Shown here one piece after another: positions 1 to 64,000 of a stretch of 64,000 nt of DNA. Both the position numbers and the translations under genes were made by a program. The notes beneath the pieces were generated by a model. That model had not been told where the DNA came from. It made no database searches and saw only the letters and a list, made by a program, of their open reading frames with translations. Origin of the DNA: an uncultured Marinococcus sp. (GTDB taxonomy: Bacteria; Bacillota; Bacilli; Bacillales; Marinococcaceae); the NCBI RefSeq assembly GCF_947493875.1, contig NZ_CANLSU010000001.1, positions 372,001 through 436,000 of the forward strand, written 5' to 3'. Every line of letters begins with the position of its first letter. Within the stretch, counting starts at the first letter, position 1.

Positions 1-636
1 GAAGAAGGAAATCCTGGGGCTGAAGCCTTTGTAGGCGAACTTGCCTGGAGAGATTATTATAATATGATTCACGCTACGCGTCCTGAGCTGAAAAATAAAG
101 AGCTGAAAGAGGCGTATAGGAACCTGCCGTGGGAGTACGATGAAAAAAGACTGCAGACGTGGAAGGATGGCCGTACCGGCTACCCGATTGTAGATGCCTG
201 TATGCGGCAGTTAAATGAAATAGGCTGGATGCATAACCGTGGAAGGATGATCGCTGCCTCTTTTTTAACGAAGGATTATTTGATCGACTGGAGAGAAGGA
301 GAAAGGTATTTTGCTGACAGGCTGATTGATTATGACCCTTCTTCCAATGCCGGTGGGTGGCAGTGGGCTGCGTCTACTGGCACAGATGCAGTCCCGTACT
401 TCCGCGTCTTTTCTCCAGTGAGGCAGAGCGAACGTTTTGATCCGCAGGGCGACTATATTCGTGAATATGTGCCGGAGCTTCAGTCCGTCCCAAAAAAATA
501 TATTCATACTCCGTGGAAAATGAATGAACAGCAGCAAAAGGAGTATGGCTGTATCGTCGGCCAGGATTACCCGGCACCCGATGTAGACCACGCGGTACAG
601 CGAAAGAAAGCAATCGAAATGTTTAAAGGAGAGTAA
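1..636 (+). CDS. phrB: Deoxyribodipyrimidine photolyase, C-terminal part (cut by window edge)
   Basis: Light-driven repair of UV pyrimidine dimers by a FAD-containing flavoprotein. Frame 1 is open from the first base, so the gene starts outside the window and only about 211 residues are seen. The visible part is the FAD-binding helical domain of the photolyase/cryptochrome family. It contains the motifs TGYPIVDACMRQL, WMHNRGRM and the D-D-P-S-S/NAGGWQW-type segment (here DYDPSSNAGGWQW), then a FRVFSP stretch. These are classic for class I CPD photolyases. A close cryptochrome-like relative cannot be excluded without the N-terminal antenna domain. The next gene starts 3 nt after the stop, so the two are probably cotranscribed. 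Confidence 0.93.
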   Translation, partial: EEGNPGAEAFVGELAWRDYYNMIHATRPELKNKELKEAYRNLPWEYDEKRLQTWKDGRTGYPIVDACMRQLNEIGWMHNRGRMIAASFLTKDYLIDWREGERYFADRLIDYDPSSNAGGWQWAASTGTDAVPYFRVFSPVRQSERFDPQGDYIREYVPELQSVPKKYIHTPWKMNEQQQKEYGCIVGQDYPAPDVDHAVQRKKAIEMFKGE

Positions 637-639
637 GCC

Positions 640-1809
640 ATGGACATTCGCCGAATAAAAAAATCAGAAATCGATCAGAGTCTGGATCTGGCCCAATATG
701 CTTTTCAAATTCATTTAACAGAAGAACAGCGCCGGGAAAGGCGGCGGACTATCGTTCCCCAGGATAACTGGGTCGCGGTCGAACGGGGAAAGGTGCTATC
801 CAAGGTGGCTATTTTCCCCACGGTCATTTACCTTGGGGAGGTTAAAATGCCAATGGGGGGCATTTCCGGTGTGGCAACATGGCCGGAAAAGCGCCGGGGC
901 AGCCTGGTGCGTTCATTACTGAAAGAAGCGCTGGTGGATTTAAGAGACCGGGGTGTACCTATCTCTATGCTTTATCCTTTTTCGACTTCCTTTTACCGGA
1001 AATTCGGCTGGGAGGTGTTCTGTGATACCAAGCATTGGACAGTGACGAAAAACCAGCTTCCGGAAACCGGAGAGCCTGAAGGGGGCAGCATCCGCAGAAT
1101 CTATCAGCAGGACTGGCAGATTCTCGACTATATCTATCAGAAGTGGGCAAAACAGTATGCCGGCATGATTGCGCGTTCTGAGCAGTGGTGGAAAAACCGG
1201 ACACTTCAGCGTAAAAAAGGGAACGCTGCTGTGTACACTGATGGAAATGGCTTTGACAGCGGATACGTGCTGTATGAGGTAAAAGAGCAGCAGCTGACTG
1301 TGCATGAATTTGTGGCCTGGCATGAGGATGCGCGCAGAGAATTGTGGCGGTTTCTGGCGAATCACGATTCCATGATTGAGACTGCTAAAATTTCTCCGGC
1401 TATTGATGACCCGAGCCGTTATATGCTGCCGGAGCCGAAGATTGAAGAAACGAGAAAAAGCTACTTCATGGCCCGAATCGTCGATGTATATCCATTTTTG
1501 CACCAGTACCCGTTGGACCTGCCGCCCGAGGAGGCTCTGGTCCTGCATGTGGAGGATGATTTCTGTGATTGGAACAATACGAGCTGGCAGCTGTATAAAT
1601 CGAAAGAGGGCCGGATGGAAATTAAAGAAGTTCTCTCGAGCCATACTGGTATAGAACTGACCATCAACACATTGACCGCCCTTGTCATGGGGTATATTAC
1701 CGTGCGGGAGGCTGAGCGCATGTCGCTTGTAAAAGGAAGCAAACAGCAGCTGGATCTGCTTGACCGTGTGCTTCCGGGATTCACTCCGTTTATGTATGAT
1801 TTTTTCTGA
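640..1809 (+). CDS. Eis-like GNAT N-acetyltransferase
   Basis: 389 residues. The N-terminal half is a GNAT acetyltransferase domain (roughly residues 1-130, with the acetyl-CoA loop region around GVATWPEKRRGSLVRSLLKEAL). It is followed by a second GNAT-like domain and a C-terminal SCP2-type sterol-carrier fold, the architecture of the Eis (enhanced intracellular survival) family. Members acetylate amines, including aminoglycosides in some mycobacteria, but the substrate here is unknown. The ATG follows AAAGGAG by about 8 nt and lies 3 nt after the photolyase stop, suggesting a two-gene unit. The gene ends in a terminator shared with ctaA on the other strand. Confidence 0.85.
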   Translation: MDIRRIKKSEIDQSLDLAQYAFQIHLTEEQRRERRRTIVPQDNWVAVERGKVLSKVAIFPTVIYLGEVKMPMGGISGVATWPEKRRGSLVRSLLKEALVDLRDRGVPISMLYPFSTSFYRKFGWEVFCDTKHWTVTKNQLPETGEPEGGSIRRIYQQDWQILDYIYQKWAKQYAGMIARSEQWWKNRTLQRKKGNAAVYTDGNGFDSGYVLYEVKEQQLTVHEFVAWHEDARRELWRFLANHDSMIETAKISPAIDDPSRYMLPEPKIEETRKSYFMARIVDVYPFLHQYPLDLPPEEALVLHVEDDFCDWNNTSWQLYKSKEGRMEIKEVLSSHTGIELTINTLTALVMGYITVREAERMSLVKGSKQQLDLLDRVLPGFTPFMYDFF

Positions 1810-1810
1810 T

Positions 1811-1850
1811 ACAAAAAAGCAGGCCCTTTAATGATGAAGGCCTGCTTCTT
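1811..1850. terminator. Bidirectional terminator between eis-like gene and ctaA
   Basis: The perfect 9-bp stem AAGCAGGCC (1817-1825) / GGCCTGCTT (1839-1847) is flanked by an A-run on the left and a T-run on the right, so it can stop transcription from both sides. It overlaps the ctaA stop codon. Confidence 0.85.
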
Positions 1851-2727
1851 TTTGATGAATGTTATTGGAGGTGCTTGTAAGCTCTGCTGACGAAACGGCC
1901 GGCCGCCTCGTAATGATCACGAGCATATAGGTCATAATAGTGAAAATGATGCTGATTGTCAGCGCGTGAATAAGCACCGATGTTAAGTGAGGGGCCCCGA
2001 AAATGAGCGCGATACCTGCGCCTGCCTGAACAAGTATCAATGCGAATGCCATCACACTCATAGCAGCAAGAGACGTATAGGCTCTGAATCGTTTCAGCGT
2101 CCAAATCATCAGAACTGCTACGACTAGCATGAGGGCGACAGCAGCGCCGCGATGGATCCATCCGGCCATCTCCGATCCGCCGGAGTGCTTCACGTAAGCT
2201 CCGGTATAGATAACAGCGTAGGAATAAACGATAGTAGCGATCAGGTAATTACGGTAGCCTTTCGTTACTTTTGGCTGCAGCGAAGGCTTTTCGTTATCCT
2301 CAAATGCCAGTATCGTGAGCATGATAACCGTGGCAAGCGAGATGGCACTGATACCGAAATGAAGCGCGAGCACAAGACTCGAGTTGCCCCAGATGACAGC
2401 GCCGGCTCCCATTAATCCCTGAAAGATAATAAACAGTACAGCCATCAGCGCCATGAATTTTGTTTCCCGTAAATGGGAAAGCTTCACGGACGACCAGATA
2501 GCAAGAATAATAACAAAAAGTCCCATCAGTCCCGACCAGAGCCGGTGGCTGTATTCAATGATAGTGGCGACGGCAGGGTTGGAAGGTACTACTTCCCCGA
2601 AACAAAGCGGCCAGGTGGCACCGCACCCTTCACCAGACCCTGTGTTGGTCACCAGAGCTCCCTGCAGCAGTACAATGAGCATGCCAATAGAAGTAATGGC
2701 GCCGAATGTGCGTAGTCCCCAATGCAA
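1828..2727 (-). CDS. ctaA: Heme A synthase CtaA
   Basis: Membrane enzyme that oxidises the C8 methyl of heme O to the formyl of heme A for aa3/caa3 oxidases. 299 residues, with about eight hydrophobic helices, as in Bacillus CtaA (about 306 aa). Visible signatures include an N-terminal helix ending in the VTNTGSGEGCGATWPLC loop with its conserved cysteine pair, and later His-bearing helices (EYSHRLWSG, ALHFGISA, WIHRGAA, LIHALT) that ligate heme. The start is TTG with an AAGGAGTGA ribosome site 7 nt upstream. The ctaB-ctaG oxidase genes that adjoin ctaA in B. subtilis are not here. The divergent neighbour is a DUF420 protein, also linked to oxidase assembly. Confidence 0.95.
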   Translation of the reverse strand: MHWGLRTFGAITSIGMLIVLLQGALVTNTGSGEGCGATWPLCFGEVVPSNPAVATIIEYSHRLWSGLMGLFVIILAIWSSVKLSHLRETKFMALMAVLFIIFQGLMGAGAVIWGNSSLVLALHFGISAISLATVIMLTILAFEDNEKPSLQPKVTKGYRNYLIATIVYSYAVIYTGAYVKHSGGSEMAGWIHRGAAVALMLVVAVLMIWTLKRFRAYTSLAAMSVMAFALILVQAGAGIALIFGAPHLTSVLIHALTISIIFTIMTYMLVIITRRPAVSSAELTSTSNNIHQKEAGLHH

Positions 2728-2787
2728 AATAAGTCACTCCTTCAATATAAATGCAATTAAAAGCTTCACGTTTTTCTTACATAATTA

Positions 2788-2816
2788 ATCGTAGATTTCC
2801 AGCCTGGAAAAGTCAA
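2788..2816 (-). promoter_or_regulatory. ctaA promoter with a palindrome in the spacer
   Basis: Read on the minus strand, a -35 TTGACT (2811-2816) is separated by exactly 17 bp from a -10 TACGAT (2788-2793). The spacer contains the perfect dyad TTTCCAGCCTGGAAA (2796-2810), a likely operator position. The regulator is not known. Confidence 0.65.
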
Positions 2817-2941
2817 TTTTTAATCCTGGTCCGCCCATGAACAAATATTGAAATGTGAAAAATCTGTGAAAGCAGGAGGGACAGAAAAAAACGTTCACTG
2901 GATTGTTAATTCAGAGTTCTGCAAAAAGCTGCGTGATTTAG

Positions 2942-2947
2942 TATAAT
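2942..2947 (+). promoter_or_regulatory. Probable -10 box of the DUF420 gene
   Basis: A perfect TATAAT lies 33 bp before the GTG start of the DUF420 gene. The -35 region is poor (CTGCAA at 2919-2924 with a 17-bp spacer), so this is only a candidate. Confidence 0.5.
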
Positions 2948-2979
2948 ATAACCGCCACCAGAGAATAGGAGGAATATAC

Positions 2980-3534
2980 GTGTCGCAATTAAAAGCCGAA
3001 GAACAGAAGCAGACTAATCGTACGCATACGTGGATCGTGATTCTGCTCAGTGTGATTATTAACGGGCTTGTAACAATTTTGATTTTTGTAGAAGGCGGCG
3101 GACAGACATTTAACGGTTTCGATCTGACCATTCTGCCAATGATGAATGCAATATTTAACAGCTTTACCACCGTGTTTTTACTCGGGGCTTTATACTTTAT
3201 TTTACGGAAAAATATCAAGATGCACCGCCGGTTCATATACGGTGCTTTTACAACAACGACCCTTTTTCTCGTAACATATCTGGCATACCACAGCCTTGCT
3301 TCGAGTACGTCCTACGGCGGAGAAGGGATCATTCAGTATGTGTATTATTTTATTTTGATCTCTCACATTATTTTGGCAGCATTGATCGTGCCGCTTTCAA
3401 TTTATACTTTTTTAAAGGGCTTTACGTATCAGGTGCAGAAGCACCGTAAAATTGCACGGTGGACGATGCCGCTGTGGCTGTATGTAAGTATTACCGGCGT
3501 AGTGGTTTATTTCATGATTGCCCCTTATTATTAG
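2980..3534 (+). CDS. DUF420 membrane protein, CtaM/YozB-like
   Basis: 184-residue integral membrane protein with about five hydrophobic segments. The pattern ILPMMNAIFNSFTTVFLLGALYFI, MHRRFIYGAF, YHSLASST and HIILAALIVPLSIYTF carries conserved histidines typical of the DUF420 family. Family members (YozB in B. subtilis, CtaM in staphylococci) are implicated in maturation of heme-copper oxidases. The precise role is inferred from family and from divergence with ctaA. The start is GTG with AGGAGG 7 nt upstream. The gene is followed by a bidirectional terminator shared with the next, convergent gene. Confidence 0.85.
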   Translation: MSQLKAEEQKQTNRTHTWIVILLSVIINGLVTILIFVEGGGQTFNGFDLTILPMMNAIFNSFTTVFLLGALYFILRKNIKMHRRFIYGAFTTTTLFLVTYLAYHSLASSTSYGGEGIIQYVYYFILISHIILAALIVPLSIYTFLKGFTYQVQKHRKIARWTMPLWLYVSITGVVVYFMIAPYY

Positions 3535-3571
3535 GAAAAAGGAAAGCCGCGCGATGGCTTTCCTTTTTTTA
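3535..3571. terminator. Bidirectional terminator after DUF420 gene
   Basis: The stem AAAGGAAAGCC (3538-3548) / GGCTTTCCTTT (3556-3566) has A- and T-runs outside. It serves the DUF420 gene and the convergent AI-2E family gene, whose stop codon it overlaps. Confidence 0.88.
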
Positions 3572-4633
3572 TACTTTGAAATTTAATTTGATGAGCCCTG
3601 CTTCCCGTGCAGAAGTAAAAGCAATAACTGCGAGCGGACCGACAATAAAGCCTACGACACCGAGCAGCGTAAGCCCGAGGTACAGGCTGATTAAGGTGGC
3701 GAGCGGCGAAAGTCCGATATGGTGCCCCATTACTTTTGGTTCGACAGTACGGCGAATAATGAGCAGTACGATACCAAGCGCCAGCAGCTGTGTGCCAAGG
3801 ACAAGGTCGCCGCTGATATACATATAGATAGACCATGGTGCAAGAATGGCGATGGAGCCAATAATCGGAATAAAATCAATAGCCCATATAATCAGACTCA
3901 TCACAATTGCCACTTCGGGAGTGAAAATCATTAATCCGATAAATGTAACGGCCAGTATAATCAGGCTGACCAAAAATTGGGCTTTAAAGAAGCCTAGAAT
4001 TACTTCAGCGAGCCGGCTCGTCATAAATTGAAATTTTTCAGTAGTTTCAGGCTTTAAAAAGGAATAGAATTTATCCGTCAGTCTCGGAAGGTCAATCATA
4101 AACAAATAAAGAGCGATCAAATACACTAAAAACATGATCAAGTAGCCGGGAATGGAAGCGATGATTGCCGTCGCCTGGTTCAGAAGGTCGCCGCTTGCGA
4201 TATTTTCCTGGAGGCCGGTAAGCATCTCGGCAATCCGGTTATTGATCTGGTCAATAGTATCCTGCGGAAGGTTCCACTGCTCGTAGCGGTTGTTCAGCCC
4301 GGTTTGAATATTTTCTACGGTTTCTACAAGATTGCCGATATATGTAGGAAGGTTTTTGGAAAACGCCACCACCTGAGTGATTACCTGCGTAATCAACAAA
4401 TACCCGAGTAGAATTAATAGTAAAAGAAAAGCCGAGAAGACGATCATAACTGAAAACGGCCGTTTAATTTTAAGAGAACGCATGGCGAGACGCACAGCCG
4501 GAGAAAGGGCCAGGGCGGTCAGCCACGCAAGAATAATTGGACCCGAAACAGGTAGAATAAAGTAAAGAGCGACAAGGGCAAGAACGATGCCAATAAATCG
4601 GAAGATATTTTTTTTTGTCAGCAGGGCGGTCAC
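3569..4633 (-). CDS. AI-2E family transporter, YtvI-like
   Basis: 354-residue protein of the AI-2E exporter (PF01594) superfamily. It has hydrophobic hairpins at residues about 8-45 and 58-85, a soluble coiled segment (about 90-150), then five or so membrane helices. The family signature region IIWAIDFIPIIGSIAILAPW is followed by EPKVMGHHIGLSPLATL. It resembles the YtvI subgroup, named for a sporulation-associated B. subtilis protein, but other members export quorum signals or act as Na+/H+ or K+ transporters. The substrate cannot be told from sequence. The GTG start has AAAGGAG 7 nt upstream. Confidence 0.8.
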   Translation of the reverse strand: MTALLTKKNIFRFIGIVLALVALYFILPVSGPIILAWLTALALSPAVRLAMRSLKIKRPFSVMIVFSAFLLLLILLGYLLITQVITQVVAFSKNLPTYIGNLVETVENIQTGLNNRYEQWNLPQDTIDQINNRIAEMLTGLQENIASGDLLNQATAIIASIPGYLIMFLVYLIALYLFMIDLPRLTDKFYSFLKPETTEKFQFMTSRLAEVILGFFKAQFLVSLIILAVTFIGLMIFTPEVAIVMSLIIWAIDFIPIIGSIAILAPWSIYMYISGDLVLGTQLLALGIVLLIIRRTVEPKVMGHHIGLSPLATLISLYLGLTLLGVVGFIVGPLAVIAFTSAREAGLIKLNFKV

Positions 4634-4730
4634 AGGGAAACTCCTTTCATCAAAATGAAGCAGTATGTACGTACTTTATTCATTATAATGTATTTAAACG
4701 GATAGTAGTACTAAATTAACGAACGATGGG

Positions 4731-5243
4731 TCAGGAGCGGGAGGTCTGTTTTAAATAAAAGGTACCGTCTGCCTTTGCGATGAGCTGGTTTTCTTCATCA
4801 TAAACGGCGGCTTCGGCATAGGAGATCCGGTGGCCAACGGTGACCGGAGATGCTTTGCAGGTGAGCTTTCCGCCGGTACCGGCGGAGATGAATTGTACAT
4901 GAATATCGATTGTTAAAATATTACCGGGTACAGGAGAGAGCTCCGAAAGAAGCACCCCCATGGAATTATCCATAATCGTCGTCAGTACGCCGCCGTGAAC
5001 GATGCCGTGCGTATTGTGCAGTCCGGGGTGGACTGGGATCTGGGCGCAGAGCGTCTCTTCATCCTCCCAGTAGGTGGAAGTGTGCATTAAATGCTCCACA
5101 CCGCTTCTGGCCTCTGAAGCGTCCCAGTCGTAAAGCAGCCTGAGGTAATGCTTAGTCAGCTCCTTAGCTTCGGGGGATCCGTTTGTCAGAATATTTTCAA
5201 GCATTTCCTGCTCTGTCAGCTGGGGTGATTGTTTTTCGGTCAT
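4731..5243 (-). CDS. PaaI-like hotdog-fold acyl-CoA thioesterase
   Basis: 170 residues. The C-terminal 120 residues form a hotdog domain with the signature HGIVHGGVLTTIMDNSMG, which carries the catalytic-loop HGG and an acidic residue on the following helix. A second conserved strand is TIDIHVQFISAGTGGKL. This is the PaaI/YuxO-type thioesterase group, which hydrolyses acyl-CoA thioesters. The substrate is unknown. The N-terminal 50 residues are a helical extension. The start was chosen at an internal ATG because GAGAGG lies 9 nt before it, while the ATG 9 nt further upstream directly abuts that site. The gene is divergent from ricF. Confidence 0.82.
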   Translation of the reverse strand: MTEKQSPQLTEQEMLENILTNGSPEAKELTKHYLRLLYDWDASEARSGVEHLMHTSTYWEDEETLCAQIPVHPGLHNTHGIVHGGVLTTIMDNSMGVLLSELSPVPGNILTIDIHVQFISAGTGGKLTCKASPVTVGHRISYAEAAVYDEENQLIAKADGTFYLKQTSRS

Positions 5244-5371
5244 GTTTGTCATCCTCTCGGTAGTGCGCTTCTATGTATATTGTAGCAATAAGACAAAAAG
5301 CGAACAAATATGACGATTCGTTCTTCATAGAATGAGGCGATCCGTGATAAGATGAAAGCGGAGGTGAATGT

Positions 5372-5812
5372 ATGTCTGTAATAGAAGCATCGACGTCTGT
5401 AGATATCCTCGAGCAATCGGAACAGTTAGGACACATGGTTGTAGAGTCTGATATATACATTGAATATAAGGAAGCCAAAAAAGCGATGAAGGACGATCCG
5501 GATGCCCAGGAAAAAATTAATAATTTTTTAAGCTGGAAGGATCAGTACGAAGAAGTACAGCGTTTCGGAGCATATCACCCGGATTATAAGACAACCGCTA
5601 AACAGGTGAGGGTTGTAAAGCGGGAAATGGATATGCATGAGACAGTTATCCGCTATCGCCAGGCTGAAAAAGCGCTTGATAATTTACTGACCGAGATATC
5701 CACACTGGTAGCAGAATCTGTATCATCTTCCATCAAAGTGCCGACGGGCAATCCGTTTTATGATAACCAGTCATGCGGCTGTTCGACTGGGGGAAGCTGC
5801 GGCTGCTCCTGA
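5372..5812 (+). CDS. ricF: RicF (YlbF), Y-complex subunit
   Basis: 146 residues, matching B. subtilis YlbF in length. It is an all-helical YlbF/YmcA family protein ending in a cysteine cluster (CGCSTGGSCGCS) that in B. subtilis takes part in binding [4Fe-4S] clusters of the RicA-RicF-RicT complex. The complex stimulates RNase Y-dependent mRNA maturation and influences competence, biofilm and sporulation. The start ATG follows GGAGGTGA. In B. subtilis the next gene is ylbG, but here ylbG lies about 11 kb downstream. A terminator hairpin follows directly. Confidence 0.93.
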   Translation: MSVIEASTSVDILEQSEQLGHMVVESDIYIEYKEAKKAMKDDPDAQEKINNFLSWKDQYEEVQRFGAYHPDYKTTAKQVRVVKREMDMHETVIRYRQAEKALDNLLTEISTLVAESVSSSIKVPTGNPFYDNQSCGCSTGGSCGCS

Positions 5813-5820
5813 TAAACATA

Positions 5821-5865
5821 AAACCTCCTCTTTTAGGGTATACCTCCTTTAAAGAGGAGGTTTTT
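5821..5865 (+). terminator. ricF terminator whose 3' arm is the next gene's ribosome site
   Basis: AAACCTCCTCTTT (5821-5833) pairs perfectly with AAAGAGGAGGTTT (5851-5863), followed by T residues. The 3' arm contains AGAGGAGG, which is also the Shine-Dalgarno sequence of the SRPBCC gene starting at 5869. A second anti-SD copy ACCTCC lies in the loop (5842-5847). The hairpin can therefore end ricF transcription and also hide the next gene's ribosome site in any read-through RNA. Confidence 0.8.
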
Positions 5866-5868
5866 GCT

Positions 5869-6327
5869 ATGTTTAAAGGTGTGTTTGAAGCCCAGACCGT
5901 AGTACCCGCGTCGAAAGAAGAAGTCTGGAACTACTTTCAGGACCCGGTGCAGCTTGAAGAAATGACGCAGTTTCCGGAAGTTGAGGTGGAATCCTCCGGA
6001 AAAACAGAAGAAGGGGCTGAGATCCGGCTGTATCTTTATTTTGGAATATGGAAAACGGTATGGGATTCGGTTATTACTTACGTGGATGCGCCGAACGCGT
6101 TTCAGGATGAAGGGAAAAAATTACCCTTTCCGTTCACGGCATGGAGGCATACTCATACTTTCCAGGATCTCGGACCGCTCACGGGGGTTCATGATTACAT
6201 CGAATTTGAGTCGGTGGTACCGGCCTGGATGGTAAAATGCTTTTTAAGCGGGATGTTTAAAAGTCGTAAAGCCTTTGTAGTAAATCAGTTCAGTCCGGAA
6301 AATAAAAGAAGGTCCGCTTTCGATTAA
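5869..6327 (+). CDS. SRPBCC / START-like ligand-binding protein
   Basis: 152 residues with a Bet v 1-like SRPBCC pattern: an opening strand FEAQTVVPASKEEVWNYFQDPVQLEEM, a central antiparallel sheet (EIRLYLYFGIWKTVWDSVITYV, WRHTHTFQDLGPLTGVHDYIEFE) and a long C-terminal helix with a membrane-like edge (VPAWMVKCFLSGMFKSRKAFV). Such proteins bind hydrophobic ligands or act as cyclase/dehydrase-like enzymes, but the function here is unknown. The frame is open upstream to 5773, inside ricF, but the ATG at 5869 has AGAGGAGG 8 nt before it and is preferred. Its last codons run into the shared terminator. Confidence 0.78.
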   Translation: MFKGVFEAQTVVPASKEEVWNYFQDPVQLEEMTQFPEVEVESSGKTEEGAEIRLYLYFGIWKTVWDSVITYVDAPNAFQDEGKKLPFPFTAWRHTHTFQDLGPLTGVHDYIEFESVVPAWMVKCFLSGMFKSRKAFVVNQFSPENKRRSAFD

Positions 6328-6344
6328 AAAGCGGACCTTCTTTT
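6304..6344. terminator. Bidirectional terminator between SRPBCC gene and darB
   Basis: A perfect 17-bp inverted repeat (6304-6320 with 6328-6344) has a core of GAAGGTCCGC and a 7-nt loop. It is A-rich on one end and T-rich on the other. The stop codons of both convergent genes lie in or against it. Confidence 0.92.
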
Positions 6345-6792
6345 AATCCGATTGAAATTCGCGGTGGACCATAACCAGAATAGCCCGCCGTGTAATGAGT
6401 CCCACAAAAGCACCTTCATCATCTTCAATACATACAAATGGATGATTAATGGAAAGCGTCAATGCCTTTCCGAAGTTATCATCCACGTTCATTTTCGGAA
6501 CCTTTTCCGACATGACCGATTCCACGGTATGCTCATGAAGCTTATCCATTTCGATTCGCTCTGTGCCGAGAATCGTATCAAGTACCTGGGCTTTGCTGAT
6601 CTGGCCCTGGACACGGTAGTGCGTATCTAACACCGGAACTGCGGTGTACCCAGATTTAATTAATATTAAAAGCGCATGGTCGAGGGGGTTGGCTGCCTGC
6701 ACATGGGCTACTTTTTCGTGGCCGATAATCAGTTCAGCTATTTCCTGATCCATAATATTCGTGTTTTTTAACTCATGAAGCACTGTCATCAC
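6343..6792 (-). CDS. darB: Tandem-CBS c-di-AMP receptor DarB (CbpB/YkuL)
   Basis: 149 residues comprising two CBS domains (about 22-75 and 88-145). The run KVAHVQAANPLDHALLILIKSGYTAVPVLDTHYRVQG is characteristic of YkuL/DarB/CbpB of Bacillus and Listeria. In those species DarB binds cyclic di-AMP, and the apo form stimulates Rel (ppGpp synthesis) and pyruvate carboxylase. The function is assigned by family. No strong ribosome site precedes the first ATG pair, so the exact start is uncertain. An ATG at residue 14 is an alternative. It sits downstream of tnrA but is separated from it by a strong dyad. Confidence 0.88.
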   Translation of the reverse strand: MMTVLHELKNTNIMDQEIAELIIGHEKVAHVQAANPLDHALLILIKSGYTAVPVLDTHYRVQGQISKAQVLDTILGTERIEMDKLHEHTVESVMSEKVPKMNVDDNFGKALTLSINHPFVCIEDDEGAFVGLITRRAILVMVHREFQSD

Positions 6793-6937
6793 ATACTTTC
6801 ATTGATTTCTCACTAAAGCAATAAAACGATAGCTACAACGCAGAAATATAAAGACAAGTTGAATAATAAAAGGATTTCAAGTTTTCGTCAAGTTCCAAAA
6901 AACGTAATTAACGGTGATCTGAGTGATTTTAGGCAGA

Positions 6938-6983
6938 CCAAAGACAGCTGTTGATTCAAATCGACTCAACAGCTGTCTTTTGG
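6938..6983 (-). terminator. tnrA terminator / strong inverted repeat
   Basis: CCAAAGACAGCTGTTGA (6938-6954) pairs with TCAACAGCTGTCTTTTGG (6966-6983) with one bulged base. It lies just past the tnrA stop. The T-run on the tnrA side is weak, so termination efficiency is uncertain. Confidence 0.7.
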
Positions 6984-6995
6984 AAGAAAATGGAT

Positions 6996-7304
6996 TCAGC
7001 CTTTGCGCATATTGAAGGCTGCGTTCAGCTGGCCGCGCAGCATTCTCTCCCGCAGCTCTTTGTTTTTCATTTTCTTTTGCTCCATGCGGCGGATTTCAAA
7101 TGTCTGCATGCCGTCTTCCATTTTTTCTGCAATATCGAGGAGTCGCTCTACATCCAAAAAAGAATATTTCCTGGTGCCGCCGGAGGTGCGGTCAGGGTAA
7201 ATCAGTTTACGCTCTTCATAGTAACGAATTTTTCTTTCGGAAAGTCCGGTTAATTCGCTCATAACTCCAATCGTAATTACTTTTTTATCTTTGTATGACG
7301 ACAT
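6996..7304 (-). CDS. tnrA: Nitrogen regulator TnrA (MerR/GlnR family)
   Basis: 102 residues. An N-terminal MerR-type winged helix includes [57 protein letters not shown], and a short C-terminal tail ends in [15 protein letters not shown]. That tail matches the TnrA element that is captured by feedback-inhibited glutamine synthetase. Its length and the single-helix tail fit TnrA rather than the longer GlnR. In B. subtilis TnrA activates and represses nitrogen genes under nitrogen limitation. The ATG has AAGGGGAG 7 nt upstream. A perfect TnrA box sits upstream (7373-7389), pointing to autoregulation. Confidence 0.93.
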
Positions 7305-7337
7305 AGTTTGCTCCCCTTTTCATCTCTTTTGTAAGCT

Positions 7338-7389
7338 AATATACCATAATAACTTTTTCGTGTATGTTTATTTGTTAGATTACCTTACA
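7338..7389 (-). promoter_or_regulatory. tnrA promoter with TnrA box
   Basis: The box TGTTAGATTACCTTACA (7373-7389) fits the consensus TGTNA-N7-TNACA exactly. On the minus strand a -10 TATATT (7338-7343) gives a start near 7331, so the box is centred about 50 bp upstream, the spacing of TnrA-activated promoters. There is no good -35, which is usual for activated promoters. Confidence 0.8.
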
Positions 7390-7572
7390 TATGAGAGAAT
7401 TAAAGTTGGGAAATCAATGCTTGAACCCATAAAAAAGAGGGAAATAATAGATCAACGACTATAGCTTATCAATTGAAAGTAATTGCTATGGATTACGAGT
7501 ATAAAAAGGACTACGGGTTCTTTTACATAAGAATCGGGCCAAACGGGCTTTAACCATTTATATTACTGATTG
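7390..7572. other. tnrA-aspartokinase intergenic region
   Basis: A 400-bp gap (7305-7704) separates these divergent genes. Apart from the tnrA promoter and the aspartokinase promoter, it holds a 43-codon open stretch on the plus strand ending at 7553. The only starts in it are TTG at 7473 and ATG at 7488 (21 codons, beginning MDYEYKKDYGFFYIR), and neither has a ribosome site. It may be a gene remnant. No riboswitch was recognised. Confidence 0.35.
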
Positions 7573-7601
7573 TTGACGGATAGAACATGTGATAATCTAT
7601 T
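7573..7601 (+). promoter_or_regulatory. Candidate aspartokinase promoter
   Basis: A -35 TTGACG (7573-7578) lies 17 bp from a weak -10 TCTATT (7596-7601). Just downstream lie inverted TGTGAA / TTCACA elements (7605-7626), which might bind a regulator. Confidence 0.45.
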
Positions 7602-7704
7602 AATTGTGAAATTTTTGAACAATTCACATCACAATAACAAAGCAGGCAATATACACGAATAATATTATACAAAGACTGGAAATAACGACAGGAGTGACGG
7701 GAAA

Positions 7705-9072
7705 ATGAAAGTAGCTAAATTTGGAGGAAGTTCCCTGGCAAGTGCAGAGCAGATTAAAAAGGTGGCAGACATTGTAGCGACCGATGAAGACCGCAGGGTG
7801 GTAGTAGTCTCTGCCCCGGGCAAACGAAATAGTGAAGATACAAAAGTGACAGACCTGTTAATTTCCCTTGCGGAAGCCTGCCTGAAGAATTCCGGCGTGG
7901 AAGAGGCCAAAAACAGAGTACTGGAACGCTTCCGGAGTATTACAGCCGAGCTGAATTTATCAGATGACATTATTGCGACCATTGAAAGTGATATTGAAGC
8001 CCGGATTCAGTTCACGAAAAGTAACGAAGGGCGTTTTGTGGACCAAATGAAAGCCGGTGGTGAGGATAATAACGCCAAAGTAGTGGCAAGGTATCTTCAA
8101 AGTATCGGTACCGTTGCCGAGTATGTTAATCCAAACGATGCCGGCCTGTTTGTAAGCGACACTCCTGGGAATGCCCAGGTGCTAAACGAGTCCTACGACC
8201 ACATTTATAAGCTGCGTGAACGCGATGGAGTGGTAGTATTTCCGGGATTCTTCGGCTATTCGAAGGAAGGGGACCTCGTTACGTTCTCCCGGGGAGGTTC
8301 AGATATTACCGGCTCCATTCTGGCTGCTGGGGTGCAGGCTGACCTTTACGAAAACTTCACAGATGTGGACTCGGTATTTGCGGCTAACCCGACGGTAGTG
8401 GACAGTCCGTGTGCAATTAAGCGTATGACTTATCGTGAGATGCGGGAGCTTTCCTATGCAGGGTTCGCTGTATTCCATGACGAAGCGCTCATTCCGGCTT
8501 TTCGCAAAAAGATTCCGGTATGTGTGAAAAACACGAATAATCCGCGGGGAAGCGGCACGATGATCATTTCTGAACGGGAATATTCATTGAACCCAATTAT
8601 CGGCATTGCGGCAGATAAAGGATTTGAAACTATCTATGTGCGCAAATACTTAATGAACCGGGAAGTAGGCTTTGGCCGCCGTCTGCTTGCGATTATTGAA
8701 GACGAAGGGGTTTCGTACGAGCACATGCCGTCAGGAATCGATGACACTTCCATCATTATCGAGGAAGGACAGATGTCCAAGGAAAAAGAAGAGCGTATCA
8801 TTGAGCGGATCATGAAGGAACTGGATGCAGACGATGCCTATATTGAAAAAGGCTACGCGATGATTATGCTTGTTGGTGAGGGCATGCATGAGACAGTGGG
8901 TGTAGCTGCCCGTGCGACCCGGGCCTTCTCTGAAAAAGGTATTAACATCGAAATGATCAACCAGGGCTCATCCGAAGTGTCACTCAGTTTCGGGATTGCT
9001 GAAGAGCATGTTGATGAAGCCATCCGTGGCTTATATGAAGAATTTTTCAGCACAAAAGAAGTGCTGCAGTAA
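7705..9072 (+). CDS. Aspartokinase III (YclM/ThrD type)
   Basis: Phosphorylates L-aspartate with ATP, the first step to lysine, threonine, methionine and diaminopimelate. 455 residues, matching the monofunctional YclM class (454 aa in B. subtilis). The N-terminal kinase domain starts MKVAKFGGSSLASAEQI and includes VVSAPGKRNSEDTKVTDLL and the FSRGGSDITGSILAAGVQAD catalytic stretch. The C-terminal part carries two ACT domains (about 310-375 and 385-450). These are typical of allosteric inhibition by lysine and threonine together. The gene stands alone between divergent tnrA and a terminator. Aspartokinases can also feed ectoine synthesis in halophiles, but no ect genes are near. Confidence 0.92.
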   Translation: MKVAKFGGSSLASAEQIKKVADIVATDEDRRVVVVSAPGKRNSEDTKVTDLLISLAEACLKNSGVEEAKNRVLERFRSITAELNLSDDIIATIESDIEARIQFTKSNEGRFVDQMKAGGEDNNAKVVARYLQSIGTVAEYVNPNDAGLFVSDTPGNAQVLNESYDHIYKLRERDGVVVFPGFFGYSKEGDLVTFSRGGSDITGSILAAGVQADLYENFTDVDSVFAANPTVVDSPCAIKRMTYREMRELSYAGFAVFHDEALIPAFRKKIPVCVKNTNNPRGSGTMIISEREYSLNPIIGIAADKGFETIYVRKYLMNREVGFGRRLLAIIEDEGVSYEHMPSGIDDTSIIIEEGQMSKEKEERIIERIMKELDADDAYIEKGYAMIMLVGEGMHETVGVAARATRAFSEKGINIEMINQGSSEVSLSFGIAEEHVDEAIRGLYEEFFSTKEVLQ

Positions 9073-9076
9073 AAAT

Positions 9077-9107
9077 AAAGAGGGCGGCCCTGGGGCTGCC
9101 CTCTTTT
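9077..9107. terminator. Terminator after aspartokinase gene
   Basis: AAAGAGGGCGGCC pairs with GGCTGCCCTCTTTT across a short loop (one G-T wobble). It is placed between the two convergent genes and is usable from both sides. Confidence 0.85.
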
Positions 9108-9119
9108 GTGTATAAAAAG

Positions 9120-9929
9120 CTAATCCTTTTGTTTTTCTTTTAGAAGCTGCTTAATATCGCTCAGCTCGCTCTCCATATGATCAAGCTGCTTCTGCAGCTT
9201 GTCTTCGCTTTCTTCAGCTTCCGCCTTTTCGACGTTACTGACAATGACGCCCACAAACAGGTTGAACACCACAAACGTTCCGACGAGCACAAAGGAGACA
9301 AAATAAATCCAGCTTAATGGATTGGTTTCAGCGATCGGCCGCATGACGGCGCTTGCCCATGACTCGAGGGTTACGACCTGAAACAGGGTCAGTAAGGACT
9401 GAAATATGTCCCCAAAATATTCAGGGGCCGTGTCGCGGTAAAGCATAGTGCCAATTACTGCGTACACGTAGAAAATGATGCTCATCAGAATCATAATGTT
9501 TCCTAGCGAAGGGATGGTGCGGAGCAAAGCATCCACGAGCCGCCGCAGAGAAGGAACAACGGTGATAGCCCGGAGGACCCGGAGAACCCGGAGAACCCGG
9601 AGCACGGTAATGAAAGCCGAGCCGGCAAAGATGTGCCCGGCTGCTACGATGAAGAAATCAAACCAGTTCCAGGGAGACTTAAAAAAATGATAGGAGGGAA
9701 AAACACCTAAAAACCGGATGATAACCTCGATGGTAAAAAGCCAGAGAAGTATGTAATTTAACAAAGAAAACGTGTTTTCATAGCGGCTGTACAGGGTTTC
9801 GGAGGTTTCAAGCCCTACCAGCAGCGCATTAAATAAAATCAGTGTCGTTACAACAGCAGTGAAAACCGGCTGATCCAAAATGACAGCTAAACGCTGCCGA
9901 AAACGGGTAAAGGTAGATATCTCGCTCAT
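9120..9929 (-). CDS. NaChBac-type voltage-gated sodium channel
   Basis: 269 residues with one six-helix domain, the size of NaChBac (274 aa). S1-S3 lie within residues 20-105. The S4 voltage sensor follows (about 107-131) with arginines at 111, 114, 117 and 120 at every third position. S5 covers about 140-163, and the pore loop has selectivity filter TLESWAS (187-193), the exact NaChBac filter that selects Na+. S6 covers about 206-232, followed by a heptad-like acidic coiled-coil tail (235-265) that assembles the tetramer. In alkaliphilic bacilli this channel supports Na+ re-entry for pH homeostasis, motility and chemotaxis. The ATG has AAAGGAG 7 nt upstream. Confidence 0.95.
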   Translation of the reverse strand: MSEISTFTRFRQRLAVILDQPVFTAVVTTLILFNALLVGLETSETLYSRYENTFSLLNYILLWLFTIEVIIRFLGVFPSYHFFKSPWNWFDFFIVAAGHIFAGSAFITVLRVLRVLRVLRAITVVPSLRRLVDALLRTIPSLGNIMILMSIIFYVYAVIGTMLYRDTAPEYFGDIFQSLLTLFQVVTLESWASAVMRPIAETNPLSWIYFVSFVLVGTFVVFNLFVGVIVSNVEKAEAEESEDKLQKQLDHMESELSDIKQLLKEKQKD

Positions 9930-10020
9930 GGGTGGACTCCTTTAAAAAGATGTGAACCGTTTTGATTGTACAGAAAAAAGCAGACAAAGAAAAGAAAACA
10001 GCTGTGTGAGGAGGAATTAT

Positions 10021-11010
10021 ATGAATCCGGATGTCATTATTATCGGTGCCGGCCTTGCCGGATGGAGCGCGAACCGGGAGCTGGAAAAGCACGGACTGCG
10101 CACCGCGGTTGTAGAAAAAAGCAGAGGACTTGGCGGCAGAATGGCTACACGAAGATTGAACGACGGCCGGGCGGATCACGGGGCCCAGTTTTTCACTGCG
10201 AGAAGTCAATCGATGAAACAGACGGCAAAGGAATGGGAAGCGGCCGGGTACATACGCAATTGGAGCAATGGATTTATTCAGCTCGAAAGCCTTGATCAAA
10301 AGCAGCATTTTCAGGGAGACGGTCATCCGAGATACGTTGGCCGCGCCGGGATGGCCCCGCTGATGAAAAATTTATGGAAGGGAAAAACGATAGAGAAGGA
10401 AACAAAAATTACGGCAGTCATGCCGGGAGAGGAAGGCTGGCAGCTTCGAACAGATACTGATCAAATGAAAACGCGGGCTGTCCTGTTAACCGCCCCTGTG
10501 CCGCAGTCCCTCGAGATGCTGCAAAACGTTCCCGGAGAGCGCAGGTGGGAAGAGGACCTTTCCTCCGTCCGCTACGACCCGTGCTTATCTGTAATGATCG
10601 AATATGAAGGGGAAAGTCCTCTTAAGGAGCCAGGAGGCATCCAGACGAAAGATCCGAGAATTCAGTTTGTCGGCTGTAATTACCAGAAGGGCATTTCCGA
10701 TTCCTGCGTTCTTACCGTACACGCAGAAGGTGACTGGTCAAGGGAGCACTGGGACGACAGCGGTGAAGCTTTTGCCGAAGAGCTGTGCCGGATTGCCGGG
10801 CCTCTCCTTGATCGCAAAAAAGTGAGAAAGCTTCACCCGAAGCGCTGGCGCTACGCGAAGCCGGTGCATATGTATCCGGACCGTTCAAGAAGCTATGATT
10901 CGCCGTATCCACTTGCGTTTGCAGGAGACGCATTTGGCGAAGGAAAAGTGGAGGGTGCTGTTTTAAGCGGAAAGGATGCGGCGGGCAAAATTATTTCGCT
11001 GCTTCAATAA
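10021..11010 (+). CDS. Renalase-like FAD/NAD-dependent oxidoreductase
   Basis: 329 residues. The N-terminal dinucleotide-binding motif VIIIGAGLAGWSANRELEKHG is followed by the FAD-contact segment GGRMATRRLNDGRADHGAQFFTAR and a C-terminal flavin-binding segment (YPLAFAGDAFGEGKVEGAVLSGKDAA). This matches the COG3380/renalase-like amine oxidase group. Substrates of bacterial members are mostly unknown, although some recycle mis-reduced nicotinamide dinucleotides. The frame is open to 9952, but the ATG at 10021 has GAGGAGG 7 nt upstream. It is divergent from the sodium channel gene. Confidence 0.82.
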   Translation: MNPDVIIIGAGLAGWSANRELEKHGLRTAVVEKSRGLGGRMATRRLNDGRADHGAQFFTARSQSMKQTAKEWEAAGYIRNWSNGFIQLESLDQKQHFQGDGHPRYVGRAGMAPLMKNLWKGKTIEKETKITAVMPGEEGWQLRTDTDQMKTRAVLLTAPVPQSLEMLQNVPGERRWEEDLSSVRYDPCLSVMIEYEGESPLKEPGGIQTKDPRIQFVGCNYQKGISDSCVLTVHAEGDWSREHWDDSGEAFAEELCRIAGPLLDRKKVRKLHPKRWRYAKPVHMYPDRSRSYDSPYPLAFAGDAFGEGKVEGAVLSGKDAAGKIISLLQ

Positions 11011-11043
11011 AAAGCAGGAACCGGGGCCCGGTTCCTGCTTTTC
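11009..11043. terminator. Bidirectional terminator between renalase-like gene and proC
   Basis: The near-perfect stem AAAGCAGGAACCGGG / CCCGGTTCCTGCTTT has flanking A- and T-runs and lies between the convergent genes. Confidence 0.92.
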
Positions 11044-11048
11044 TGTCG

Positions 11049-11879
11049 TCAATCTCCAATGGAGCCGGAGCGTTTGGAAGCTTCCTTCATGGCTTCTAAA
11101 AAATGCTTCTGGACTCTGTGTTTTTCAAGATGGGTGAAAGCTGCTTCAGTCACTCCATTTGGACTCAATACTTCCTGATACAGTTCATGCGGTTTTTTGT
11201 CAGAATCGAGGTAGCGAAAGGCCGCCCCTTCCATGGTTTGGGCGATGATACTTTTTGCTTCCTCTGGTTCGAAGCCTGATTCAGCCGCCATTTCCTCCAT
11301 CGCTTCCAGGAAATAATAAAAATAGGCAGGGCCGCTTCCGGCAATTGCAGTGAAGCCGTCGATATCCTGCTCGGAAATTGTGTGCACACTCCCGACTACC
11401 TTAAACAGCGATTCTGCAAGATCAAGATCCTCGTCAGTGGCATAGGTGCCTGCACATATAGCTGTTGTCGAGGCACCGACGTGGGCAGAAGTGTTTGGCA
11501 TCGAACGGACTACCGGCACATCCTGTCCGGCGAAGGATTCAAGATCGCTTAAAGAAATACCGGCCAGGACGCTGATCAAAAGCTTATCTTTAGTCATTTC
11601 GCCTGCAAATGACTGAACGACCGCTTCGGCATCCTTTGGTTTGACGGCGAGAACGACGATATCAGCTGCTTTCACTGCTTCCTGGTTATTGGTTTTTACC
11701 TGAATGCCGTACTGCTCCTTCAGTCGTTCCTGCTTATCTGCAGACGATTTCACCGTTCCGAGCACGTTTGCCGGTTTGACCAGCTCATGGCGCAGCAGGC
11801 CTGAAAATATAGCCTCTGCCATCGAGCCGGAGCCGATAAATGCAATGGTTTTCTGCTGTAGGTTTGTTTTTGTCATCAT
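11049..11879 (-). CDS. proC: Pyrroline-5-carboxylate reductase
   Basis: Last step of proline synthesis: NAD(P)H reduction of pyrroline-5-carboxylate. 276 residues. The N-terminal Rossmann motif is IAFIGSGSMAEAIFSGLL, and the central VVLAVKP is followed by VVRSMPNTSAHVGAS. The C-terminal dimerisation signature FTAIAGSGPAYFYYFLEAMEEMAAESG and SPNGVTEA complete the ProC pattern. It starts at an ATGATGA overlap with the proA stop, so it is translationally coupled as third gene of proB-proA-proC. B. subtilis proBA lacks this attached reductase. Confidence 0.96.
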   Translation of the reverse strand: MMTKTNLQQKTIAFIGSGSMAEAIFSGLLRHELVKPANVLGTVKSSADKQERLKEQYGIQVKTNNQEAVKAADIVVLAVKPKDAEAVVQSFAGEMTKDKLLISVLAGISLSDLESFAGQDVPVVRSMPNTSAHVGASTTAICAGTYATDEDLDLAESLFKVVGSVHTISEQDIDGFTAIAGSGPAYFYYFLEAMEEMAAESGFEPEEAKSIIAQTMEGAAFRYLDSDKKPHELYQEVLSPNGVTEAAFTHLEKHRVQKHFLEAMKEASKRSGSIGD

Positions 11880-13138
11880 TTGATCTGCCCATCTCCGTGA
11901 ATTAGATATTTGTAGGAAGTGATCGCCTTTAATCCCATTGGTCCGCGGGCATGCAGCTTCTGGGTGCTCACTCCGATTTCTGCGCCAAAGCCGAATTCGA
12001 ATCCATCGGTAAAGCGGGTGGAGGCGTTGTGATAAAGAGCCGCTGCATCGATCTGTTGGAAAAACTTCTGCTTATTTTCCGCAGATTCGGTGACAATGGC
12101 TTCAGAGTGGTACGTGGTAAACGTATTAATATGCTCAATGGCTTCTTCTGTGTCCTGTACCGTTTTCACTGCAACGATCATATCCAGGTATTCGGTGTTC
12201 CAATCCTCGTCGGCTGCAGGCTCCACATCGCCATGCAGCTTTTGTACCGGAGCATCCCCGCGTATAGTAACTCCGTGGGCAAACAGAGCATGCACCAGGG
12301 ATTCGCCGTGGGTCTCAAGCCAGGACTGGTGCACAAGGATAGTTTCAGCTGCATTACAGACAGAAGGGCGCTGCGTTTTGGCATTGACGGCAATCTGTAC
12401 TGCCTTGTCGGCTTCGGCGGTTTCGTCAATAAAAATGTGGCAGTTGCCGACGCCGGTTTCAAGCACTGGGACGGTGGACTGATTCACTACGGTTTTAATT
12501 AAATTGGCCCCGCCGCGTGGTATTAATACATCCAGGAAATCATTCATCTGAAACATTGTCGTGGCAGCTTCCCTTGAAGTATCAGAGGCGAGCTGCACCG
12601 CTTCTTTCGGAAGGGAGGTTTTTGCCAGAGCCTCCCATATGGCGTCCATGACCGCCTGATTTGACTGAAAAGCGGAAGAGCTGCCGCGTAAAAGAACGCC
12701 GTTGCCTGTTTTTAAAGCAAGAGCGGCTGCGTCAGCTGTCACATTCGGGCGGGCTTCGTAAATCATGCCGATCACGCCGAGCGGAACCCGGATATTTTCC
12801 AATTTCAGGCCGTTCGGCCGGGTCCAGGATTCAATGGTTTCACCGATAGGATCTTCAAGAGACGCGATCTGCCGGCAGCCGTCAGCCATGCCTGCGATGC
12901 GTCCCGAGTCGAGCGTTAGGCGGTCAAGGAGGGCGGAGGATAATCCGTTTTTCCTTCCTGCTTCAAGGTCCTGGGCATTCGCTTCCAGAATAAAAGATTC
13001 TCTCGTTTCAAGTTCGTCGGCGATAAGTGCAAGTGCCTTGTTTTTTTCTTCGGTAGAAGCAGAAGCGACACGCTTTGACGCTTTTTTCGCTGCTTCTCCC
13101 TGCACCCGCATCTGGGTGCTGATTTGTGTTTGTTCCAT
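11876..13138 (-). CDS. proA: Gamma-glutamyl phosphate reductase
   Basis: NADPH-dependent reduction of glutamyl-5-phosphate to the semialdehyde, the second proline step. 420 residues of the aldehyde dehydrogenase superfamily. Visible are PLGVIGMIYEARPNVTADAAALALKTGNGVLLRGSS, PRGGANLI, the catalytic-cysteine region NAKTQRPSVCNAAET, and the C-terminal TDGFEFGFGAEIGVSTQKLHARGPMGL signature. It begins 2 nt after the proB stop. Confidence 0.97.
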   Translation of the reverse strand: MEQTQISTQMRVQGEAAKKASKRVASASTEEKNKALALIADELETRESFILEANAQDLEAGRKNGLSSALLDRLTLDSGRIAGMADGCRQIASLEDPIGETIESWTRPNGLKLENIRVPLGVIGMIYEARPNVTADAAALALKTGNGVLLRGSSSAFQSNQAVMDAIWEALAKTSLPKEAVQLASDTSREAATTMFQMNDFLDVLIPRGGANLIKTVVNQSTVPVLETGVGNCHIFIDETAEADKAVQIAVNAKTQRPSVCNAAETILVHQSWLETHGESLVHALFAHGVTIRGDAPVQKLHGDVEPAADEDWNTEYLDMIVAVKTVQDTEEAIEHINTFTTYHSEAIVTESAENKQKFFQQIDAAALYHNASTRFTDGFEFGFGAEIGVSTQKLHARGPMGLKAITSYKYLIHGDGQIK

Positions 13139-13140
13139 AT

Positions 13141-14256
13141 TTATCTCTCCCTTACAGTAGTAATCCAGTTATCCCGGTGGATGACTTCTGATTTTGACGT
13201 TAATGTAAATGAGGCGGCTTCAGCCGAGGATTTCCCTTTAACGGCGTGAAGCTCCTTGGCACTCATGTTCACCTGCCCGCGCCCGAGCAGCTGGTCCTTC
13301 TGGTCATACACATCGACAACATTCCCGGCGGAAAAGTGGCCCTGCACATCGACGATGCCGGCAGGAAGGAGGCTTTTCCCGGAACGGAGCAGCGCCTTTG
13401 CTGCGCCTTCATCAACCACTACGGCGCCGGCAGTAACGGAGTGGAGGCCAATCCATTGTTTTTTATTGTTCACCACATCGCCGCCGGGCACGCCTATATA
13501 GGTGCCGTCCCCTTTGCCGCTGAGGACGTCTTCAAGTCGGTGTCCGCTGCCGAGCCTGCCGACAAAAACCCGGGTGCCGAGGCGGATGGCTGTGCCGGCT
13601 GCTTTTAGCTTGGACCGCATACCGCCGGTGCCGACAGAGGAGTTTGATTCTCCGGCCTGCTCCATCAGGTCGCTCGTGATGGACGGGATAAAGTGATATT
13701 TTTTGGCTTCCGGATCTTCGTTTGGGTTCTTGTCGTAAATACCGTTGATATCTGTTAATATCAGCAGTGTATCTGCGTGTACAAGTCCGGCTACAAGTGC
13801 CGACAGCATGTCATTATCCCCGAACGTAAGTTCATCGACAGCGATGGAGTCGTTTTCGTTAATAATGGGAAGCACCTGGCGGTGAAGGAGCTCGGTAATG
13901 GTGGAATGGGCATTCTGGTACTGGCTGTGATTGGCGAAATTTTCCCGGGTTAAAAGCAGCTGACCGCAGGCAATATTCACTCTGCTGAATTCTTCGTTGT
14001 ACGCCTGCATCAGCTGGCTCTGGCCAACGGCAGCAGCTGCCTGTTTGCCGGCAGTCGTAACTGGGCGGGATGGATAGCCTAGATCGTAAAAGCCGGCAGC
14101 TACTGCCCCGGAGCTGATCAAAATAACTTCATTTCCTGCCTGTCGCAGCCGGATGATTTCATCCGCGTACTGCTTCAGCTGTTCCCTGCTTAAGCTCCCC
14201 TGCTGATTCGTTAAAGAGCTGCTCCCGATTTTCACAACGACCCGTTCTTTTTTCAT
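13141..14256 (-). CDS. proB: Glutamate 5-kinase
   Basis: Commits glutamate to proline by ATP-dependent phosphorylation. 371 residues from the chosen ATG. The N-terminal amino-acid kinase domain (about 1-260) contains RVVVKIGSSSLTNQQG, ILISSGAVAAG, INENDSIAVDELTFGDND and VGTGGMRSKLKAA. The C-terminal PUA domain (about 275-355) is the usual companion in long-form ProB. The start was moved 11 codons inside the longest frame because AGGTGG lies 6 nt before this ATG. Expression is under the T-box directly upstream, so proline-tRNA charging controls the whole operon. Confidence 0.96.
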   Translation of the reverse strand: MKKERVVVKIGSSSLTNQQGSLSREQLKQYADEIIRLRQAGNEVILISSGAVAAGFYDLGYPSRPVTTAGKQAAAAVGQSQLMQAYNEEFSRVNIACGQLLLTRENFANHSQYQNAHSTITELLHRQVLPIINENDSIAVDELTFGDNDMLSALVAGLVHADTLLILTDINGIYDKNPNEDPEAKKYHFIPSITSDLMEQAGESNSSVGTGGMRSKLKAAGTAIRLGTRVFVGRLGSGHRLEDVLSGKGDGTYIGVPGGDVVNNKKQWIGLHSVTAGAVVVDEGAAKALLRSGKSLLPAGIVDVQGHFSAGNVVDVYDQKDQLLGRGQVNMSAKELHAVKGKSSAEAASFTLTSKSEVIHRDNWITTVRER

Positions 14257-14287
14257 TGGAACCACCTGTCTTATTCGTTCTGAATGC

Positions 14288-14531
14288 ATATAAAAAACCC
14301 CTTCGCCTGTAAAAGGACGAAAGAGTTATCCGCGGTACCACCTTTAGTTGAAAAGACTGTGTCTTTTCCGCTCATGTCCATTAACGCAGGACCGCGTCCT
14401 AAAGGAAGCTCACGGACAGGTTCAGTCAAAGCGGATTCCGGCATAGCTTTCAGCTCAGGGCTATGCTCTCTGTCGGTGCTTTGTCCTACTATTTCCGTTT
14501 CACAGCTTTTGTACTATTCAGCTTATTTGTG
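14288..14531 (-). promoter_or_regulatory. Proline T-box leader of proBAC
   Basis: On the minus strand the conserved T-box sequence AAAGGTGGTACCGCGG (14331-14346 region) is followed by a terminator hairpin CTCTTTCG / CGAAGGGG with a T-run (about 14290-14325). Upstream in the stem I region is an AGTA loop motif, and a proline codon CCT followed by a purine (14418-14420, in CTGAACCTGT) is the likely specifier. Uncharged tRNA-Pro should form the antiterminator and allow proBAC expression. Confidence 0.88.
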
Positions 14532-14537
14532 ATTACT

Positions 14538-14566
14538 ATTATGTGAAGTGCCGGGTAGTTTGTCAA
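14538..14566 (-). promoter_or_regulatory. proBAC promoter
   Basis: On the minus strand, the consensus -35 TTGACA (14561-14566) has a 17-bp spacer to the -10 CATAAT (14538-14543). It sits directly upstream of the T-box leader. Confidence 0.85.
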
Positions 14567-14594
14567 GTTTTAATACGTCTGGGAGGAAGATTAG

Positions 14595-15365
14595 TTGAAA
14601 ACAATTATACTAACAGGAGCAAGCAGCGGTATTGGCAGAAAAACAGCAGAAAAGCTCGTGCAGAACGGAGAGAAGGTAATAGGTATAGGAAGAAACACGC
14701 AGAAGCTGCAGGCGGCTGCTGCAGAGTGGAAGGACTGGCCTGGGGAATTTGTAGCCTGGACGATGGATGTGAAAGAGGCGGCAAACGCTGCAGAAGAAAT
14801 GAAAAAAATCACCGATATGCATGGCAGCCCGGACGTACTCATCAATAACGCCGGTACAGGAAAGTTTGGTGAACTGGAGCAGCTTAGCCTATCGGACTGG
14901 GAGCAGATGATAGATACAAATGTAAAAGGAAACATCGCCATTACGCAGGCGCTGCTTCCTGATTTAAAACAGATGGCAGGACATATCGTTTTCACGGGAT
15001 CAACCGCAGGCATTATCGGCACGCCGAAAGCCACCGTTTACGCCGCAAGCAAGCGTGCTGTGCTTGGATTCGCCGAAGCGCTGCGCCTGGAAACGGCCGG
15101 AACCGGTGTGAGGATTTCCGTATTAAATACCGGTCCCGTAAAAACGGAGTTTCATGACCGCGCAGATCCGAGCGGGAGGTATAAGCGTTCAGTCGAGCAG
15201 ATAGCCCTGTCGCCCGAAAAAGTGGCCGAAAAGCTGGTTAAGCAGCTCGAGCAGCCGAAGCGTACGGTGTTTATGCTCCGGTGGATGAAGGTCCTAAGTA
15301 TGCTGTATCAGCTGTGGCCGTCAGCAGTGGAAAAAATCGGCCGCAGGCAGTTTCACCGCAAATGA
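14595..15365 (+). CDS. Short-chain dehydrogenase/reductase (YqjQ-like)
   Basis: 256 residues of the classical SDR family. Visible are the cofactor motif TGASSGIGRKTAE near the N-terminus, VLINNAGTG, the catalytic Ser in HIVFTGSTAGIIG and the Y-x-x-x-K motif in VYAASKRAVLGFAEALRLE. The C-terminal extension (about 225-256) with a hydrophobic stretch VLSMLYQLWPSAVEKI resembles the DltE/YqjQ type that may associate with the membrane. The substrate is unknown. It starts at TTG with GGGAGG 8 nt upstream. The stop abuts the stop of the convergent desaturase-like gene with no visible terminator. Confidence 0.88.
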   Translation: MKTIILTGASSGIGRKTAEKLVQNGEKVIGIGRNTQKLQAAAAEWKDWPGEFVAWTMDVKEAANAAEEMKKITDMHGSPDVLINNAGTGKFGELEQLSLSDWEQMIDTNVKGNIAITQALLPDLKQMAGHIVFTGSTAGIIGTPKATVYAASKRAVLGFAEALRLETAGTGVRISVLNTGPVKTEFHDRADPSGRYKRSVEQIALSPEKVAEKLVKQLEQPKRTVFMLRWMKVLSMLYQLWPSAVEKIGRRQFHRK

Positions 15366-16862
15366 TTACCGCTGTCGTTCAAGAGCGGCAAACGACTGGC
15401 CGCTGATTGATTCAAATACATGAATCCCGCTCATAGTAACGGCCATCGTACTGGCGCCCGGAAAAATGGAATCTCCGCAGAACCAAACGTTTTCAAGCGG
15501 GGACCGGTGGGACAAGGGATGAAAAAACACGTTTTTTCTCGTCTGCGGGAATCCGCCAACCATGCCGCGGGGACGTTTGGTATAGCGTTCCCAGGCGTGC
15601 GGGGCTCCGGGAAGGACCCGCTCCGGCTGGACAGGCAGGCCGGCTTCCTGGATTTTTTCTGTAAGCGCCGTGGTAACTGCTGACTTTCTTTCTTCATATA
15701 ACGACAAATCCTCCCAGTATTCGGGCGGGGTGTGAGTGGATACGGTAAATGTACGTTCACCTTCAGGGGCCCGGACGCGGTCGTCCGGTGCCGATAATGA
15801 ATAAAACAGATGGCTTGAAATGCCGGGAAGCTTCTGGTCCCAGAGCAGCTGGTGAAATAACGCTTCTGGCGGTTCTGACGGCTCACAGACGCCGTATATG
15901 GAAAAGGTGCTCCAGATCGGCGTTTCCGATTTGGTCTGCCAGCGGCGGGTGAATTGTTTCCGCTCTTCAGGCTGAAACAGCGGGAGCGCGGCCTGTACAG
16001 GAATGTTTAACACCAGGTGATCAGCGCTTGTCTTCCGGTCCTGGTGGTCAATAACTGTCCATGTGCCGTCATCATTTCTTTCTACAGCCTGGATGCGGCG
16101 GCGTTTTTGCATAGAAGCCCCGTGACGCTCACCTGCTTCTTTTAACTGTTCGGCCATACGGTAGAGCCCGCCGTATACATAGGAAGCGCCCTGATGGTAT
16201 AAATCGAGGGCGTACAATCCAAGCAGGGCAGGAGCGTGGCGGCTGCTTGTCTGCAGGCTGTCCAGGAGCTGCCCGTCAATATACTGGTGCACCTCGGTGT
16301 CCTGCAGACCATAGTACCGCAGCACGTCTTCGGTGGAGGCGGCAAGCCAGCGGACAGCGCCGAGGATGCCGGGCCTGAGCGCCTGCACAGAACGAATGAA
16401 ATCAGCGGGCTTTTGCATTGGGAGGACTGGAAGGTGATGGATCAGCTTACGCAGCTCCTCCCCAATACGGAAAATATAGCGGTATAGCGAACGGATGCTG
16501 TCTGCTGAGGAAGGAAACAACCGGCAGAGAGTATCGATATGCTTTTCCCGCGAAGAGTAGAGAGGGAGAGTAAATGAAGGAGCGTGCACCTGCATAATGG
16601 TTTCAAGACGCTCGTGTTTTGGGACTGGCTCCCCGAGATAGGTGAAAACCCGGTGATGAAGCCCGTCCGGCTGCTGCAGACCGAGGCCGAGAGTAGCGCC
16701 GACAGGGAACAGGTACGGCTTGTGCGTGAACTTGCCGGCGCACCCGCCCCATTCATTGGAAGCTTCAAATAAAGTGACGTCATAACGGTGACGGGCGAGC
16801 AGAGCAGCCGTTGTAAGCCCGCCGAAGCCTCCGCCAATAACAATGACAGATGGTCGATTCAT
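15366..16862 (-). CDS. Carotenoid desaturase-like FAD oxidoreductase
   Basis: 498 residues. The N-terminal FAD motif VIVIGGGFGGLTTAALLARHRYDVTLFEASNEWGGCAGKF and the C-terminal WFCGDSIFPGASTMAVTMSG are the two ends of the phytoene desaturase/CrtI-CrtN-CrtO superfamily. Such enzymes desaturate or oxidise carotenoids, and pigments are common in halophilic bacilli. No squalene or phytoene synthase is nearby, so a different substrate is possible. The start lies 29 codons inside the longest frame because AGGAGGAG is 6 nt before this ATG, and the longer version would overlap divergent ylbG. Confidence 0.78.
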   Translation of the reverse strand: MNRPSVIVIGGGFGGLTTAALLARHRYDVTLFEASNEWGGCAGKFTHKPYLFPVGATLGLGLQQPDGLHHRVFTYLGEPVPKHERLETIMQVHAPSFTLPLYSSREKHIDTLCRLFPSSADSIRSLYRYIFRIGEELRKLIHHLPVLPMQKPADFIRSVQALRPGILGAVRWLAASTEDVLRYYGLQDTEVHQYIDGQLLDSLQTSSRHAPALLGLYALDLYHQGASYVYGGLYRMAEQLKEAGERHGASMQKRRRIQAVERNDDGTWTVIDHQDRKTSADHLVLNIPVQAALPLFQPEERKQFTRRWQTKSETPIWSTFSIYGVCEPSEPPEALFHQLLWDQKLPGISSHLFYSLSAPDDRVRAPEGERTFTVSTHTPPEYWEDLSLYEERKSAVTTALTEKIQEAGLPVQPERVLPGAPHAWERYTKRPRGMVGGFPQTRKNVFFHPLSHRSPLENVWFCGDSIFPGASTMAVTMSGIHVFESISGQSFAALERQR

Positions 16863-16943
16863 GTTACTCCTCCTAGACAGCATTGCCCTTTTTTCTTTTG
16901 ACATGCTAGACTTAACGAAAATCACGCGAAAGGATGTGCTTTC

Positions 16944-17216
16944 ATGCATCAGCCGAGAATTGGTGTAGCCGTTTGGATTAAATCTGTCAAACAGGCGAGA
17001 CAGCTGAGAAAGTACGGATTAGTGCACTACGTTTCAAAACAAATGAAATACGCAGTAATATATGTGGATCAGGAAAATGTCGATACAGCTATGAGCCAAA
17101 TCGGGAATCTTGGTTTTGTGGAAAGAGTGGAACGTTCGGAAAAACCATTTATTCCGCTAGAATACCACAAGGTCGAAAAAGAAAGCCAACCGCAGGATGA
17201 CAGCATTGGAATATAA
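16944..17216 (+). CDS. ylbG: YlbG family protein (UPF0298/DUF2129)
   Basis: 90 residues matching the small cytosolic YlbG family of Firmicutes (IGVAVWIKSVKQARQLRKYGLVHYVSKQMKYAVIYVDQENVD). No biochemical function is established. In B. subtilis it follows ylbF and precedes rsmD (ylbH). Here ylbF is about 11 kb upstream and an MFS gene separates it from rsmD. The ATG follows AAAGGATGTG. The charged C-terminal tail is not conserved. Confidence 0.92.
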   Translation: MHQPRIGVAVWIKSVKQARQLRKYGLVHYVSKQMKYAVIYVDQENVDTAMSQIGNLGFVERVERSEKPFIPLEYHKVEKESQPQDDSIGI

Positions 17217-17231
17217 ATAAGGCTCCTTTTA

Positions 17232-17260
17232 TTGTCCGTGGGGAGACGCTGTTTTATAAT
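17232..17260 (+). promoter_or_regulatory. MFS gene promoter
   Basis: TTGTCC (17232-17237), a 17-bp spacer and a perfect TATAAT (17255-17260) lie 30 bp before the MFS start codon. Confidence 0.8.
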
Positions 17261-17289
17261 AAGGGAGGCAGAAAGAAGGGACCTCTCTT

Positions 17290-18489
17290 ATGGTAAGATG
17301 GAGAAAAAATTTATATATATTAATGGCAGCCCAATTTTTTGTAATGGCAGCCATGACGATGATCGTTCCGTTCCTGCCGCTGTATCTGCAGGAGCTTGGA
17401 GTCACAGACCCTGGGCAGATAAGTATCTGGTCAGGTGTTATTTTTGGCGTCAATTTTTTAACGGCATTTTTATTTGCCCCGCTCTGGGGTAAAATTGCAG
17501 ACAGACAGGGCCGTAAGCTGATGGTGCTCCGGTCCGGATTCGGGATGGCAATAGTAATGGTACTGATGGGATTTGCCACCGGTCCATGGAGTTTGTTTTT
17601 CCTGAGAATGCTAAACGGGACCATCAGCGGCTTTATCCCTGCTTCGATTGCGCTCGTGTCTACAAACACACCGAAGGAGTATGCAGGGCGTGCGCTCGGC
17701 ATGCTGCAGTCGGGCACTGTGGCAGGAACGATCTGCGGTCCGCTGATCGGCGGCCTTTTGGCAGACGCCTTTGGCTTCCGGGCTATATTTAACATTACCG
17801 GACTCGGCATCGCCGTGGCGGCGGTTGCTGTTTTGTTTTTAGTGAAGGAAGATTTCGAGAAACCTGAGCAGGCTGAGAAAACGAAAACGAGTGATGATTT
17901 CAAAAGGATTGCAGGCGTGCAGCCTATGATCCCTCTGTATACCGTTATTTTTCTTGTGCAGTTCGCACTGATCGGAGTCAATCCGCTCATTTCCGTATTT
18001 GTTGGTGAACTGAGCGGCAGAGAGGAAAATGCTTTTTACGCTGGTCTGGCTGTGGCTTCCCTGGGAGTAGCGAACATGCTTGCTTCGCCAAAGCTTGGTA
18101 AACTCAGTGATACGAAAGGGGCGCAATATGTGCTGTTCGGTTCGTTAATCGGTGCAGTGCTCCTTTCCATACCGCAGGCGTTTGTAACAAACCTTTGGCA
18201 GCTGATTGCTGCACGTTTTTTTGTTGGTCTGTGTCTTGGCGGTCTTCTGCCGGCGGCTAACACGTTAATCCGCCAGCTGTCCCCCCAGGGGATGGAAAGC
18301 AGAGCCTACGGCTTTTCCAACAGTTTTTTGTTTCTGGGAAATATGCTTGGACCGGCCGCCGGAGGGCTGGTCAGCGCCGCTCTTGGTATGCGAGGTTTAT
18401 TTTTAATCAGTGCCGCCATATTGGGTGCTGCTGTATTTGTTATGTACAAAAAGGTGATTCCAAAGCTGGCGCAGCGCACAGAATCATAG
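17290..18489 (+). CDS. MFS drug-efflux-type transporter
   Basis: 399 residues with 12 predicted membrane helices. The loop 2-3 motif is GKIADRQGRKLMVLRS (GxxxDRxGRR type), and the motif C-like TVAGTICGPLIGGLLADAFGFRAIF in helix 5 marks drug:H+ antiporters of the DHA1 group. The substrate is not predictable. The ATG has AAGGG about 9 nt upstream and its own promoter. It is inserted between ylbG and rsmD relative to B. subtilis. The 15-nt gap to rsmD suggests partial cotranscription. Confidence 0.88.
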   Translation: MVRWRKNLYILMAAQFFVMAAMTMIVPFLPLYLQELGVTDPGQISIWSGVIFGVNFLTAFLFAPLWGKIADRQGRKLMVLRSGFGMAIVMVLMGFATGPWSLFFLRMLNGTISGFIPASIALVSTNTPKEYAGRALGMLQSGTVAGTICGPLIGGLLADAFGFRAIFNITGLGIAVAAVAVLFLVKEDFEKPEQAEKTKTSDDFKRIAGVQPMIPLYTVIFLVQFALIGVNPLISVFVGELSGREENAFYAGLAVASLGVANMLASPKLGKLSDTKGAQYVLFGSLIGAVLLSIPQAFVTNLWQLIAARFFVGLCLGGLLPAANTLIRQLSPQGMESRAYGFSNSFLFLGNMLGPAAGGLVSAALGMRGLFLISAAILGAAVFVMYKKVIPKLAQRTES

Positions 18490-18504
18490 AGTGAGGCGAA
18501 ACGT

Positions 18505-19077
18505 ATGAGAGTGATAGCAGGAGAGCTTAAAGGGCGGAGGCTGAAAGCGGTGCCCGGGCAGGGCACACGGCCGACATCCGATAAAGTGAAAGAGGCATTG
18601 TTTCATAAGCTGGGCCCTTTTTTTACTGAGCAGGAAACGGTCCTTGATTTGTTTGCCGGCACCGGAAACCTCGGAATTGAGGCGCTCAGCAGAGGGTGCG
18701 GTTCAGCTGTTTTTGTCGACAAAGCCCAGAGCGCGGTTACGGCCGTCCGGGCTAATATTGACGCGCTCGCACTGGGCGGCCGCGCGGAGGTTTACCGTTC
18801 GGAAGCCTCTAAAGCACTGGATCGTCTTGAGAGCCGGGGACGGCAATTTGATCTGATTTTTTTTGATCCTCCTTATGCAGAAGAAAAAGCAGGGCAGCTG
18901 GTGGAAAAAATACTGGACTGCTCTGTGTTAAAAGAAGATGGAATGCTTATATGGGAGCACGCCGCAGCAAAATCAGCAGCGTTTGACGAACGTCTGTCTG
19001 TATATGCAGAAAAAAATTACGGAGATACCACACTGACAATATTACAGCTGGCAGGAGGCGCTAAAAATGGCGAATAA
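18505..19077 (+). CDS. rsmD: 16S rRNA (guanine-966-N2) methyltransferase RsmD
   Basis: 190 residues (YlbH). An N-terminal [33 protein letters not shown] signature is followed by the SAM motif [19 protein letters not shown] and the catalytic DPPY in [14 protein letters not shown]. It methylates G966 of 16S rRNA in the assembled small subunit. The gene overlaps coaD by 11 nt, as in many Bacillaceae. Confidence 0.95.
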
Positions 19078-19561
19078 AGCAATTTATCCAGGAAGCTTTG
19101 ATCCGGTTACGAACGGACATCTGGACATCATCGAACGGGCGTACAATGTATTTGACCATGTGGTGGTGGCAGTACTGCATAACCGGAAAAAAGAACCGTT
19201 CTTTTCCATTGATCAGCGGGTGAAGCTGATAGAAGAATCAGTCAAGCATATGCCCGGAGTGGAAGTGGATGCTTTTCACGGGCTTCTAGTGGATTATGTA
19301 AAAGAAATAAAAGCTGATACGATCGTAAGGGGACTCCGGGCGGTTTCTGATTTTGAATATGAAATGCAGGCAGCGTCAATAAACAGAAAACTCGAACCCG
19401 GCGTGGAAACGTTTTTTATGATGACAAATCACCAGTACTCTTATCTGAGCTCGAGTATTGTTAAAGAAGTAGCGGAATACGGAGCGGACGTATCCGGACT
19501 TGTGCCTGCGCACGTAGAAGACGCGCTTAGAGAACAGTTTGAGAAGAAAAACCGGGGATAA
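19067..19561 (+). CDS. coaD: Phosphopantetheine adenylyltransferase
   Basis: Penultimate CoA step: transfers AMP from ATP to 4'-phosphopantetheine. 164 residues. Visible are the nucleotidyltransferase motif [19 protein letters not shown] (TxGH-type), [14 protein letters not shown] and the ATP-binding [11 protein letters not shown] near the C-terminus. It overlaps rsmD. The ylbJ and ylbK genes that follow it in B. subtilis are missing. Confidence 0.97.
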
Positions 19562-19634
19562 AAGTGCGATTCATTGTAATTCCCATTCAGTCCTTCGTGT
19601 GATGAAGAATAATTGTTTATAAAGGATGAAGATC

Positions 19635-20696
19635 ATGTATCGCACCCGAAGCAGGAAGAAGCGGCGGATTATCACTGCAGCTGTGATAGCAGCTGTGGTG
19701 CTTATATTAACTCAGGTGCCTCTTCCGTACTATTATATACAGCCTGGATCAGCAGTCAGTTTGTCTTCGGTGGTGGAAGTGGAGCAGGGAGCAGAGGAAT
19801 CCGGTGAAATGTATTTAACGACTGTGTTTCAGCAGGGTGCTACGCCGGCACTTGCTTTATGGTCCGTATTTTCTCCGTACCGCGAGCTTTCCCCGAAAAA
19901 TTCCTACCAGTTTGAAGATGAAAGTGAAGAGGAATTTTTTGAACGTCAGCGCCAGGTGATGGAGGCCTCCCAGGAGTCTGCAGAAATAGCAGCGTATGAA
20001 GCGGCCGGAAAAACTGTCAATGTGGAGTATCGCGGAGTGAGGGTTGCGGACTTTATTGAGGGGATGGACGCGGCAGAAAAGCTGGAGGAGGGCGACCTGA
20101 TACAGGCGGTTGATGGAAAAGAAACCCGGACGCTTGAAGAGTTGAACAATGAGATTGCAAACATCGAAGCCGGCGAAGAAGCAATGATCACCTTCCGGCG
20201 GAATAAAAAGCAGATGGAAGCAGAGATTGCCGTGGAATCGTTTCCGGCTTCGACCGGAGAGGAGGAAAACTCCGGCCTTGGAATACTTTATCCCTATACG
20301 GAAAGAACTGTTTCTCTTGATCCGGAGGTTACGATCGACGCAGGATCTATCGGAGGACCATCCGCAGGTTTGATGTTTGCACTTGAAGTATACAATCAGC
20401 TCACCGAAGAAGATCTTACAGACGGAGAGAAAATAGCCGGTACCGGTACCATTGATGAACAGGGCGTAGTCGGTCCGATTGGCGGAATAGACAAAAAAAT
20501 CGTGGCGGCGGACAAAAAGAATATAGATGTCTTTTTTGCCCCTGCGTCCGGCATGGCTTCGCCGTCCAATTACGAAATTGCCAGACAGACGGCGGAAAAC
20601 ATCGGTACTGATATGAAAATCGTACCGGTGGAATCATTTGATGAAGCTTTAAACTATCTAACAGATGAGCAGAAAATGGCTGAAAGCAAATCTTAG
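19635..20696 (+). CDS. ylbL: YlbL family PDZ / Lon-like S16 serine protease
   Basis: 353 residues with one N-terminal membrane anchor (about 12-30) and an extracytoplasmic part. A PDZ domain (about 130-205; GVRVADFIEGMDAAEKLEEGDLIQAVDG) is followed by a Lon-type protease domain (about 230-340). The nucleophile is Ser243 in GGPSAGL and the likely Lys is Lys288 in GPIGGIDKK, giving a Ser-Lys dyad. B. subtilis YlbL has been linked with clearing the SOS division inhibitor YneA together with CtpA. The start was placed at the ATG 9 nt after AAAGG. The 3' end overlaps the convergent tmcAL by 4 nt. Confidence 0.9.
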   Translation: MYRTRSRKKRRIITAAVIAAVVLILTQVPLPYYYIQPGSAVSLSSVVEVEQGAEESGEMYLTTVFQQGATPALALWSVFSPYRELSPKNSYQFEDESEEEFFERQRQVMEASQESAEIAAYEAAGKTVNVEYRGVRVADFIEGMDAAEKLEEGDLIQAVDGKETRTLEELNNEIANIEAGEEAMITFRRNKKQMEAEIAVESFPASTGEEENSGLGILYPYTERTVSLDPEVTIDAGSIGGPSAGLMFALEVYNQLTEEDLTDGEKIAGTGTIDEQGVVGPIGGIDKKIVAADKKNIDVFFAPASGMASPSNYEIARQTAENIGTDMKIVPVESFDEALNYLTDEQKMAESKS

Positions 20697-21889
20697 AAAA
20701 GCAGAAGGGGCGGAAGGTCATAATCCTTTCGCCATTCTTTTTGTCTTTCAGCAGGCGAAAGTAAAAGCGCATAAGCATTATCGGCGCGTTCGCCGAGGGC
20801 GAGCTGCGGTGTTTTTTTACTGCTCATTTTCGTATAAAGAGGTACGGATATATGTTTTTTTGCCTGGTTTAAATAGAGGCGGCCCTGCGCGTTCATGCCC
20901 AGAATCCGTATATGATCAACGTTCTGGCCGTCAGAGGCTGCAGTGGCTTCATCCTTTGTCAGGCCGGTCAGTATATGCACAGCGGTCCGCTGAAGACGTG
21001 TCAATGTATAACGCTTCGTTTTTACCAGGTGCAGCCACTGCTCAAAAGCGTCTGCTTCTTTCATCAGCCGCTTCATACGGTTATGAAGGCCTTCAGACAT
21101 ATCATAGTGGGAAGCAAGCTCTGTATCGGAGGCAGTTACCATCTTGGCCTGCAGGATAGAAAAATAGTCCTCCCAAAACCGAAGACGCGGCAGCTGGGTA
21201 AGAATGCGTCTGGAGGCTTCGGGAATAAATGAACTGATGTCTTTCCCCTGCTGAAGCATCCGCCGCAGGCTGGTGGCACTCGCGATAGAAGCATCCTGCG
21301 GAGAAACGTCGTGATAGGAAGCACCTTTTCGTTTTACGGTGTCAATCCGGAGCTCTGGGTAAGCCTTTGCTGCAGCTTTTGTGTAATGGAAGCCAAGAAT
21401 ATTGTTTGGCTGGCTTAAGTCCGGCAGGAAGCCCGGGGCCTCTAAGTCTCTGTATGCCAGCTCGTTAGCTTTAGCATAGCTGCACCCTCCCTGAATATGA
21501 AAGCGGACACGCTCATCAAAACGGTCCTGGTGCGCGTAAAGAAAATCGACAAGCTTTATAAATGGGGCGGATTCTCCGTGCTCGCTTCCGAAATTTAAAT
21601 CAGTAACGCCGAGTTCCCTGCAAATGGAAACAGCCCCGGCAGCAAATATGTCAGCATGCTGGCAGGCAAACATATATGGAAGCTCGACAACAAGGTCAGC
21701 CCCGCTTGCGACAGCCATTTCCGCCCGTTCCCTTTTAGGAACGAGAGCAGGCTCGCCCCGTTGAAGAAAAGGGCCGCTCATAATACATACGACTATATCG
21801 GCCTTACTCTGGACAGCGGCCTGTTTGAGGTGATACAGGTGGCCGTTGTGAAAAGGATTGTATTCGACAACCACTCCTAGAACGTTCAT
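20693..21889 (-). CDS. tmcAL: tRNA(Met) cytidine acetate ligase TmcAL
   Basis: 398 residues (YlbM). An N-terminal nucleotidyltransferase fold carries VVEYNPFHNGHLYHLKQA (HIGH-like) and IMSGPFLQRGEPALVPK. LGFHYTKAA and the downstream helical domain complete the DUF795 family. It makes ac4C34 in elongator tRNA-Met using acetate and ATP. The start was set at the seventh codon of the longest frame because AGGCGG sits 8 nt upstream. It is transcribed against ylbL. Confidence 0.93.
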   Translation of the reverse strand: MNVLGVVVEYNPFHNGHLYHLKQAAVQSKADIVVCIMSGPFLQRGEPALVPKRERAEMAVASGADLVVELPYMFACQHADIFAAGAVSICRELGVTDLNFGSEHGESAPFIKLVDFLYAHQDRFDERVRFHIQGGCSYAKANELAYRDLEAPGFLPDLSQPNNILGFHYTKAAAKAYPELRIDTVKRKGASYHDVSPQDASIASATSLRRMLQQGKDISSFIPEASRRILTQLPRLRFWEDYFSILQAKMVTASDTELASHYDMSEGLHNRMKRLMKEADAFEQWLHLVKTKRYTLTRLQRTAVHILTGLTKDEATAASDGQNVDHIRILGMNAQGRLYLNQAKKHISVPLYTKMSSKKTPQLALGERADNAYALLLSPAERQKEWRKDYDLPPLLLF

Positions 21890-22002
21890 TAAAAGTCCGC
21901 CTTTCAATTAGGGTATTTCGGGATATATCGCTTTTCACGTTTCTTTATTCATGATACGATGTTTTTCGAGAGTTCAAAAGGGTTTACTGTAAAGAAAAAA
22001 TG

Positions 22003-22031
22003 TTGACAAAGGACGTTTCGATGGATATAAT
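22003..22031 (+). promoter_or_regulatory. Consensus SigA promoter of ylbN-rpmF
   Basis: TTGACA (22003-22008), a 17-bp spacer and TATAAT (22026-22031) match the SigA consensus at all twelve positions. It lies 27 bp before the ylbN start, in keeping with high expression of a ribosomal protein gene. Confidence 0.93.
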
Positions 22032-22058
22032 TACTCTTGTTGTCTGGAGGTGGATCCG

Positions 22059-22601
22059 ATGAAATGGGGTATCCAGCAGTTACTTTCAAAAAAGCACGAA
22101 CAGGCGTTTAACATCGAAGGAGACGCAGATGTTTCAGAGATGGTTGAGCGCGATAAAGAACTACGGGATATCAGTGCCGTGCATGTGCAGGGTGAAGGGA
22201 CCATCGTTGAAGAAACCTTTCATGTACACCTGCGGCTGACGGGAACTATGATACTTCCATGTGCACGCACGCTCGCAGACGTCCATCATCCGTTTGATGT
22301 AGAAATGTTTGAAGCATTTCGGCTGGACGGGATGCCGGCGGACGAAGAAAACGTTAACGAACACGAGCCAGAAGATGGTTTTGTCGATCTTCTCCCATAT
22401 ATTAAAGAAAACATTTTCCTTGAAATGCCGCTTAGAGTCTTTGCAAAGGAAGGGGACGGTGAGCCGCTTGCTCCCCAGAGCGGAGACGACTGGCGGGTAA
22501 TCTCGGAGGATGAATTAATAAAGGAACGGGAGCAGGAAGCTCCTAAAGTTGATCCGAGAATGGCTGATTTATCGAAGTATTTCGATAAAGGCTCCAGCTG
22601 A
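22059..22601 (+). CDS. ylbN: YlbN/YceD family DUF177 protein
   Basis: 180 residues of the DUF177 family, almost always directly upstream of rpmF. It carries the conserved central ALADVHHPFD-type stretch (LTGTMILPCARTLADVHHPFDVEMFEAF) and the C-terminal KVDPRMADLSKYF. In plants and E. coli family members take part in 23S rRNA accumulation. The role in Bacillus is unproven. The ATG has GGAGG 8 nt upstream. The slightly longer GTG start at 22050 lies inside that ribosome site and is rejected. Confidence 0.92.
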   Translation: MKWGIQQLLSKKHEQAFNIEGDADVSEMVERDKELRDISAVHVQGEGTIVEETFHVHLRLTGTMILPCARTLADVHHPFDVEMFEAFRLDGMPADEENVNEHEPEDGFVDLLPYIKENIFLEMPLRVFAKEGDGEPLAPQSGDDWRVISEDELIKEREQEAPKVDPRMADLSKYFDKGSS

Positions 22602-22655
22602 TCCAAAATCATTCACTGGTTGGAATAATCTTTATCTTATAAGGAGGTGGGAATC

Positions 22656-22829
22656 ATGGCAGTACCTTTTAGACGTACTTCTAAGACCCGTAAACGTATG
22701 CGCAGAGCTCATCAAAAAGTAGCAGTACCAGGTATGGTAGAATGCGAACAATGCGGAGAGCAGAAACTATCTCACCGTGTGTGCAGAAATTGCGGTTCTT
22801 ACAAAGGCGAAACAGTTGTAGAAAAGTAA
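22656..22829 (+). CDS. rpmF: 50S ribosomal protein L32
   Basis: 57 residues: [20 protein letters not shown], then a zinc-ribbon CxxC...CxxC ([18 protein letters not shown]). This is the zinc-binding (C+) L32 form. Four cysteines are intact. The start ATG has AAGGAGGTGG 5 nt upstream. It is cotranscribed with ylbN and ends in a strong terminator. Confidence 0.98.
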
Positions 22830-22831
22830 TA

Positions 22832-22870
22832 AAAAAAGCAGGGTGCCAAAGATGGCACCCTGCTTTTTTT
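22832..22870 (+). terminator. rpmF terminator
   Basis: The perfect 16-bp stem AAAAAAGCAGGGTGCC (22832-22847) / GGCACCCTGCTTTTTT (22854-22869) has a 6-nt loop and a T-run. Confidence 0.95.
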
Positions 22871-22894
22871 ATATAGATGCTAAAGAGCAGGATA

Positions 22895-23413
22895 TTACGA
22901 TTCGGTATCAGAAAGAGGCGGTTCTGCAGTTAATTCTTCTGCTTTTTGCGGCTGTACCCCTTTTGGATACCATACGTATGGGTTTTCACCACGGTCTCTG
23001 ACCGGGTTATATTCTGCGGGCTCAAAACCCATTTTCAGCCAGAAATCATCCGAACGCTGGCGCGCGTTTGTTTTCACTGGCAGTTCAAAGCTTTTTGCGT
23101 AGTTGACAAGCTCTTCTCCGAAGCCGCGACCCCGGTAAGGCTCGAGTACTTCGAGCTTCCAAAGCTCAAGGTAATCCTGCGGGGGATCGAAGAAACGGTC
23201 ATATTTGCCGGTGATTGTATATAAACACATACGTGCAACCAGACGGTCTCCAAAATAGATGCCGTAAAATGGGGAACGGCTGTCGTTTTCCATAATGTTT
23301 TCTTCGAGCTCCTCCTGCATGGAAAGCTCCTGAGCGCCAACTTCTTTGAAGTTTTGAAATTCTTCTAGTGTCTTGTAGTTTATGAGTAAGGGTACAACTT
23401 CTATTCCACTCAT
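22895..23413 (-). CDS. ylbP: YlbP-like GNAT acetyltransferase
   Basis: 172 residues. The core GNAT domain has LVARMCLYTI, LWKLEVLEPYRGRGFGEELVNYAKS (acetyl-CoA binding R/Q-x-x-G-x-G/A motif) and DDFWLKMGFEPAEYNP. It corresponds in position and sequence to B. subtilis YlbP. The substrate is unknown. ylbO (rsfA), which separates rpmF and ylbP in B. subtilis, is absent. The start ATG lies 8 nt after GGAGG. The first six residues of the longest frame are therefore excluded. Confidence 0.88.
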   Translation of the reverse strand: MSGIEVVPLLINYKTLEEFQNFKEVGAQELSMQEELEENIMENDSRSPFYGIYFGDRLVARMCLYTITGKYDRFFDPPQDYLELWKLEVLEPYRGRGFGEELVNYAKSFELPVKTNARQRSDDFWLKMGFEPAEYNPVRDRGENPYVWYPKGVQPQKAEELTAEPPLSDTES

Positions 23414-23536
23414 GCGATTGGCCTCCTTCACTAATAACTTCCAACTTCATTATACACGAAAACGTTTTAAATCGAAAAGTGAAAAGTCGGTGTCCCCGAT
23501 CGCCGGATGCTACTAGTCCGGAGAGAAGAGATATGC

Positions 23537-23542
23537 TAAAAT
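23537..23542 (+). promoter_or_regulatory. Extended -10 promoter of DUF3397 gene
   Basis: TGCTAAAAT is an extended -10 (TG-N-TAAAAT). The surrounding 15-mer ATATGCTAAAATGCT is repeated exactly before lspA (45820-45834). No -35 is visible, as tolerated by extended -10 promoters. Confidence 0.6.
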
Positions 23543-23635
23543 GCTTGAGACATCTATAATTCATAAATAATATTGGTGTTTAATGTGATAGAGTTAAGAA
23601 AATGCGAGCAAACTGGATGAGGGAAAGTGACAAAC

Positions 23636-24019
23636 ATGCTACAGCAGATATATGGATGGTTAATGGAAGCAGCTCTGGCCTTTCCGCCGGCTTTTTGGTA
23701 CATAGCCTATCTGGTCACGGCAAAATTAACGAAAAGAAAAGCATACGCCTTCCGCGCTGCCTGTGATTCAACTACGCTGTTGTTTATTGCTTCGGTGCAC
23801 AGATGGTCCAGTGACCTGTGGAATGAATCCTATCTGTGGGTCATTTATTTAGTGATTCTGGCCAGTGCCATAGTGATATCCATTATCCATTATCATTCCC
23901 GGGAGGAGCTGGAATTTTTCCGGGTGCTGAAGGGCATATGGAGATGCAGCTTTTTTATATTTGCGGCAGGATATGTCCTGTTAGCCGGGTACTGGGTGTA
24001 TCTGCAGTTCACGGCATAG
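23636..24019 (+). CDS. DUF3397 family membrane protein
   Basis: About 127 residues with four hydrophobic helices: ALAFPPAFWYIAYLVTA, STTLLFIASVHRW, YLWVIYLVILASAIVISII, and CSFFIFAAGYVLLAGYWVYL. It occupies the place of the DUF3397 gene that precedes bshC in many Bacillaceae. The function is unknown. A GTG 9 nt upstream (23627) is an alternative start, but the ribosome site GAGGG is only 3 nt from it and 12 nt from the ATG, so either is imperfect. Confidence 0.75.
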   Translation: MLQQIYGWLMEAALAFPPAFWYIAYLVTAKLTKRKAYAFRAACDSTTLLFIASVHRWSSDLWNESYLWVIYLVILASAIVISIIHYHSREELEFFRVLKGIWRCSFFIFAAGYVLLAGYWVYLQFTA

Positions 24020-24052
24020 AACGGAGCAAGGCATAAAGGATGGTAGTTTGAT

Positions 24053-25675
24053 ATGAAAGTGCTGTACGATCAACCAATAGAAAACAATCATTTTTTGCAT
24101 GACTATCAACAGGGAGAACCCAGTGCCAGACAGCTCTTTCATTACGCTGGGGATACCCAGGGGGTGCAGGACCGGCTTCGTTATTTAGACGGCCGGTCTT
24201 TTGAGCGCCGGCGCTTAAAGCAGCTTTTGCAGAAGTATAACGACAGTCTGTACTACGGAGAAAGAGCCGTTGCAGCTCTCGAAAAACTTGAAAGTGAAGA
24301 AGCTGTCATTGTAGCCGGTGGCCAGCAGGCCGGTATGCTTACCGGCCCTTCTATGGTTATATCCAAGGCCTTATCGGTGATTAAGCTGGCAGAAAAGGAA
24401 CAAAAGCGGCTGGGCCGTCCCGTGCTTCCGTTGTTTTGGATCGCGGGCGAGGACCATGACTGGGAGGAAATAAACCATGTCAATTTCCCGGTCGATGGAC
24501 ATCTCGATAAAACAAGATTTGAAGGAAACTTTCTGCCGAACGTGCCTGTGTCCGAGCAGCCGTTTAACGCAGAGGAAGCGGAAGCATTTGTGGAAGAGGC
24601 CTTTTCGAAGCTCCGTGAGAGCCCGTTTACAAAGGAATTAAGAAACGAAGTGCGTGTACTTGTTCACCGATCGGTGTCCTGGTCCCAGTTTTTCGCAGAG
24701 ATGATGCGCTGGCTGTTTAAAGAAACAGATCTCATTATGATGGACCCTCAGCAGCCGGAATGGAGAGAGCTGGGGGCTCCACTTTTTAAAAGCCTGCTCT
24801 CTGAGCCGGGAAAAATAAACGAGGCTGTTTATCAAGGCACAGTCGAAAGAGCAAAAGCTGGGTACGGGGATGTCGGGGGCATCAATTTTGACAGCGGGCA
24901 CCTGTTTTATCATATAAATCATGTGCGGCACCTGCTTGAATATTCAGATGGCGTCTGGCGCAGCCGGAGAACAGGGGATGTGATGAACACGAAGGAATTA
25001 CTGAGAGAATCGGTGCATTCCCCCTTTCTTTTCAGTACGGATGTAGTCACCCGGCCTTTAATGCAGGAGCAGATGCTTCCGGTTCTTCATTTTGTGGCGG
25101 GCCCGGGGGAAATGCAGTACTGGTCTCTTTTGAAGCCGTTGTTTGAAGCACTGGACCTGCGGGTCCCAGTGGTGCAAAAGCGGATGGAGATGCATTACGT
25201 TACCCGGCAGGTGCAGCAGGCCGCCGAAAAAGAACGCATTCCCTTTAGAGAACTGCTGAATTTACCGGCACTAAAACAAAAGCTTCAGGAGGTAAAGCAT
25301 GCTGCCCTGGAAGTGGACGGGAAAGCTAAAGCAGCAAGGGTAATGGAGGAAATGAAAGAAGCGCATGCCGCTCTTGCGGACGAATGGGTTCGCCAGTTTC
25401 CTTCGCAGGAAAGCTTTGCACAAGAAAACTGGCGGCGTATTGAAAAAGAAGTCGGTTATCTTGGAAACCGGCTGGATGCGGAGCAGGAGCGCACAGTTCA
25501 GGTTCATATACAGCGGCTCGAATTAATCATTGGGCAGCTGTATCCGCGCCGGGAGCCGGCAGAACGGCAGATCAATATTTTATTTATGCTAAATGAATTT
25601 GGCGCCTGTCTTCCGGAACAGGTTTCAGCCAAAACGGATTGGAAGAGCGGTCGGCAGAACATTATATTACTGTAG
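24053..25675 (+). CDS. bshC: Bacillithiol biosynthesis cysteine-adding enzyme BshC
   Basis: 540 residues (YllA), the usual length. It joins cysteine to glucosaminyl-malate in the last step of bacillithiol, the main low-molecular thiol of bacilli. Recognised by VIVAGGQQAGMLTGPSMVISKALSVIKLA, VLPLFWIAGEDHDWEEINH (nucleotidyltransferase-like core) and QYWSLLKPLFEAL. A long coiled-coil region follows (about 370-500). It lies immediately before mraZ as in B. subtilis and is separated from it by a terminator. Confidence 0.95.
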   Translation: MKVLYDQPIENNHFLHDYQQGEPSARQLFHYAGDTQGVQDRLRYLDGRSFERRRLKQLLQKYNDSLYYGERAVAALEKLESEEAVIVAGGQQAGMLTGPSMVISKALSVIKLAEKEQKRLGRPVLPLFWIAGEDHDWEEINHVNFPVDGHLDKTRFEGNFLPNVPVSEQPFNAEEAEAFVEEAFSKLRESPFTKELRNEVRVLVHRSVSWSQFFAEMMRWLFKETDLIMMDPQQPEWRELGAPLFKSLLSEPGKINEAVYQGTVERAKAGYGDVGGINFDSGHLFYHINHVRHLLEYSDGVWRSRRTGDVMNTKELLRESVHSPFLFSTDVVTRPLMQEQMLPVLHFVAGPGEMQYWSLLKPLFEALDLRVPVVQKRMEMHYVTRQVQQAAEKERIPFRELLNLPALKQKLQEVKHAALEVDGKAKAARVMEEMKEAHAALADEWVRQFPSQESFAQENWRRIEKEVGYLGNRLDAEQERTVQVHIQRLELIIGQLYPRREPAERQINILFMLNEFGACLPEQVSAKTDWKSGRQNIILL

Positions 25676-25709
25676 CGTCTTTGTACTGATTTATATAATA
25701 TCCGGATAG

Positions 25710-25739
25710 AAACTTCCCGAAATAGCGGGAAGTTTTTTT
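25710..25739 (+). terminator. bshC terminator
   Basis: AAACTTCCCG (25710-25719) pairs with CGGGAAGTTT (25726-25735), followed by a T-run. Confidence 0.92.
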
Positions 25740-25762
25740 GTTAAAAAAATTTTCCGGAAAAA

Positions 25763-25786
25763 GTGGTACAAAGTGGGGGAATGTGG
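25763..25786 (+). promoter_or_regulatory. MraZ operator: three 10-bp repeats
   Basis: Three GTGG cores at 25763, 25773 and 25783 sit exactly 10 bp apart (AGTGGTACAA, AGTGGGGGAA, TGTGGTAACT). This is the direct-repeat pattern bound by MraZ upstream of dcw clusters, so MraZ very likely represses its own operon here. Confidence 0.85.
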
Positions 25787-25824
25787 TAACTTAAATATAT
25801 GGAGTGGTGAAAGGTTGGGTCCAT

Positions 25825-26256
25825 ATGTTTATGGGAGAATATCAACATAATATGGACGATAAAGGAAGAATCATTATCCCATCCCGTTTTCGGGAGAAGC
25901 TGGGAGATTCTTTCGTCGTTACCCGTGGTCTGGATGGATGCTTGTTTGTTTATCCTTACGACGAATGGGAACGTATTGAAACCAAATTAAAAGCTTTGCC
26001 TTTCACAAAAAAAGACGCAAGGGCATTCACACGTTTTTTCTTTTCAGGTGCATCTGAATGTGAACTTGATAAGCAGGGACGTTCGATGATTCCAACCACC
26101 CTCCGCCAATATGCAGAATTAAAAAAAGAATGTATGATCATCGGGGTAAGCAGCCGAGTAGAAATATGGGATAAACACAAATGGGACGAATATTACGCAG
26201 AATCAGAGGAAGCATTTCCGGATATCGCAGAGAACATGGCCGATTTAGATTTTTAA
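25825..26256 (+). CDS. mraZ: Transcriptional regulator MraZ
   Basis: 143 residues with two AbrB-like SpoVT/MazE half domains, each with the DxxGR motif: [16 protein letters not shown] (N-terminal) and [18 protein letters not shown] (C-terminal). It forms a ring that binds GTGG repeats in front of its own gene and regulates the division cluster. The frame extends to 25804, but the ATG at 25825 gives the usual MFMGEYQH N-terminus. Confidence 0.97.
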
Positions 26257-26293
26257 AAGCAGTATCAAACACGTTTTTGCCGGAGGAATAGAA

Positions 26294-27253
26294 GTGCCGC
26301 CACAATTTGAGCATGAAACCGTATTAAAGGAAGCAGCAGTCCAGGGGCTGAATATACATCCGGATGGGGTGTATGTTGATTGTACTCTCGGGGGCGGCGG
26401 ACACAGTGAAGAAGTCATGAAGCAGCTTTCTTCCGAAGGCCTTTTAATAGCCTTTGACCAGGATGAGGAAGCGATCGCTCATGCACAGCAGCGGCTTCAG
26501 GTTTATGGGGAGAATTTCAGGATCGTACATAGCAATTTCCAGTTTTTAAAGGAAGAACTGCTTGAGCTTCAAGCCGGGCAGGTAAACGGGATATTATTCG
26601 ATCTTGGAGTTTCATCGCCGCAGTTCGACCGGCCGGAAAGAGGATTTAGCTACCGCTATAATGCCCCTCTTGACATGAGAATGGACAGGCACAGGCAGGA
26701 GCGTACAGCAGCACATATCGTCAATGAAGCATCATTTCAGGAGATCTGGCAGATTCTCTCGGAGTACGGGGAAGAGCGTTTTTCAAAGCAGATTGCCAGA
26801 AAAATCGAAAAAGCGCGTGAAGATCACCGTATTGAAACCACTGAACAACTAGTTGAAATCATCAAAAGTGCAATACCTGCACCGGCCAGGAGAAAGGGCG
26901 GGCATCCGGCGAAGCGGACTTTTCAGGCTTTGCGAATTGCTGTAAATAATGAAATTGATGTGTTCAAAGAAGCGCTTGGCGATGCGCTGACAATGCTGGC
27001 GCCGGGCGGAAGATTATGTGTCATAACATTTCATTCGTTAGAAGACAGAATTTGTAAAAGGTTGTTTAAACAGAAAAGTTCTCCACCTCCGCTTCCGAAG
27101 GGGCTCCCGGTCGTGCCCGATGAAGCAGAACCAGATTTTAACCTGGTTACAAAGAAACCGATCCTGCCATCAGAAGATGAACTGACGCAAAATCCAAGGG
27201 CGGCTTCCGCGAAGCTTCGAATCATCGAAAAACGCGAGGAGGGTAAACAATAA
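26294..27253 (+). CDS. rsmH: 16S rRNA (cytosine-1402-N4) methyltransferase RsmH
   Basis: 319 residues (MraW). [15 protein letters not shown], the SAM-binding [36 protein letters not shown] and [18 protein letters not shown] are family signatures. It methylates C1402 in the ribosomal P site region. The start is GTG with GGAGGAA upstream. Its stop overlaps the ftsL start by one base (TAATG). Confidence 0.97.
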
Positions 27254-27621
27254 TGGAGAATTTGGCACAGCAGATTAAACGCCAGCAGGAAGACAAACAA
27301 ATCGTACATAAAAAAGTCCAGTACCACGTTCGTGGTGGGATTACAAAGGGTGAAAAACTGATAATGACGGCCGTTATTATCGGGATTTTAATCGCATCCT
27401 TTTTCATCGTTTCGAATTTCGCTACGATACACGCCCAGGACCAGCAGATTGACCAGACCGCAACACAGGTCCAGGAGCAGCAGCAGGTGAATCAGAACCT
27501 TGAGCTGCAGGTTGCTGAACTTAGTTCACCGGAGCGTATCATGGACTACGCGAAAAATGAGCTGGGTATGGAAATGAAGGATGAAAATATTCAAGTCGTA
27601 AACGGAACAGAACAGAACTGA
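27253..27621 (+). CDS. ftsL: Cell division protein FtsL
   Basis: 122-residue bitopic membrane protein. It has a basic cytoplasmic N-terminus (1-36), a single membrane helix (about 37-58; LIMTAVIIGILIASFFIVSNF) and an extracellular leucine-zipper-like coiled coil (about 65-100) rich in glutamine. It partners DivIB and DivIC in the divisome and activates PBP2B/FtsW. Start TAATG is coupled to rsmH. Confidence 0.92.
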   Translation: MENLAQQIKRQQEDKQIVHKKVQYHVRGGITKGEKLIMTAVIIGILIASFFIVSNFATIHAQDQQIDQTATQVQEQQQVNQNLELQVAELSSPERIMDYAKNELGMEMKDENIQVVNGTEQN

Positions 27622-27674
27622 TGCAGAAGGGAGGGGAATCCGTGGAAACACGGTAGTACTGCTCCCTTCTTGCA
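27622..27674 (+). promoter_or_regulatory. Structured RNA with a four-codon mini-ORF between ftsL and pbpB
   Basis: TGCAGAAGGGAG (27622-27633) pairs with CTCCCTTCTTGCA (27662-27674) with one bulge. Inside it CCGTG-GAAA-CACGG (27640-27653) forms a hairpin with a GNRA tetraloop. The 5' arm contains AAGGGAGG, 8 nt before a GTG that opens a four-codon frame closed by TAG (27642-27656). This could be an attenuator or an mRNA processing site. The function is unknown. Confidence 0.55.
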
Positions 27675-27727
27675 AGTTAACTGCGGCCCCGGCACATGTA
27701 AAAACTCAGGTGGTGAACGTTCTCAGC

Positions 27728-30016
27728 ATGAAGAAATTGAAAAGCACGAAAGTACGGGCGCTTTTACTGGTCATTGCTGTAGCTGTTTTCTTTCTCGTTT
27801 TCACCGGCCGTATGGTGTACATCCAGGTGGGAAAAACAGTAGAGGGAAATGACCTTGCAAGTATGGCAGACTCCAGATATACCACGACTGAAACCGTTGA
27901 TGCGAAACGAGGGACTATTTTTGACAAGCAGGGAGAACCTCTGGCAGAACAGGTGCCCTCTTATTCTGTGTATGCCGTCCTCGATGAATCCTACGATGAT
28001 CATGTGAAAAACCCGGACAGGGTAGCGAGAGAGCTTGGGCCACTGATCGGTATGGAAAATGCAGAGCTGAAAGACATGCTCGAACGCGATCAGTACCAGG
28101 TGGAGCTTGGTTCCGGAAGCAAGTATTTAACGCTGTCTGAACGAGAAGAAATCGAGCAGCTTGATCTTGCAGGTATACATTTTCGTGAGGAGCCGACGCG
28201 CTACTATCCGAACCAGACGTTTGCAAGCCACGTGCTTGGCTATATGAGTCGGGATATGTCAGAAGCTCACATGGGACTTGAAGCCGGATTGAATGAAGAA
28301 TTGACCGGAAAAGACGGAACAAGAACAGAGTCTGAAGAGAATGCTCTTCTTGACGAAGATGAGACCACAACGAACACAGCTGAAGACGGCAAAGACGTTT
28401 ACCTGACTTTGGATGGAAATATTCAAAGCGTGCTTGAACAGTCGATGTCAGAGGTGGAAGAAAGCTACAGCCCAAACAAAATTATGGGCATTGTAGCAGA
28501 CGCAGACAGTGGGGAAATACTCGGTATGAGCAACCGCCCGAGCTTTAACCCGAATGAATATGAAGAAATCGAAAACTACACCAACTATGCTGTCTCCGAT
28601 CAGTTTGAGCCCGGGTCGACCATGAAAATCTTTACGCTGGCAGCTGCGATTGATAAAGGAGTCTTTGAAGGCAAGGATACTTATGAGTCCGGCACATATA
28701 ACGTTTCCGGGGAAACAATCCGGGATCATAACAACGGGGAAGGTTGGGGAGAAATCACTTATAATGAAGGTCTCCGGCGTTCTTCGAACGTAGCATTTAT
28801 GAGGATTGCGCTTGAAATTCTGCCTGAAGGAGCCCTGTTTAATTACCTGGAAAAATTCGGTTTCGGCCAGGAAACCGGAATTGATCTGCCGAATGAAGCG
28901 GACGGCGCATTAGCGGAAGAGACACCATTAAACGTTGGTATAACAGCCTTCGGGCAGGCTTCTACAGTTACTCCTATTCAGATGATTCAGGGGGCCACCG
29001 CTATAGCCAATGATGGTAAAATGATGCAGCCCTATGTGATCGACCACATTGAAAACCCAAACAACAACGAAACAACGTATGAATCCGAACCCAACGTAGC
29101 AGGCAAGCCGATCAGCAAGAAGGCAGCTGAAAAAACTAGGAAAAAGCTTCAAACCGTCATTGAGGGAGAGCATGGCACTGGGGCGCCGTACCAGATTGAT
29201 GGAGTAGAGGTTGCGGGAAAAACAGGCACAGCTCAAATCTCTGATCCCGAGGGGGGAGGCTACTTGAGCGGGGAAAACCAGAATATCTTTTCTTTCATCG
29301 GCATGGCGCCGGTGGACGATCCGGAAATTATTGTCTATGTTGTCGTGGACCGTCCGGAGCTTGAGCCGACAGAAACAGGCTCGGATGCCGTGAGCGCTAT
29401 TTTTAATCCGGTAATGCAGCAGAGCCTTTCATACATGAATCTTACCCCTTCGGATGTTGAGGATACAAAAGCCTATGAAGAATCAGGTATCGAATTTGAA
29501 GACTATACCGGGAAATCGGTGAATAAAGCTGAAAATGCCGCTGAGAACGCGGGACTGCAGCCGGTGGTAATCGGCAGCGGCAGCCAGGTGGAAAATCAGA
29601 TTCCTACAAATTCGGAACGGCTGATCGTAGGTGAAAAAGTAATCTTCCTTACAAATGGACAAAAAAGTATTCCTGATGTCAGCGGATGGTCACTCCGGGA
29701 AATCCAGCGCCTTGAAGCGCTGCTTGAAATCGATATAGACACAAGCGGTTCCGGCTATGTCAGCTCCCAGTCGGTGGAAGCCGGCACAGCCGTTAGTGCT
29801 GCCGGCAATATGGAAGTCGAGCTGGTTCCGCCGGACGAACTGGAGGACGCTCAGGCAGAGCAGACAGAAGCAGAAGAAGCTGACGCGGAAAATGAAAACC
29901 GGGAACAACAGCCACAAGAGGCTGAAACAGAGGAACCTGAAGCTCAGGAAAATGATACAGAGGAAAGCTCCGGTGAAGAGCAGCCAGCAGAAAGTGAAGC
30001 ACCGGTAGAAAATTAA
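27728..30016 (+). CDS. pbpB: Penicillin-binding protein 2B, septal transpeptidase
   Basis: 762 residues from the chosen ATG. It has a short cytoplasmic part and a membrane helix (about 12-30), then the PBP dimerisation domain and the transpeptidase domain with STMK (Ser297), SSN (352-354) and KTGT (498-501). Two PASTA domains follow (about 585-643 and 645-701). Two PASTA repeats mark PBP2B rather than SpoVD. It cross-links septal peptidoglycan in the divisome. The last 60 residues are an acidic tail (about 26 D/E and one R), absent from B. subtilis PBP2B. GTG codons at 27710 and 27713 are alternative starts, because AGGTGG lies close to them and rather far from the ATG. spoVD, normally next, is missing. 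Confidence 0.95.
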   Translation: MKKLKSTKVRALLLVIAVAVFFLVFTGRMVYIQVGKTVEGNDLASMADSRYTTTETVDAKRGTIFDKQGEPLAEQVPSYSVYAVLDESYDDHVKNPDRVARELGPLIGMENAELKDMLERDQYQVELGSGSKYLTLSEREEIEQLDLAGIHFREEPTRYYPNQTFASHVLGYMSRDMSEAHMGLEAGLNEELTGKDGTRTESEENALLDEDETTTNTAEDGKDVYLTLDGNIQSVLEQSMSEVEESYSPNKIMGIVADADSGEILGMSNRPSFNPNEYEEIENYTNYAVSDQFEPGSTMKIFTLAAAIDKGVFEGKDTYESGTYNVSGETIRDHNNGEGWGEITYNEGLRRSSNVAFMRIALEILPEGALFNYLEKFGFGQETGIDLPNEADGALAEETPLNVGITAFGQASTVTPIQMIQGATAIANDGKMMQPYVIDHIENPNNNETTYESEPNVAGKPISKKAAEKTRKKLQTVIEGEHGTGAPYQIDGVEVAGKTGTAQISDPEGGGYLSGENQNIFSFIGMAPVDDPEIIVYVVVDRPELEPTETGSDAVSAIFNPVMQQSLSYMNLTPSDVEDTKAYEESGIEFEDYTGKSVNKAENAAENAGLQPVVIGSGSQVENQIPTNSERLIVGEKVIFLTNGQKSIPDVSGWSLREIQRLEALLEIDIDTSGSGYVSSQSVEAGTAVSAAGNMEVELVPPDELEDAQAEQTEAEEADAENENREQQPQEAETEEPEAQENDTEESSGEEQPAESEAPVEN

Positions 30017-30069
30017 TGACGATTGTCCCATGACATGTTTTATCGTTCACATTAGAATGAGTGGGGTGT

Positions 30070-30098
30070 ACGCAGAGAACGAACGCAGTTCTCTGCGT
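30070..30098 (+). terminator. Perfect dyad between pbpB and murE
   Basis: ACGCAGAGAAC (30070-30080) and GTTCTCTGCGT (30088-30098) form an 11-bp perfect stem with a 7-nt loop. The following bases lack a T-run, so it may be a weak terminator, a pause site or a processing element. A TATAAT at 30145-30150 could be the -10 of a murE promoter, but no -35 is seen. Confidence 0.5.
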
Positions 30099-30191
30099 GT
30101 ATATTCGTTTAAAAACAGCCGGGAAAGACGAAACACGTTTTTTCTATAATTAGTGGTAAACACTTGCTCCGGATAGAAAAGAGGCACGGAA

Positions 30192-31661
30192 ATGAAATAT
30201 ATTACAGACATTATTCCAAGTATAATGGTTCGGGTTGAGCGCGAAGACAAAGAAATCGAGAGCTTACATATGGATTCCAGGGGAGTAATCCCAAATGGTC
30301 TGTTTTTTTGTATTGAAGGGACCAAAGTAGACGGCCATGATTTTGCCGCCGACGCAGTAAGTAATGGGGCGGCGGCTGTGATAGCTGAACGGCATGTGGA
30401 CGTCGAAGCTCCTGTGTGGCTAGTGAAGGATACGCAGAAGGTAATGGCCTACGCGGCGGATCATTTCTACGGGCACCCTACAGAGGATGTCCGCATAATC
30501 GGTATTACCGGGACAAATGGTAAAACCACGACCAGTCATTTAGTTGAATCTATCCTAAACGAAGAGCAGACTAAGACAGGGTTAATCGGCACTATGTATG
30601 CAAAAATCGGAAGTGAATCCGTAGAGACAAATAACACTACGCCTGAATCCCTGGAGCTGCAGCAGCTGTTTGCGAAGATGCGGGAGGATAAAGTGGAAAG
30701 CTGTGTTATGGAGGTTTCTTCTCATGCGCTGCAGATGGGGCGCGTGCGGGGAGTCCAGTTCCGGACAGCAGTTTTTACAAACCTGTCACAGGATCATCTG
30801 GATTATCACGGCTCGATGGAAAGCTACAGAAACGCTAAAAGCCTCCTGTTTTCACAGCTGGGCAACAGCTTTGCGGGAGAGCTGAGCACTGCGGTATTAA
30901 ATGGAGACGACGAAGCCTCCGATTACTTTCAGGCAGTGACCACAGCACCGGTGCTCACATACGGGATCAGTGACCGCAACGATATTTACGCTGAAAATAT
31001 AAAAACTTCCGGTGGCAAAACATCGTTTACGCTGAACACCCCTTGGGGGAGCACGGAGGTGGAGTATCCACTGCTTGGAAGGTTTAATGTATACAACGCG
31101 CTCGCAGCCATCGCTGCATGTATTGCAGAAAACGTTTCTGTCACAAGCATCGTTGATGGCCTGAAGCATGCCCCGGTTGTAAGCGGCAGATTTGAAGCAG
31201 TGGAAGCAGGGCAGAAAAGCACCATTGTCGTTGATTATGCCCATACCCCGGGCGGACTGGAAAATGTTGCTCAAACAGCCTTTGATATGACTGAGGGGCG
31301 TCTTTATACCGTGATAGGGTGCGGCGGAGACCGGGACAAAGAAAAAAGGCCAAAGATGGCAGCTGCAGCAGAAAAGTTCAGTGACCTGGTCATTCTTACC
31401 TCCGACAATCCGCGCTCGGAAGACCCGGCTGAAATATTGGAGCAGATGGAAGCAGGGTTTGCCGGTACAGAATACGAAATCATTGAGGACCGCCGCAAGG
31501 CGATCGAACGTGCCGTATTCCTTGCCGGGGACGGGGACACAGTGCTTGTTGCAGGCAAAGGCCACGAAACGTACCAGGTAATAGGGGATCAAACGTTGGA
31601 ATTTGATGACCGCGAAGTAGCAAAAGAAGCGGTCAGAAAGAAAAATAATAAACAGTCTTAG
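30192..31661 (+). CDS. murE: UDP-MurNAc-L-Ala-D-Glu:meso-diaminopimelate ligase
   Basis: 489 residues. The ATP-binding P-loop GTNGKTT is at 107-113. The substrate-selecting motif DNPR is at 405-408, diagnostic of ligases that add meso-diaminopimelate rather than lysine, so the cell wall is predicted to be A1-gamma type. Other conserved parts are VMEVSSHAL and DYAHTP. It acts in the cytoplasm after MurD. Confidence 0.97.
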   Translation: MKYITDIIPSIMVRVEREDKEIESLHMDSRGVIPNGLFFCIEGTKVDGHDFAADAVSNGAAAVIAERHVDVEAPVWLVKDTQKVMAYAADHFYGHPTEDVRIIGITGTNGKTTTSHLVESILNEEQTKTGLIGTMYAKIGSESVETNNTTPESLELQQLFAKMREDKVESCVMEVSSHALQMGRVRGVQFRTAVFTNLSQDHLDYHGSMESYRNAKSLLFSQLGNSFAGELSTAVLNGDDEASDYFQAVTTAPVLTYGISDRNDIYAENIKTSGGKTSFTLNTPWGSTEVEYPLLGRFNVYNALAAIAACIAENVSVTSIVDGLKHAPVVSGRFEAVEAGQKSTIVVDYAHTPGGLENVAQTAFDMTEGRLYTVIGCGGDRDKEKRPKMAAAAEKFSDLVILTSDNPRSEDPAEILEQMEAGFAGTEYEIIEDRRKAIERAVFLAGDGDTVLVAGKGHETYQVIGDQTLEFDDREVAKEAVRKKNNKQS

Positions 31662-31688
31662 CGCTTCATACTGAAAGGAGCTCCCTCG

Positions 31689-32660
31689 ATGGGTTTTGCA
31701 GCTTTAATAGTAACAATAGTTTCATTTATTATATGTGCGGTTTCAGCACCGGTCCTTATTCCAGCTTTAAAGCGGCTGAAATTTGGCCAGAGTATCCGGG
31801 AAACGGGGCCGGAATCGCATCAGAAAAAAGGCGGCACGCCAACAATGGGAGGCGTAATGATTATTGCCGGCCTTTTGATTACTGCTCTCATCGTGCTGCC
31901 GCTTTTTGTCGGCTACACAACAGAAATTTGGCTGCTCCTGCTTGTAACTGTAGGCTTTGGAATACTTGGATTTTTGGATGATTTCATTAAAATTGTCATG
32001 AAACGGAACCTCGGCCTTACAAGTATTCAGAAGCTGATTGGCCAGGTGGTTATTGCATTTATCTTTTTTATTGTTTTGTATAACGGCACGTTTGATACAA
32101 GTGTAGCTGTGCCGGGAACTGAATGGTCACTCGAATTTGGATGGGCGTATTTTTTTCTAATCATTATTATGCTCGTCGGTGCTTCCAACGCAGTGAATTT
32201 GACGGACGGGCTGGATGGACTGCTGGCCGGCACGGGAACGATGGCGTTTGCCGCTTATGCCCTGGTCGCTTTTTCGCTTGGGTATATGGACGTTGGGCTG
32301 TTTGCGTTTGCAGTTGTGGGCAGCCTGCTCGGCTTTTTAATCTTCAATAAATACCCGGCAAAGATTTTCATGGGGGACACCGGTTCCCTCGCGCTCGGGG
32401 GCGCGATTGCTGCTGTAGCTATTTTAACCAAAACCGAGCTGACGCTGATTGTGATCGGTCTCGTATTTGTTCTGGAGACGCTGAGTGTCATTATCCAGGT
32501 GATTTCGTACAAATTAAGAGGGAAAAAGGTATTTAAAATGAGCCCGGTTCATCACCATTTTGAACTGTCAGGCTGGTCGGAGTGGCAGGTTGTTACTGCC
32601 TTTTGGGTGGTGGGCGCTGCTGCCGGGCTGTCCGGGGTCGCATTAGAGGTGTTTTTATAA
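31689..32660 (+). CDS. mraY: Phospho-MurNAc-pentapeptide transferase MraY
   Basis: 323 residues, ten membrane helices. It transfers phospho-MurNAc-pentapeptide to undecaprenyl phosphate to give lipid I. Motifs: KKGGTPTMGGVMI, the catalytic DD in LGFLDDFIK, NAVNLTDGLDGL, IFMGDTGSLALGG and the histidine-rich MSPVHHHFELSGWSE. The ATG has GGAGCTCC upstream. The stop overlaps murD by one base. Confidence 0.98.
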   Translation: MGFAALIVTIVSFIICAVSAPVLIPALKRLKFGQSIRETGPESHQKKGGTPTMGGVMIIAGLLITALIVLPLFVGYTTEIWLLLLVTVGFGILGFLDDFIKIVMKRNLGLTSIQKLIGQVVIAFIFFIVLYNGTFDTSVAVPGTEWSLEFGWAYFFLIIIMLVGASNAVNLTDGLDGLLAGTGTMAFAAYALVAFSLGYMDVGLFAFAVVGSLLGFLIFNKYPAKIFMGDTGSLALGGAIAAVAILTKTELTLIVIGLVFVLETLSVIIQVISYKLRGKKVFKMSPVHHHFELSGWSEWQVVTAFWVVGAAAGLSGVALEVFL

Positions 32661-34015
32661 TGGATCGCTTAAAAGAATATAAGGGAAAAAAAGTGCTTGT
32701 CGTAGGTCTGGCTAAAAGTGGTTTAGCGGCGGCGAAGCTGCTGCATCGCTCTGGGGCGGAGGTGACTGTGAATGACGGAGCAGAGGCGGAAAAAGGAGAT
32801 GCGAAGGTTCAGGAGCTTGAGAATCTCGGCATTCGGCTGATTACTGGAAGCCACCCAGTCTCCCTGCTCGAAGAACCGTTTTCAGTCATTGTTAAAAATC
32901 CGGGTATTCCCTATCACCATCCTTTTATCAAAAAAGCTCTGGAAAAACAATTCAATATTATTACAGAAATTGAACTTGCGGCAGAGCTGTGTGAAGGGAC
33001 GATGATGGCTATTACCGGCTCGAACGGAAAAACGACCACTACATCATTGATCCAGGCCATTTTCAAAAAGGACCACAGAGAAGCTGCTGTAGCTGGTAAT
33101 ATTGGAAGTGTGGCATGTGAAGTAGCTCCCCGGATAAAAAAAGACCAGATTATGGTTACAGAGGTTTCCAGCTTTCAGCTGAAAGGGACACAAAAGTTCC
33201 GCCCGAAGGTTGGGGTGCTGCTGAATCTTTTCGATGCCCATCTGGATTACCATGGATCGAGGAATGACTACGAGCAGTCAAAAGCAAAGCTATTTCAGAA
33301 CATGACCGCAGAAGATACTGCAGTCTACAACTATGATCAAAAAGAGGTAAAACGAATTGCCGAAAGCTCGGACGCGGTACTTGTGCCTTTTTCCAAAGAG
33401 ACTGTTTGTGAAAACGGCGCCTATATGAAGGACGGTATGTTTTATTATAAGACTGAGCCGGTGATGGCTGTGGAGCGTGCCTCTCTTCCGGGGGCGCATA
33501 ACAAGGAAAATATGCTGGCAGCGATTGCTGCTGCTAAAGTACTTGGCGCCTCCAACCAGGCCATCGATTCGGCCTTATCCGACTTCCACGGCATCGAGCA
33601 CCGGCTTCAATTCAGCGGGATTGTGAATGGACGCAAAATCTACAATGACTCGAAAGCGACGAACATGCTTTCCACCCAAAAGGCGATCGAAGCTTTTGAA
33701 GAGCCGGTGGTGCTTTTGGCCGGTGGCCTTGACCGCGGCAACACCTTCGATGATTTAATTGAATCTTTCCGGAAAATCAAGGCGCTCGTTGCTTACGGCG
33801 AGACGCGGGACAAACTTGCGGCCTCTGCACAGGAAGCAGGAGTAACTGAAATCCACCGCACAGAATTTCTGGCAGATGCTGTAGACAAAAGCTTTCAGCT
33901 TTCTGAAAGCGGGGACGTGTTGCTGCTCTCACCTGCCTGCGCAAGCTGGGACCAGTTCCGGACGTTTGAAGAGCGGGGCCGGACGTTTATGGAATATGTA
34001 GAAAAGTATAAATGA
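32660..34015 (+). CDS. murD: UDP-MurNAc-L-alanine:D-glutamate ligase
   Basis: 451 residues. It has an N-terminal Rossmann-like domain (KVLVVGLAKSGLAAAKLL), the P-loop MAITGSNGKTTTTSLI, LLNLFDAHLDYHGS, and C-terminal IYNDSKATNMLSTQKAI and LLSPACASWDQFRTFEERG. It adds D-glutamate to UDP-MurNAc-Ala. The start is at TAATG overlapping mraY. spoVE and murG, which follow murD in B. subtilis, are missing. Confidence 0.97.
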   Translation: MDRLKEYKGKKVLVVGLAKSGLAAAKLLHRSGAEVTVNDGAEAEKGDAKVQELENLGIRLITGSHPVSLLEEPFSVIVKNPGIPYHHPFIKKALEKQFNIITEIELAAELCEGTMMAITGSNGKTTTTSLIQAIFKKDHREAAVAGNIGSVACEVAPRIKKDQIMVTEVSSFQLKGTQKFRPKVGVLLNLFDAHLDYHGSRNDYEQSKAKLFQNMTAEDTAVYNYDQKEVKRIAESSDAVLVPFSKETVCENGAYMKDGMFYYKTEPVMAVERASLPGAHNKENMLAAIAAAKVLGASNQAIDSALSDFHGIEHRLQFSGIVNGRKIYNDSKATNMLSTQKAIEAFEEPVVLLAGGLDRGNTFDDLIESFRKIKALVAYGETRDKLAASAQEAGVTEIHRTEFLADAVDKSFQLSESGDVLLLSPACASWDQFRTFEERGRTFMEYVEKYK

Positions 34016-34018
34016 CAT

Positions 34019-34070
34019 GGAGTGCAGGTTTGCTCCACTCCTGAAGCTACCTTTAAAAGGTGGTTTCAGG
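34019..34070 (+). promoter_or_regulatory. Tandem hairpins between murD and murB
   Basis: A first stem GGAGTG / CACTCC (34019-34041) slightly overlaps a second one at 34040-34070. The second has a 14-bp continuous stem with two G-T pairs and a three-base loop (CCTGAAGCTACCTT / AAGGTGGTTTCAGG). There is no T-run. It may be a partial terminator or RNA stability element, and sits where spoVE and murG are absent. Confidence 0.6.
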
Positions 34071-34183
34071 AATGGATCGAAATGATACATTCTTTAAAAT
34101 AAGCCTATATAAAAACAAACACAAAAAAGTAATGGAATCCAGGGAGCCCGAAATAAACAAATGAATAAACAGGAGGGGACTGT

Positions 34184-35104
34184 ATGGGACAAGAGGCGGA
34201 ATCAGCACGGAATTTCGAAGACTTTGGCAAGGTATTGAAGGATGAGCCACTGGCAAAGCACACAACCTGGAAAATCGGCGGACCGGCGGACTGGCTGGTT
34301 GAGCCTACAAGCGTGGAGGAACTGGCGAACGCAATGGATTGGATTCGTGAAGAAAATCTTCCATGGCGTGCCATTGGACGCGGCTCGAATCTGCTGGTGG
34401 ATGATGATGGAATTGAAGGCGTGGTAATAAAATTTGGTACGAAGCTTGCCAATTTGGAAAACGATAACGGTATAGTCACCGTGGAATCGGGCTATCCACT
34501 AGTCCGGCTTGCTACGATTTTAAGCCGGGATGGATACGGAGGCATGGAGTTCGCCGGGGGCATCCCGGGGAGCGTCGGCGGGGCAGTATTTATGAATGCA
34601 GGCGCCCACGGCTCTGATATGTCGAAGGTACTGATAGAAGCGTTAATTTTATTTCCGGACGGAACAATGGAATGGATTCCCAACGAAGAAATGGGATTTG
34701 CCTACCGTACCTCGAGGCTCCAGTCGGACAAGGGTATATGTGTAGCCGCCAGGCTCAAGCTTGAGCAGGGAGAAAAAGATGTCATCTTTAAAGAAATGCA
34801 GGAATACAAAGAGTACAGAAGAGAAACGCAGCCGTGGGCTCATCCATGTGCCGGAAGCGTGTTTCGGAATCCCCTGCCTGACCATGCCGGTGAACTTATA
34901 GAGAACATCGGATTAAAGGGACACGTAATCGGCGGTGCGCAGATATCAGAGCTTCATGCAAACTTTATTGTTAACACAGGGGAAGCCAAAGCATCTGATG
35001 TGCTTGCATTAATTGAAAAAGCCCGCTCCTCCGTGAAAGAAGCTTACGGTATTGAGCTTGAAACCGAAGTGGAAATCGTAAACAGAAGATCAGCTGACAG
35101 CTGA
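34184..35104 (+). CDS. murB: UDP-N-acetylenolpyruvoylglucosamine reductase
   Basis: 306 residues, type IIa MurB (NADPH- and FAD-dependent reduction to UDP-MurNAc). Motifs: HTTWKIGGPADWLVEP, AIGRGSNLLV, FAGGIPGSVGGAVFMNAGAHG, the catalytic serine in HPCAGSVFRNP, and GAQISELHANFIVN. The ATG has AGGAGGGG upstream. Confidence 0.97.
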   Translation: MGQEAESARNFEDFGKVLKDEPLAKHTTWKIGGPADWLVEPTSVEELANAMDWIREENLPWRAIGRGSNLLVDDDGIEGVVIKFGTKLANLENDNGIVTVESGYPLVRLATILSRDGYGGMEFAGGIPGSVGGAVFMNAGAHGSDMSKVLIEALILFPDGTMEWIPNEEMGFAYRTSRLQSDKGICVAARLKLEQGEKDVIFKEMQEYKEYRRETQPWAHPCAGSVFRNPLPDHAGELIENIGLKGHVIGGAQISELHANFIVNTGEAKASDVLALIEKARSSVKEAYGIELETEVEIVNRRSADS

Positions 35105-35133
35105 TAAGCGGGGAAATAGAGGAGGACTGCGGT

Positions 35134-36033
35134 TTGAGGAAGCCAAATGATGGCAAACTGGTCTCGCTCGAAGAGCATCACCCCAGTTTAAAGGAGCAGC
35201 GCCGGCAAAAATCACGGCGCCGGCTGTTTATCTATCTGGCTGTATTTTTTGTATTGATCGGACTGGTTATTTATTTTCAATCCCCGTTAAGTCATATCCG
35301 CAGTATTGAAACGAGCGGATCCCAATTTACAGATAAACAGGTTATTAAAGAAGACAGCGGGGCCCAGATTGGAACAAATATCTGGGAAATGGACAGAAAG
35401 GCGATTAAGAATAATGTAGAAAAGCTGCCGGCAATTGAAAAAGCAGAAGTAACAAGGTCGTGGCCGGCGACGGTAAACATTAAGGTTACTGAGTATGAAA
35501 AAGTTGCTTATACACAGATGGAAGGCGCTTACGCCCCGGTGCTTGAAAACGGTTATGCGCTGACAGATGATGTGAACAGCGAACTTCCGGCTGATGCACC
35601 GCTTCTGCAGAATTTTGAAAACGAGGAAAGACTTGAAGCGTTCGCAGAGGAGCTGGGCAAACTGGGGGAAGGGGTGACCAACCGGATTTCAGAAGTGTAT
35701 TTCGAGCCTTCTGAAAGCGAAGAGGATAACATCACTCTTTACATGAACGACGGTCTTGAGGTCCGCAGTTCTGTTTCCGGATTCTCGGAGTATATGAGCT
35801 CATACCCCTCCATTGCGAGAAATATTGATGCTGGGCAAAACGGGGTGCTTTATATGATGAGAGCTCCATACTTTGAAGCAGCAGAAACGCAGGAAAACTC
35901 CGGAGATGAAAATGAAGGGACACAGCAGATGCCTGAGGAAAGCTTCATTGAAGGAAATGACACTCCTGAAGAGGCAGAAAACGGAGCTTCCGGCACAGAA
36001 GAAAATGATAGTGCAGATGGAGCGGGGCAATAA
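35134..36033 (+). CDS. divIB: Cell division protein DivIB (FtsQ)
   Basis: 299 residues. It has a basic cytoplasmic N-terminus (1-32), one membrane helix (about 33-50; LFIYLAVFFVLIGLVIYF), a POTRA domain (about 52-122, SHIRSIETSGSQFTDKQVIKEDSG) and a beta domain. The last 50 or so residues form an acidic, low-complexity extracellular tail. It stabilises FtsL and DivIC at the septum. The start is TTG with AGAGGAGG 8 nt upstream. ylxW, ylxX and sbp, next in B. subtilis, are absent. Confidence 0.93.
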   Translation: MRKPNDGKLVSLEEHHPSLKEQRRQKSRRRLFIYLAVFFVLIGLVIYFQSPLSHIRSIETSGSQFTDKQVIKEDSGAQIGTNIWEMDRKAIKNNVEKLPAIEKAEVTRSWPATVNIKVTEYEKVAYTQMEGAYAPVLENGYALTDDVNSELPADAPLLQNFENEERLEAFAEELGKLGEGVTNRISEVYFEPSESEEDNITLYMNDGLEVRSSVSGFSEYMSSYPSIARNIDAGQNGVLYMMRAPYFEAAETQENSGDENEGTQQMPEESFIEGNDTPEEAENGASGTEENDSADGAGQ

Positions 36034-36244
36034 AAGAATGAATATTGTTTGAAAATTGCCTTTTCCATTGAAGATAGTTGTTGTAGACTGAAAAGAAGGC
36101 GTATTTTTCTTAACCCAGATAAAAATACTGCCATATATTATTAATGGAAGCGCAACCGGGATAATTCTGGTGCGTATGGAATTATAAAAGGTACAATAGC
36201 TATAAAATTGAAACGAAAATAGATCTATAAGGGGGTGCCCAACC
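36034..36244 (+). promoter_or_regulatory. divIB-ftsA gap with AT-rich hairpin
   Basis: 211 bp without a gene. It holds an 8-bp AT-rich stem GTATTTTT (36101-36108) / AAAAATAC (36121-36128) and a possible -10 TACAAT (36192-36197) before ftsA. No clear -35 was found. This gap replaces ylxW-ylxX-sbp of B. subtilis. Confidence 0.35.
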
Positions 36245-37573
36245 TTGAACAGTGAAAATTTGTATGTCAGTCTTGATGTCGGCACATCGTCTGTACGAGC
36301 GATTATCGGAGATATGAGCGGTGGTGCCTTGAAAATTATCGGAGTCGGCCGGGCGCCGTCTATCGGCATGAGAAAAGGTGCAATCGTCGATATCGATGAA
36401 ACGGTCAAAGCAATTAAAGAAGCCGTGGATCAGGCGGAACGAATGGTTGATTTAGAAGTAAAGCAGGTTATTGTAGGAATTAACGGTAATCAGGTGGAAA
36501 TGCGGGCATGTAATGGAATAGTGGCCGTCTCAAGCACCGATCGTGAAATTCAGGACGAGGACGTGGAAAGAGTTATCGACGCGGCACATGTGATGAGCAT
36601 TCCGCCCGACAGAGAAATTATTGATATTATTCCGGCCCAGTTTATTGTGGACGGGATGGATGGAATTAAAGATCCGCGCGGCATGCTCGGCACTCGTCTC
36701 GAAATGGAAGGAACTATTATCACAGGAGCTAAAACCGCTTTACATAACCTACTACGCTGTGTGGAGCGAGCAGGACTGGAAATTGCAGATATTGTGCTTC
36801 AGCCGTTGGCTTCAGGGAGCGTAGCCGTTTCAAAGGACGAGCGTTCTCTTGGGGTGGCACTGATTGATATTGGCGGCGGCTCGACGACGGTCTCTGTATT
36901 TCAGGAAGGCCAACTGCAGACAATGTCCTTTCTCCCAATTGGCGGGAGCCACATCTCAAACGATATTTCTGTCGGCATCAGAACGACCGCTGAAGAAGCA
37001 GAGCGTCTGAAGCTTGAGCATGGCCATGCCTTTATTGATGATGCTTCTGATGATTTGTCCTTTTCTATTCAGACGCTTGGAAACAATGATCAGAAAAAAT
37101 TCACGCAGCTCGAACTTGCAGAAATTATTGAACCGAGAATGGAAGAAATTCTTACATTAGTTCAGCAGGAAATCAACCGCATGGGCTATTATGATCTTCC
37201 GGGAGGTTATGTATTAACCGGAGGAGCGGTCATGATGCCGGGAACGCTCGAGCTTGCCCAGGACATATGGAAGCAGCATGTCCGCCTTGCAATGCCGGAC
37301 TATATCGGCGTGCGGGAGCCTACGTATACAGCCAGTATCGGCCTGATTGAATTTGCATATAAAAGCATGAAGGTTCATAGTGGAGAGGAATCCGTTGTAG
37401 CAGCGGGACGCTCTGAGAAATATGCAGAATCAGACCGCCCGGCTTCAGCAGGAGAAGCGAATTACCGCAATGGTTCAAGCACGCGCCAGCAAAACCGGAC
37501 GAAGGAAAAAGATCCGGAGGAGCCTGGATTTAAAGAGCGTATGCGAAGCGTATTTAAATCTTTCTTTGAATAA
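36245..37573 (+). CDS. ftsA: Cell division protein FtsA
   Basis: 442 residues, actin-like ATPase that tethers FtsZ to the membrane. Motifs: phosphate 1 LDVGTSSVRAIIGD, the 1C domain (about 85-165), phosphate 2 VALIDIGGGSTTVSVF, and adenosine loop GGYVLTGGAVMMPG. A linker ends in a C-terminal amphipathic helix (GFKERMRSVFKSFFE) that binds membrane. Start TTG with GGGGGTG upstream. Confidence 0.97.
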   Translation: MNSENLYVSLDVGTSSVRAIIGDMSGGALKIIGVGRAPSIGMRKGAIVDIDETVKAIKEAVDQAERMVDLEVKQVIVGINGNQVEMRACNGIVAVSSTDREIQDEDVERVIDAAHVMSIPPDREIIDIIPAQFIVDGMDGIKDPRGMLGTRLEMEGTIITGAKTALHNLLRCVERAGLEIADIVLQPLASGSVAVSKDERSLGVALIDIGGGSTTVSVFQEGQLQTMSFLPIGGSHISNDISVGIRTTAEEAERLKLEHGHAFIDDASDDLSFSIQTLGNNDQKKFTQLELAEIIEPRMEEILTLVQQEINRMGYYDLPGGYVLTGGAVMMPGTLELAQDIWKQHVRLAMPDYIGVREPTYTASIGLIEFAYKSMKVHSGEESVVAAGRSEKYAESDRPASAGEANYRNGSSTRQQNRTKEKDPEEPGFKERMRSVFKSFFE

Positions 37574-37611
37574 GTAATGAAGGATAAAACGACTATATAG
37601 GAGGACCACAT

Positions 37612-38793
37612 ATGTTGGAATTTGAAATGGATATGGACCAGCTAGCCCAGATTAAAGTCATCGGTGTCGGCGGGGGCGGTTCGAACGCTGTGAACCGTAT
37701 GATTGAGAACGGTTTACAGGGAGTAGAATTTATTGCGGTAAACACAGACGCCCAGGCGTTAAAATTATCAGAAGCAGAAACAAAGCTTCAATTAGGCGGA
37801 AAGCTGACAAGAGGCCTGGGTGCCGGAGCGAACCCGGAAATTGGTAAAAAAGCTGCTGAAGAAAGCAAAGAGCAGCTCGAAGAAGCGCTCACCGGTGCCG
37901 ATATGGTATTTATCACAGCTGGCATGGGCGGAGGCACAGGCACAGGTGCTGCTCCGGTTATTGCTGAAGTAGCCAAAGAAATTGGGGCCCTGACCGTAGG
38001 CGTCGTTACGCGCCCATTTACATTTGAAGGTAAAAAGCGTGCGGTGCAGTCCTCCAACGGTATTTCCTCTTTAAAGGAAAAAGTGGATACGCTGATTGTT
38101 ATTCCAAACGACCGTCTGCTTGAAATTGTGGACAAAAGCACGCCGATGCTTGAAGCGTTCCGTGAAGCAGACAATGTCCTTCGCCAGGGCGTCCAGGGCA
38201 TTAGTGATCTGATCGCGGTACCGGGACTTATCAACCTTGACTTTGCCGACGTAAAAACAATCATGAGTGAAAAAGGCTCTGCGTTAATGGGCATCGGTAT
38301 ATCAACCGGAGAAAACCGTGCAGTGGAAGCGGCGAAAAAAGCCATCTCGAGCCCGCTTCTTGAAACGTCCGTGGAAGGCGCTCAGGGTGTGCTGATGAAC
38401 ATTACCGGCGGCTCCAACCTGAGTCTGTTTGAAGTGCACGAAGCAGCAGAGATTGTATCTGAAGCTTCGGACACGGATGTTAATATGATCTTCGGCTCGG
38501 TTATTAACGAAAACCTGAAGGACGAAATCGTAGTTACGGTTATTGCGACAGGGTTTCAGGACAGTGAAGACCAGCGGAGCGCGCAGGGAACACGTGGCGG
38601 AGGCCGTCAGACTGTTTCCCGGCAGCAGCCGACAAGGCAGCAGGCTCCGCAGCAGCCCCAGCAGTCTGCACCCCAGCAGGACTGGAAGGAAGAGCCTGTT
38701 TCTGAAAATGAACCGTCCAGAGATAGAGATGGACAGGAAGAAGACGAAGGACTCGATATTCCAACGTTCCTGCGCAACCGGCGCCGCCGTTAG
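37612..38793 (+). CDS. ftsZ: Cell division protein FtsZ
   Basis: 393 residues, tubulin-like GTPase forming the Z ring. Motifs: [17 protein letters not shown], the tubulin signature [10 protein letters not shown], and the T7 loop [16 protein letters not shown]-rich intrinsically disordered linker (about 320-378) is followed by the conserved C-terminal peptide [12 protein letters not shown] that binds FtsA, SepF and EzrA. GGAGG lies 7 nt upstream. It is followed by a terminator. In B. subtilis bpr, spoIIGA, sigE and sigG follow, but here pgeF does. Confidence 0.98.
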
Positions 38794-38814
38794 GCGCGGG
38801 CAGGTGATAGAAGA

Positions 38815-38847
38815 AAAAAGCGGGCCGGATACGGCCCGCTTTTCTTC
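38815..38847 (+). terminator. ftsZ terminator
   Basis: AAAAGCGGGCC (38817-38827) pairs with GGCCCGCTTTT (38833-38843), with A-run before and T-rich sequence after. Confidence 0.9.
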
Positions 38848-38912
38848 GCTGATGCTGAAGTATTTCCGTTTAAGCCATATAACTGATCAACAAGCAGAAA
38901 GGTCGTGATGGC

Positions 38913-39722
38913 ATGAAGCCTGAGCCGTTTCACCTTTTAACAAACGGTATTCTCGAGCTGCAAATGAACAGCAAAGCAGCTGCCGCCGGCTTTACTACAA
39001 GAGTAAACGGCGAGGGGAATCCGCCTTACGAGAGCCGCAATACTGCCCTTCATGTAGGTGAAGACAGGAATGTAACGATAAACAACCGGCTGATCACCGC
39101 CGAACATATCGGCCGTCCTCTTTCCACCTGGACTGCTGAAGAGCAGGTTCACGGCAGCCGTATTGTAGAAGTCAGCCGCAGTGATGCCGGCAAAGGGAGT
39201 GAGCAGAGGGAAACCTCTGTGGCAGAAGCCGATGGCATGATTACCGAGTCGAAGGAAGTGACGCTTGTCAGTTTTTATGCTGATTGTGTTCCTCTGTTCT
39301 TTTATGCAGAAAGCGCTGCGATGGCAGGGTTAGCTCACGCAGGATGGAAAGGAACCGCCGCGGACATTGGGGCTGAAATGATTCGTGCTTTTGCAGATAA
39401 GGGGGTCCCGCCTGAACAAATATATGTGGCGATCGGACCGGCTATATCCGGAGCTAATTATGAAGTGGATGAAACGGTCCTGTCAGCATTTAAGAGTCAA
39501 CTTGATTTTTCCGATGGGGAGCCTTGGGTCGAAAAGGCAGATGGGCGTTACGCGCTTGATTTAAAGACAGCCAACAGACTGCTGCTTGAACAGGCAGGAA
39601 TCCCCCCTGAACGTATTGCTGTCAGCGGTTACTGTACTTATGCCGAAGAGGATCTGTTTTTCTCCCACCGTCGTGATAACGGGAAAACTGGACGAATGAT
39701 GAGTTATATCTATATTATATAG
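38913..39722 (+). CDS. pgeF: Peptidoglycan editing factor PgeF (YlmD)
   Basis: 269 residues of the DUF152/laccase-domain family. EEQVHGSRI, the catalytic Cys-His pair region SFYADCVPLFF and GLAHAGWKGTAADI, and FFSHRRDNGKTGRM are conserved. In E. coli PgeF removes wrongly incorporated L-Ser from UDP-MurNAc peptides. Bacillus YlmD has been reported to act on adenosine or polyphenols in vitro. It begins the ylmD-ylmE-sepF-ylmG-ylmH-divIVA group. Confidence 0.9.
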   Translation: MKPEPFHLLTNGILELQMNSKAAAAGFTTRVNGEGNPPYESRNTALHVGEDRNVTINNRLITAEHIGRPLSTWTAEEQVHGSRIVEVSRSDAGKGSEQRETSVAEADGMITESKEVTLVSFYADCVPLFFYAESAAMAGLAHAGWKGTAADIGAEMIRAFADKGVPPEQIYVAIGPAISGANYEVDETVLSAFKSQLDFSDGEPWVEKADGRYALDLKTANRLLLEQAGIPPERIAVSGYCTYAEEDLFFSHRRDNGKTGRMMSYIYII

Positions 39723-39740
39723 ACAGGAGGATGCTGCAAT

Positions 39741-40418
39741 TTGAACACGGTGGAAGCCAACTGGAAAGTGATAAAGCGTAACATCCGCCTCGCCTGTGAA
39801 GCATCCGGCCGGGATACGGAGGATGTCACATGCATTGCTGTTACCAAGTACGTTTCCCCGGAGCGGGCGGTAGAGGCAGTAGAAGCCGGAATAACCAATT
39901 TAGGGGAAAACCGTGTGGAAGGAGCGCTTGAAAAATACGAAGCTGTTTCCGGCCGCGCGGACATTCATTTTATTGGCAGCCTGCAGTCCAAAAAAGCGAA
40001 AAAAATTATCGGCAAATGTGCATACATTCATTCGCTGGACCGCTGGAGTCTGGCAGAGGAAATCAACAAGCGCTCCGGAGAAACAGTCACCGAATGCTTT
40101 GTGCAGGTGAATGTCTCTGGGGAAGAAAGCAAGGCAGGGCTTCCGCCAGAGGAAGTGGAACCGTTTATCGAATCACTCGTGAAACTTTCCGGCCTCCGGA
40201 TCGTAGGTTTAATGACACTCGCTCCATTTGAAGAGGACGCTGAAAAAACCCGGCCGGTTTTTCGTCAGATGAATGAGTTGCGCAGGCGTATCCAGGAAAA
40301 AGGCTGGGCGCACGCTCCCTGCCGGTATTTATCCATGGGAATGTCCAACGATTATATGGTAGCTGTGGAAGAAGGCGCTACTCATATCCGTCTTGGTACT
40401 TCGCTTGTAGGTGAATAA
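39741..40418 (+). CDS. ylmE: YggS/YlmE family PLP-binding homeostasis protein
   Basis: 225 residues, single TIM-barrel domain like the N-terminal half of alanine racemase. The PLP-binding lysine lies in CIAVTKYVSPE. Other family signatures are GENRVEGALEKYE, HFIGSLQSKKAKKI and SMGMSNDYMVAVEEGATHIRLGTSLVG. It balances vitamin B6 vitamers. TTG start with AGGAGG 10 nt upstream. Confidence 0.94.
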   Translation: MNTVEANWKVIKRNIRLACEASGRDTEDVTCIAVTKYVSPERAVEAVEAGITNLGENRVEGALEKYEAVSGRADIHFIGSLQSKKAKKIIGKCAYIHSLDRWSLAEEINKRSGETVTECFVQVNVSGEESKAGLPPEEVEPFIESLVKLSGLRIVGLMTLAPFEEDAEKTRPVFRQMNELRRRIQEKGWAHAPCRYLSMGMSNDYMVAVEEGATHIRLGTSLVGE

Positions 40419-40477
40419 AGGAACCAGGCGTTAAGTAACAAAACAGCTGTATCTCTGTGTAAAAAGGAGAGGAGAAG

Positions 40478-40906
40478 ATGAGTTTGCGTTCGAAGTTCCG
40501 GCGTTTTTTTGAAATGGACGACGATGTGGTCGAACAGGAAGTCCCTCTTTCTGAAGAAGAACAGTACGCCCAGTATGAAAACAGGCAGGGGACATCTCCA
40601 AGCAATGTGGTGAGCCTGCAGAGTGTGCAGAAGTCCTCGAAGGTGATGCTTCTGGAGCCGCGCAGCTACGAAGAAGTGCAGGATATCGCCGATCACCTGT
40701 GCAGCCGAAAAGCAGTGATCATTAATCTGCAGCGGGTGCCGAAGGAGCAGGGGCGTCGTATCGTAGATTTTTTAAGCGGCACGGTCTATGCCATCGGCGG
40801 AGACATTCAGAAGGTCGGCAGCCAGATCTTTTTCTGCGCGCCCGATAATGTGGATATTTCAGGGGCCATTACAGATATTTTATCAGAACGGGATGAACAC
40901 TATTAA
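40478..40906 (+). CDS. sepF: Cell division protein SepF
   Basis: 142 residues. It has an N-terminal membrane-targeting amphipathic helix ([14 protein letters not shown]), a Q/E-rich linker and the C-terminal SepF domain (about 55-140; [54 protein letters not shown]). It assembles rings that bundle FtsZ and act as an alternative FtsZ anchor. Confidence 0.97.
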
Positions 40907-40923
40907 AAGAAAGGAGAGAGATT

Positions 40924-41196
40924 ATGCAGCTTATAGGTTCCTTGCTGATTAGTTTAATCAGTCTTTACCGGATTGTGTTAATTGTATACATCCTCATGTC
41001 GTGGTTCCCAAACGCGAGAGAATCTACAATCGGCCAGTTTATCGGTTCGATCTGTGAACCATATTTGGAGCCGTTCCGCCGCTTTATTCCACCACTCGGC
41101 CCGCTTGATATATCGCCAATCGTGGCAATCATTGTGCTCTTTTTTGCAGAATCAGGCATCCGGGCGCTGTTTTTCAATGCCGGTGCATTGTTTTAA
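40924..41196 (+). CDS. ylmG: YggT family membrane protein YlmG
   Basis: 90 residues with two hydrophobic helices flanking the conserved SWFPNARESTIGQFIGSICEPYLEPFRRFIPPLGPLDISPIVA core of YggT proteins. The family is linked with osmotic tolerance and division, but the mechanism is unknown. It lies 17 nt after sepF. Confidence 0.93.
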   Translation: MQLIGSLLISLISLYRIVLIVYILMSWFPNARESTIGQFIGSICEPYLEPFRRFIPPLGPLDISPIVAIIVLFFAESGIRALFFNAGALF

Positions 41197-41212
41197 TTGA
41201 GGTGAATAAAAC

Positions 41213-42001
41213 ATGAACATGCTCGAACACTTCCGGCCGGAGGAAAGAGCCTGGGTGGAACAGGCGTCAGACTGGAAAGAAGCAGTCGAAACAAACTTCG
41301 AAAGACGGCTGACCGATTTTCTCGATCCGCGGGAGCGGGATATTCTAGCGTCGGTCATCGGAAAAGACGAAACCGTTCACTATGCTTTTGCCGGGGGGAG
41401 CGATGATGCTGAACGAAAACGGGCGTTAATTTATCCGTTTTACGAACAGCCGGAGCTGGAGGATTTTCAGCTCATATTGTTTGAAATCTCCTATCCGCAG
41501 AAATTTGCTTCTCTTGAACACAAGGATGTTCTCGGGGCTTTGATGGGCATTGGGTTAAAACGGGAGAAATTCGGTGATATCCTGGAGGGGGAAGGCTGCT
41601 TTCAATTCGTAGCAGCTGCTGAAGTCCGCAGCTATATCGAGCTGAACCTTCCAAAAATTGCCAATGTTTCGGTAACGCCTGTAGAAAAACCATTTTCCGC
41701 TATGCTGCCGATAGAAGAACAGTGGGTGGAACGTGAAACCACCATTTCTTCGCTTCGGCTTGATACCTTTATGGCAGAAGCATACCGGCTTTCAAGAAGC
41801 AAAACGCTTCCATTCATAGAAAAGGCCAAGGTGCGCGTGAACTGGAAAAAGGTGGACCAGTCCTCTTATATGCTCCGCCCCGGGGATTACGTTTCGGTAC
41901 GCGGGCTTGGCCGCTCTAAATTGATGGAGGTGCTGGGACGCACGAAAAAGGATAAGCAGCGGATTGTGTACGGAATTAAAGAACAAAAAAGAAAAAAATA
42001 A
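41213..42001 (+). CDS. ylmH: YlmH, S4-domain RNA-binding protein
   Basis: 262 residues. It has an N-terminal dimer-like domain and a C-terminal S4 RNA-binding fold (about 180-245; SLRLDTFMAEAYRLSRSKTLPFIEKAKVRVNWKKVDQSSYMLRPGDYVSVRGLGR). B. subtilis YlmH (RqcP2) binds peptidyl-tRNA-blocked 50S subunits as part of ribosome quality control. That links it to rqcH at the far end of this window. Confidence 0.92.
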   Translation: MNMLEHFRPEERAWVEQASDWKEAVETNFERRLTDFLDPRERDILASVIGKDETVHYAFAGGSDDAERKRALIYPFYEQPELEDFQLILFEISYPQKFASLEHKDVLGALMGIGLKREKFGDILEGEGCFQFVAAAEVRSYIELNLPKIANVSVTPVEKPFSAMLPIEEQWVERETTISSLRLDTFMAEAYRLSRSKTLPFIEKAKVRVNWKKVDQSSYMLRPGDYVSVRGLGRSKLMEVLGRTKKDKQRIVYGIKEQKRKK

Positions 42002-42110
42002 CCTTTTTGGTTTTGAAGGAAGGAACTGCCTTTTTCGCCGCGAATGTAGAAAGAGGCAGCAGGCTTTCGGGCCAGTATACATACTTGAACAGTAGAAAGG
42101 GTGAAAGATT

Positions 42111-42623
42111 TTGCCTTTAACACCACTGGATATTCATAATAAGGAATTCACAAGAGGATTCCGGGGATACGACGAAGATGAAGTAAACGATTTTCTAAAG
42201 CAGCTGATTAAGGATTTTGAAGATGTGATTCGTGAACGCGACGAGCTGTACGACCGCACAAAAGAGCTCGAAGACCGCATCAATCATTTCTCAAGCATTG
42301 AAGAGACGCTGAATAAGTCGATCTATGTAGCCCAGGAATCGGCAGAAGAGGTGCGGAAAAATGCCCAGAAGGAAGGACAGCTGAAGGTGCAGGAAGCGGA
42401 GAAAAATGCGGACCGCATTATTAACGAAGCCCTAAACAAATCACGACGGATTGAGCTTGAAATTGAAGAACTGAAAAAGCAGGCTTCTGTTTACCAGACC
42501 AAGTTCAAAATGCTGCTCGAAGCACAAATGGAAATGCTTCATTCGGATGAATGGCAGAATCTTGCCGAGGAGGAACCGGCTGAGGCAAACGTTTATGCCG
42601 GCGACGGCGAACGCCTTGACTAA
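42111..42623 (+). CDS. divIVA: Septum site-determining protein DivIVA
   Basis: 170 residues. The N-terminal membrane-curvature-sensing domain LTPLDIHNKEFTRGFRGYDEDEVNDFLKQLIKDFE carries the crossed-loop F and R residues. Coiled coils follow to about residue 150. It marks poles and septa and recruits MinJ. TTG start. The last codons overlap the -35 of the ileS promoter. Confidence 0.96.
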   Translation: MPLTPLDIHNKEFTRGFRGYDEDEVNDFLKQLIKDFEDVIRERDELYDRTKELEDRINHFSSIEETLNKSIYVAQESAEEVRKNAQKEGQLKVQEAEKNADRIINEALNKSRRIELEIEELKKQASVYQTKFKMLLEAQMEMLHSDEWQNLAEEEPAEANVYAGDGERLD

Positions 42624-42644
42624 CACCGGTAACTAGATTATACT
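42616..42644 (+). promoter_or_regulatory. ileS promoter
   Basis: TTGACT (42616-42621), a 17-bp spacer and TATACT (42639-42644). The -35 lies in the last codons of divIVA. It precedes the T-box leader. Confidence 0.88.
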
Positions 42645-42650
42645 TTTGCA

Positions 42651-42930
42651 TTATCATATTCGATAAACGTTGAAGGGGAGCAGGCAGTAATGTACCGGTC
42701 TCAGCGATCTGCGGTTGGTGTAAGCGCAGAACCAGGACATTTTTGTTATCACCCTGGAGTTCCTTAACTGAACAAAGCAGTAAGTTAAGGCGGCTTAAAA
42801 AAAGCCGTTATTGCCAATGAAGAGACGAGAAGGGGGCCGTATAGCCTCCTGCGCTCATCAGGGTGGTACCGCGAGTCATTCTCGCCCCTATGCTATGCAC
42901 AGGGGGCTTGGAATGGCTCTTTTTATTGTA
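42651..42930 (+). promoter_or_regulatory. Isoleucine T-box leader of ileS
   Basis: The T-box sequence AGGGTGGTACCGCG (42860-42873) is followed by a terminator in which GAGTCATTC (42873-42881) pairs with GAATGGCTC around an inner CGCCCCT / AGGGGGC stem, with a T-run to about 42925. The likely specifier is ATC (42748-42750, in TTGTTATCACCC), an isoleucine codon followed by a purine. It fills the 328-bp gap between divIVA and ileS. Confidence 0.92.
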
Positions 42931-42951
42931 AAAAAAGAGGAGGATGCGGAA

Positions 42952-45726
42952 ATGAGTTATAAAGAATCGCTGTTAATGCCGAAAACTAAATTTCCAATGC
43001 GCGGCAATCTGCCAAATAAAGAGCCGGAGCGCCAGAAAACATGGAACGAGCAGGACATTTATGAGCAGGTGCAGGCCCGCACAGAAGGGCGCCCGCTGTT
43101 TGTGCTGCACGACGGGCCACCCTATGCTAACGGGGACATCCATATGGGGCATGCGCTGAATAAAGTGCTGAAGGACTTTATTGTCCGCTATAAATCGATG
43201 ACAGGCTACCATGCACCGTACGTTCCGGGCTGGGACGTTCACGGGCTTCCGATTGAAACGGCGCTTACGAAAAATAAAAAAGTGGACCGGAAAAAAATGA
43301 CAACAGCTGAATTCCGTGCCGCGTGTGAAGAATATGCGGAGAAACAAATTGACCGGCAGCGGGAGCAGTTTAAACGTCTCGGGGTCAGAGGGGATTGGGA
43401 AAGCCCGTATGTGACGATGAATCATGAGTACGAAGCCCAGCAGATTCAGGTATTCGGGGAAATGGCCAAGCGCGGCCATATTTATAAAGGCAAAAAACCG
43501 GTCTACTGGTCCCCGTCCTCGGAATCGGCCCTGGCAGAAGCAGAAATCGAATACCACGATATGCGCTCTCCGTCGATTTATGTGTCGTTTGCGGTTAAAG
43601 ATGGAAAAAATGTTCTCGAAGGCGATGAGAAGTTTATCATCTGGACAACGACCCCTTGGACGATTCCGGCAAACCTGGCAATCACTGTTCATCCGGAGCT
43701 TGACTACGTCGTCGTGAAGGCAAATGAAGAAAAGTACGTCGTTGCTGAGGGACTGCTCGAGGAGCTCGAACAAAAGCTGGAATGGGACGGCTATGAGATT
43801 ACAAAGCGTATGAAGGGAAGCGACCTTGAATACGTAATGGCTGAGCACCCTATTTATGGCCGGGATTCTCTCGTTATTCTCGGGGATCATGTGACGCTCG
43901 ACGCCGGTACCGGCTGCGTGCACACAGCGCCCGGCCACGGGGAAGAAGACTTTGTGGTAGGACAGCAGTACGGCCTGGAAACACTCTGTCCTGTAGATGA
44001 CAAAGGGGTATTTACCGACGAGGCCCCGGGCTTTGAAGGACTGTTTTACGATAAGGCAAATAAATCAATCACGGATAAACTCGATCAGCTCGGGGCGCTC
44101 CTGCAGCTGAACTTCTTCAGTCACTCGTATCCGCATGACTGGAGAACGAAAAAGCCGGTCATTTACCGGGCGACCGATCAGTGGTTTGCATCGATCGAAA
44201 ACATCCGGGGCGAGCTTCTGGATGAAATCAGCCAGGTGACATGGACTCCGGCCTGGGGCGAAACGCGCCTGTACAACATGGTGCGCGACCGGGGCGACTG
44301 GTGCATTTCGAGACAGCGTGCCTGGGGCGTGCCGATTCCGGTCTTTTATGCAGAGGACGGCGAAGCGCTCATTAACGATGAGACTATTCAGCACGTTTCC
44401 GAACTGTTCCGCAGCCACGGATCCAACGTATGGTTTGAGTGGGACACAGCCGATCTGCTTCCGGACGGGTTTACGTCGGAACACAGCCCGAACGGCACCT
44501 TTACGAGAGAAATGGATATTATGGACGTGTGGTTTGACAGCGGATCGTCCCATCAGTCAGTGCTTGAGGCATCTCCGCTTCTGCAGCGTCCGGCTGATAT
44601 GTATCTTGAAGGCTCCGACCAGTACCGCGGCTGGTTTAACTCTTCTCTTACAACGAGTGTCGCGGTTACCGGCAAGGCACCGTACCGCTCTGTACTGAGC
44701 CACGGCTTTACGATGGACGGAGAAGGCAAAAAAATGAGCAAGTCGCTCGGAAATACCATTTCGCCAAACGACATCACAAAGCAGCTCGGTGCGGATATTC
44801 TCCGGCTCTGGGTCTCGAGTGTCGACTACCAGGCGGATCACCGGCTCTCAGACAACATTTTAAAGCAAATCGCAGAAGCGTACCGCAAGATCCGTAACAC
44901 GTTCCGGTTCATGCTCGGAAACCTGAGCGACTTTGATCCGGAGAAGCACCGGGTCGCGCCGTCGGACTGGAGCGAGCTTGATCAGTATATGCATCTGCGT
45001 CTGCAGGATTTAATCGCAAAAATCCGTGCCGGCTATGAAGAGTATCAGTTCGTGAATGTCTATCAGACGTTCCATAATTTCTGCACCGTGGATCTGAGTT
45101 CGTTTTACCTTGATATTGCCAAGGATACACTCTATGTGGAGCATGAAGATGACGTCCGCCGCCGGGCTGTGCAGACAGTGCTTTATGACACGTTAACAGC
45201 TCTCGTGCAGATGATCGCCCCGATCATTCCGCATACGGCCGAGGAGGTGTGGGAGTTTATCCCTCACACAGAGGCTGAAAGCGTACAGCTGACGGATATG
45301 CCGCAGGCGGACCGTTCGACGGAGGATGAAGAGCTCCGCCGGAAGTGGGACCGTCTTATGGACGTCCGGGACGATGTATTAAAGGCGCTGGAGACAGCGA
45401 GAGGAGAAAAAGTGATTGGCAAGTCGCTCGAAGCCTCGGTTGATATTTATGCCGACGGCGAAGTGAAAGATATGCTTCAGAGCGTAACCCGCTTAAAGAC
45501 GCTGTTTATTGTGTCAAAGGCAGAGGTTGCCGGATCAGCGTCTGAGGCCCCGGCAGAAGCCGCGAAGCTTGATGAAGTAAGCGTCGTTGTAAAGGCAGCG
45601 GAAGGTGAACGCTGCGAACGCTGCTGGGAGGTTACCGACACAGTGGGAGAAGACCCGGCGTATCCGGATCTCTGCAGCCGCTGTGCTTCGGTCATGCATC
45701 AAAAAGAGAACGTCAATCAGTCATAG
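42952..45726 (+). CDS. ileS: Isoleucyl-tRNA synthetase
   Basis: 924 residues. Class I signatures [10 protein letters not shown] (HIGH) and [10 protein letters not shown] (KMSKS). It has an editing CP1 domain (about 200-400) and a C-terminal zinc-binding Cys cluster ([24 protein letters not shown]). It is the bacterial IleS1 type. The frame is open into the T-box, but the ATG at 42952 has AGAGGAGG 9 nt upstream. Confidence 0.98.
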
Positions 45727-45734
45727 CACGTGCT

Positions 45735-45765
45735 GAGCCCCTTTACTGCAAGGGGGCTCTTTTTT
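45735..45765 (+). terminator. ileS terminator
   Basis: GAGCCCCTT (45735-45743) pairs with AAGGGGGCTC (45750-45759) and is followed by a T-run. Confidence 0.92.
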
Positions 45766-45825
45766 ATAAAAAGTAAAGGGCCGGAAGGATCGCCCTGAGC
45801 GCTGTTCGCCCCGGCGAATATATGC

Positions 45826-45831
45826 TAAAAT
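45826..45831 (+). promoter_or_regulatory. Extended -10 promoter of lspA
   Basis: TGCTAAAAT extended -10, within the same 15-mer ATATGCTAAAATGCT as before the DUF3397 gene. It lies 46 bp before the lspA start. No -35 is apparent. Confidence 0.6.
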
Positions 45832-45876
45832 GCTAAGGATGGAACGCACACCGCAAGAGAGGATGACAGAGTCCGT

Positions 45877-46374
45877 ATGAAAATTATTAAGTGGCATTAC
45901 CTGCTGGCTGCGCTGATTATTATTTTCGATCAGGTAACCAAATACATAGTAGCTGCCTCCATGCGTATTGGAGAAAGCATTGAAGTTATCCCGTCTTTTT
46001 TGTACCTGACCTCTCACCGGAACGCAGGAGCGGCCTTTGGCATACTGCAGGGCCAGCGCTGGTTTTTCTTAATCATTACGGTTGCCGTAATAGCGGTAGT
46101 GGTGTATTACATGCAGAAGTATGGTGCGCTCTCATTTACTTTTGGAATTCCATTGGCTCTTGTGCTTGGAGGAGCCGTTGGAAATTTCATTGACCGTATG
46201 CTGTTTGGTGAAGTCGTCGACTTTGTTGATGTTTACCTGTTTGCCTACAATTATCCTATTTTCAACGTCGCAGACGCTGCCCTGACGGTAGGTGTAGTAT
46301 GGCTGATTATCGGTATGTTTTTAGATGAAAGATCACGAAAGAAGGAAGAAGCGCATGAATCCACGAATTATTGA
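45877..46374 (+). CDS. lspA: Lipoprotein signal peptidase
   Basis: 165 residues with four membrane helices. Aspartyl protease motifs NFIDRMLFGEVVDFVD and FNVADAALTVG hold the two catalytic aspartates. It cleaves prolipoproteins after diacylglyceryl modification. ylyA, between ileS and lspA in B. subtilis, is absent. It overlaps the next gene by 20 nt. Confidence 0.97.
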   Translation: MKIIKWHYLLAALIIIFDQVTKYIVAASMRIGESIEVIPSFLYLTSHRNAGAAFGILQGQRWFFLIITVAVIAVVVYYMQKYGALSFTFGIPLALVLGGAVGNFIDRMLFGEVVDFVDVYLFAYNYPIFNVADAALTVGVVWLIIGMFLDERSRKKEEAHESTNY

Positions 46375-47257
46375 CGAAGAAGAGCAGGGAATAAGAATTG
46401 ACCGTCTGATGACAGATGAACTCGAAGAGTCACGTTCGGTCGTGCAGCAATGGGTAAAAAACGGCTGGATCACGGTTAACGGGGGCCACGTGAAAAATAA
46501 TTACAAGCTCCAGGCCGCCGACCGGGTCGATGTCACTATACCTGAAGATAATCATGAAGAAATGACGCCGGAAGAAATGGATCTTGATGTACGATACGAG
46601 GATGACGACGTAGTGGTGATTTACAAACCACGGGGGATGGTCGTGCATCCGGCGCCGGGACATACCCGGGGAACACTGATGAACGGGCTCCTGCACCGCT
46701 ATCCGGCATGGCAGCACCATCCCGAAGCCCGGGCAGGACTGATTCACCGACTGGATAAGGATACGTCCGGCCTGCTGATAGCAGCAAAGCATCCTAAGGC
46801 TTATGAGCAGCTGTCTGCTCAAATGAAGGACCGGAAAATTGAGCGGAAATATAAAGCAATTGTGCACGGAGAGGTGCCGCACGAAACGGGGAAAATTGAT
46901 ATGCCGATCGGCCGTGATCCTCATGACCGTCAGAAAATGGCGGCAGTGCGGGAAAACTCCAAGCCGGCGGTCACTCATTTTCAGGTGCTGCAATGGTGGC
47001 ACAAATATACGTTTGTGGAGTGTGAACTCGAAACCGGCCGGATGCATCAGATCCGTGTGCATTTTGCACAGATTGGCCATCCGGTGGCCGCTGATCCGAA
47101 ATACGGACGCCGGAAGACTCTCTCTCTTCCGGGCCAGGCGCTGCATGCGTACCGCCTCCGGTTTGAGCACCCTGTGAGTGAAGAGTGGATCGAGGTGGAG
47201 GCTGAGCTGCCGGAGGAGATGCAGGCCGCTATTGACGAACTTAACAAAACTAGTTGA
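46355..47257 (+). CDS. ylyB: RluD-family pseudouridine synthase (YlyB)
   Basis: 300 residues: an N-terminal S4 domain (about 10-75; IRIDRLMTDELEESRSVVQQWVKNGWITVNGGHVKNNYKL) and the RluA-type catalytic domain with the Asp motif GLIHRLDKDTSGLLIAAK and C-terminal ETGRMHQIRVHFA. It probably modifies 23S rRNA. The ATG lies inside the end of lspA with AAGGAAG upstream. The stop codon overlaps the -35 of the pyr promoter. Confidence 0.93.
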   Translation: MNPRIIDEEEQGIRIDRLMTDELEESRSVVQQWVKNGWITVNGGHVKNNYKLQAADRVDVTIPEDNHEEMTPEEMDLDVRYEDDDVVVIYKPRGMVVHPAPGHTRGTLMNGLLHRYPAWQHHPEARAGLIHRLDKDTSGLLIAAKHPKAYEQLSAQMKDRKIERKYKAIVHGEVPHETGKIDMPIGRDPHDRQKMAAVRENSKPAVTHFQVLQWWHKYTFVECELETGRMHQIRVHFAQIGHPVAADPKYGRRKTLSLPGQALHAYRLRFEHPVSEEWIEVEAELPEEMQAAIDELNKTS

Positions 47258-47282
47258 CCGCACAGAAAAAGACTGTCATACT
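47254..47282 (+). promoter_or_regulatory. pyr operon promoter
   Basis: TTGACC (47254-47259), a 17-bp spacer and CATACT (47277-47282). The -35 overlaps the ylyB stop codon. Confidence 0.85.
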
Positions 47283-47318
47283 ACGTAATAACGAAAAAAA
47301 CGAATGCCTTTTTAACAC

Positions 47319-47451
47319 AGTCCCGTGAGGCTGAGAAGAGGTTGTGTCTGAGCGCAGAAGGACCCAGGGCGGCGTATGTGTAAATACCCGGCCTGCGGAT
47401 GAATGTGCCCGGAGCCGCAAGCTCTCATCCTTACGGGATGGGGGCTTTTTT
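47319..47451 (+). promoter_or_regulatory. PyrR-dependent attenuator before pyrR
   Basis: AGTCCCGTGAGGCT (47319-47332) fits the PyrR binding-loop consensus ARUCCNGNGAGGYU at every position. A terminator with stem around CTCATCC / GGGATGGGG and a T-run follows (about 47419-47451). UMP-bound PyrR should favour termination. Confidence 0.92.
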
Positions 47452-47461
47452 GATGAAATAA

Positions 47462-48013
<552 letters not shown>

Positions 48014-48030
48014 TAAGAGTTCTCTTTAAT

Positions 48031-48080
48031 TTGAACCAGAGAGTTCAAAAAGGGATGAGACGAAAGCGTTTCTTCCCTCC
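48031..48080 (+). promoter_or_regulatory. Degenerate PyrR loop and hairpin before pyrP
   Basis: The perfect stem TTGAAC / GTTCAA encloses the hexaloop CAGAGA (48031-48048), which fits the PyrR hexaloop CNGNGA, but the stem differs from the consensus. A second hairpin GAGACG / CGTTTC flanked by GGGA / TCCC follows without a T-run. This may be a weak or modified attenuator. Confidence 0.5.
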
Positions 48081-48105
48081 ATGCCAATATTAATGGAGGT
48101 TTATC

Positions 48106-49437
48106 ATGAAAAATAACGAAGATATCCATATCCAGACCCGCCCGGCTCCCGCTACCTGGCTGATTTTGAGCCTGCAGCATCTGTTCGCCATGTTCGGATC
48201 TACAATACTCGTGCCGGCGCTCACCGGGCTCAGTCCGGCCGTAGCCCTTGTTTCCAGCGGTCTTGGAACACTTGCGTATCTGGCAATCACCAAAGGACAG
48301 ATACCGGCTTACCTCGGGTCATCATTTGCTTTTATTTTCCCGATCATTGCCGCGTTATCCATCGGGGGTCCGGGGGGCGTCATGCTCGGCTCGCTCGCTG
48401 CGGGGCTTGTTTACGGCATTACGGCACTGATTATCCGTAAAGCCGGGGTAGGCTGGCTGATGAACATTCTGCCGCCGGTAGTAGTCGGTCCGGTCATTAT
48501 GGTCATCGGGCTCGGTCTTGCGACGACAGCGATCGAAATGTCGATGAACTACAATGCAGACACCGGAAACTACAATGAGCCAATGCGCCATATGAGCGTA
48601 GCCGCCGTAACACTTGCGATTGTCATCGTCGCTTCCGTGTTTTTCCGCGGCTTCTTCCGCATCATTCCCGTGCTGTTCGGCATCATCGGCGGATACCTGA
48701 CGGCGCTTGCTGCCGGTATGGTAAATACAGGTGCCATCGGAGAGGCTTCCTGGATTCAGGTGCCGGATTTCTCCGTACCGTTTGCCACGTACAGTCCGGA
48801 TTGGAGCTGGAGCGTTATCGCGATCATGGCGCCAATTGCGCTGGTGACCATCGCTGAACATATCGGCGATCAGCTTGTATTAAGCAAAGTAGCGGAAAAA
48901 AACTTTCTGAAGTCCCCGGGGCTGCACCGTTCCATCATGGGCGACGGGGTGGCAACCATGTTTGCCGCAGTGCTCGGCGGGCCGCCGAATACGACGTACG
49001 GGGAAAACATCGGAGTGCTTGCCATCACCCGCGTATTCAGCGTGTATGTGATTGGCGGAGCGGCCGTACTTGCCATCAGCTTTGGATTTATCGGAAAGGT
49101 GGAGGCCTTTATAGCAAGCATTCCCGGAGCGGTAATGGGTGGTGTTTCCATTCTGCTGTTTGGCATCATTGCCTCGAACGGACTCCGGATGCTGATTGAT
49201 AACAACATTGACCTCGGCATAAAGCGGAACCTGATCATCAGCTCGGTTATTCTGGTGACCGGAATCGGGGGAGCGTTCATTGAAGTCGGGGAATACTTTG
49301 AAGTTTCAAGCATGGCGCTTGCTACAGTCATCGGTATGGTGCTGCACGCAGTACTGCCGGGGAAGGAAGATTCCTACGGCAACCGGTCGATGTTTGAATC
49401 CGTCAGTCCATCTACATCAAAAAATAAGGCAGCTTGA
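48106..49437 (+). CDS. pyrP: Uracil permease PyrP
   Basis: 443 residues with 12-14 membrane helices, NCS2/UraA family uracil:H+ symporter. Visible are the N-terminal LSLQHLFAMFGSTILVPALTGLSP, IPAYLGSSFAFI and the substrate-binding segments APIALVTIAEHIGDQ and GGPPNTTYGENIGVLAITRV. Second gene of the pyr operon, as in B. subtilis. Confidence 0.95.
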   Translation: MKNNEDIHIQTRPAPATWLILSLQHLFAMFGSTILVPALTGLSPAVALVSSGLGTLAYLAITKGQIPAYLGSSFAFIFPIIAALSIGGPGGVMLGSLAAGLVYGITALIIRKAGVGWLMNILPPVVVGPVIMVIGLGLATTAIEMSMNYNADTGNYNEPMRHMSVAAVTLAIVIVASVFFRGFFRIIPVLFGIIGGYLTALAAGMVNTGAIGEASWIQVPDFSVPFATYSPDWSWSVIAIMAPIALVTIAEHIGDQLVLSKVAEKNFLKSPGLHRSIMGDGVATMFAAVLGGPPNTTYGENIGVLAITRVFSVYVIGGAAVLAISFGFIGKVEAFIASIPGAVMGGVSILLFGIIASNGLRMLIDNNIDLGIKRNLIISSVILVTGIGGAFIEVGEYFEVSSMALATVIGMVLHAVLPGKEDSYGNRSMFESVSPSTSKNKAA

Positions 49438-49454
49438 TCATCCTTTAAGGAAGT

Positions 49455-49568
49455 ACAGAGAGACATCCAAGGTTGAACGGCATGGAAACACTTCCGTCAG
49501 CAGACTATCCTGCGCGGGGCGTTTCTTCATACCCGTAAACCTGGAGTCTTTCCGACTCCGGGTTTTTT
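49455..49568 (+). promoter_or_regulatory. Attenuator between pyrP and pyrB
   Basis: A clear terminator ACCTGGAGTC (49539-49548) / GACTCCGGGT (49554-49563) with T-run ends the leader. Upstream, AGTACAGAGAGACA (about 49456-49469) matches 11 of 14 positions of the PyrR consensus with the hexaloop CAGAGA intact, so it is a likely but degenerate PyrR site. Confidence 0.7.
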
Positions 49569-49601
49569 ATATAGGATCGAGGCGCTTAAAAAGGAGCGGA
49601 A

Positions 49602-50537
49602 ATGATGATGAGTATAAAATCTTCAAGAACAGCATCAGTCCAGCATGTGCTGACAATGGAAGAATGGGATGTGCGGCAGATTCATGAGCTGCTGGCGAAG
49701 GCCAACGCCTTCGCAGAGACGGACCGGGAACGGAAAAGCCTGCCCTTGTACGCAGCGAACTTATTTTTTGAGCCGAGCACCCGGACCAAGCTCAGCTTTG
49801 AAGCGGCCGAACAGAATCTCGGTCTCGGGATCCTCCATTTCGATGCTGCCACCTCAAGCGTAAAAAAGGGAGAGAGCCTGTACGATACGGTGCGCACGCT
49901 CGAAAGCATCGGCGCGGATGTAGTTGTTATCCGTCACGAGCAGGAGCGGTACTTTGATGAACTGCGGGACTTTATCAACATTCCCATCATTAACGGCGGG
50001 GATGGCTGCGGGCATCACCCCACCCAGTCTTTTCTGGATTTAATGACCATCCAGCAGGAGTTTGGACGGTTTGCCGGGGTGAAGGTCGTCATTGCCGGTG
50101 ATATCCGGCACAGCCGGGTCGCCCGTTCAAACGTGGAGGTATTGGAGCGTCTCGGAGCGAAGGTATACGTATCGGGACCAAGAGAATGGATGGATGAAGC
50201 CATGAGCAGCCGTTTTATTCCGATGGATGAAGCGGTAGAGGTGGCGGACGTCATGATGATGCTCCGCATTCAGCATGAACGGCATACTGTTCAGCTGATA
50301 GCCGGCCCGGACGATTATCACGAAGCATACGGACTCACTATAGAACGGGCGCAGCGCATGAAGGACAAAAGCATTATTATGCACCCTGCCCCAATCAACC
50401 GGGGTGTGGAAATCGCGGACTCGCTCGTGGAGGGCAGCCGCTCAAGAATCTTTAAGCAGATGACAAACGGTGTGTTTATTCGTATGGCTGTGCTTGATCA
50501 CGTATTAAGACAGGCTAAAGGAGGAGATTGGAAATGA
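49602..50537 (+). CDS. pyrB: Aspartate carbamoyltransferase catalytic chain
   Basis: 311 residues. Carbamoyl phosphate motif [28 protein letters not shown] and the C-terminal [12 protein letters not shown]. It makes carbamoyl aspartate. Three tandem ATG codons (49602, 49605, 49608) could start it. No regulatory PyrI is present, as in other bacilli. ATGA overlap with pyrC. Confidence 0.97.
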
Positions 50538-51817
50538 ACGGATGGATTATCAATGCGCAGGTGTTTACCTCCGGGGAAATCATTGGACCGAAGGATGTAC
50601 TGATTGAAAACGGGCGTATCCAGGACATAGGCCGGGCGCCGGAGGAAGCTGAAGTGGTGCTCGATGCAAAAGGGCGGCTGCTCAGCCCGGGTCTGGTCGA
50701 TGTGCATGTGCATCTTCGTGAGCCGGGAGGCGAGCATAAAGAAACGATCTATTCAGGTACAAAGGCGGCGGCCAAAGGCGGATTCACCACCGTTTGTCCG
50801 ATGCCAAATACGCACCCGGTACCGGACTCCGCAGGAAAGCTTGATCTGCTATATGAACGCATCGAAGCGACGGCTGTTGTGCGTGTTCTTCCCTACGCCT
50901 CGATTACGGAAAAACAGCAGGGAACCGGACGTACGAACATGAAAGTACTGAAAGAGCACGGGGCCTTTGCGTTTACAGATGACGGAGTGGGCGTTCAGGA
51001 CGCCTCTGTCATGTACGAAGCCATGCTCGAAGCAGCAGCGGTCGATATGCCGGTGGTGGCGCACTGTGAAGAAAATACGCTCGTATACGGCGGCAGCGTG
51101 CACGCCGGCAGGTTTGCGGAAAAGAACGGACTAAAGGGCATACCGGCGGTAGCTGAATCGGTTCATATCGCCCGCGATATTCTGCTTGCTGAAGCGGCCG
51201 GCTGCCATTATCACGTGTGTCACGTGAGCACGAAGGAATCCGTGCGGCTGATCCGCGATGCCAAGCGTGCCGGCATCCATGTAACAGCTGAAGTGACGCC
51301 GCATCATCTGCTGCTGAGCGAAGACGACATACCGGAGGTGGACACGAACTATAAAATGAACCCGCCGCTGCGGTCCCGCGGTGACCGGCAGGCACTGCTT
51401 GAAGCCTGGCTCGACGGCACCATTGATTTTATAGCGACCGACCATGCGCCCCACGCGGCGGAAGAAAAAGCACGGCCTATAGGCGAAGCCCCGTTTGGAA
51501 TTACGGGATTTGAAACGGCCTTTCCGCTTTTATATAACGAACTGGTTTTAAACGAAGTATGTACGCTGGAGTATCTGCTCGCCTCAATGACGGAGCAGCC
51601 GGCCCGGGTGTTCGGACTTGGTGCCGGCACGCTTGCCCCCGGTGCTGCTGCAGATCTGACGCTCATTGACCTCGAGCACGAAGAAACAGTTGACCCTGCG
51701 CAGTTTGTATCAAAAGGAAAAAACACGCCGTTTACCGGCTGGAAGCTGAAAGGCTGGCCGGTACTCACGATCGTAGACGGACAGACAGTGTATGAAAAGG
51801 AAGAGGTGCAGCAATGA
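50534..51817 (+). CDS. pyrC: Dihydroorotase
   Basis: 427 residues, type I dihydroorotase of the amidohydrolase superfamily. Zinc ligands lie in [34 protein letters not shown] and [14 protein letters not shown]. The ATG overlaps the pyrB stop by 4 nt with GGAGGAG 8 nt upstream. Confidence 0.97.
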
Positions 51818-52902
51818 AGCGCAAATTAATACTGGAAAATGGAGCGGTTTTTCACGGAGAAGGCATTGGAAGCGAACGGGAAACGGTAGGGGAAGTCGTA
51901 TTCAACACCGGCATGACCGGTTATCAGGAGATTTTATCCGATCCGTCCTACTGCGATCAGCTGGTGACGCTGACGTATCCGCTGATCGGCAACTACGGCA
52001 TTAACCGGGATGACTTCGAAACGATGCACCCCTCTGCCGGTGGAGTGATCGTCAAGGAAGCGGCATCGCATCCAAGCAATTTCCGAAGCATCGGAACACT
52101 CAGCGAATGGCTGCATGAAAAAGATATTCCTGGTCTGTGCGGCATTGATACAAGACGTCTGACGAAAATGATCCGGACGGCCGGCACGCTGCGGGGCAGA
52201 CTGTGCGCAGAAGAAGCGGAAGAAGAGGAAATCGTCCGGGAGCTGCAGCAGTGGCTCGACCCCCGGGACCAGGTGTCCAGGGTCAGTACGAAAAATGCCT
52301 ACCACGCACCGGGCAACGGCAAACGGGTCGTTTTGATGGATTACGGGGCCAAGCATGGTATTACCCGGAATCTGCTCAGCCGCGGCTGCGATGTGTTTGT
52401 GCTTCCATACAACGCCACAGCGAAGGAAGTGCTCGCCCTGAACCCGGACGGAGTAATGCTAAGTAACGGCCCCGGGGACCCCGAAGACGTACCGGAGGCC
52501 GTGGAGACGCTGCGCGGTCTGATCGGTGAAGTGCCGGTATTTGGGATATGTCTCGGCCATCAGCTGCTGAGTCTAGCCTGCGGGGCCACCTCGTCGAAGC
52601 TCAAGTTCGGCCACCGCGGGGGGAACCATCCGGTCAAGCAGGTGAAAACCGGCCGGGTGGATATAACCTCCCAGAACCACGGCTATACTGTGGACCGGGA
52701 TTCCCTGATGGGCACAGACCTTATACTGACACACGTCAACGTTAACGACGGCACGGTGGAAGGCGTCGAACACCGGGAGTATCCGGCCTTCAGTGTCCAG
52801 TATCATCCGGAGGCCTGCCCGGGACCGAGCGATGCCAACGACTTGTTCGACCAGTTTGTCCGCTTAATGAACCGCTACGAAAAAGTACCTACTCGAATGT
52901 AA
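51814..52902 (+). CDS. pyrAA: Carbamoyl-phosphate synthase small subunit
   Basis: 362 residues. Class I glutamine amidotransferase domain in the C-terminal half with nucleophile Cys in [16 protein letters not shown] and His/Glu in [12 protein letters not shown]. It supplies ammonia to the large subunit. Called carA elsewhere. ATGA overlap with pyrC. Confidence 0.97.
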
Positions 52903-52915
52903 AAGGGGAGTCACC

Positions 52916-55900
52916 ATGCCAAAACGTACAGATATCCAAAAAATATTAGTGATTGGCTCTGGCCCTATCGTGATCGGCCAGGCCGCGGAGTTTGACTATG
53001 CAGGCACCCAGGCGTGCCAGGCGTTAAAGGAAGAAGGATACGAGGTCATTTTAATTAATTCCAACCCGGCAACCATCATGACAGACACCAACATTGCCGA
53101 CCAGGTGTACATGGAGCCGCTGACGCTTGAGTTTGTTGACCGGGTGATACGAAAAGAACGTCCCGATGCCATCCTTCCTACTCTCGGCGGCCAAACCGGG
53201 CTGAATATGGCGATGGAGCTGCACCGCCACGGACTGCTCGAGCGGTATGATATTTCCCTTCTTGGCACCGAGCTGTCTGCAATCGAACAGGCAGAGGACC
53301 GGGAGTCCTTCCGGAACCTGATGTACGAGCTGAATGAGCCGGTTCCGGAAAGCACCATCGTACACAACCTGCAGGAAGCAGAGGCCTTTGTGGAGGAAAT
53401 CGGCTATCCGGTTATCGTGCGGCCGGCCTATACACTTGGCGGCACCGGCGGCGGCCTGGTGGACAATCACGACGAGCTCGTGGAAATTGTCGGCTCCGGG
53501 CTCAAGTACAGCCCGGTGACCCAGTGTCTGCTTGAAAAAAGCATCGCAGGCTTTAAAGAGCTTGAATACGAGGTGATGCGCGACAGCTCCGGGCAGGCCA
53601 TTGTTGTCTGTAACATGGAAAACATCGACGCGGTCGGTATTCATACCGGCGACTCAATCGTCACCGCCCCGAGCCAGACGCTTGCCGACCGGGAGTACCA
53701 CATGCTCCGGGATTCGTCTTTGAAAATCATCCGCGCGCTTGAAATCGAAGGCGGATGCAACGTGCAGTTTGCCCTCTCTCCGGACAGCTTTGAATATTAC
53801 ATCATCGAGGTGAATCCGCGGGTGAGCCGTTCGTCGGCACTTGCGTCCAAAGCGACCGGCTACCCGATTGCCAAGCTGGCAGCAAAGATTGCGGCGGGCT
53901 ATAAGCTCGATGAGTTAAAGAATCCGATTACAGGGACGACGTACGCAAGCTTTGAGCCGGCCCTTGATTATGTAGTAACGAAAATTCCCCGCTGGCCGTT
54001 TGACAAATTTGAAGCAGCGAACCGCCGGCTTGGTACGCAGATGAAGGCAACAGGAGAAGTGATGGCCATCGGACGCTCATTTGAAGAGTCCATTTTAAAA
54101 GGTATCCGGTCGCTTGAACTCGGACGGGCTTTTCTGACGCATCCGGACTACGCCGAGGATTCTGAAGACAAGCTCATAGACAAGCTTATTCGTGCGGATG
54201 ATGAGCGGCTGTTTTATATCGGGGAGGCGCTGAAGCGGGGCTACTCGCTTGAACAGCTGCACAGCTGGACAAAAATTGATTTGTTTTTCCTCGAAAAATT
54301 TGCCGGCATTGTCAAAGTGGCCGAGATGGCACGTGCGTATCCAAATGACGAAGAGATTCTCCGGGTGGCCAAGACGACGGGAATCGCCGACGAAACGCTC
54401 GCAGCCTACTGGAATACAACAGAGAAAAAGGTGCGCAGCCAGCGCCTCGATCTGGGTATTACGCCCGTGTATAAAATGGTCGACACGTGTGCGGCGGAAT
54501 TCGAATCCGAAACGCCGTATTACTACTCCTCCTATGAGGAAGAAAACGAAAGCAGCAAAACCGGGCGTCCGTCGGTTATCGTTCTCGGCTCCGGCCCGAT
54601 CCGTATCGGACAGGGCGTGGAATTTGACTACGCGACGGTGCATACCGTCTGGGCGCTCCAGGAAGCGGGATACGAAGCGATTATTATCAACAACAATCCG
54701 GAAACCGTGTCGACAGACTTCAGCGTCTCCGACAAGCTGTACTTTGAGCCGCTGACCGTAGAGGACGTGATGCACGTGGTCGATGTGGAACAGCCGGAGG
54801 GCGTTATCGTTCAGTTCGGCGGACAGACGGCGATTAACCTTGCGGACGGTCTCGCCGACCACGGCGTCAAGATTCTCGGCACTACACTCGAAGACATGGA
54901 CCGGGCGGAGGACCGGGATAAATTTGAAGCAGCGCTGCAGTCGCTCAAAATCCCTCAGCCGCTCGGCCGTACAGCCGTCAGCACAGAAGAGGCACGAGTG
55001 GTGGCTGCTGATATCGGCTACCCAGTTCTGGTACGCCCGTCGTACGTTCTGGGCGGACGGGCAATGGAAATTGTCGGAAATGAAAAAGAACTGCTTAACT
55101 ACATGGAACGGGCTGTACGCGTTAACCGCAAGCACCCGGTACTGATCGACCGTTATATGGTCGGAAAGGAAGTGGAGGTTGACGCAATTTCAGACGGGGA
55201 GACGGTGCTAATACCGGGAATCATGGAGCATATCGAACGCGCCGGCGTGCATTCAGGCGATTCGATTGCGGTCTATCCATCGCAGACGCTTTCGGAGCAG
55301 ACGAAACAAACGCTTGCAGAGCGGACGGTCGCTATCGGAAAAGGGCTGAATATTAAAGGACTGCTCAACATTCAGTTCGTTATACACGAAGACGAAGTGT
55401 ATGTGCTTGAAGTGAATCCGCGAGCGAGCCGCACCCTGCCGTTTTTAAGTAAAATTACCGGGTGCCCGATCGCCAAGCTTGCCACCCGGGTGATGGTTGG
55501 CGAACCCCTGGCTTCGCTCGGGTACGAAAGCGGACTGCTGCCGGAGGCAGAAGGCGTTTCGGTCAAGGTACCGGTCTTTTCCTTCGCCAAGCTCCGCCAG
55601 GTGGAAATATCCCTCGGCCCGGAAATGAAATCGACCGGAGAAGTGATGGGCAGGGATCAGACGCTCGAGAAAGCCTTGTATAAAGGATTGATCGCTTCCG
55701 GGATGAAAATTCCAAATCACGGCACCGTGCTGTTTACTATCGCCGACGAATGGAAAAAGGAGGCGCTTGCGCTTGCCAGAAGGTTTCATGCAATCGGCTA
55801 TACGATTACAGCGACCCAGGGAACCGCGGCGTGGCTGAACAAGGAAGGCATACCGGCTTCGTCGGTCGCAAAAGTGGAGGAAGAGTCGCCAAACATTCTG

Positions 55901-56127
55901 GACTTTATCCGGGAAGGCAAAGCCCAGTTTGTGATCAACACCATGGAAAAACAGAAAAAAGCGGCGGCGGACGGCTTTCGGATTCGTCGGGAAGCGGTGG
56001 AAAATGAAGTAGTATGTCTCACCTCGCTCGACACGGCTGGAGCCCTGCTGAAGGTGCTTGAGATGATTACCTTTTCCACCGAAGCCATGCCGGCGATGAA
56101 AGAAGACCGTACAAATGAGGTGATGGC

Positions 56128-56131
<4 letters not shown>
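52916..56131 (+). CDS. pyrAB: Carbamoyl-phosphate synthase large subunit
   Basis: 1071 residues with two homologous ATP-grasp halves (about 1-400 and 550-935), each starting with a [11 protein letters not shown] / [11 protein letters not shown] motif. An oligomerisation domain lies between them, and a C-terminal allosteric MGS-like domain (about 940-1060) binds UMP and PRPP. Called carB elsewhere. GTGA overlap with pyrK. Confidence 0.98.
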
Positions 56132-58526
<2,395 letters not shown>

Positions 58527-58537
<11 letters not shown>

Positions 58538-59153
58538 AGAACTTCTCAGCAGAGATCTGCTGACCATTGAAGCAGTGACCCTGCGCCCGGATGAACCGTT
58601 TACCTGGTCTTCCGGTATCCGCTCCCCGATATACTGCGATAACCGGCTGACGCTTTCATATCCGGATGTACGGACCCGGGTGGCAGAAGGCCTGGCGGAG
58701 CTGATCCGGGTCAATTACCCTGAGGCTACGATTGTTGCCGGCACCGCGACGGCCGGTATCGCTCATGCGGCGCTTGCAGCAGACAGGCTCGGGCTGCCGA
58801 TGTGCTATGTACGCGGATCCTCCAAATCCCACGGTAAAGGCAATCAGATAGAAGGGCGGGTCACGCCGGAGGATAAAGTCGTAATTGTTGAAGATTTAAT
58901 CTCGACCGGAAAAAGCATGATTACGGTCCAGCAGGCGATTCTCGAAGCCGGAGCCGAGGTGCTCGGAGCCGCTGCGATTTTCACATATGAGCTCGAGGAA
59001 GCCGCAAGGCAGCTTAAAGAAGCACAGCTGCCGGCAAAAACACTGACCAACTACTCTGCACTGATTCAGATTGCTGCTGAGGAAGGCTACGTGCAGGAAA
59101 AAGACATCGAGCGTCTGCAGGAATGGAAGCAGGCCCCGGCGTCCTGGGCGTAA
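58527..59153 (+). CDS. pyrE: Orotate phosphoribosyltransferase
   Basis: 208 residues. PRPP loop [35 protein letters not shown] and [17 protein letters not shown]. Last gene of the pyr operon. The ATG overlaps the pyrF end by 11 nt with GGAG upstream. Confidence 0.97.
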
Positions 59154-59162
59154 ATACGAATG

Positions 59163-59213
59163 AAAAAAAGCTCCTCCCGGACAGCTCAGCTGTCCGGGAG
59201 GAGCTTTTTTTTA
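59163..59213. terminator. Bidirectional terminator after pyrE
   Basis: A very long stem, about 22 bp (AAAAGCTCCTCCCGGACAGC and its complement), with A- and T-runs outside. It also closes the convergent rqcH gene. Confidence 0.96.
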
Positions 59214-60947
59214 TTTTGCAGCAGTCTGGGCCTTGGCCCGGTTTTTCATTTCGAGAACGAGGCTTTCCTCCGGCGTGACAAACAGGGTGGACTGCTGATC
59301 ATAGGTCACAAACCCGGGCTTGGCGCCGTTTGGTTTTCGTACGTGACGGATCAGAGTGTAGTCGACCGGCACAGAGGACGAGGAGCGCGCTTTGGAGAAA
59401 TAGGCGGCAAGGACAGCCGCCTCCTTTAGCGTTTCCTCGTCCACGTCTGTGGAGCGGATCACTACGTGGGAGCCGGGGATATCTTTAGTGTGCAGCCAGG
59501 TGTCCCCAACATTTGCCACCCGGTTGGTGACGTATTCGTTCTGCCGATTGTTTTTACCTACGAGCAGAAGGATGCCGGCGGAGGAAACGTACTGTTCCAC
59601 CTGCGGTTTCGTATTTTTCCTCTGCTTTTTCTTTTGCACACGTTTTTTCAGGTAACCGCCGTCCGACAATTCTTCACGAATGTCGTCAATGTCAGATGGA
59701 GCCGCCGTTTCGACCTGCTGAATCAGCCGGTCGAGGTAATCGATTTCGCGCCGGGTCAGCTTAATCTGTTTTTTGGCCTCGGAGAGCGAGGTTTTGGCTT
59801 TATTATACCGTTTAAAATAACGCTGGGCATTATCTGATGGCGACAGTTCAGGCTCAAGCTCAATGGTAAGCGTGCCGCCTTCGGGATCGTAATAATCCGT
59901 TACTTCTATTTCATTTTCACCACCGCGGAGCTGGTGCATGTGCGCGGTTAACAGCTCTCCGTATTTCTGGTAGACGAGGCGGTTTTCAGCCTGCGTAATC
60001 GTCTGGCGCAGTTTTTTTAGCTTGCGCTCATTTTTTTCACGTTCGTTCTGGAGAAACCGCTCGAGGTCATGAGCCTGCTGGTGGACGCGGTCACGTTCGG
60101 CTTTGCCGTTATGATAGCGGTCGAGCATAGCGCTCACCGAGTCAAAGGTTTCTTTCGTACCATCTACATGAGTGAGGTCAATGGCACTGTAATATTCCTT
60201 GCTCGCCTCGGTGGTCACAATCTGCGGCTGGAAATTTCCAATTTTTACGTCGCTCATGAGCGCGGTAAACGTATCGGCGAGCTTTTGCAGCGAACCAAGA
60301 CCGGCCCGGTGCGCGGTCTCTTTGGCACTCTGGGGAGAAATTCCTTCAAATGCCTGCATCAGCTGGCGGTCGAGCTTGCCCTGATTGGCGTCCAGTGCTC
60401 TCAGCACATCGCCGGCTTCGGCCTCGAGGGGATTCGCTTTATGCTGGGAGGGTGGTTCAATATACGTCTGGCCGGGAAGAATCGTACGGACCGTATTCTG
60501 GGCGGGAGAAATATGCTTCATGCTGTCCAGGATGTGCGTGCGGTCCTCATTAAGGAGCACGACGTTACTGTGCTTGCCCATGATTTCCATCACCAGGGTC
60601 CGTTCCGTAAGATCGCCGATTTCATCCTTGTTTTCAATGCGCAGCGAAACGATCCGCTCGAGTCCCTGCTGCGATACCTCCCGTACGAATCCGCCTTCGA
60701 GGTGCTTGCGCAGCAGCATGCAGAACATGGAAGGCTCCGGAGGATTCTGGTATTTTTCGTCTGTCAGATGCATTCTCGACAGGGAAGGGTTCACCGACAG
60801 CAGCAGCTGGTGGTTTTTGCGGTTTGCCCGCACTGTAATGACGAGGTCGGTTTTGTAGGGCTGGTGTATTTTTGTAATCCGGCCGCTTTGGAGCGTCTGC
60901 TGGACCTCCTGGACAACGGCCTGGGTCATGATTCCGTCAAAGCTCAC
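59211..60947 (-). CDS. rqcH: Rqc2-type ribosome quality-control factor RqcH (YloA)
   Basis: 578 residues. NFACT-N domain (about 1-180), HhH region, long coiled coil (about 280-420) and NFACT-R domain with VGDTWLHTKDIPGSHVVIRS. RqcH binds the split 50S-peptidyl-tRNA and recruits tRNA-Ala for alanine tailing. The strongly conserved Asp-Arg pair (D97-R98 in B. subtilis) reads Glu97-Arg98 here (QQGLERIVSL). The start is GTG with AAAGGATGA upstream. The orientation is opposite to pyrE, and the cys and sat genes between pyrE and yloA of B. subtilis are absent. Confidence 0.93.
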   Translation of the reverse strand: MSFDGIMTQAVVQEVQQTLQSGRITKIHQPYKTDLVITVRANRKNHQLLLSVNPSLSRMHLTDEKYQNPPEPSMFCMLLRKHLEGGFVREVSQQGLERIVSLRIENKDEIGDLTERTLVMEIMGKHSNVVLLNEDRTHILDSMKHISPAQNTVRTILPGQTYIEPPSQHKANPLEAEAGDVLRALDANQGKLDRQLMQAFEGISPQSAKETAHRAGLGSLQKLADTFTALMSDVKIGNFQPQIVTTEASKEYYSAIDLTHVDGTKETFDSVSAMLDRYHNGKAERDRVHQQAHDLERFLQNEREKNERKLKKLRQTITQAENRLVYQKYGELLTAHMHQLRGGENEIEVTDYYDPEGGTLTIELEPELSPSDNAQRYFKRYNKAKTSLSEAKKQIKLTRREIDYLDRLIQQVETAAPSDIDDIREELSDGGYLKKRVQKKKQRKNTKPQVEQYVSSAGILLLVGKNNRQNEYVTNRVANVGDTWLHTKDIPGSHVVIRSTDVDEETLKEAAVLAAYFSKARSSSSVPVDYTLIRHVRKPNGAKPGFVTYDQQSTLFVTPEESLVLEMKNRAKAQTAAK

Positions 60948-60968
60948 GTTCGATCATCCTTTACTCGT

Positions 60969-61115
60969 GCAAGCAGGAGAAAACCTTCTGCTGCTTGCGT
61001 TCTGTACGGTGGATTATAGCATAATGTAAAGCACGCCGTCTTGTTTGCTGAATAAACTTTGGTTGTGGGCCCGAAAGATATTGTTTACAATATAGAGGTA
61101 CATAATGTTCGGGCC
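60969..61115. promoter_or_regulatory. rqcH-remA intergenic dyads
   Basis: This 314-bp gap holds a hairpin GCAAGCAG / CTGCTTGC (60969-60998) in the rqcH leader. It also holds a nested dyad in which GGCCCGAA (61068-61075) pairs with TTCGGGCC (61108-61115) around an inner palindrome ATATTGTTTACAATAT (61078-61093). The nested dyad could be an operator for the divergent genes or an RNA element. yloC and yloB, expected here in B. subtilis, are absent. Confidence 0.5.
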
Positions 61116-61132
61116 TCGCCGCGAAGCATCGT

Positions 61133-61162
61133 TTGTGACGCTTGAAATAATCATGCTATACT
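61133..61162 (+). promoter_or_regulatory. remA promoter
   Basis: TTGTGA (61133-61138), an 18-bp spacer and TATACT (61157-61162), about 100 bp before remA. Confidence 0.6.
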
Positions 61163-61261
61163 GAAGCAGGAGAACAACTCGTCAAAAATCGCAGAAGAAA
61201 CATACATGAACCATTTTTTCAGGCAGCAGCTAGAGGGATGGTCCGACCAGGAGGGGTAGTT

Positions 61262-61525
61262 TTGAGCATTAAGCTAATCAACATTGGATTTGGAAATATT
61301 GTGTCGGCAAATCGGATTATTTCTATTGTCAGCCCGGAATCAGCACCAATCAAACGGATTATTCAGGAAGCAAGGGACCGGAACATGCTGATCGATGCCA
61401 CCTACGGCAGAAGGACGAGAGCGGTTATCATTGCAGACAGCGACCATGTGGTTCTTTCTGCAGTTCAGCCGGAAACAGTCGCCCAGCGGCTGCATACAAA
61501 AGACGATGATTCATCGGACGAATAA
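61262..61525 (+). CDS. remA: Extracellular matrix regulator RemA
   Basis: 87 residues (DUF370, YlzA): [76 protein letters not shown]. RemA is a DNA-binding ring that activates biofilm matrix operons and osmoprotection genes in B. subtilis. Start TTG with AGGAGGGG upstream. The longer frame from 61238 is rejected. Confidence 0.95.
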
Positions 61526-61551
61526 GATTGTGAAATGAGGCGTGTCAACCT

Positions 61552-62166
61552 ATGAAAGATGATAAAGGGTTATTGATTGTTCTTTCCGGCCCGGCCGGTG
61601 TAGGGAAGGGTACAGTGTGCAAAGCGCTGCGTGAAGAGGATACCAACATCGAGTATTCCGTCTCCGCCACCACACGTGCTCCCCGTCCGGGAGAGGAGCA
61701 CGGTGTAAATTATTTCTTTCATTCGAAGGAAGAGTTTGAAAAAATGATTGAGGAAGGACGGCTGCTTGAGTGGGCGCAGTATGTAGACAACTACTATGGG
61801 ACCCCGCTTGATTACGTCGAGGAAACCATCGACCGCGGCAAAGATATTATTCTCGAGATTGAAGTGCAGGGCGCAGAAAAGGTGAAGGAGCGTTATCCGG
61901 AAGGAACATTTATTTTCTTAATGCCTCCGAGCCTCGCCGAGCTCCGCAGCAGGATTGTCGGACGCGGCACGGAAACATCCGAGTTGATTGACAAACGGAT
62001 GACGGTGGCCAAAAATGAAATTGACATGATGCAGATGTATGATTATGTAGTGGAGAACGATGAGATTGAAAAAGCGGTCTCGCGCATCCGCTCTATTGTC
62101 ACTGCAGAACACTGTAAGCAGGAACGCCTGATTGAAAAATATAAAGAATTAGCGGAGGTGGAATAA
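61552..62166 (+). CDS. gmk: Guanylate kinase
   Basis: 204 residues. P-loop [64 protein letters not shown] and the lid with RIVGRGTE. Converts GMP to GDP. One-base overlap with rpoZ (TAATG). Confidence 0.97.
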
Positions 62167-62420
62167 TGGCTTCAAACAGAAACGACGAAGGAATGCTGTA
62201 TCCGTCCATTGACCAGCTGCTCGGTCATATCAATTCCAAATATACGCTGGTATCCGTATCGGCACGGCGCGCGAGAGATCTCGAAGAAATCGACGGAGCA
62301 CTTCCGATGATCGATAACGCAAAATCCGTGAAGGCAGTAGGCATTGCTCTCGAAGAAATCCAGGCCGGCGTGCTCAGCTACCGCCAGGGTGACTACAAAG
62401 AACATGACTACGAAGAATAA
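62166..62420 (+). CDS. rpoZ: RNA polymerase omega subunit
   Basis: 84 residues. MLYPSIDQLLGHINSKYTLVSVSARRARDLEE and KSVKAVGIALEEIQAGVL are omega signatures. It stabilises the beta-prime subunit. A terminator follows. Confidence 0.96.
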   Translation: MASNRNDEGMLYPSIDQLLGHINSKYTLVSVSARRARDLEEIDGALPMIDNAKSVKAVGIALEEIQAGVLSYRQGDYKEHDYEE

Positions 62421-62449
62421 CGGAAAATGAACGGGCACCAGATATGAAG

Positions 62450-62484
62450 AAGCAACCTATGGCATTACGTAGGTTGCTTTTTTT
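62450..62484 (+). terminator. rpoZ terminator
   Basis: AAGCAACCTA (62450-62459) pairs with TAGGTTGCTT (62470-62479) with a 7-base T-run. Confidence 0.92.
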
Positions 62485-62518
62485 AGCCTGGAAGTGCCTG
62501 TAAAAGGAGGACAAAGCT

Positions 62519-63715
62519 GTGAAGGGAAAAAAAATTGTACTTGGTGTTACAGGAGGAATAGCTGCCTTTAAAGCCGCGGCTCTTGCAAGCAGGCTGTACC
62601 AGGCAGGGGCAGAGCTGCGTATTATTATGACTCCGGAAGCGAAAGAGTTTATCACTCCGCTTACATTTCAGGCGCTGACCCGCTCAAGAGTGTATGACGA
62701 TACGTTTGCAGAAGCCGACCCTTCGGTTGTTTCCCATATTGATGTGGCAGACTGGGCGGATGTATTTATTGTAGCTCCTGCGTCAGCCAACACGCTTGGA
62801 AAGCTTGCGAACGGGCTGGCAGACGATATGCTCACGACTACAATGATGGCGACGCTTGCCAACGTCTATGTCGCACCGGCGATGAACGTCAACATGTATA
62901 ATCATCCTAGCTTTCAGCGCAACAAGGAAACATTAAAGCAGGACGGCTACCGGTTCATTGAACCCGGGGAGGGCTATCTTGCCTGCGGCTGGATCGGCAA
63001 AGGCCGGATGGCAGAGCCCGAGGATATTATGCAGTTTGTGCAGGATGCCGAGGATGTGGGCACTCCGCTTGCAGGCAAACGGGTGCTTGTCACAGCCGGT
63101 CCGACGCATGAGCATATTGATCCGTTCCGGGTCGTTACCAACCCGTCGAGCGGAAAAATGGGGTTTGCGATTGCAGAGGAAGCAGCCCGGCGGGGAGCAG
63201 AGGTGACGCTGGTGGCGGGGCCGGTGACGCTCTCCACCCCCGGCGGAGTCCAGACAAGAATCGATGTGGAAAGCGTGGAGGATATGCGCGAAGCCGTGCT
63301 GACCCATTACGATACGTCGGATGTGGTTATTAAAGCAGCTGCTGTGTCCGATTACCGGCCGGAGACCGTGTATGAAAAAAAACAGAAGAAAAAGGGCGAC
63401 AGCCTTGAGATACCGATGGTGAAAACACCGGATATTCTCCAGGAGCTCGGAGAAAAAAAGAAGCATCAGCTTTTGATTGGCTTCGCTGCAGAATCGGAAC
63501 ACCTCGTGGAATACGCAGAAAGCAAGCGGCAGCGTAAAAACGCCGATTTAATTGTAGCCAATGAAATCGGCAAAGCGGCCTCCGGCTTCCGTGCCGATGA
63601 AAATACAATCACCTTCGTGGATGAAAACGGAGCCGTTTCTTTTCCTGCCCAGTCGAAGCATGAGGCGGCGGCAGAAATTATGGCCTGGCTGCAGAAACGA
63701 ATAGGAGACGCGTAA
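62519..63715 (+). CDS. coaBC: Bifunctional phosphopantothenoylcysteine decarboxylase / synthetase
   Basis: 398 residues. CoaC flavodoxin-like half (about 1-180; VLGVTGGIAAFKAAALAS, with catalytic VSHIDVADWADVFIVAPASANTLGKLANGLADD and PAMNVNMY) and CoaB half (about 185-395; VLVTAGPTHEHIDPFRVVTNPSSGKMGFAIAEEA, KAAAVSDYRP). GTG start with AAGGAGGAC upstream. CoA synthesis continues with coaD in this same window. Confidence 0.97.
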   Translation: MKGKKIVLGVTGGIAAFKAAALASRLYQAGAELRIIMTPEAKEFITPLTFQALTRSRVYDDTFAEADPSVVSHIDVADWADVFIVAPASANTLGKLANGLADDMLTTTMMATLANVYVAPAMNVNMYNHPSFQRNKETLKQDGYRFIEPGEGYLACGWIGKGRMAEPEDIMQFVQDAEDVGTPLAGKRVLVTAGPTHEHIDPFRVVTNPSSGKMGFAIAEEAARRGAEVTLVAGPVTLSTPGGVQTRIDVESVEDMREAVLTHYDTSDVVIKAAAVSDYRPETVYEKKQKKKGDSLEIPMVKTPDILQELGEKKKHQLLIGFAAESEHLVEYAESKRQRKNADLIVANEIGKAASGFRADENTITFVDENGAVSFPAQSKHEAAAEIMAWLQKRIGDA

Positions 63716-63717
63716 CT

Positions 63718-64000
63718 ATGTACGCCAAAGTTATTGTTGATATAGCGACCGGCCAGACGAACCGGGCATTTGATTATGAGATCCCGGCATCTCTCGAAAT
63801 GCTAGCGCGCCCCGGGTCGAGAGTGACGGTGCCATTTGGCGCCCGGAAAATTCAGGGGTTTATCTGGCGGATCGAAGAAAAAACAGAGCTTGCCCGGGTG
63901 AAGCCGATCACGGATGTGCTTGATCCCCATCCGGTGCTCACCCAGGAGCTGCTTGAGCTAGGGGAATACCTCGCCGTGGAAACGGTATGCTTTTTAATCA
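63718..64000 (+). CDS. priA: Primosomal protein N' PriA, N-terminal part (cut by window edge)
   Basis: 94 codons seen. AKVIVDIATGQTNRAFDYEIPASLEMLARPGSRVTVPFGARKIQGFIW is the 3'-DNA-binding domain of PriA, the replication-restart helicase. The helicase domains lie beyond the window. ATG 2 nt after the coaBC stop. It follows coaBC as in B. subtilis. Confidence 0.93.
   Translation, partial: MYAKVIVDIATGQTNRAFDYEIPASLEMLARPGSRVTVPFGARKIQGFIWRIEEKTELARVKPITDVLDPHPVLTQELLELGEYLAVETVCFLI

Follow-up and report, generated by a model that had tools for sequence, protein, structure and literature searches.

Several Bacilli that do not form spores nevertheless encode Spo0A; Bacillus selenitireducens, Exiguobacterium and Macrococcus caseolyticus are named in the available portion of PMC3533761. 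According to the sections of PMC6136694 at hand, Spo0F and Spo0B have no reported role outside the Spo0 pathway; the same text leaves undecided whether non-spore-formers that encode Spo0A lost sporulation recently or use the protein in another role. Marinococcus is given as a non-spore-forming genus in the excerpted text of PMC9781867, and clean loss of spore-building genes is therefore as expected. The genus is a naturally occurring example of the relay and an abrB operator persisting while every tested spore-building gene is gone.

The window, a stretch of 64,000 nt from a Marinococcus genome (G000), contains the division cluster in the order mraZ-rsmH-ftsL-pbpB-murE-mraY-murD-murB-divIB-ftsA-ftsZ-ylmD-ylmE-sepF-ylmG-ylmH-divIVA-ileS (Table 1). 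Gene names were assigned from sequence and position, some being checked with family models. The initial annotation had described spoVD, spoVE and spoIIGA-sigE-sigG as absent from this cluster with their neighbours closed up, and ylbJ (after coaD) and rsfA (after rpmF) as missing too; both descriptions hold. In permissive tblastn searches with SpoVE, MurG, SpoIIGA, SigE and SigG of Salibacterium (L004) and a partial SpoVD of Alteribacillus (L008), no remnants of spoVD, spoVE, murG, spoIIGA, sigE or sigG were found in the three junctions (best E = 0.12), and across the whole window the sole real match of the same queries was that of SpoVD to pbpB. The top NCBIfam model for pbpB is spoVD_pbp; because its score of 448 bits is below the cut-off of 688, the predicted product is judged a relative, not SpoVD. 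In B. subtilis, ylbJ (and ylbK) occupy the coaD/ylbL place and ylbO (rsfA) the place after rpmF. Only 64 and 65 bp are available there: ylbJ is left without room because a ylbL-type gene, with Lon_C and PDZ domains, follows coaD, and rsfA because a minus-strand acetyltransferase gene follows rpmF.

Table 1. Genes and intergenic junctions of the window that bear on the missing sporulation loci
Feature	Position	Strand	Remark
coaD/ylbL-type junction	19562..19625	.	64 bp; coaD ends 19561, ylbL-type gene starts 19626
rpmF	22656..22829		
rpmF/acetyltransferase junction	22830..22894	.	65 bp; minus-strand acetyltransferase gene from 22895
pbpB (division transpeptidase, PBP2B type)	27710..30016	+	between ftsL and murE; left flank of missing spoVD
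pbpB/murE junction	30017..30191	.	175 bp; spoVD place in relatives
murE	30192..31661	+	sequence and position
murD	32582..34015	+	longest frame; true start probably further in
murD/murB junction	34016..34183	.	168 bp; spoVE and murG place in nearest spore-forming relatives
murB	34184..35104	+	sequence and position
ftsZ	37612..38793	+	sequence and position
ftsZ/ylmD junction	38794..38912	.	119 bp; spoIIGA-sigE-sigG place in relatives
ylmD	38913..39722	+	PF02578, 243 bits

Three named Marinococcus loci (L001-L003) have a division-cluster arrangement identical to that of the window. Among the named loci having both ftsZ and ylmE, 69 of 75 contain sigE and sigG; the six without them are these three, two from Alkalicoccus (L034 and L035) and one from a MAG that branches with L034 (L031). 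Final presence calls in the loci are those of tblastn and replace ORF-based calls, in which genes that overlap could be lost to the filter.

The absences extend beyond the window. Within the GTDB family set (29 genomes, five of them Marinococcus), SpoIIE and SigF/SigG-type factors are lacking in Marinococcus (all five genomes) and in one further genus (G027), and nowhere else. In the genome carrying the window, SpoIIE was not found, and neither were SigG-, SigF- or SigE-type factors among the matches listed, SigE being covered through the SigG model only. SpoIIID was not found in Marinococcus (own genome searched) and SpoVE is missing (nine genomes searched); the own genome encodes just two SEDS proteins, which we take to be FtsW and RodA, leaving no candidate SpoVE. 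By position, spoIVB is absent from its place between recN and spo0A, and the spoIIIA operon from its place between efp and yqhY. The sporulation losses are dispersed, not one deletion, and the earlier suggestion of a non-sporulating lineage that lost several separate loci is supported. No accC is present at the efp-yqhY place in Marinococcus; a tie between accBC loss and spoIIIA loss was considered and rejected, accC being far from spo0A also in three comparison genomes (G028, G007 and G020).

The best tree groups Marinococcus with G027 (ultrafast bootstrap 95). Both branches are long, and an alternative that joins G027 to the spore-formers survives the test (p-AU 0.156); for Marinococcus with the spore-formers p-SH is 0.278 (not rejected) and p-AU 0.0003. 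Sporulation loss is probably old, having occurred before Marinococcus and G027, its sister genus, separated. A tree that unites every asporogenous lineage in the panel is rejected (p-AU 2e-79), and with it a single loss.

Spo0A had been named among the genes to look for in the rest of the genome, and for it the outcome is the reverse: it is present in 29/29 family genomes and, judged by its sequence, looks functional. The Marinococcus protein scores 332 bits against TIGR02875 (cut-off 200) and has both the receiver and the Spo0A_C domain. The receiver keeps Asp, Thr and Lys, and the C-terminal domain aligns with nearly all of 1lq1, the TTPSRVERALRHAI stretch included; the residues of both are assumed to have their usual roles. 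The Spo0A_C score is 124-127 bits in Marinococcus versus 154-157 in spore-formers. Spo0B contains the HSRHDWMN motif and matches 1f51 (E 2e-25) and PF14682 (68 bits). Its gene adjoins obgE and the ORF on the other side is neither rplU nor rpmA, so that one of the three rplU/rpmA/obgE markers is adjacent. Each of the five Marinococcus genomes, like the distant G027, encodes Spo0A and a Spo0B-sized SPOB_a protein. Spo0F is a single receiver with 42 % identity to B. subtilis Spo0F (G027, 59 %; G028, 70 %), encoded beside a gene taken to be fbaA and near one taken to be pyrG. This neighbourhood served to identify Spo0F in the consulted part of PMC6136694. Spo0F was sought in three Marinococcus genomes, and the Spo0F and Spo0B neighbourhoods were read in three.

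Spo0F, Spo0B and Spo0A are under purifying selection in Marinococcus. The dN/dS is 0.035-0.065 for spo0A (three species pairs), 0.092 and 0.134 for spo0B, and 0.132 and 0.100 for spo0F; values for divIB and ylmD of the window are 0.10-0.17, and those of recN, ahrC, bcd and obgE are lower than those of the relay genes. Relative to G000, spo0B of G012 (one of three Marinococcus sequences compared) has a one-base insertion that shifts the frame after approximately residue 127, which may be a sequencing error or decay.

The abrB promoter carries a perfect tandem TGTCGAA-N3-TGACGAA in 4/4 Marinococcus genomes examined; such a tandem appeared in 5/200,000 first-order simulated upstream regions. Within Marinococcus, conservation covers the whole promoter block and does not single out the boxes. 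The first box, just past the promoter, is also found in G027 and the spore-forming G028; the second is degenerate in both. Tandem TGNCGAA boxes at this promoter are what would be predicted if Spo0A controls abrB. Ahead of spo0A, spo0F and spo0B there are scattered one-mismatch matches to the 0A box, none conserved in Marinococcus; spore-forming G028 has a 0A box ahead of spo0A. Given the missing conserved boxes ahead of the Marinococcus spo0 genes, the Spo0A autoregulatory loop seems to be gone. The window itself contains one 0A box (TTGTCGAA) versus 2.67 expected. In G000 a second TGTCGAA pair occurs farther upstream of abrB, at 283 and 291 bp; the divergent frame that it precedes has no Pfam match.

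The best explanation, and a likely one, is an old loss of sporulation with the phosphorelay staying in use for AbrB transition-state control; what the data show is that genes are missing, that the relay proteins keep their catalytic residues, that the operator is conserved and that selection is purifying. Marinococcus would descend from a spore-former whose sporulation programme was lost, with compartment sigma factors, engulfment genes and cortex genes disappearing at dispersed sites, housekeeping neighbours closing up, and the initiation phosphorelay Spo0F-Spo0B-Spo0A retained by purifying selection. Most likely Spo0F-Spo0B-Spo0A is still a working phosphate relay, presumably fed by upstream kinases. 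Its main surviving output would be the binding of Spo0A~P to the tandem 0A boxes at the abrB promoter, by which cells that stop growing would free stationary-phase genes from repression by AbrB. The relay was probably kept to control other stationary-phase genes. Weighing against this reading are the drift of Spo0F, the lower Spo0A_C score, the G012 frame shift, relay dN/dS above that of the four comparison genes, the lack of conserved boxes ahead of the spo0 genes, the second abrB box being degenerate outside the genus, and the tree alternatives that survive. Whether selection kept the complete relay through the deep split of Marinococcus from its sister genus, after the programme had gone, and now solely for AbrB transition-state control, could go either way.

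Recent loss, with the phosphorelay a remnant that has yet to decay, would account for the frame-shifted spo0B in one of three Marinococcus sequences and for the faster divergence of Spo0F and Spo0A than in spore-formers. However, dN/dS far below 1 for all three relay genes, the sharing of Spo0A and the SPOB_a protein with distant G027, and the perfect abrB operator in every genome examined argue against it, as does the failure to find remnants of sigG, sigF or spoIIE, the three junctions being empty too; recent loss is considered distinctly improbable. The retained phosphorelay might also serve a rewired sporulation programme with unrelated sigma factors, and unseen spores are weak evidence of absence, as warned in the available text of PMC9781867. 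Yet with SpoIIE, SpoIIID, SpoVE and SigG-/SigF-type factors not found, and spoIIIA and spoIVB absent at their places, cryptic sporulation is hardly credible. Less credible still is that the genes are simply missing from a draft: the G000 assembly is in 34 contigs, but the five genus genomes agree (G015 in 3 contigs), completeness is 99-100 %, and a 560-kb contig surrounds the junctions of the window.

A narrower question concerns the murD/murB interval, which comprises two ORFs in Salibacterium and contains both spoVE and murG in the nearest spore-forming relatives; both are absent in this Marinococcus. The initial annotation was right about spoVE and overlooked the loss of murG from the same gap, which is separable from sporulation loss. 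The sole MurG match above cut-off in the own genome (G000:C1:342758-343831; NF009102 type, 483 bits) shares 29-35 % identity with the MurG proteins of the remaining 24 genomes in the family set of 29; order-wide, it has matches at E <= 1e-70 in 225/348 genomes, three being Marinococcus, with a top identity outside the genus of 66 % among the matches listed. This MurG may be an old gene or an import. Removal of spoVE and murG in one deletion, compensated by this second MurG, would explain why a single 168-bp junction lacks both. It is nonetheless unlikely, since spoVE is kept without murG in 30/76 named loci and murG without spoVE in 3/76, and G027, the likely sister, has lost spoVE and kept murG. 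Two steps fit better. The notion that murG loss is as a rule part of sporulation loss is likewise rejected, the two losses being separable both ways; murG loss is separate from sporulation loss and common.

Among known systems, Marinococcus fits category 3 of PMC3533761 (asporogenous, Spo0A kept) as set out in the accessible text, having Spo0A with both domains and lacking several essential sporulation genes. Like it, the species listed there keep Spo0A and are missing sigE, sigF, sigG, spoIIE, spoIIGA, spoIIIA and spoIVB (as far as tested in Marinococcus); that text does not discuss Spo0B, Spo0F or the abrB operators of its species, and Marinococcus is not among its examples. Exiguobacterium sp. 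Helios is also sporeless with spo0A and abrB present, but Spo0B and Spo0F do not appear in the excerpted passages of Table 2 of PMC8706201, whose authors connect retention of the genes with xerotolerance. Alkalicoccus (L034, L035) has lost the same division-cluster sporulation genes, independently according to the tree with L034 and the MAG L031, and unlike Marinococcus has kept murG. The B. subtilis relay, as described in the available parts of PMC6136694 and PMC13343845, shares the location of Spo0F by fbaA and of Spo0B by obgE and the TGNCGAA boxes in the abrB promoter, whereas in Marinococcus SpoIIE and the compartment sigma targets were not found and no conserved 0A boxes lie ahead of the spo0 genes. 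Spo0A-positive non-spore-formers are thus already known; the relay plus the operator makes an alternative role testable and, as both persist without the tested spore-building genes, a non-sporulation relay function can be studied free of sporulation. If the complete relay was indeed kept by selection and now serves AbrB control alone, Marinococcus would hold a developmental switch still in use after the development it governed had gone.

The division cluster follows a B. subtilis-like order from which, as the initial annotation had claimed, spoVD, spoVE and spoIIGA-sigE-sigG are gone. ORF lists and tblastn bear out that description exactly, including the absence of ylbJ and rsfA near the cluster, although it overlooked the loss of murG beside spoVE. 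The closed-up junctions measure 175 bp (pbpB/murE), 168 bp (murD/murB) and 119 bp (ftsZ/ylmD), and relatives' proteins gave nothing below E = 0.12 there in permissive tblastn; across the whole window the sole match in such a search was SpoVD on pbpB. The three named Marinococcus loci are arranged identically. An Ion_trans channel gene also lies in the window (162 bits), and its size fits a bacterial voltage-gated channel of the single-repeat kind.

Among the closest spore-formers murG sits 3′ of spoVE, and its absence could be read as part of the loss of sporulation. Of 76 named loci with both murD and divIB found, 40 hold spoVE and murG, 30 (rechecked) spoVE without murG, three murG without spoVE, and three, all Marinococcus, neither. 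The sole Marinococcus MurG over the cut-off (NF009102 type, 483 bits) shares 29–35 % identity with the MurG proteins of the remaining 24 genomes in the family. Among the 29 family genomes this type occurs in the five Marinococcus only, but it is common in the order, where 225 of 348 genomes match it at E ≤ 1e-70. Thus, the 30 spoVE-only loci and the order-wide matches indicate that murG displacement is common and separate from sporulation loss, and speak against the joint reading as a rule.

Coordinates of features in the window and in the compared genomes
Feature	Location	Strand
murD/murB junction	window 34016–34183	
Ion_trans channel gene	window 9120–9929	−
Marinococcus murG	G000:C1:342758–343831 (L104:8759–9835)	+
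127-residue protein adjoining yqhY	L123:1792–2175	−
sigG match with two stops	G010:C23:29787–30422	
spo0B of G012, a second Marinococcus	L129 (G012:C13)	
Second TGTCGAA pair	L143 about 1937–1945; likewise L141, L142, L144	

The initial inference of a non-sporulating lineage stands: several dispersed sporulation genes were not found elsewhere in the genome either. In the comparison set of 29 genomes of the GTDB family, SpoIIE exceeds the cut-off in 23 and was not found in the five Marinococcus and G027, a member of another genus, which have weak PP2C matches only. A SigF-type sigma match of 274–294 bits is likewise listed for 23 of the 29 and for none of these six. SigG exceeds the cut-off in 22 of the 29; it is missing from the same six and from G010, whose partial 403-bit match holds two stops and is possibly a pseudogene or draft error in a separate lineage. 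SpoIIID was not found in the window's own genome, the one searched. Among nine genomes searched, SEDS proteins number two in each of the five Marinococcus and G027, and three, three and four in G007, G020 and the spore-forming G028. By position, spoIVB is not present between recN and spo0A, where G028 holds a 426-residue ORF, nor is the spoIIIA operon in the interval that runs from efp to a conserved ORF of 127 residues and contains seven listed ORFs in G028 and a transporter and small ORF in G027; the ORFs at both places are named by position. The 127-residue protein (77 % identical in G027, 75 % in G028) has no match in Pfam or NCBIfam, and in G028 its gene lies directly 3′ of the spoIIIA-like ORFs. 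Three sigma matches were counted in the window's own genome. The two listed, at 133 and 128 bits, are taken for SigB, which PP2C matches adjoin, and SigA; the third falls under the listing limit of ~62 bits, which leaves some room for a SigE or SigK that has diverged strongly.

The gene spo0A, which the initial annotation had put among those to be sought, is present instead: Spo0A_C is found in 29/29 family genomes, including all six without SpoIIE. At 332 bits against a cut-off of 200, the Spo0A of Marinococcus qualifies as a full equivalog, and both its domains align with solved Spo0A structures. A SPOB_a protein of Spo0B size occurs in all five Marinococcus and G027; among the 29 genomes the model has no match in two (G005 and G006). 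Spo0B of the window's genome adjoins obgE, has HSRHDWMN, and matches 1f51 (E 2e-25) and PF14682. In G012, one additional base compared with the window's genome shifts the spo0B frame from about residue 127, either a sequencing error or the beginning of decay. Spo0F is present in the three Marinococcus genomes searched; in the window's own genome it adjoins fbaA near pyrG and keeps its Asp, Thr and Lys. Neighbourhoods of this kind served to call Spo0F and Spo0B in PMC6136694 (section 6).

In comparisons of Marinococcus species two by two, some of them with a dS close to 1 or higher, dN/dS by the Nei-Gojobori method is 0.035–0.065 for spo0A (three pairs), 0.132 and 0.100 for spo0F, and 0.092 and 0.134 for spo0B, the latter taking in a few codons beyond the G012 shift. 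Control genes range from ~0 (ahrC) to 0.16 for fbaA, a value probably raised by starts called too far upstream, and divIB and ylmD of the window give 0.10–0.17.

All four Marinococcus genomes inspected keep a single AbrB-type gene, and in every one TGTCGAA-N3-TGACGAA lies upstream, directly 3′ of a promoter-like pair (TTGACG/TATTGT), the boxes beginning 45 and 35 bp ahead of the start codon. TGNCGAA is the Spo0A consensus at the B. subtilis abrB promoter, and altering it raised AbrB activity, according to PMC13343845. Simulating the upstream region 200,000 times with a first-order model produced the tandem in 5 cases, and no further copy occurs in the 154 kb of the window's own genome that were scanned. 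Because the entire promoter block is conserved inside Marinococcus, agreement among its genomes counts for little by itself. Conservation across genera is the stronger evidence: the first box recurs in the same setting at 48 bp before the start in G027 and 54 bp in G028, the second being degenerate in both. On the opposite strand, the window's genome has a second pair of TGTCGAA boxes with a spacing of 8 bp; they lie 283 and 291 bp ahead of abrB and precede an unassigned divergent frame that has no Pfam match. G027 has a similar pair with a mismatch in one box. Taken together, the decision relay appears to have outlived the sporulation programme, with a readable putative operator at abrB, a point added here.

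In a tree of seven proteins and 22 taxa, Marinococcus groups with G027 (ultrafast bootstrap 95). A topology joining Marinococcus to the spore-formers, with G027 left out, fails the AU test (0.0003) and passes SH (0.278); one joining G027 to the spore-formers also passes (p-AU 0.156). One loss common to Marinococcus and G027 is probable. Both tests strongly reject a single loss that includes Alkalicoccus, so at least two losses occurred in the panel. Alkalicoccus (L034, L035) and a related MAG (L031) independently lost the same division-cluster sporulation genes and kept murG; in L034 and L035, murE and mraY are separated by a 404-residue ORF.

Both the lineage and the fact that it forms no spores are already known. 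FtsA of the window is 99–100 % identical to that of three Marinococcus species and ≤64 % to other listed loci, except a partial 70 % match in Alteribacillus. The phenotype initially inferred is on record, since PMC9781867 terms Marinococcus non-spore-forming; the portion of that paper available to a literature search mostly outside subscription journals does not connect the genus with sporulation genes or Spo0A. Spo0A in non-spore-formers has been reported earlier, in PMC3533761 (section 15), PMC6136694 (section 6) and PMC8706201. Beside these, Marinococcus is a Spo0A-positive non-spore-former whose relay offers an unusually clear lead to function.
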